Positions 1-21,347 of a stretch of 21,347 nt of DNA are shown here, in pieces. The notes under the pieces are model-generated. The model did not search any database. It was given only the letters and a program-made list of their open reading frames with translations, and had not been told where the DNA came from. Numbering within the stretch: position 1 is the stretch's first letter; each line of letters starts with the position of its first letter. Source of the stretch: a virus. The position numbers and the translations under genes were made by a program. The stretch is taken from positions 1-21,347 of IMG/VR virus record IMGVR_UViG_3300005915_001445; one strand, 5' to 3'.

Positions 1-126
1 CTCTTGTGATAGATGTTTCTTGAGTATTCTTTCTAGTAATCTTCTTTGTTGATAAGTGGGTTTGTAGTCTAGTGTAGGTGTTTTCTTAACATACTCATCT
101 ACTATTGCTTTTATCTTTGCTCTCAT
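1..126 (-). CDS. Hypothetical protein, N-terminal part (runs off window)
   Basis: Only the first 42 residues are present; the gene continues past the left edge. It starts MRAKIKAIVDEYV and is strongly basic, with a predicted helix ending near RRLLERILKKHLSQE. No UGA codon occurs in the visible part. The ATG is the last element of the 29-bp spacer at 124-152, and the upstream zinc-ribbon gene ends with the TAG at the other end of that spacer, so the two are probably co-transcribed. No family can be named from this fragment. Confidence 0.7.
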   Translation of the reverse strand, partial: MRAKIKAIVDEYVKKTPTLDYKPTYQQRRLLERILKKHLSQE

Positions 127-152
127 ACTGTAAGTAAATCAATTAAAATCTA
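124..152 (-). repeat. 29-bp stop-to-start spacer, copy 1
   Basis: This 29-bp sequence is identical at 124-152, 327-355 and 1115-1143. On the minus strand it begins with TAG and ends with ATG. Here TAG stops the zinc-ribbon gene and ATG starts the leftmost gene. The identity stops exactly at these two codons, and the flanking coding sequence differs. Confidence 0.95.
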
Positions 153-329
153 GGCTTCTAAGGTTTTCCTTAAATATCAGTAATTTCTTATGCTTGTTAT
201 ACTTCATTCTTTTCAGCATATATCACACTCTCATCAGTGCATAGTACATACAGTTCATTCTCAAGTATCTCAATACTTATTTCAACATTCTCCACATACA
301 TAATCTGCTTCCTTTATTTTCTTTTCCAT
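150..329 (-). CDS. Small zinc-ribbon protein (59 aa)
   Basis: The 59-residue protein carries C12-x2-C15 (VCGECG) and C35-x2-C38 (ECDICG), with C28 and H31 between, followed by the ending SITSIRNYGYLRKTLEA. Two CxxC knuckles and a closing YGYLRK resemble small zinc-ribbon proteins common in phage genomes. Zinc binding and a role in nucleic-acid or protein interaction follow from that resemblance and are not proven. About ten UGA codons are read as Gly, several inside the knuckles, where glycine is expected. It is flanked on both sides by identical 29-bp spacers: its ATG is the end of copy 2 and its TAG the start of copy 1. Confidence 0.85.
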
Positions 330-355
330 ACTGTAAGTAAATCAATTAAAATCTA
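327..355 (-). repeat. 29-bp stop-to-start spacer, copy 2
   Basis: Identical to the copies at 124-152 and 1115-1143. Its TAG is the stop of the hexapeptide-repeat gene and its ATG is the start of the zinc-ribbon gene. The sequence between is A/T-rich (minus strand: ATTTTAATTGATTTACTTAC followed by AGT) with no obvious Shine-Dalgarno sequence or -10 box. Confidence 0.95.
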
Positions 356-1117
356 GTCAACTATCTCTATCTCATATCATAATTTATCTATTATCTCTTT
401 TACTGTCATCTTCTTAGCCTCTTCATCTTCTATTGGTTCATAGTCTTTTATCAGTAATATTGTTCATTCGTTTTCTATCTCTGCTATATCTCGGTTTTTA
501 TCTTTCCTAGCAAAACATCATCATGATTGTAGTTTGATTTCTCAGGAAACTAGTGCATTTCAGGAAACTCGTGCATCTCAGTAAACTAGTGCATTTCAGG
601 AAACTCTTGCATTTCAGGAAACTAGTGCATCTCAGTAAACTAGTGCATTTCAGGAAACTCTTGCATTTCAGGAAACTCGTGCATCTCAGTAAACTCGTGC
701 ATCTCAGGAAACTCTTGCATTTCAGGAAACTAGTGCATCTCAGTAAACTAGTGCATTTCAGGAAACTCTTGCATTTCAGGAAACTCTTGCATTTCAGGAA
801 ACTAGTGCATTTCAGGAAACTCGTGCATCTCAGTAAACTAGTGCATTTCAGGAAACTCGTGCATCTCAGTAAACTCGTGCATCTCAGTAAACTAGTGCAT
901 TTCAGTAAACTAGTGCATCTCAGGAAACTAGTGCATCTCAGTAAACTAGTGCATCTCAGGAAACTCGTGAGTTATCTTCCTGTGATAGATTACTTTCTTT
1001 CTCTATCCATCATCATAAATCTCATTTAGATACGTTTCAGAAATCCTTTAACGCCTTGATTTGGTATAGCGTTGTTCAGAAAGGTTCTTTGGTTGTCTTA
1101 GTTAGTTTGAATTTCAT
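353..1117 (-). CDS. Left-handed beta-helix (hexapeptide-repeat) protein, 254 aa
   Basis: The N-terminal domain (residues 1-45) reads MKFKLTKTTKEPFGTTLYQI, then KGDLGGWIEKESNLSQE. This is the classic head of phage and bacterial hexapeptide-repeat proteins (YdcK-like), in which LGGWIEKE is nearly invariant. Twenty-four exact hexapeptides V-[SY]-G-[ND]-A-[LR] follow and should fold as a left-handed parallel beta-helix. The tail, from about residue 192, is charged (KDYEPIEDEEAKKMTVKEII). The glycine of all 24 hexapeptides, and three in KGDLGG, are UGA codons, so the standard code would destroy the gene. Its cellular role is unknown; related proteins are accessory (moron-like) phage genes. The start is the ATG closing spacer copy 3 and the stop is the TAG opening copy 2. 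Confidence 0.95.
543..974 (-). repeat. 24 tandem copies of an 18-bp unit
   Basis: Units of 18 bp follow each other without interruption. On the plus strand each is ca-g-(g/t)-aaact-(ag/cg/ct)-tgcat-(t/c)-t, varying only at those sites. On the minus strand each unit encodes one hexapeptide with a UGA glycine. The variable sites produce S/Y, N/D and L/R alternation. The near-identity of the units suggests recent expansion by slippage or unequal recombination. Confidence 0.95.
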
Positions 1118-1143
1118 ACTGTAAGTAAATCAATTAAAATCTA
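1115..1143 (-). repeat. 29-bp spacer, copy 3
   Basis: Identical to the copies at 124-152 and 327-355. Its ATG starts the hexapeptide-repeat gene. Its TAG is not needed as a stop here: the upstream gene ends at a TAA (1145-1147) immediately before it. The full 29 bp are therefore kept even where the TAG is redundant. Confidence 0.95.
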
Positions 1144-1144
1144 T

Positions 1145-1354
1145 TTATTTATTTTGGTTAATATCTAAATCCCAAAAACATCTTGTATATTCTACTCCTG
1201 TCAATCAATCACAATCATTACAAGAATAATATACTCAATTTTTTATTCGACCACAATTCTTTTTTGTTTCTTTATTGTCCCCTATCTCTCATAGTATGCT
1301 AAAGAATACAACTAAACCTACCATAAAAAATAATGCACATCACTTTCTATTCAT
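1145..1354 (-). CDS. Small membrane protein with Cys-rich exterior (69 aa)
   Basis: The 69-residue protein has one transmembrane segment near the N-terminus (about residues 6-21, CALFFMVGLVVFFSIL). A hydrophilic part follows with C34, C45, C48 (YYSCNDCDG) and C59, which could bind metal or form disulfides. Its ATG overlaps the TAA of the upstream gene as TAATG, so the pair is probably translationally coupled. UGA codons give the Gly in RKGC, LGEIG, IKNG and CDG. No known family is recognised. Confidence 0.75.
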
Positions 1355-1467
1355 TATCGGAACTTAGCAATAAAATGTATAATCACAAATGCCACTAATC
1401 AAATTACTCATAAAACTAATACTATCGATGCAATTGCACATCCTACCGCTCTTCTATCATTTTCCAT
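1354..1467 (-). CDS. Tiny single-span membrane protein (37 aa)
   Basis: The 37-residue product starts MENDRRAVG, spans the membrane with about 22 hydrophobic residues (IASIVLVLGVIGLVAFVIIH) and ends FIAKFR. Both glycines inside the membrane segment are UGA, so a standard-code reading stops after 19 residues. It overlaps the next gene through TAATG. It is too small for family assignment. Coupling to a second small membrane protein, downstream of two exported proteins, suggests an envelope role. Confidence 0.7.
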
Positions 1468-1533
1468 ATAAATAATTTCAAATAATAAAACTTATATGTG
1501 AGGGTTATATTCTACAACCCCCAATCATAAATA

Positions 1534-2208
1534 TTATTCAAATCTTATATTAGTGATTTGGTTTCCATTATAAACAGAAACATATCAACCAATATTTATT
1601 GTTTGCCCATTCATCTTTGAAATCATATCTTTCTCACAAGTGACAGGTATAAGGTCTATACTGTCAAATGTGTGAGTGTAAGTAGCTTCAAATGAATTTT
1701 TTCTAATTCTTCCTCCACAGAACCATTTACCACTTTCTATGTAGATAATGATGTTTTGGTTTTCTGTTTCCAAAGGTTTCGCTAACTCAATAACCATTTG
1801 TGTTGCATAAATAGGAACATCAATCTCGTGCATATTAGATTTTGCCCAATCTCTCAACTGGTCTGTGTTCTCTGTGTACCCATTTCCTATAAGGTGTTCT
1901 GGTTGTGCTGCGTATTCAGTCACTAATGCAGTAGCTCCATTAATAGCGGAACTAACAACTACATCTTCAACCATTTCATCTAACGATACTTCAACCTCAT
2001 CTACCTCAGGAACAAGATTACCAACCGCCTCTTCAATCATTTCTTGTATCATATCAGTAGTGATAGTCGCAACAGCACCGCTATTGTCCATAGGTACTAC
2101 GATTTCACTTGTAGCATCACCAGTAAAATTAACTGATAATAATGATAGTGCGATACATAAAATTACTAATCCAATTCTTCATCGGATTTTACTAACTGTT
2201 TTTGCCAT
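1534..2208 (-). CDS. Exported protein of unknown function (224 aa)
   Basis: The start MAKTVSKIRGRIGLVILCIA shows a basic n-region followed by a hydrophobic core (LVILCIALSLLSV), as in a signal peptide or N-terminal anchor. The mature part begins near residue 30. An acidic helical stretch (MIQEMIEEAVGNLVPEVDEV, then LDEMVEDVVV) is followed by a mixed beta region containing IIIYIESGKWFCGGRIR. The standard code places the start 39 codons too late and stops 16 codons too early: UGA at residue 10 and near the C-terminus (INIGGYVSVYNG) reads as Gly. No family is recognised. It lies directly downstream of another exported protein. Confidence 0.8.
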
Positions 2209-2238
2209 AATATATAAATTTTAAAAATAAAACTTTGT

Positions 2239-2826
2239 TTAATAATACTCTAATAAATCTTTGTGTAAATTTGTTTTGTACCAACCTGCTCGTGGGTTAG
2301 TTCCTCATTTACGATACTTCCAATCATAATAAACATCTACCATATAATCCACTTGATTAAATCAATCCATAAAATAATTACTTTGTATGAATGCCTCGTG
2401 ATATGTGAATTGTAATTGTGGCAGTCCCCATTCATTTCTTGACGATTGCTCGAACAATAACATTCTTCTGTTCTCATCAATAAGAGTAAGCACTATTCTT
2501 TCTGCCTCAACCTTATTCCCAAATTTTGAATAAGCATAATTCAATCGTTGCTGTGCGGGGTGCGATTCGGCTAATACTTTGTATCTAAACACCATCGGGA
2601 ACATTTCTCTGTTCCAAGTTTCGTGTTTATCTTCATACCTAATAAAATCCGCTTTAAATTCTTCGCTTGCTGTGTCCCATACTTTAATTGACATACCTCA
2701 GTCCAAAAGATTTTCAGCACTCACATCATTAGAATGCAAAGTGACTAACAAAATGCCCATCAATAACATCACACTTAGTACAATTGTTTGTACAAAATAA
2801 CCGTTTAAAGATTTTAAGACTTTCAT
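2239..2826 (-). CDS. Exported protein, possibly lysozyme-like (195 aa)
   Basis: Residues 1-37 form a signal anchor (TIVLSVMLLMGILLVTL). The C-terminal half resembles the lysozyme / lytic-transglycosylase fold: a Glu in LLFEQSSRNEWGLPQLQF could be the catalytic acid, and FNQVDYMVDVYYDWKYRK followed by NPRAGWYKTN recalls the typical D-x-x-xQVDYMV...AGW ending. If so, it would cut peptidoglycan during entry or lysis. The resemblance is by eye only. Two UGA codons near the end (FMDGFNQ and YRKGGTNPRAGW) must be Gly to reach the TAA at 2239. The two-hairpin leader (2848-2878) lies just upstream. Confidence 0.75.
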
Positions 2827-2847
2827 TATAAAAAAATAATAGATAAA

Positions 2848-2878
2848 GTCAGCAACACTGACGACTTAGTTTAAAGTC
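2848..2878 (-). promoter_or_regulatory. Two back-to-back hairpins in the leader of the 2239-2826 gene
   Basis: Stem 1 pairs GTCAG (2848-2852) with CTGAC (2858-2862) around a 5-nt loop. Stem 2 pairs GACTT (2863-2867) with AAGTC (2874-2878) around a 6-nt loop. On the minus strand they are followed by a T-rich run ending at the ATG. They could act as an attenuator or weak terminator, or control translation of the exported protein. No function is established. Confidence 0.45.
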
Positions 2879-2959
2879 ATAAGTTCATCGGACAAAAATT
2901 TATATGTTAAATAACTACTTCGTATATACTATAATGATTTTATTATTTTTTCAACAACC

Positions 2960-3118
2960 TTATTTTTCTAATTTTCAATTTCTAAATACTTTACATCACA
3001 TTCATTTTACTATCTTCAATCTCTTTTCTAATTTGATTTGTTTTCTTACCTCTACAATAATATCACCCACCAAAGCTCAAAACAAACCGCTTACTACTCA
3101 TAATATAAATATTCACAT
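2960..3118 (-). CDS. Small membrane-anchored protein (52 aa)
   Basis: The 52-residue protein starts MGIFILGVVSGLFGALVGDI, a glycine-rich membrane segment, followed by a basic cytoplasmic helix (VRKQIKLEKRLKIVKG). The layout suggests a small membrane anchor with a coiled or basic tail. Five of its glycines are UGA, including three in the membrane helix, so it is invisible to standard gene calling. It is the first gene after promoter P1, with a leader of about 25-30 nt. No family is recognised. Confidence 0.7.
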
Positions 3119-3145
3119 CTAAACATATAACATAATAAAATACAC

Positions 3146-3194
3146 TAATTTTATATATTTTTCAAACACAATTTCAAGGGCATTTTGATATACC
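3146..3194 (-). promoter_or_regulatory. Promoter P1 with conserved upstream block
   Basis: The minus strand has TTGAAA (3172-3177), a 16-bp spacer and TATAAA (3150-3155). The 49-bp block matches P2 (10301-10349) at 45 of 49 positions, including the upstream element TATATCAAAA and the TTTGAAAAAT just before the -10 box. Conservation beyond the hexamers suggests an operator or activator site. It would drive the genes from 3118 leftward. Confidence 0.7.
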
Positions 3195-3228
3195 ATTTGC
3201 ATATTTAATTTTGTTATATATGGTATTT

Positions 3229-3393
3229 TTAAAATAATTTCATTAATTTCTTTGCTCGATAAGAACTCACAACCATACACAGGAAACAGGTTACTACCGC
3301 TATACTAACCGATACATTATAATATGTTTGAATAACAACAAAAGGACAAACTATACTACAATATATTAATATTCTAAAAAATAATTCCATCAT
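3229..3393 (-). CDS. Two-span small membrane protein (54 aa)
   Basis: The 54-residue protein has two hydrophobic stretches (about residues 4-22 and 29-43, with VSIAVVTCFLCMVVSS) and a basic end, YRAKKLMKLF. It contains no UGA, so it is open in the standard code too but is very short. Two consecutive Met codons start it at 3393 or 3390. It is the last gene before P1, 21 bp downstream of the 3414-3728 gene. No function can be assigned. Confidence 0.6.
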   Translation of the reverse strand: MMELFFRILIYCSIVCPFVVIQTYYNVSVSIAVVTCFLCMVVSSYRAKKLMKLF

Positions 3394-3413
3394 AAAAAAT
3401 TACAAATAAATAA

Positions 3414-3728
3414 TTATACTATTTTAGTAAATATAGGTACTCACGCATCTTTTAATTTCTTCACAGTCCTTGCACTCATCACTCATCTTTTCTTTATAGA
3501 ATGATATGTTGCATATCAACTTCCTATGCTTTTAAATAAAGCAGTAATAGTTGTGTATGTTCTGTAGCAATACAACTGTATCTGTTTATCAGTTTCCTCT
3601 GTAAATTTATAGCTAGCCATAACAAATAATAATAAAATAAATATATATAATTTATGGTATTTTGATATAATTTCAAGTCTTTTTTTATTTATGCTTTTTG
3701 TTGGTTGCTTATTATTGCTTCCATACAT
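3414..3728 (-). CDS. Membrane-anchored hypothetical protein (104 aa)
   Basis: A basic N-terminus (MYGSNNKQPTKSINKKRLEI) precedes one membrane span (KLYIFILLLFVMASYKF). A soluble tail rich in Thr and Tyr follows, ending GVPIFTKIV. The UGA after SIGS, and two more downstream, are Gly, which adds 34 residues to the standard reading. An in-frame TAG precedes the ATG directly, which fixes the start. Its first 40 bp overlap the end of the 3689-3901 gene in another frame. No family is recognised. Confidence 0.65.
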
Positions 3729-3901
3729 CTAAATTTAAGTAGACTAGCTCCAATAGGTTTCATCACATATACATTACCACCTATGGTTGCTATATATATT
3801 TTATTCCAAAGTTTTATATTACCTCAATTGCGAATTGTATCTGCTTTTTTATAAATATTCCCAACCATCATATAAGTAAACCACATATCATTATGCTTCA
3901 T
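3689..3901 (-). CDS. Hypothetical protein (70 aa)
   Basis: The protein starts MKHNDMWFTYMMVGNIYKKA and continues with short beta-like stretches (IKLWNKIYIATIGGNVYVMK). One UGA gives NGGN. It sits 18 bp after the 61-aa gene and overlaps the following membrane-protein gene by 40 bp, as expected in a tightly packed phage operon. It has no recognisable domain. Support comes from its open frame with family-like composition and its position in the operon. Confidence 0.55.
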
Positions 3902-3919
3902 TTTTTTGTTTGTAAAAGA

Positions 3920-4105
3920 TTAAAGAGCAACTGTCTTGCTGTACATAATTTTCCCATTATTATCTAGTACAGGATTTATATAAGGACTAAACAAAGTATT
4001 CAACATCCTCACTGTCCCTTTTCTTAGGGTACTTGTAAAGAATACTATTCAATGTTCTATATTTAAAATCACACAAGTTTTAAATAAGATATGTTCCACT
4101 ATCAT
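3920..4105 (-). CDS. Hypothetical protein (61 aa) overlapping the RusA gene end
   Basis: The ATG lies inside the last codons of the RusA gene (ATGATAG overlap), a typical coupling arrangement. The protein starts MIVEHILFKTCVILNIEHGI, continues with FFTSTLRKGTVRMLNTL and ends IMYSKTVAL. The single UGA (EHGIVFF) is read as Gly. It has no known motif. A shorter product could start at the internal Met of RMLNTL. Confidence 0.55.
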
Positions 4106-4446
4106 TCATCTTTTGAGTTCCATTCGTATTTATCAATAGTAAAATAAATATATTCTTCTCCTTTCTTTACTATATTTTTTTGTACATTAAGGGCATATAC
4201 TCTGTTGTCATTAAACCCATACTTCTTTTGTAGAATATCTAGTATTAGTTTTATAGGTCAATCAATATCTTGTCCTTTGTTTGAGAACCCAAACATAAAT
4301 TTTATAAACAAACGCCCCTTAGGTATTGTAAGTTTAGGCAATACAATCAATAAATATTTTTCATAATTTTTATATTCAGGAGTTTTAAATCTTCTTCATT
4401 TCCAGGCAGCATTTACTGAAAGTGGTTTGATAGAAATTATTGGCAT
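4099..4446 (-). CDS. rusA: RusA-family Holliday junction resolvase (115 aa)
   Basis: RusA nucleases cut four-way DNA junctions as dimers during phage recombination and resolve branched DNA before packaging. The sequence shows the family pattern: an N-terminal beta-strand with KPLSVNAAWKGRRFKTPEY, an acidic D60-x-D62-G-P-I-K66 motif (RusA: D-x-D-N-x-x-K), D70, and D80 in GFNDNRVY. The length of 115 aa is normal (E. coli RusA has 120). UGA codes for Gly at residue 16, at G63 in the active-site motif (family members often have Asn there), and at the last residue. It sits among an HNH protein, a NinB-like protein, SSB and an exonuclease. Confidence 0.88.
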
Positions 4447-4458
4447 CTTTTTTATTAT

Positions 4459-5010
4459 TTAATAAATTAAATATTTTTGTACTATATCTTTTAACCATTG
4501 AATTTCATACTTACTTACTATGTCGTGTTCCTTTCTACATACAAATATTAGGTTGCTTGGGTCATTGAACTTGCTCCCATTCCTACCCTCTATGTGGTGT
4601 ATCTCCTCTGCATTAATTTTCTCTCCAGTAAGTTCGTAGGTGATTTCACAGAACCTATGTACCTCAAAATCCATATCTAATCAGCGACTTTCATACGCAA
4701 CAACTTTATAATCTTTCTTCTGTGTTGCTGGCGTATATTTCTCAACTAATCATTCATCAGATATATTCTTTAAGTCCTCTGCTTTTTTATTCTTATTTGA
4801 AAACTTTTTCTTTTTTTCTTTGTGCCATACTACATTACTTTTAATGGATTTCTCCCATTTAGTATCTGTAAACTTCTTACTATTTTTCTTCTCTTTGTTC
4901 CAAACTGTATCAGTATTTTTACTTTTCCTTGCCTCTTTATTCCAAACAGTCGATTCTCCTTTCTTTTTCTTTTCTTTATTTCGAACAGTTTTCTCAAATT
5001 TTTTAGTCAT
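4459..5010 (-). CDS. HNH endonuclease with basic Trp-repeat N-terminus (183 aa)
   Basis: The C-terminal HNH domain reads EEIHHIEGRNGSKFNDPSNL and then FVCRKEHD, giving the His-His / Asn / His pattern of metal-dependent nucleases. The N-terminal 80 residues hold about five copies of a 14-15 residue basic unit, (T/V)VWNKEKKK-x-(S/K)-x-TDT, very Lys-rich with one Trp per unit. This is probably a DNA-binding or disordered tether. Under the standard code it splits into two separate frames; UGA codons at the junction (SDEGLVEKY, ESRGLDM) join them. The start is placed at 5010 (MTKKFEKTV), where ATGACTAA overlaps the upstream stop; 5025 is an alternative. It lies directly upstream of RusA. Confidence 0.82.
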
Positions 5011-5410
5011 TTGGTATAAGTGCATTAGTAATAAAATTCCCTTTCATTTTATCTAGCAATGTTTTTTGTTGCGGAGTGATTAACTTATCTTGCGGAACAA
5101 GAATTTCCTTTATTTTCTTAGGCTTCTTCCTTGTCCCGTCTTTATCAATCCAAGCAAGTATTGTGCGATAATGACACTTCTTTTTGTTTCATTGTCATAG
5201 CCAGTTTTCTAATTTCTGTATGTATTGTTTAATTACAAATATTCCATAATCGTTTTCTAGTATCATACATTGTTTTTCTGTCATACGGACATAATGAGAA
5301 TATTTCACTTTCTTGTCAGGTATAATCTCTACTCATTCTATTTCATCACAGAACTCTTGTAAGAGACTAATTGCCTTTTGTAATTTTTTAGTATCAACCA
5401 TATCAAACAT
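5003..5410 (-). CDS. Phage replication-protein-like protein (135 aa)
   Basis: The centre reads HYVRMTEKQCMILENDYG, then IQKLENWLGQGNKKKCHYRT, then ILAWIDKDG. This resembles the C-terminal domain common in phage replication-initiation or replisome-organiser proteins (L..Y-G-S/Q-GKKYKSHYATILNW). UGA provides both Gly in WLGQGNKKK, where the family has conserved glycines. The N-terminal helix and basic Lys-rich C-terminal tail (TRKKPKKIKEI) fit DNA or partner binding. No initiator or helicase domain is fused to it, so its role is accessory at most. The stop overlaps the HNH start. Another Met (residue 4) could be used. Confidence 0.72.
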
Positions 5411-5416
5411 TATTTT

Positions 5417-5527
5417 TTAAAATATTACTATAATCTTCATCCATAATAATAGCTTTGCCTTAATAATATCAAAGCTCAATATATAACTACAAATAACGAA
5501 CACAAAAAATGGGATAACGAAGAACAA
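5417..5527 (-). CDS. Possible tiny hydrophobic peptide (36 aa, TTG start)
   Basis: An open frame with a TTG start encodes LFFVIPFFVFVICSYILSFD and a short Lys/Trp tail ending MKIIVIF. It is strongly hydrophobic, like other small membrane proteins in this operon. There is no ATG, and A/T-rich DNA yields such frames by chance. It is the only coding candidate between 5411 and 5588. Confidence 0.22.
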   Translation of the reverse strand: MFFVIPFFVFVICSYILSFDIIKAKLLLWMKIIVIF

Positions 5528-5538
5528 TGATAGTCGCT

Positions 5539-5563
5539 TACATCCCCTACACTAAAGATGTAG
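5539..5563 (-). promoter_or_regulatory. Hairpin with two alternative pairings
   Basis: TACATC (5539-5544) can pair with GATGTA (5557-5562), or CTACA (5547-5551) with TGTAG (5559-5563). The two stems exclude each other. They lie in the 178-bp gap between the 5589-5816 gene and the 5003-5410 gene. They could be an RNA switch, a processing site or a relic of a transposon end. No T-run follows, so a terminator is unlikely. Confidence 0.35.
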
Positions 5564-5588
5564 TGGTTTTACGCTCCCATTATAAAGA

Positions 5589-5816
5589 CTATTCCATCTC
5601 TTTCGCTAATTTCTTTTTCAACCTATCTTTCTTAATCTCGTTCTGTAAATCTATTTTTATCTGTTTCTTTGTTTTGTTTGTATAAGCGATTATAATCCAT
5701 CCTATAACCCCAAGTAAAGCTCATCGAATAAATCATTCTCATGGTCTTCATTTATTAGTCCCTATCCACATTCAGATAAGTCAGCCGATAACCATTCCAA
5801 TAACAAGTATTGTCAT
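5589..5816 (-). CDS. Small two-span glycine-rich membrane protein (75 aa)
   Basis: Two membrane helices, MTILVIGMVIGGLIGMWIG and IRGALLGVIGWIIIAY, flank the loop TNKGRPGEGF. A basic coiled tail (KTKKQIKIDLQNEIKKDRL) follows. The pattern resembles GlsB/YeaQ-type or superinfection-immunity-like small membrane proteins, with a conserved G-R-P/x-G-x-G-F turn and L-G-x-I-G-W. Six UGA codons fall on those glycines, which strongly supports UGA=Gly. The function is unknown; a membrane-modifying or superinfection role is possible. Confidence 0.8.
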
Positions 5817-5843
5817 AATAATATAATAAAAAAATAAAAATAA

Positions 5844-6227
5844 CTATAATACTTCTATGTCCATCTTATCTCTAGGGTAGAATAATTGTAGTTCATAACC
5901 ACCCTTAGAGAAATTAAGATGCTCTTCTCTTTCCACAATATCTTTTATAAAGCAGATTCTTACTATTTTTGTTTTCGGTTCTTTTATTATTACTTTATAA
6001 TCTTTCTTTAATCTGATAACCATTTCACGATTGAAGCCATAACTACCACTAGCACGAAATAAATGTTTCTCGGGGTCTTTCCTAATCGTCCAAGTTCTTT
6101 TTACTTTATCTACAATTCAAATAGCTCTGCGGTATTCATTTCACATCAAGTAAAGATAGATATGGATTTTACCTTTCTTCTCCACTCACTCTATTCTGTT
6201 TCCCCTACCATCATTTATACTCCACAT
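5844..6227 (-). CDS. Hypothetical protein (127 aa)
   Basis: The protein starts MWSINDGRGNRIEGVEKKG and has alternating beta-strands: KIHIYLYLMGNEYRRAIGIV, VKRTWTIRKDPEKHLFRAS and TKIVRICFIKDIVEREEHL. It is basic in the middle. Three UGA codons give Gly at IEGVEK, LMGNEY and AIGIVD. The all-beta, Arg/Lys-rich composition would suit a nucleic-acid-associated role, but no family is recognised. It sits 7 bp after the coiled-coil gene, in the replication module. Confidence 0.65.
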
Positions 6228-6234
6228 TGTATTA

Positions 6235-6990
6235 TTAATTAATAATAAATTCCGCTACTCTCTTAAAAAGAATTATTTTTGTTCATTCTTTTTTCTCATA
6301 AAATTGTTCTTTGGTTTCCTCTGTATATCAATTCGCTAACTTAAACGCATTATATCATTCTTCACTCTCTAATTTTTTTTGTTCTTCCTCTTTGGCAATC
6401 TGGTCTTCCTCTCTCATAGATTTTTCCCTTTCAATATCTTGTTTGGCTTTTTCTTCTGCCTGTGTTTTCCCTTTCTCTTCTGCTGCCTTTAATTCTATTT
6501 CTCTTTTCTCTGCAATTTCTTGTGCCTTTTTCTTTTCATTTTCTACCTCAAACAAACGGGCCTTCTCTGTTCTAATGAAATCCATAAACTGCTCGAAATT
6601 CATACTCAATACATATTCCTCATCGTATTCATTTTCTAATCATATCGCTTTTAATTCTTGTCGCCTTATATCTAATGTTTCTCTCCTTTTTGTCATTTCT
6701 TCTTCCATAGCTTTATTTTCTATCTCTGTATCAAGTTCCTTTTCAATAGGAGATATAATCGCTATGAGTTCTTTTTCTTTTACAATATTATCTTTCTGAT
6801 ATTTTATTGCTTTGTCCCTATCTGCTTTTAATGTCTTTGAAATATTTGTCCTCATTTTTTGTAATTTTATTTTTGCCTCTTTTACTATCTCTTCTCAATC
6901 TTTTGCAATCGTTAATCATTTATACCCACTAGCCATTAATTCTAATTGTGCGGTTGTTGGGTCAAATGTGTCTAAATTAAATGTGTCCAT
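6235..6990 (-). CDS. Coiled-coil DUF1351-like phage protein (251 aa)
   Basis: The N-terminus MDTFNLDTFDPTTAQLELMA is followed by KMRTNISKTLKADRDKAIKY, the signature stretch of DUF1351-type phage proteins. A long Lys/Glu coiled coil fills residues 45-210, and the end, EEGYNAFKLANGYTEETKEQ, with a final KIILFKRVAEF, is also usual for the group. Members sit beside recombinases and SSBs in phage replication modules, but their biochemistry is not settled. Standard-code reading gives two pieces; UGA=Gly (for example MASGYKGLTIAKDGEEI, LKAIGLENEY) joins all parts. Confidence 0.82.
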
Positions 6991-7009
6991 TCGCTCTGTT
7001 TTTTAAAAT

Positions 7010-7354
7010 TTAAAATGCGTCCTCTATAATTATTCCTTGCTTCGCTAAAGTGTTCAACACTTCCTCTAAATATCAACTGAACTCTGTCACTCATAATTCT
7101 TTTGTACTAGGCAATCATTCAACATCTCCTATTATTTTATGTTTGAAATAATAATGTAATTCTGTGGGACTGTGTCCTGTTTCCTTTGAAGCGATTGACA
7201 ACACCTTCCAATACTTAGAGTTCTGCTGTAAAGTGCGGTCTCAGTGACGCTTTATTTCAATAGAATACTGTCAATCCTTCCTAGTGGACAAATACACCTT
7301 TATATCATTATTGTTCGGCATTACTCCATTTTCTATCTGTTTCACAAAATACAT
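7010..7354 (-). CDS. NinB / Orf-like recombination protein (114 aa)
   Basis: The protein contains GDRTLQQNSKYWKVLSIASK, then ETGHSPTELHYYFKHKII, then STKELGVTEFSGYLEEVLNT and AKQGIIIEDAF. This order (R-x-x-QN-x-Y-W-x-V-L, T-G-x-S/T-x-E-x-H, STxEL-x-x-x-EF-x-x-YLE, G-I-x-I) is that of lambda NinB/Orf, an SSB-binding recombination mediator that loads recombinase. UGA encodes Gly at KDGQYS, RHGDRT, VEGLPS, ELGVTE and FSGYLE. A partner SSB with an acidic tail lies upstream at 8640-9380. Assignment is by motif order only. Confidence 0.75.
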
Positions 7355-7375
7355 CCTTATTATTTATTTATAAAA

Positions 7376-7744
7376 TTAATCTCACATATAAATATCTACT
7401 ATAAAATCTGTATATTCTCATTGTAAACATTCTATTTGCGTAGTATAATAATCCTCTATAAATTCCTCCCTACACCACTTATGTTTATCTACTCTTATTT
7501 CTCTTTTTAGTGCAGGTCTATCCCAATATCATCATCAATTTTTTTTAGTTCTTTTGGTCTCTATGGTCCGCTTAATATCTTTCCAATGTTTCCATAACTC
7601 TCTCTCATATTCTTTTTCCGTCAATCTATTTACCCATTTTTCTATAGAATCATAATATACACTAGATAACTCTTCTCAATATTTCTCTTGCCAATCTTCA
7701 ATTTCCATCTTATATTTATCCATCGAACATTTTTCAGATAACAT
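7376..7744 (-). CDS. Hypothetical protein, Trp/Lys/Glu-rich (122 aa)
   Basis: This is a helical, highly charged protein with many Trp residues: MEIEDWQEKYGEELSSVYYD, EYERELWKHWKDIKRTIETK, a three-glycine turn from UGA UGA UGA (KKNGGGYWDRP), and WCREEFIEDYY near the end. It finishes FIVDIYMGD. The UGA triplet argues against UGA=Trp, since three Trp followed by Tyr-Trp would be extraordinary, while NGGGYW is an ordinary turn. No family is recognised. Confidence 0.7.
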
Positions 7745-7775
7745 ATTAAACAATTAATAATTTAAAAAGAGTATA

Positions 7776-8072
7776 TTATACTTTCAGTAATATATTTAAA
7801 TCTTTATCTATTCGTCATGCATCTATAAATAATTCATATGGGTCACAGTGCGACTTCCTTAACACATCATCTGCTTTTATAGCTAATAATATTCTCTTCA
7901 TAACATCTTTTACATCCATTCTCTCAGTCCAATCTATATAACCTTCTAATTCCAATAAAAAATTAATATCCTCTATCGTAATAAGATAATCTTTTAAATC
8001 TCATTTAATTAAATCAAATAAACCAAATGATATATTTCTTAACTCTTTTGATAACATTATAGTTAATTCCAT
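7776..8072 (-). CDS. Hypothetical protein (98 aa)
   Basis: A mostly helical protein: MELTIMLSKELRNISFGLFD, LLELEGYIDWTERMDVKDVM and LLAIKADDVLRKSHCDPYEL, with an acidic bias. Two UGA codons (LIKGDLK and IDAGRIDKD) are Gly. It lies between the HNH gene and the Trp-rich gene with gaps of about 25-30 bp on both sides. No known domain is seen. Confidence 0.65.
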
Positions 8073-8097
8073 TTTGCTCTTGTTCAAATAAATAAAA

Positions 8098-8568
8098 TTA
8101 TTTTTTATAACAAATATTATTTTCTATATCTCTATTTTTACATTGTTCTTTAGGAGTAACCCATCTACAATTTTCTTTACAATAATTTCAATTATTATCA
8201 ATACGGTCTATTTGAGTTTGTCTATTTTCTTTTCATCAATTTTCATTCCAATGTGCCATATAACAATCTAACATATCACTATAAAAATGTTTGTAATCAT
8301 CCCATAATACCTTTATTCATCTTCAACCATATCTATGATAATTTCTTATATTTTTATTATAACACCTACTCATCATACTACTATAAATAACATTCAATCT
8401 TTTTTTAGGACTAGACCAATATCTTTTTTTATCTACTTCTTTACTTCTATTACTTCTAGCATAAGCTCTTTTGCACTCCTTACAAAAATTTAAATATCAA
8501 GATGGCATTTGTGGGTGCTTATAAAACTCTGACACTGGTTTCTCTTGTTGGCATTGTTTACATTTCAT
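8098..8568 (-). CDS. HNH homing-endonuclease-like protein with zinc ribbon (156 aa)
   Basis: A zinc ribbon is formed by C3-x2-C6 and C29-x2-C32. The core reads SSMMSRCYNKNIRNYHRYGG followed by RGIKVLWDDYKHFYSDM, then QIDRIDNNGNYCKENCRW and VTPKEQCKNR. This is the well-known phage/mobile HNH family with R-Y-G-G-R-G-I-x-V and I-D-R-I-D-x-x-G-x-Y...N-C-R-W. Three glycines of YGGRGIK and DNNGNY match the family, and two of the YGGRG glycines and that of NNGNY are UGA. Such proteins are usually free-standing homing or mobile nucleases inserted between replication genes. Catalytic activity is not certain. Confidence 0.85.
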
Positions 8569-8639
8569 CTTATAGATTTAACTAATAAAATATTATTCTA
8601 TCTAATAATATATTAATTAAAACTAATCGCAATACCATT

Positions 8640-9380
8640 TTAAAAGGGAAGTCAATTATCCTCTGTTTCTTTCGCTGCTTCTTTATGTTGTTTCTTTTCT
8701 TCTTCGCTTGGGTCATTTCAATCAGATGCTTTTGTAGGACTTTCATCTTCAATCGCTTCTGTATCTTTTTTCTTCTGTTCCATATCTTCTGTGTGGTCTA
8801 CTGTCACTTCATTGTCCTCTATATTAAAGGGTTTATCTTTTACTTCTCTTGTCAATCATTTTAAATATTCATCTAACTCCCCAATCTTACCTCTCAAAAA
8901 TTCATTCAATTCTGTTTTGTCTGTCACTTCTTTTCCATTGACAGTAACTTTTTTTGTCATTCATAATAAGAATTCCATTTCATACGCCCAGTTCATCATA
9001 TCGCCATTAGCAAATATTCCAATCCTTGCATACTCTCCTTTCTTGTACAAACTTAAAGTTAATTTCTCAAAATTACTTTCTGCTTCCATACCTCATACAA
9101 AAGAATTAATCGCACACATAGCAATATTAGTGAATGTTGTAGATACAACATACCTGTCTTGCTTGTCATCAATAAACTCCATTTGGATTGTTTCGTACTG
9201 ATTTTTCGCACTCTCTGGTCTGATTGTGATACCTACTAAATCTCAATTGAATTGTCAATTAGACTCTTGTGTCTTGTAGTTTTCAAAAACAGGTGCTTCT
9301 GTGACTCACTTAATACCATTAGCTTTAAGATTTAAATAAATCGCTGCTGTCTGGTTGTTGTCATCTCCTCATAGTCCCAT
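8640..9380 (-). CDS. Phage single-stranded DNA-binding protein, SSB-like (246 aa)
   Basis: A beta-rich N-terminal domain (about residues 10-150; LVGITIRPESAKNQYETIQM, EKLTLSLYKKGEYARIGIF) could be an OB-type fold. A Lys/Glu/Asp-rich linker follows, and the end is ETEDNGLPF. An acidic tail closing in -PF is the protein-interaction tip of SSBs (E. coli DDDIPF; T7 gp2.5 acidic tail plus Phe). The role would be to coat replicating ssDNA and recruit partners such as the NinB-like protein and exonuclease beside it. UGA supplies many Gly, including NGLPF. Overall sequence similarity to classical SSB is not evident, so the call rests on tail, context and composition. Confidence 0.68.
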
Positions 9381-9413
9381 TGTAATATAAATTAGATAAT
9401 AAAAACGATTAGT

Positions 9414-10049
9414 TTATAACAAAACTTTCTTCAACTTATCATATATTTTTATTGTTGCCTCTACATCTGCTTCACAATAATTCTTAACTTTCTCTATATC
9501 AAATTCTTTTGAAAAGTAAAATTCTCAAATATTGTTTCATTGTATTTCTCCCTTAGGTGATTGTATATCTAATACTTCACATACAACTCCTAAACTTGCT
9601 GTCATTCAACCACCAAACTTCCATATCTCCATAACATCTACACACTCTAATTCCCAAGGTTTCTTTCAATGATTATTTATTTCTTTAGGTACGCTATCCA
9701 TTCATCTTATTACTGCCCTCTTACATATGAAAGGCATATCAAATCGTTTTATATTATATCACGCCAAAGTGTTTCATTCAATTGCTTTAAAAAAACTTTT
9801 TAGAATATCTAACTCGGCTCACATCAAGGTTTTGATTTTGATTTCAGTACCTACAATGTATCATAAACTTATGCAAAGGATTTTTGAAAACTCTGCATAA
9901 AGTCCTGCTCTTTTACGAAAGTATGAACTATGGGTTTCTGATTGTGGCATATCTTTACAATATCTTTCTTTCCAAAGCTCTCTAAGTTCTAGAGGCATTT
10001 CATTCAATTGTACTACTGGTGCTGTTTCAATGTCGAAAAATAATAACAT
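9414..10049 (-). CDS. DEDDy 3'-5' exonuclease, PolB-associated type (211 aa)
   Basis: Motif I is FFDIETAP (D6, E8). Motif II lies in TLAGYNIKRFDMPFICKRAV (N99, D104). Motif III is Y191-C-E-A-D195, giving the DEDDy arrangement. KILCISLGYI and SPKGEIQGNNIGEFYF match conserved blocks of the predicted 3'-5' exonuclease family related to the DNA polymerase B proofreading domain. UGA falls on the Gly of ISLGYI, LAGYNIK and EIQGNN. Under the standard code only the first 62 residues are read. It would trim or proofread DNA ends during phage replication. No polymerase domain is fused. It starts 34 bp upstream of the SSB-like gene. Confidence 0.88.
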
Positions 10050-10076
10050 CCCGCTCTTGTTGTAAAAAATTAAAAA

Positions 10077-10274
10077 CTATTTATTTATTTGTAATTCTAC
10101 ATCTCAATACTCTACCTCATTAATATCTAACCAAACTTGTAAATATTTTTTAAATGTTAGTCACCATTTTGTATTCTCCCAATTAATATATATTCATTGA
10201 AATTTTCTATAAGATAAATTGGGTGCATATTCCTTTCTCAACTGCTCTAAATACAATAATGATTTTCTTTTCAT
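10077..10274 (-). CDS. Hypothetical protein, first gene after promoter P2 (65 aa)
   Basis: The protein starts MKRKSLLYLEQLRKEYAPNL, continues SYRKFQGIYINWENTKWGLT and ends VELQINK. Three UGA codons are Gly (FQGIY, KWGLT, EYGDV). It begins about 30 nt downstream of the P2 -10 box, with an in-frame alternative ATG two codons upstream (10280, MFMKRK). The candidate long form of the first gene after P3 also begins MKRK (ATGAAAAGAAAA), which hints at a shared early-gene start. Function unknown. Confidence 0.65.
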
Positions 10275-10300
10275 AAACATATACTAAACATTTAAAACAT

Positions 10301-10349
10301 TAATTTTATATATTTTTCAAATACGATTGCAAGGGCTTTTTGATATACC
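10301..10349 (-). promoter_or_regulatory. Promoter P2 with conserved upstream block
   Basis: TTGCAA (10327-10332), a 16-bp spacer and TATAAA (10305-10310) on the minus strand, inside a 49-bp block that matches P1 at 45 positions. It precedes the exonuclease-SSB-recombination operon. Confidence 0.75.
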
Positions 10350-10471
10350 ACTTGTGCTATTTATTTTACTATTCATAATATAAATGGTGGCTATTTATAC
10401 GACTGCAGTTATATAAATACTTACGAGCCTAGTTCTATCGCAACGACCAAAAAAAGACTACCACTATTTAT
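10350..10471. other. Intergenic region before P2
   Basis: These 122 bp lie between the four-helix-bundle gene stop and P2. They hold the less A/T-rich stretch CTGCAGTCGTATAAATAG (minus strand) and a T7 run in GTCTTTTTTTGG that could end the upstream operon, but no convincing terminator stem or gene. Confidence 0.4.
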
Positions 10472-10840
10472 TTATTTTTGTTCTGTTTCAAAATTTGGTT
10501 TTTTAAGTTTCCAAGATATTTTTTGAAATATATCTGCTAACTCCTTACATTCAGAATATATTTCTTTTACTATTTTTTTATTATCTTTTGTTGTTTCATT
10601 TAAAAGTTCTAACCAATATTGTGCTGCTTGTAGATGTGATTTGCACATATTAATCCCATAAGAAAATGTTTTTTTTGTTGTAGCAACATTTGCAACTGCA
10701 TATTCCGCTCCTGCATTTGTACTACACTCAACGCATCTATCTATTGTGTTGCGATTTATAATATTAATTGGCAATCATTGTGCCATCTCAATCACACTTT
10801 TACTGAATTGAAATAATCTAGTTTGTAATTCTGCTTTCAT
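10472..10840 (-). CDS. Four-helix-bundle protein of the S23/Avd type (122 aa)
   Basis: The protein runs LQTRLFQFSKSVIEMAQGLP, CVECSTNAGAEYAVANVATT, KKTFSYGINMCKSHLQAAQY and WLELLNETTK. These blocks match the four-helix-bundle family that includes proteins of 23S rRNA intervening sequences (S23) and the DGR accessory protein Avd (GANY-x-EA...K...A-x-E-x-x-YWLELL). Members form pentameric barrels that bind nucleic acid. The single UGA is Gly in MAQGLPINI; the start at 10840 puts a full first helix in place. No reverse transcriptase or rRNA is nearby, so its role here is unknown. Confidence 0.78.
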
Positions 10841-10867
10841 ATTTGATATGTTTTGAAAAAATAAAAA

Positions 10868-11089
10868 CTAATCGTCTTGACTGCGTAATAATGTTTCTTT
10901 GGTAGGTGCTGATTTGATATGTGCTAATGCAACCTCTAATCATCTGACAAACCCATACTCAAATAAATCACTTGTAGAATCTACATCAAAAGGAATTGAT
11001 TTAAAATCTTTATATTCTTTCTCAACTCTCTTAAATTCTTTTTTTGCTTCAACAAGTTCTTTTTGAATATATCTCTTGATTGTTTTCAT
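10868..11089 (-). CDS. Hypothetical helical protein (73 aa)
   Basis: A Lys/Glu-rich helix MKTIKRYIQKELVEAKKEFK is followed by FKSIPFDVDSTSDLFEYGFV, then RGLEVALAHIKSAPTKETLL. One UGA is Gly (VRGLEVA). It is 27 bp upstream of the four-helix-bundle gene. It looks like a small two-helix accessory protein; no family is recognised. Confidence 0.65.
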
Positions 11090-11117
11090 AATAATAAGTG
11101 TAAAAAGGTGAAAAGGT

Positions 11118-11273
11118 TTATATTATTTTAATTTCTTGACTTTCTTTTTTTTCTTGTTGTCGGTTTCAAAGTTTTTCTGCTTTCCTTACTGCTTCTTCCA
11201 TACTTTCAGCTTTAATTATTTGTAAAAGCGTTTCTCAATAGTTTCCGTAGTCTTTTATAAGTCGTGTTTTCAT
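11118..11273 (-). CDS. Small hypothetical protein (51 aa)
   Basis: The product starts MKTRLIKDYGNYGETLLQII, continues KAESMEEAVRKAEKLGNRQQ and ends in a Lys/Glu tail. Both UGA codons are Gly. The AESMEEAVRKAEKLGN stretch resembles the helix of small phage proteins of the HicB-like or DUF type, but this is too weak for a name. It lies in a run of small genes with 20-30 bp gaps. Confidence 0.6.
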
Positions 11274-11297
11274 AGGTAAATAGTAAGAATATAAAAA

Positions 11298-11480
11298 TTA
11301 GTCTTCTTTTTTGTCCCAATTTTCTAAAAACACTTTTGCTTCTTTGTACTTCTTCATTGAGGGTGTTTCTGTTTTCCTACGCTTTTCCATTGATTTCAAT
11401 TTCCTGTTTACTAACTGCAATAACATTTCTTGTGGTGTCTGGTCTACTAATTTTTTCTTTGTTTCTTTTACTTGTTCCAT
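11298..11480 (-). CDS. Small basic protein (60 aa)
   Basis: A Lys/Glu-rich helical protein: MEQVKETKKKLVDQTPQEML, then LQLVNRKLKSMEKRRKTETP and SMKKYKEAKVFLENWDKKED. It has no UGA. It is probably a small cytoplasmic or nucleic-acid-associated accessory protein. No domain is known. Confidence 0.6.
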   Translation of the reverse strand: MEQVKETKKKLVDQTPQEMLLQLVNRKLKSMEKRRKTETPSMKKYKEAKVFLENWDKKED

Positions 11481-11509
11481 AATAAATATAATTTAAATAA
11501 TAAAAATAA

Positions 11510-11695
11510 CTATTCGTATTGTTCTTTTAGCTTCTTATATGAATACTCATAATTTTTATCTACAATGTCGTCTATTATTGTTTGTATTTCTTTTGGTGTT
11601 CGTCCTTCGTTTTCTGCATCTAACTTAAACATTGTTTTTACTTCCTGGACTTTATCCCCAAACTTGTGCATAAATGGCTCTTTAATTTTTTTCAT
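11510..11695 (-). CDS. Small hypothetical protein (61 aa)
   Basis: The start is placed at MKKIKEPFMHKFGDKVQEVK because an A/T-rich leader precedes it. An upstream in-frame ATG at 11743 would overlap the DUF2958-like gene and add a hydrophobic, intergenic-looking N-terminus. The rest reads FKLDAENEGRTPKEIQTIID followed by DIVDKNYEYSYKKLKEQYE. It has no UGA. Function unknown. Confidence 0.6.
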   Translation of the reverse strand: MKKIKEPFMHKFGDKVQEVKTMFKLDAENEGRTPKEIQTIIDDIVDKNYEYSYKKLKEQYE

Positions 11696-11721
11696 AAGAA
11701 TTATATAAATAATATAAAATA

Positions 11722-12033
11722 CTAATCTGTTGGATATATTCATTCAATGAAATTTTTTAATTTATCAATCTCACATACTTTTTTAGGTGTCCAATACAAA
11801 TCTCTTTCTACTTTACCTGTGCTTTCAAGTTCTGCTAAACCGAAATCTCAATATTCTGTATCATGTCATATCACTATGCCAAAAAATATTTTAGGCACTT
11901 TGTCATATTCTAATACATACCAATCTCGACCTCAATAGAAATAATGAGCATAACATATAGCATCTCCTTTCAATCAATCTTGACTATGATAAAGGGGCAA
12001 TGTTTTCTCTAAGGCTTTTGTCATCATCTTCAT
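11722..12033 (-). CDS. DUF2958-like protein (103 aa)
   Basis: LPLYHSQDGLKGDAICYAHY, RDWYVLEYDKVPKIFFGIVI, GHDTEYGDFGLAELESTGKV and ERDLYWTPKKVCEI follow the order of DUF2958 proteins (LP.LY...A-K/H-F...W-Y..E-x-D...FFG-x-V-x-G...E-x-G-x-F-x-L-x-ELE...ERDL.F.P..L-x-E-I). That family is common on plasmids and phages; its function is unknown. UGA codons give Gly at QDGLK, FYGGRD, VIGHDT and EYGDFG. At 103 aa it matches the family length. Confidence 0.8.
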
Positions 12034-12045
12034 CTTTGAAATATT

Positions 12046-12273
12046 TTAAACAATAAAATTATTATGTGTAAAAATAACACTTTGTATAATATTAATTTTA
12101 GGATTTTTTACTTTTAATATATTTGTAAGTTCATAATAAAAATCGCTCCAATCTCTATCTCCATGCTGATAATCATATTCTAAATCTCTATATGCTTTTT
12201 TAAAATCTATATAATGTACTCATTCAATAACCATATAACAATCTTCATCATCTTTAAATATAAACTTTCCCAT
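12046..12273 (-). CDS. Hypothetical acidic protein (75 aa)
   Basis: The protein starts MGKFIFKDDEDCYMVIEGVH, continues YRDLEYDYQHGDRDWSDFYY and ends INIIQSVIFTHNNFIV. The one UGA (VIEGVHY) is Gly. Asp/Tyr-rich, short and probably globular. It ends 13 bp before the DUF2958-like start. No family is recognised. Confidence 0.62.
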
Positions 12274-12298
12274 TTTAATATAATTTATAATTTAAAAA

Positions 12299-12496
12299 CT
12301 ACAATGAAACATATCCTAATCACTCTACAAATATTTTTCAATCTGCCCTAGCGTTCAATCTCTTCTTCCTCACCCAATTTTTTACTTTTCATTCTAATGT
12401 CATTTGCATTTCTTCAAACCTTTCATTCTTTACTATCTCACCTGTAATGAAATCTCTATCATGTATATCTGTAAGCGGTGCATTTATTCTTTTCAT
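12299..12496 (-). CDS. Small basic hypothetical protein (65 aa)
   Basis: The protein starts MKRINAPLTDIHDRDFITGE, continues IVKNERFEEMQMTLEGKVKN and ends NARADGKIFVEGLGYVSL. Three UGA codons are Gly (LEGKV, ADGKI, VEGLG). WVRKKRLNARADGK is strongly basic. It may bind nucleic acid; no family is recognised. Confidence 0.62.
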
Positions 12497-12526
12497 CTTA
12501 ATATAGATTTGGAATATAAAACCTTA

Positions 12527-12601
12527 TTAATCCATCATTTCTTCTAATGTTTCTATACTTGCATAATCATCTCATAAATCATTTATTAAATCTTCAATCA
12601 T
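12527..12601 (-). CDS. Possible 24-aa acidic peptide
   Basis: A 25-codon frame with ATG start reads MIEDLINDLGDDYASIETLE and ends EMMD, with one UGA as Gly. It is acidic and helical and sits in an otherwise empty 143-bp gap of the operon. Its size makes it uncertain. Confidence 0.4.
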
Positions 12602-12639
12602 TTCAATACCTTCAAATAATAAAACCTTTACTTAAAATC

Positions 12640-12909
12640 TTATTTTTTACTTGGTAAGAAATATGGAAGTGAATTTATTATTTTATTATACAAATCATCT
12701 ATTTCGAATGAATAAGGATAATTTACTATAAGCCCTTGGTCAAATAGACCTAATAAATATCAATACAACATTTTTCCTTGTTGCTCTTTTGTTCAAAGAA
12801 ATGTATTGGCTCAAATCATTAAATCATAATTTCCTGCTTCTGTTCCGAATTCGATTGTGTTTCCGTTTGTAAGATGTAATGTGAATGCTGCTAATTTTGG
12901 TGTGTTCAT
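12640..12909 (-). CDS. Hypothetical protein, first gene after promoter P3 (89 aa)
   Basis: The protein starts MNTPKLAAFTLHLTNGNTIE, continues FGTEAGNYDLMIGANTFLGT and ends INSLPYFLPSKK. UGA codons give Gly at MIGANT, FLGTKE and LYGYLL. The sequence looks like a small alpha/beta protein. The start at 12909 leaves a leader of about 45 nt after P3; an in-frame ATG at 12948 would add MKRKGFILFILIQ but lies within about 7 nt of the predicted transcription start. Function unknown. Confidence 0.65.
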
Positions 12910-12960
12910 TTGAATAAGAATAAATAAAATAAAACCTTTTCTTTTCATTTTGATAACTAG

Positions 12961-13002
12961 ATACTATATTTTTCAAATACAATTGCAAGGTCTTTTTGAT
13001 AT
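12961..13002 (-). promoter_or_regulatory. Promoter P3
   Basis: TTGCAA (12983-12988), a 16-bp spacer and TAGTAT (12961-12966) on the minus strand. The core TTGTATTTGAAAAATAT and the upstream ATATCAAAAAG are shared with P1 and P2; the -10 box differs. Upstream, 13003-13086 is non-coding and low-complexity, with repeated TTTTATG on the plus strand. Confidence 0.65.
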
Positions 13003-13086
13003 TTACTCCCACTTCTTGTATATTATATATATAGTATATTTTATGTATGTTTTATGTTTGGTTTGATGTTATGTACTAATTGGGTT

Positions 13087-13647
13087 TTATGTGGTTATTG
13101 GGTTATATGAATAATAACCATCCTTCTCCTTTTGAATAGGGGCTTTGGTCAATACTTCAATGATTTGTTCGACACCCATCGTCTTACATAATACCCTTGC
13201 ATTGTTTTTTCATCTCACCAATATGCCTCTGTTTTCAAATAACTCTGCTATCAATTTATACTTACTATTATCACAAACAATCTCCTTCAAAAACTCTTTA
13301 TTTCCGAATGCCCTATATTTCATTATAAAGGCAATCAATTTCGAAATGGGTATATTATACAATTCCGGCTCTGTTTCTTCTGTATACGATTTTTCACTAC
13401 GAACAGACCGCTTAATACTCATCATATTTCTGGTTATATCGTCCATGAATACGAATAGATTGAACAATACAAACAACTTAGGAAACAAATAATTCTGATG
13501 TACTATGATTAGGTATGCTAAATCACTATTTATTATCACCACACTAAATAAAATAAAGGCAATTATTTTGTAGCATTGCAATACTTTCCTTTTGTAATTT
13601 GTTCTCTCTAACCATTTCAAGAACTTCTTGTAGAGGATTTGTTTCAT
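13087..13647 (-). CDS. Membrane protein with soluble C-terminal domain (186 aa)
   Basis: A basic N-terminus (MKQILYKKFLKWLERTNYKR) precedes two membrane segments (IIAFILFSVVII and LFPKLFVLFNLFVF). The soluble part has KLIAFIMKYRAFGNKEFLKE, then YKLIAELFENRGILVRGKNN and ARVLCKTMGVEQ, which looks like a winged-helix segment (ENRGILVRGKNNARVL). UGA at LVRGKNN is Gly and adds 41 residues. The gene overlaps the upstream 94-aa frame by 104 bp at the chosen start, which is unusual for this window, and its frame is open further upstream to a TAA near 13720. The N-terminus, or a frameshift fusion, is therefore uncertain. Confidence 0.65.
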
Positions 13648-13828
13648 TGTGTAGTGGTAAAATAAATAAAAGATTAATTGAAGTTTGTAATCTGTGTACT
13701 GTTTGCATTTTCTTATCCCGCCTTTTTAATAGGACAGATGCTCTTGTGACTTTCTCACAATGGAGATAATTAAGCCATAGCTCTTTTGCTTCTGTGCGAA
13801 GTCTTTTTAAAATTTGTTCTTGTTTCAT
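13544..13828 (-). CDS. Hypothetical helical protein (94 aa), first gene after promoter P4
   Basis: The protein starts MKQEQILKRLRTEAKELWLN, continues YLHCEKVTRASVLLKRRDKK and NPLQEVLEMVRENKLQKESI, and ends NCLYFI at a TAG. It has no UGA. It begins about 45 nt after the predicted P4 transcription start. The basic helical character would suit a regulator or nucleic-acid binder. Its last 104 bp overlap the next gene in the +1 frame, and both frames look protein-like there. Confidence 0.6.
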   Translation of the reverse strand: MKQEQILKRLRTEAKELWLNYLHCEKVTRASVLLKRRDKKMQTVHRLQTSINLLFILPLHNETNPLQEVLEMVRENKLQKESIAMLQNNCLYFI

Positions 13829-13876
13829 CTTGTAATGTGTAAAAGATTAAAAGGTAGTATTCATAACTACACTCTG

Positions 13877-13904
13877 ATTATAATTGATTTTCAAAATAAT
13901 GCAA
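13877..13904 (-). promoter_or_regulatory. Promoter P4
   Basis: TTGCAT (13899-13904), a 16-bp spacer containing TTTTGAAAA, and a perfect TATAAT (13877-13882) on the minus strand. It drives the 13544-13828 gene. Confidence 0.75.
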
Positions 13905-13930
13905 ATTTTCACCGACTTTTTTCTTTTAAC

Positions 13931-13957
13931 AAAAAAAAGCTCAATTAAGAGCCTTTT
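13931..13957 (-). terminator. Intrinsic terminator
   Basis: The minus strand reads AAAAGGCTC TTAATT GAGC followed by eight T. The GCTC/GAGC stem extends through A-T pairs. It ends the small RNA that starts near 14000 and insulates P4 from upstream transcription. Confidence 0.8.
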
Positions 13958-14000
13958 CCAATATTCCTAGCTTTGAAACATCTGAGGGTTTTGATATATC
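13931..14000 (-). ncRNA. Candidate small RNA, about 70 nt
   Basis: It is bounded by promoter P5 and the terminator at 13931-13957, with no open reading frame of note. Near its 5' end it contains UCAAAACCCUC (13984-13994), the exact complement of GAGGGUUUUGA in the larger RNA upstream (14142-14152). It could regulate that RNA by base-pairing. No known RNA family is recognised. Confidence 0.6.
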
Positions 14001-14006
14001 TATGCT

Positions 14007-14034
14007 ACTATAGATTTCTTTTAATTGATTGCAA
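14007..14034 (-). promoter_or_regulatory. Promoter P5
   Basis: TTGCAA (14029-14034), a 16-bp spacer and TATAGT (14007-14012) on the minus strand. It lies 50 bp upstream of the small-RNA terminator and has no gene behind it. Confidence 0.7.
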
Positions 14035-14108
14035 GTGATTTTTTTTATATAAATCAATTGTCTTTCCCAGTAAGATATTATCTATTATTCATTAAATAAT
14101 ATATTTTT

Positions 14109-14367
14109 AAAAACTTTTTCTCAGAAGAAAGATTAGTGGGTTCAAAACCCTCTAGTATAATGAGTAAAAATTTCTATGTACTTTAAAGAGATAATGAAAA
14201 AGATACTATCTGCTTATAAAGCATACTCCTTACACTAGAAGTTGATTGACCCACTCACTAATAAGGTTAGTACTCCCCTACATAGTCGTCTCTTTTGGAT
14301 TTCTCTTTTTCCCATTGTCAGACTGAGTGTCGTGATGAAGACCCTCTAAACTTATCACATTTAATTC
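14109..14367 (-). ncRNA. Candidate structured non-coding RNA, about 260 nt
   Basis: The interval between promoter P6 and a weak terminator (stem 14114-14131, then five T) has no plausible reading frame but strong folding potential. A 12-bp helix joins 14230-14241 with 14149-14160. It is continued by a second helix of about 10 bp, with one bulge, between 14246-14255 and 14135-14145. TGCTT-TAT-AAGCA forms a hairpin inside. Near the 5' end GTGATAAG pairs with CTTcATCAC. UAGAGGGU occurs twice, near both ends. The base composition is less A/T-rich than nearby gaps. I do not recognise RNase P, tmRNA, 6S or an intron. Confidence 0.6.
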
Positions 14368-14373
14368 TGCACT

Positions 14374-14401
14374 AATATATTCAAATCAAACTAAATTGCA
14401 A
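14374..14401 (-). promoter_or_regulatory. Promoter P6
   Basis: TTGCAA (14396-14401), a 16-bp spacer ending TTTGAA, and TATATT (14374-14379) on the minus strand. It drives the structured RNA. Confidence 0.72.
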
Positions 14402-14452
14402 GACAAAATTATACCACTAAAATCACATAATGATTCTTGCTTTTATATGAAA

Positions 14453-14482
14453 GAAAAAAGGCAATGATAAACACCGCCTTTT
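14453..14482 (-). terminator. Terminator of the late operon
   Basis: AAAAGGC (minus strand), a 13-nt loop and GCCTTTTTT form a stem of at least 7 bp with a T-run. It lies 24 bp after the stop of the peptidase gene. It is nearly symmetric and might act on both strands. Confidence 0.85.
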
Positions 14483-14506
14483 AATCTATATTTTTGTTTT
14501 GGTTAA

Positions 14507-15346
14507 CTACAAATCTTTGTCAGTAAATTCATATGATTTCCTCATTGCACTCGCTCATTCTCCTAATGCTTTTTTATATTCCATTTCTGTTTCTACATCC
14601 CATAATTTCTTTGCTAGTTTTACATACACTTTAGCGTATTGCAATGATTTAAATTTCTTAAATTTACCTGTATCATCTTTATCTATTATAGGGTATTTAT
14701 TATAGAGCAGGTGTATGTCATCATATCTAACAACAAAATACCCTTTCCCTATCCCCCAACTAGGACCATAACTGTTCATACATCTAAATACTTTCCTGTT
14801 GTCATCATAATCCACCATACAGAAAGCGTGTCAAACAAATTTATTATCTGGTCTATTCCTATACATACCAGTCCTTTTTATGTATGCCCAATCGCCTCTA
14901 GGACTTCAAGTGTAAATCCATTTCCCTATATCTATCGCCTGTTTTATTTCCTGTATCTGTTTTGTTTTAGAGATTGATTTCACCCTAGTAAATCATTCAA
15001 TCAATCCTTCTTTCATCATTACTCACATCGCAGCTTGTAGGGATTTGATTTTATTTCCTTTCTCCCATATAGTTAGAGGATTAATTTGTTTATAAATCTT
15101 TCAATGTTTTTCATACTCTAAGATATTCTGTGCGTTGTTTATATGAGTGACACCATACCTTGTGCAAGCAGGTACTCCTCATTGATTGAAAGTTGTTATT
15201 TTTTTATATGGCCATTTCTTTTCTCCTCATTCTGCATATCAGTTTATATATTCGTGGAATGGGTAATCCCTCTTATCTGGAATATCTATACACGAATCTG
15301 CAACCTCTCAACCACTAAACAAATAATTGAAATATTTTTTTAGCAT
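14507..15346 (-). CDS. Papain-like cysteine peptidase, probable lysis or entry enzyme (279 aa)
   Basis: The C1-type catalytic set is visible: Q55 in NQGGVPAC61 (papain Q19/C25, same spacing), H173 in VGHAFCMVDYDD, and N191 in MNSYGPSWGIGKGYFVV. The GHA-x-x-x-V-D-Y-D and NS-x-G-x-x-WG-x-x-GY motifs are typical. A family peptidase cleaves peptide bonds through a Cys-His pair. Here it follows a holin in a late operon, so it may act as endolysin on peptide cross-links, or it may process virion or host surface protein. There is no signal peptide. The C-terminal 70 residues (KFKKFKSLQYAKVYVKLAKK) are basic and could bind the wall. UGA supplies the Gly of QGGVPAC and VGHAF. Confidence 0.85.
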
Positions 15347-15372
15347 CTCTTTTGTTTTAGAATTTAAAATGG

Positions 15373-15840
15373 TTATCTAATTTTCTTCTGTAATAAAGTT
15401 TTTATTAATTTCAATATCTTTTTCAAGGCATAGGAGATTGCATCGAACTCCTCAACATCTTTCCCAGTCCTTATCGCAGCAATATTACTTACGATACTAT
15501 ATGCCTCTGCTAATGCTAATAATCCTGCGGAGAATGGTGCAATCCACATAGTTTCTACACCCGCAGCTTTCCCCATAACTCATAAAGTTAGTGGGATTAT
15601 TAAGATAGAAAGTTTTGCTAATATTCCTGTTCTTGCTCTGCTAGAGGTAATAGATTTCCCTCAATACAATGAATAACTTTTAATAATTCCTAGAAAGAAA
15701 TCAGCCATAATAAGTACCGCTAGTATAGCAAATGCCTCTATGTTCCAATTACAGTAAGTAAAGAACGCTATCACCGCTGGGTACATACTCAACTTAACCC
15801 AACTTCCAAAACTCCAATCTACAACCATCTTGTTTTTCAT
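15373..15840 (-). CDS. Phage holin, toxin-secretion/holin-4 type (155 aa)
   Basis: Membrane segments YPAVIAFFTYCNW, AFAILAVLIMADFFLGIIKS and LAKLSILIIPLTLGVMGKAA are followed by an amphipathic region with LALAEAYSIVSNIAAIRTGK and EEFDAISYALKKI. The order ADFxLG, TSSRARTG, LA-x-AEAYSI-x-SN is that of the phage holin_4 family. Holins open the inner membrane to end the infection cycle. UGA gives SLYGGKS and TLGVMGK. The gene lies 26 bp upstream of the cysteine peptidase, forming a lysis cassette at the end of the late operon. Confidence 0.88.
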
Positions 15841-15849
15841 TTTAAAGAA

Positions 15850-17676
15850 TTAAAGTATTCATTTTTTATGGGTGATGTTTGCAATCCTATCTCCTGTGTC
15901 ATAATCTAGCACAATATAACTACAAGTTTTATTAGCATTATCTGTTGATGGGTTAGTTCCTATACCACCACTTACATCAACAAGAGTCCATTCATATCAG
16001 AACGCTCCACCTTTAATATAAAGTGTAAACTTACCAGAGAAATCTCTAGTTATTTTTAATCTATATCGTGTATTTATTTTAAGATAATTGTCCGCCGAAG
16101 CCAGTAATGTTCCACCATCTTTTAAAATCCTTATAACTTCTGAGTTATCAAAAGATATAGCGTATGTATTTAATACACTTGGTCGTAAAGAGTCGTTAGC
16201 TATAAATATAGTATATTGAACAGCATTTCCTCAAACCTTATTTAAATCAAACTCCCAAGTCCCGTATGCTTCATCGTTTTGGAATCCTATTGCTCCTGCT
16301 GCTGTACATTGTAAGTATTTTGTTCCTTTTGTTAAATGTGTTAATACTCCATCGTTAGTAGTTAGTTCTTCTGTTTTATAAACTCCTGTTCCAACAGTCC
16401 ATCCTAGTGGTAGTTTGTTTTGTCCGTCTGCAGGATTCCCTTGGAAATCTTCTTTGATATATGTGTCTTGTATCAATTTACTAGTATGATAACCTTCTCA
16501 ATGGTATGTTCAATGTAAATTATTACTTGAACTATCATAAGCTACACTTCATTCTTTTTCATCTAACTTATACCAAAAATAACTAACACCAGCTTTAGTA
16601 AATTTAACATCTGAGATGATACCCTTATGAAAATCACCAGTTGCATTCAATTTTCCAAAACGTTCTATAGTAAAATTCTTTTGTGAAATTGTAGAAATGT
16701 CTTCTGTGTATTCTACACCATCTATAATCATATACATTTCGTTAGTAGATGAACGAACACCTACTTTAAATTTTGTCGGCACATCGTAAGGAGTATCTTT
16801 AATTATAGTTTTAGTGACAGAACCATCTCAATATTTAAAATAACAATCTCTATTATAATATCCTATATAAAATCAATCATTACCACCTATGTATGCGTCA
16901 ATCACTATTGAATAACTTGTTGTTTCTAAAGAAGCAATATATTCAAACTCCCAATCTCCTGTTCCTGAAGTAATACCAGCAGGCAAATCAACGAAATTGC
17001 GTACACCATCCCCTTTAAAAACTGTCTTGAATTCTCCTATCTGTCTCTTAGGAGGACATATATAACTCCTATGTAAATATTCATTATATTTATTTGCTCT
17101 TTCTAAAGTTGTGAAACTGTGGTCGTATATTTCTCGGTTGAGAAAACCACCAGTAAAATAAGCAGCACTTCCTTCACGTTTACCTATATAAACATCTCCT
17201 CCATTAATTAACGCTAATGATGACTGTTCTCTACCAATATAAGTCGTTACTTGAATACCATTTAACAAACAATCATATGCACTACCATTCCAAATCATAA
17301 TTATCTGATTATATCCTGCAGGTATATTATCTTTTATATATAAGGATTTACTACCACCAATAGTATCATACATTATAAAAGTTTCATCTGTCATAACACC
17401 ACTGAATTCTCCTATTGCTATAAAACCTGTACTTGTCAAACTTCCTAATACCACCGCAGCCATACCAGCTACTATTTTATTTTCTAACCAAAACTCCATA
17501 ACTATAGTTTTATAATCTCCGGCTACTGTTCCTGAATAAACATAATTAGCTCAAGCACAATCTAAAGAAAAACCTTTCCCTAATTGCTTCATAGCATTAG
17601 TTCCTGATTTGGTAATTGTAGAACCAAACTTATCTAGGAAAGTCCCTTTATGTAATGGTAGTCAAAATAGTTGCAT
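15850..17676 (-). CDS. Large jelly-roll tail-fibre or receptor-binding protein (608 aa)
   Basis: This is a beta-rich protein with concanavalin/LamG-like segments. The N-terminal part (about 1-230) has MEFWLENKIV, YNQIIMIWNGSAYDCLLNGI and GGDVYIGKREGSAAYFTGGF. A second part (230-400) has PTKFKVGVRSSTNEMYMIID and IISDVKFTKAGVSYFWYKLD. A C-terminal part (400-608) has PLGWTVGTGVYK, YGTWEFDLNKVGGNAVQYTI and RLKITRDFSGKFTLYIKGG. Such modules bind glycans or host surface. The standard code yields at least four pieces; UGA=Gly makes one frame. It follows the second LamG protein by 3 bp, and the two probably work together on the virion tail. Confidence 0.8.
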
Positions 17677-17679
17677 CGT

Positions 17680-18948
17680 TTATATATTATTTATAAAATA
17701 ATGTTTAGTTGAATGATAATCTCTAGCGACTTCTTCTGCACTCCAAGCTTTATTGTTAATATTTACATTTCCTAAAAGTCCTAAATAATCAGAAGAATCA
17801 TTAGCTCTTACACCAATAGTTAGATTTACAGTATCGTTATCAATAACTCCCCCATTACCAGAACCTCCTGTACTAGGCTCTAACTTACCATCTACATATA
17901 CTAATAAATCAGTACCATTATTTATGCCAATAATTCTATGCCATTGATTATCATTGAAAGTAGCAGCAGTTGTAGATGCTTGTTTGGCAGCACCAGAAAT
18001 AAAAATTAACATATAAATGCTTCCGCCTGAAGTATATAAACCATAATCTCTATTTGTATTATCATCTTTAGCTATTATAAATTGTGTTCCAGAACCATTA
18101 AATTTAACCCAAGCAGATAATGTTATGCTTCCTGTAATTTGTAAAGAAGCAGGATTTCCACAATCTAATTTACTCGTACCTCCATCAAAACTCATTACAT
18201 ATCCAGGAGTGTCTCTTACTATGTCAACTGCTGTATTGGTTATTGTGTTCCCCCATCTATCTACAATACTTCCTAGTCTAGGGTCTATATCAAGAACAGT
18301 ACCCTCTATACTAGGTGGTACATATAACCTATCGTTTGCTAAAGCAAGAGCTTCTTCTGCTGTTGAATCATTTTCATAAATATCTATCAAATTTATATCA
18401 CCAGTGGAATAAACTGTTGAGTATAAACCTAAAGTAAATTTTTCAGTTGTGAAAGTAGGGCATGAAGCAGGAATATTTGCTGTAAAAGTTAATGTTTGTA
18501 AAACACCACCAACATACACTTTCATTTTACCAGCATTACCAGTCCCACCACCATCATAAACAAAAACAATATCATAAGTTCCACTTGATAAACTTACTTT
18601 TCCAAATGAACCTGTTGCATTACAAACAATAAAATATAAATAATTATCTGCAAGTTTTACAAAGACAACTCTATTAGTACCATCTGTATATTGTTGTAAA
18701 CTCAACGTCACGCCATCTACAACAGTCCATTTTACCCTTACGGTGAATTTTGTTCTTCCACTAAAATCTATCTTGTTTCTAGGATATTCTATTTTATCAG
18801 TATTGGCAGCTAAGAAACTCATTACCCCATTACTTAGAGTAGGATTACCGATAATAGTCCCTCAATTTTTTACTATATCAGAATAGCTATTAAAGGTTTC
18901 CCTAAAAATCAATCTTCTATCTAGTGATACTAAACTTTCTTTTGCCAT
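17680..18948 (-). CDS. LamG-domain tail-fibre or receptor-binding protein (422 aa)
   Basis: Two LamG/concanavalin-like domains are visible. The first (about 45-190) has FTVRVKWTVVDGVTLSLQQY and GTYDIVFVYDGG. The second (about 225-415) has SITLSAWVKFNGSGTQFIIA, DNQWHRIIGINNGTDLLVYV and DGKLEPSTGG, and ends AWSAEEVARDYHST. The pattern W-H-R-I...L-V-Y-V-D-G-K is diagnostic of LamG. The domains bind carbohydrate or protein ligands, and phage tail fibres often use them for host recognition. UGA occurs only once, at residue 39 (VKNGGTIIG), so most of this gene is readable in the standard code, unlike its neighbours; the true start lies 42 codons upstream of the first standard-code Met. Confidence 0.86.
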
Positions 18949-18960
18949 TATTAAATTCGA

Positions 18961-19362
18961 TTAGGCTGTAAAACTTTTCACAAACTCTGTTCGTGTCTTT
19001 CAATCCATTACTTCGTCTAAAATGTCTTCAACTTCCCAGTCCTCACAGCTCAAAGAATCTATGAGAGCGGTTTTAGATGCTACTTTGAAGTATCATACCT
19101 TCTGCGTTATTTCCCCTGTTTCTAGGTCAATCACTTGCGGTGTCACCACATAACTTCAATTCATTTTATTTCTTATTTCTGATACAACAACATCTATCTG
19201 TTTTCCCAGTCCTAACCTCACTTCTTCAATTTCATCTACATTATAGTGTTCATTTGTTGCAATAGGTCAAAAAATAAATCACTCCATAATCTCTTTAGAG
19301 GTTATCTCTCCCCATTTCTCTTTAAAAATTTTTTTGATTTCTAATTGTTTTGCTTCGTTCAT
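18961..19362 (-). CDS. Hypothetical protein (133 aa)
   Basis: The protein starts MNEAKQLEIKKIFKEKWGEI, followed by TNEHYNVDEIEEVRLGLGKQ, NKMNGSYVVTPQVIDLETGE and VASKTALIDSLSCEDWEVED. It has an alpha/beta character and an acidic C-terminus. UGA codons give Gly in MEGFIFGPIA, MNGSY, KVGYFK and MDGKTR. It lies 12 bp upstream of the LamG gene, in the late operon, so a virion or assembly role is possible. No family is recognised. Confidence 0.68.
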
Positions 19363-19412
19363 TGTTATAAATAATTATAAGTTAAAAGTTTACATTCTAT
19401 GTAGGTTCAAAT

Positions 19413-19559
19413 CTAGTGACCTCATTGTCATATCCGCTGTACCTGTTGTATTTTGTAGTCTTCTTTACGACAAATTCGTGAACAAAAACGCTTACTTTTA
19501 CTATGCACTGGAGATACTCTCATTTCTTTTTCACATATCTCACAATTCCTTATAATCAT
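19413..19559 (-). CDS. Small zinc-finger protein (48 aa)
   Basis: The 48-residue protein has C6-x2-C9 (NCEICEKEM) and C28-x3-C32 (RFCSRICRKED), the spacing of a treble-clef or zinc-ribbon finger, embedded in a basic sequence. It ends QRIGQGGH with UGA glycines. Short free-standing zinc fingers of this kind occur in many phages; some are relics of HNH nucleases, others bind DNA. It stands between two structural genes. Confidence 0.72.
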
Positions 19560-19622
19560 ATTTTATAGTTATATATAAATATATTGTTTATAATGATTAG
19601 TGGCTTTAATGCAAGTTAGTAA

Positions 19623-21311
19623 CTACAAAGCCTTGCGTCTCTCTTTTATAATCAGCGTATTACTTGCCCCGTCATTAACCATTTTATATCTATAATGTCT
19701 TCGGTTAGCATCATCAGCACTACATGCGAATGTTATTGTATCATTCGTAACAGTCACACTTGAAGCTGCTGCAGCTACTCCTGTTATATTATTAAAGAAA
19801 TCTATTTGAATCCAATCAGCGTTTGTTGTATCTTCATCATTTGTTACTTCTAATGTCAATGTCATAGTTCAATCAGCGTCAATCATTTTTCCAGAGAAAG
19901 ACAAATCTTTATATCAATCCATGCTAGCACCTAATGCACTTGGATAATAATTAGTATCTGCTGCAACATTAGTTGTATCAGCTATTGATTGAGAACTATA
20001 ATGTTTATCAATCCCAGATTGTTCTGTAATTTTTAAAACATCAAGAGTACTATCATATGCTTTATCAAACATATTCAAACAAACATCGTAAGTGTCACCG
20101 CTGGTAAATGGTGTCCCTGCTCCAGTAATAGTAATCACATTTGAAGATACACTCATTGTCACCCCATTAGCACCATTCACATATCTTGTCGCAGTTGTAC
20201 CTGCTGTGTCTGTCACTAGAATAGAAGATAACATATTATTTGTTATCGTTCAAGGAGCTCCCGCTATTGTAATACTTGTAGTAGAAGTATATGTTGCTAT
20301 AAAATCATCTCTCGCACTTGAATGTGTATAAGGTGGAATAGGCACAGTTCATTCCAAACCGTCTACCGCTTCACCTATATATCTTAACTGTCCGTGTATG
20401 TTTCAATCTACATCACTCGCCTCGCCTATTGCCCCAAACTGGGTATCATCTGTTGCTATAGTAATCGGATTTGATTGAGCCATTACCGCTGTCCCTGGTA
20501 TTGATTGCCTAGAAACATTAGTATATATTCTGAATGTATCACTAGCCCCGAATGTTGCACCAGTCACAGTCAAAACATTTGCTGCTAAAGTCATAAGTGC
20601 ATCGTCCCTTGTATATGTTGCAACTACTGTACCACCAGTATTAATTTGTTGCACTACTTCAATATCTGCTATTGCTATTGTTGAATGGAATGTAGGTCAA
20701 GCACCAATAGTAATTGTAGCACCTCATAAATAAGCGGAAGTGAAATCTCCACCCGCACTTTTACCTATCAATGTACCGCCTGCAATATTTGTAGCATCTA
20801 CATTTATATCTCCACTAATCGAAACTACTAAATCTCTTGGAATATTTGTGTAAACCACAAATGTATCTGTTCCCCCAAAACTTGCACCAGTCACAGTAAT
20901 CACATTAGTAATGACACTTATAGTGACATCATCTCTTGAATAAGTATTTGCTACCGCTCACGCTGCAGTAAATTGCACTATCGCCTGTATATCTTCTGCG
21001 ATAAGGCTTGCGTGTGAAGTTGGTAATCCTGCTACTGTGATTTGTGTTGCCGCTGTATAAGCAGTAGTGAAATCACCTCAACTTGTTTTTCCTACTAACC
21101 CAGTAGTTGACATAGAAATATTATCTACATTTATTTCTCCTCAATCTAAAGTAGCCAATACTCTTAGACGACCATTAAGGTCTAATTGAAATGGAGAATA
21201 TTGTCAATCAGCTGTTCCTGTCAACAATCCTGCCGCTGTCGCTACAACTCCTCATCCACTTATTTGTTCTCACGCTTTGTAAACCGCTCACGATACATTA
21301 ATACTAGACAT
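19623..21311 (-). CDS. Repeat-rich virion structural protein (562 aa)
   Basis: The protein starts MSSINVSGAVYKAGEQISGG, with GQYSPFQLDLNGRLRVLATL, a pattern frequent in phage structural or adhesion proteins. Three related units of about 90-110 residues follow (about 72-165, 181-270 and 331-425). Each has G-K-x-x-G-G-D-F-T-x-A-Y or a variant, then I-T-I/V-A-G, then NVITVTGASFGGTDTF-like strands. The C-terminal part (GYKDLSFSGKMIDADGTMTL and DDANRRHYRYKMVNDGASNT) may be a final beta domain. The composition is Thr/Ser/Ala/Val-rich, as in tail or baseplate proteins. The standard code breaks it into several fragments. Its Met start lies 36 bp from the window edge. Confidence 0.78.
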
Positions 21312-21347
21312 TTTTAAAATAATTTAATAGTTAAAAGTTTATTTTAT

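Follow-up and report, generated by a model that had tools for sequence, protein, structure and literature searches.

A repeated 29-bp putative start leader in a code-25 phage as a candidate site of short-homology gene replacement

Cluster K mycobacteriophages carry a 13-bp sequence, the SAS (GGGATAGGAGCCC), which contains a Shine-Dalgarno core and occurs 11 to 19 times per genome (Pope et al. 2011, PMC3203893), and its function is still undefined (PMC11373665). Work cited in PMC3029335 and PMC2327257 has put forward short conserved boundary sequences as mediators of modular exchange in (lambdoid) phages, and RecA- or Red-dependent recombination needs at least about 30 bp of homology (PMC2327257). 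It is debated whether phages exchange genes one at a time, with expression intact, by recombination at short homologies or by illegitimate joining that is filtered by selection. In Flavobacterium johnsoniae, where initiation does without a Shine-Dalgarno sequence, adenines at −3 and −12/−13 promote it (PMC6847099). Code-25 phages of Absconditabacteria and Gracilibacteria have been described, in a report whose main text is silent on repeats, promoters, and linkers (PMC10746230); for phages of uncultured bacteria, gene expression signals have been little studied.

We analyzed a viral record of 21,347 bases (the window), the genes of which were translated with code 25 (TGA=Gly) because in-frame TGA codons require it. 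A sequence-only reading of this DNA had pointed to three identical 29-bp linkers bounded by TAG and ATG, and all three proved exact: the 29-mer TAGATTTTAATTGATTTACTTACAGTATG is present in three identical copies on the minus strand (Table 1), each reading 5′-TAG...ATG-3′ in that orientation. No fourth copy was found in the record at up to 3 mismatches, and the nearest partial match in the window carries 10 mismatches in 29 positions. With the solenoid gene excluded, the longest exact direct repeat in the window amounts to 30 nt, since copies 1 and 2 agree over one further base (C) on the left; in 100 windows simulated with a first-order Markov model, the longest repeat averaged 15.4 nt, with a maximum of 18 nt. 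A scan of viral contigs yielded two further identical copies, at G001:94-122 and G002:209-237, and the five exact copies now known all belong to one phage population. The linker lies at the junction between genes in a single orientation, and the ATG at its end is the start of an ORF in every one of the five copies.

In transcription order, the locus consists of the 69-aa gene, a linker, the 254-aa hexapeptide solenoid, a linker, the 59-aa zinc ribbon, a linker, and the MRAKIKAI... gene, a map that bears out the earlier description of linkers on both sides of the hexapeptide-repeat and zinc-ribbon genes. The linkers had also been said to run exactly from stop codon to start codon. This is true of two of the five copies, in which the TAG is the functional stop of the hexapeptide gene (copy 2) or of the zinc-ribbon gene (copy 1), but in the other three an earlier stop intervenes. 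At copy 3, a TAA at 1145-1147 already terminates the upstream 69-aa gene, and the TAG is redundant there, as had been noticed; in G002, the ORF before the linker (at 209) already ends at 201-203; and in G001, it stops ahead of the linker in both plausible frames. The stop-to-start fit is largely explained by the intercistronic gaps, which measure about 20 to 30 nt here, so that a copied leader fills the gap. Two other repeats were observed in the window. Within the solenoid gene, positions 542-970 form a near-perfect 18-bp tandem repeat, the number of which may vary, and a 168-aa open frame on the opposite strand (523-1029, plus) is a product of this repeat. A second, less conserved repeat (63 to 78%) occurs on the minus strand at 3139-3226, 10294-10381, and 12950-13037, where it codes for a similar peptide end (YQxALxIVFEKYIK) just upstream of three different genes; these are possibly small paralogous ORFs.

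Table 1. Linker copies, neighboring genes, and other features located in the window
Feature	Position	Strand	Remarks
Linker copy 3 (first in transcription order)	1115..1143	-	Leader and ATG of hexapeptide gene
Linker copy 2	327..355	-	TAG is hexapeptide gene stop, ATG is zinc-ribbon gene start
Linker copy 1	124..152	-	TAG is zinc-ribbon gene stop, ATG is MRAKIKAI... start
69-aa gene of unknown function, upstream of linker array	1145..1354	-	
Hexapeptide-repeat solenoid gene, 254 aa	353..1117	-	YdcK beta solenoid / bactofilin; phrog_5070
Zinc-ribbon gene, 59 aa	150..329	-	Unannotated homologues, 47% identical, in Flavobacterium phages
MRAKIKAI... gene, 5′ part, truncated by contig end	1..126	-	Homologue MKAKIEAI... 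after linker in G001 and G002
NinB/Orf-like homologous recombination mediator gene	7010..7354	-	phrog_72, E=3.2e-11
Possible (weak) RusA-like Holliday-junction resolvase gene	4099..4446	-	phrog_11573, unknown function, E=1.6e-36; phrog_140, RusA-like, E=0.0021
HNH genes	8101-8568 and 4462-5025		
Exact 120-nt overlap with G001 end (25552-25671)	21228..21347		

To describe the start signals of this phage, a profile was built from 25 other intercistronic leaders of the window and G001, which are 15 to 45 nt long, the median intercistronic gap being 22.5 nt. These leaders are T-rich at −25 to −22 and at −16/−15 and carry A at −14 to −11 and at −3 (0.80), and none contains a Shine-Dalgarno-like motif (fraction, 0.00). 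TTTTA occurs within −31 to −14 in 92% of them versus 5% of the background. The linker has TTTTA at −22, A at −3, and no Shine-Dalgarno sequence; its profile score exceeds those of about 97 to 98.5% of internal ATGs, and only 16% of the true leaders score below it, which makes it a weak member of the leader class. Judged by these features, it would initiate translation in vivo. The other leaders have a mean of 11.8 of 26 positions in common (maximum, 20), so leader function alone does not require 29 identical bases. What the identity suggests instead is that the linker was copied or exchanged recently or that it has a further, sequence-specific role; given its weak profile match, it may have a second function under which its sequence is kept constant. 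The proposal of a repeated translation-initiation signal was thus borne out in position and, weakly, in resemblance, but it leaves the identity of the copies unexplained. A similar but weaker leader pattern was seen in the related contigs G003, G004, and L069, in which no other repeated leaders were found. The Shine-Dalgarno-free profile should be useful for gene calling in phages of this kind.

Other roles were considered for the linker. An RNA-processing site, suggested by the sequence-only reading, was rejected, as the linker forms no structure and has no Rfam match. The same fate befell the structured, attC-like recombination site: the fold energy of the linker is no better than that of shuffles on either strand, and it contains no inverted repeat or hairpin. 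A promoter was likewise rejected, as 14 candidates were found in the region against 15.4 expected from shuffles.

The two contigs found in the scan, G001 (25,671 bp) and G002 (12,464 bp), stem from different samples. The last 120 bases of G001 are the reverse complement of the last 120 bases of the window, and because of this exact end overlap, G001 is regarded as the neighboring genome piece; the two are very probably consecutive parts of a single phage genome (about 47 kb), in which the unassembled gap falls in the linker region. A search for the 29-mer in the rest of the genome thus gave no fourth copy in the record but one in this neighboring piece. From the first base of the linker (its first T), G001 and G002 are 100% identical across 12,256 bp, whereas upstream of it they are unrelated, the break in identity falling exactly on that base; the upstream pieces that differ span no more than 93 and 208 nt, and both lie at contig ends. 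In G002, a pentapeptide-repeat protein ends in this piece (54% over 41 aa relative to the C terminus of Rheinheimera phage Barba19A gp048), and the piece is absent from both G001 and the window; in G001, it is the end of a short ORF of ambiguous frame. The window, G001, and G002 each end 93 to 208 nt past the outermost linker, as expected of a repeated or variable site. The break could mean that a gene was replaced at the linker or that a contig is chimeric, and both predict the same pattern; we infer a real replacement, by homologous recombination within the linker. Gene exchange in relatives, for which the sequence-only reading had proposed to look, agrees with the position of the break exactly at the linker, but active whole-gene swapping would then be deduced from one contig pair, which could be an assembly chimera. 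That reading had regarded a simple local duplication as implied if neither further copies nor gene exchange were seen; two more contigs were found to carry the linker, with different upstream genes.

In both G001 and G002, the MKAKIEAI... gene directly follows the linker. About 25 of its first 27 nt agree with those of the MRAKIKAI gene, the middle of the two genes has diverged, and the last 20 nt of the MRAKIKAI gene present in the window equal G001:223-242; the window gene may be an allele or a neighbor of the G001 gene. Just past the linker gene, positions 737-5051 of G001 (L024) contain PTPS/QueD-like, QueC, radical SAM, and queuine tRNA-ribosyltransferase-like genes, and this 7-deazaguanine-type gene run suggests DNA or tRNA base modification in the phage.

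Searches with an exact 17-mer of the 3′ part of the linker and with a degenerate 5′ part plus ATG returned unrelated chance matches besides G001 and G002, and a search of bacterial and archaeal genomes with an exact 19-mer gave nothing but chance matches; these searches revealed no second phage lineage that carries the linker. In L047, another code-25 phage contig, a clear hexapeptide orthologue is not preceded by the linker. Among the relatives identified by terminase, L068 and L069 begin 1.2 to 1.9 kb before the terminase gene, short of the linker site. The types of gene inserted here, hexapeptide solenoid and zinc ribbon, are scattered over unrelated phages, the former being common across many. 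L047 encodes another repeat protein as well, of 404 aa and built of 12-bp (NVRA-type) repeats (2762-3976).

With a probability of roughly 0.55, we take the linker to be a start leader that has been copied and that also offers about 30 bp of homology at which genes can be replaced. The 29-mer would constitute a complete intercistronic initiation leader, comprising a stop codon, a T-rich block, A at −3, and ATG. It probably belonged originally to the small MKAKIEAI/MRAKIKAI gene, because the linker pairs with this gene in all three contigs, and would have been copied unchanged ahead of unrelated small accessory genes, namely, the hexapeptide solenoid and the zinc ribbon. The identical copies of about 30 bp could then serve as short homologies for general recombination, phage or host encoded, which would add or replace single genes while the downstream gene keeps an intact start signal. 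The TAG, a functional stop in two of the five copies only, would let the exchange tolerate incoming genes that lack a stop of their own. The NinB/Orf-like gene product is a possible source of such recombination; no annealing protein (RecT/Erf/Sak) was recognized among the window genes searched. We give considerably less credence to the further step of a cassette slot, in which a leader of minimal recombination length is repeated and the ORF between copies is both translated and swapped as a unit; it is likewise doubtful that such a slot would provide a virus of code-25 bacteria with an array of interchangeable accessory genes. The window genes searched showed no active cassette machinery. If the copied-leader explanation is true, the repeat unites a complete start signal with about 30 bp of homology and would be a natural example of short-homology recombination.

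The identity of the copies could also have been preserved by selection, if the 29-mer were a start-associated regulatory element recognized by some factor of the phage or its host (a protein that binds RNA or DNA, or else a near-leaderless promoter), by which a few accessory genes are coregulated. We consider this an unlikely but serious alternative. The position of the five copies, always immediately ahead of ATG, is consistent with it, as is the fact that the linker has stayed identical though the adjoining homologues MRAKIK and MKAKIE diverged midgene, and the SAS of Cluster K mycobacteriophages provides a precedent (PMC3203893, PMC11373665). However, there are only three copies in 21.3 kb and one in the 25.7-kb neighbor, all around one site, the region shows no excess of promoters, the linker forms no RNA structure, and the G001/G002 break would be left without an explanation. 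Somewhat less probable still is a simple local duplication, in which the leader was recently duplicated along with two gene insertions, exchange is not ongoing, and the G001/G002 junction is a chimera. The clustering of the copies within 1.1 kb, the lack of copies in other lineages in the searches made, and the contig ends close to the linker all accord with a duplication, but assemblies of different samples would both have had to break at the linker, and the upstream sequence of G002 occurs in neither G001 nor the window. Moreover, the 120-nt end overlap suggests a large assembly k-mer, with which a 29-bp repeat would be unambiguous.

A dedicated cassette system, in which a site-specific recombinase or a homing (HNH) endonuclease inserts whole linker-gene units at the linker, appears improbable. 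The window does contain HNH genes (Table 1), the boundaries are precise, and linkers are preceded by genes of at least three types; yet phages often have HNH genes and nothing ties those of the window to the linker, inverted repeats and hairpins are absent from the linker, and no integrase (including tyrosine integrase) or transposase was recognized among the window genes scanned. We give least weight of all to a coding repeat, according to which the proteins would have in common an N-terminal peptide specified by the linker, DFNGFTYS-M (TGA=Gly). Every copy is open in this frame, and some have ATGs upstream, but copy 3 has an in-frame TAA one codon before GAT and no ATG, GTG, or TTG between this TAA and the ATG of the linker, and there is no such ATG in G002. 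A scan allowing synonymous codons returned the same exact copies only, and on this result and the TAA of copy 3 an N-terminal peptide tag was rejected.

The linker can finally be set against the systems described previously. It differs from the attC sites of integron cassettes in having no imperfect palindrome that folds as single-stranded DNA. The leaders of this phage resemble the Kozak-like, Shine-Dalgarno-free initiation regions of Bacteroidetes (PMC6847099) in A at −3 and in the A-rich stretch at −14 to −11, but they add the T-rich blocks at −25 to −22 and −16/−15, and the linker is a weak representative of them. With the SAS, the linker shares the character of a short, near-invariant, one-orientation repeat directly before start codons; both precede small nonstructural genes from unrelated families, sometimes include the upstream stop codon, and can be lacking where a related phage has the same gene. 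The linker is nevertheless not a member of the SAS family, to judge from its 29 bp including TAG and ATG, its AT-rich composition, and its lack of a Shine-Dalgarno core or SAS consensus. Instead of preceding 11 to 19 genes, it is found in few, clustered copies (three in the window and one in G001, with the gap between them unassembled), and it coincides with a possible gene-replacement break. Compared with the boundary sequences proposed for phages, as far as these are portrayed in the works cited above, the linker is repeated inside a single genome and would act as a translation leader, and the presumed exchange is represented by a single contig pair. It resembles them in being a short conserved intergenic sequence and in having a length near the minimum of about 30 bp for homologous recombination, and would also do so in having different genes on one side in near-identical relatives if neither G001 nor G002 is chimeric.
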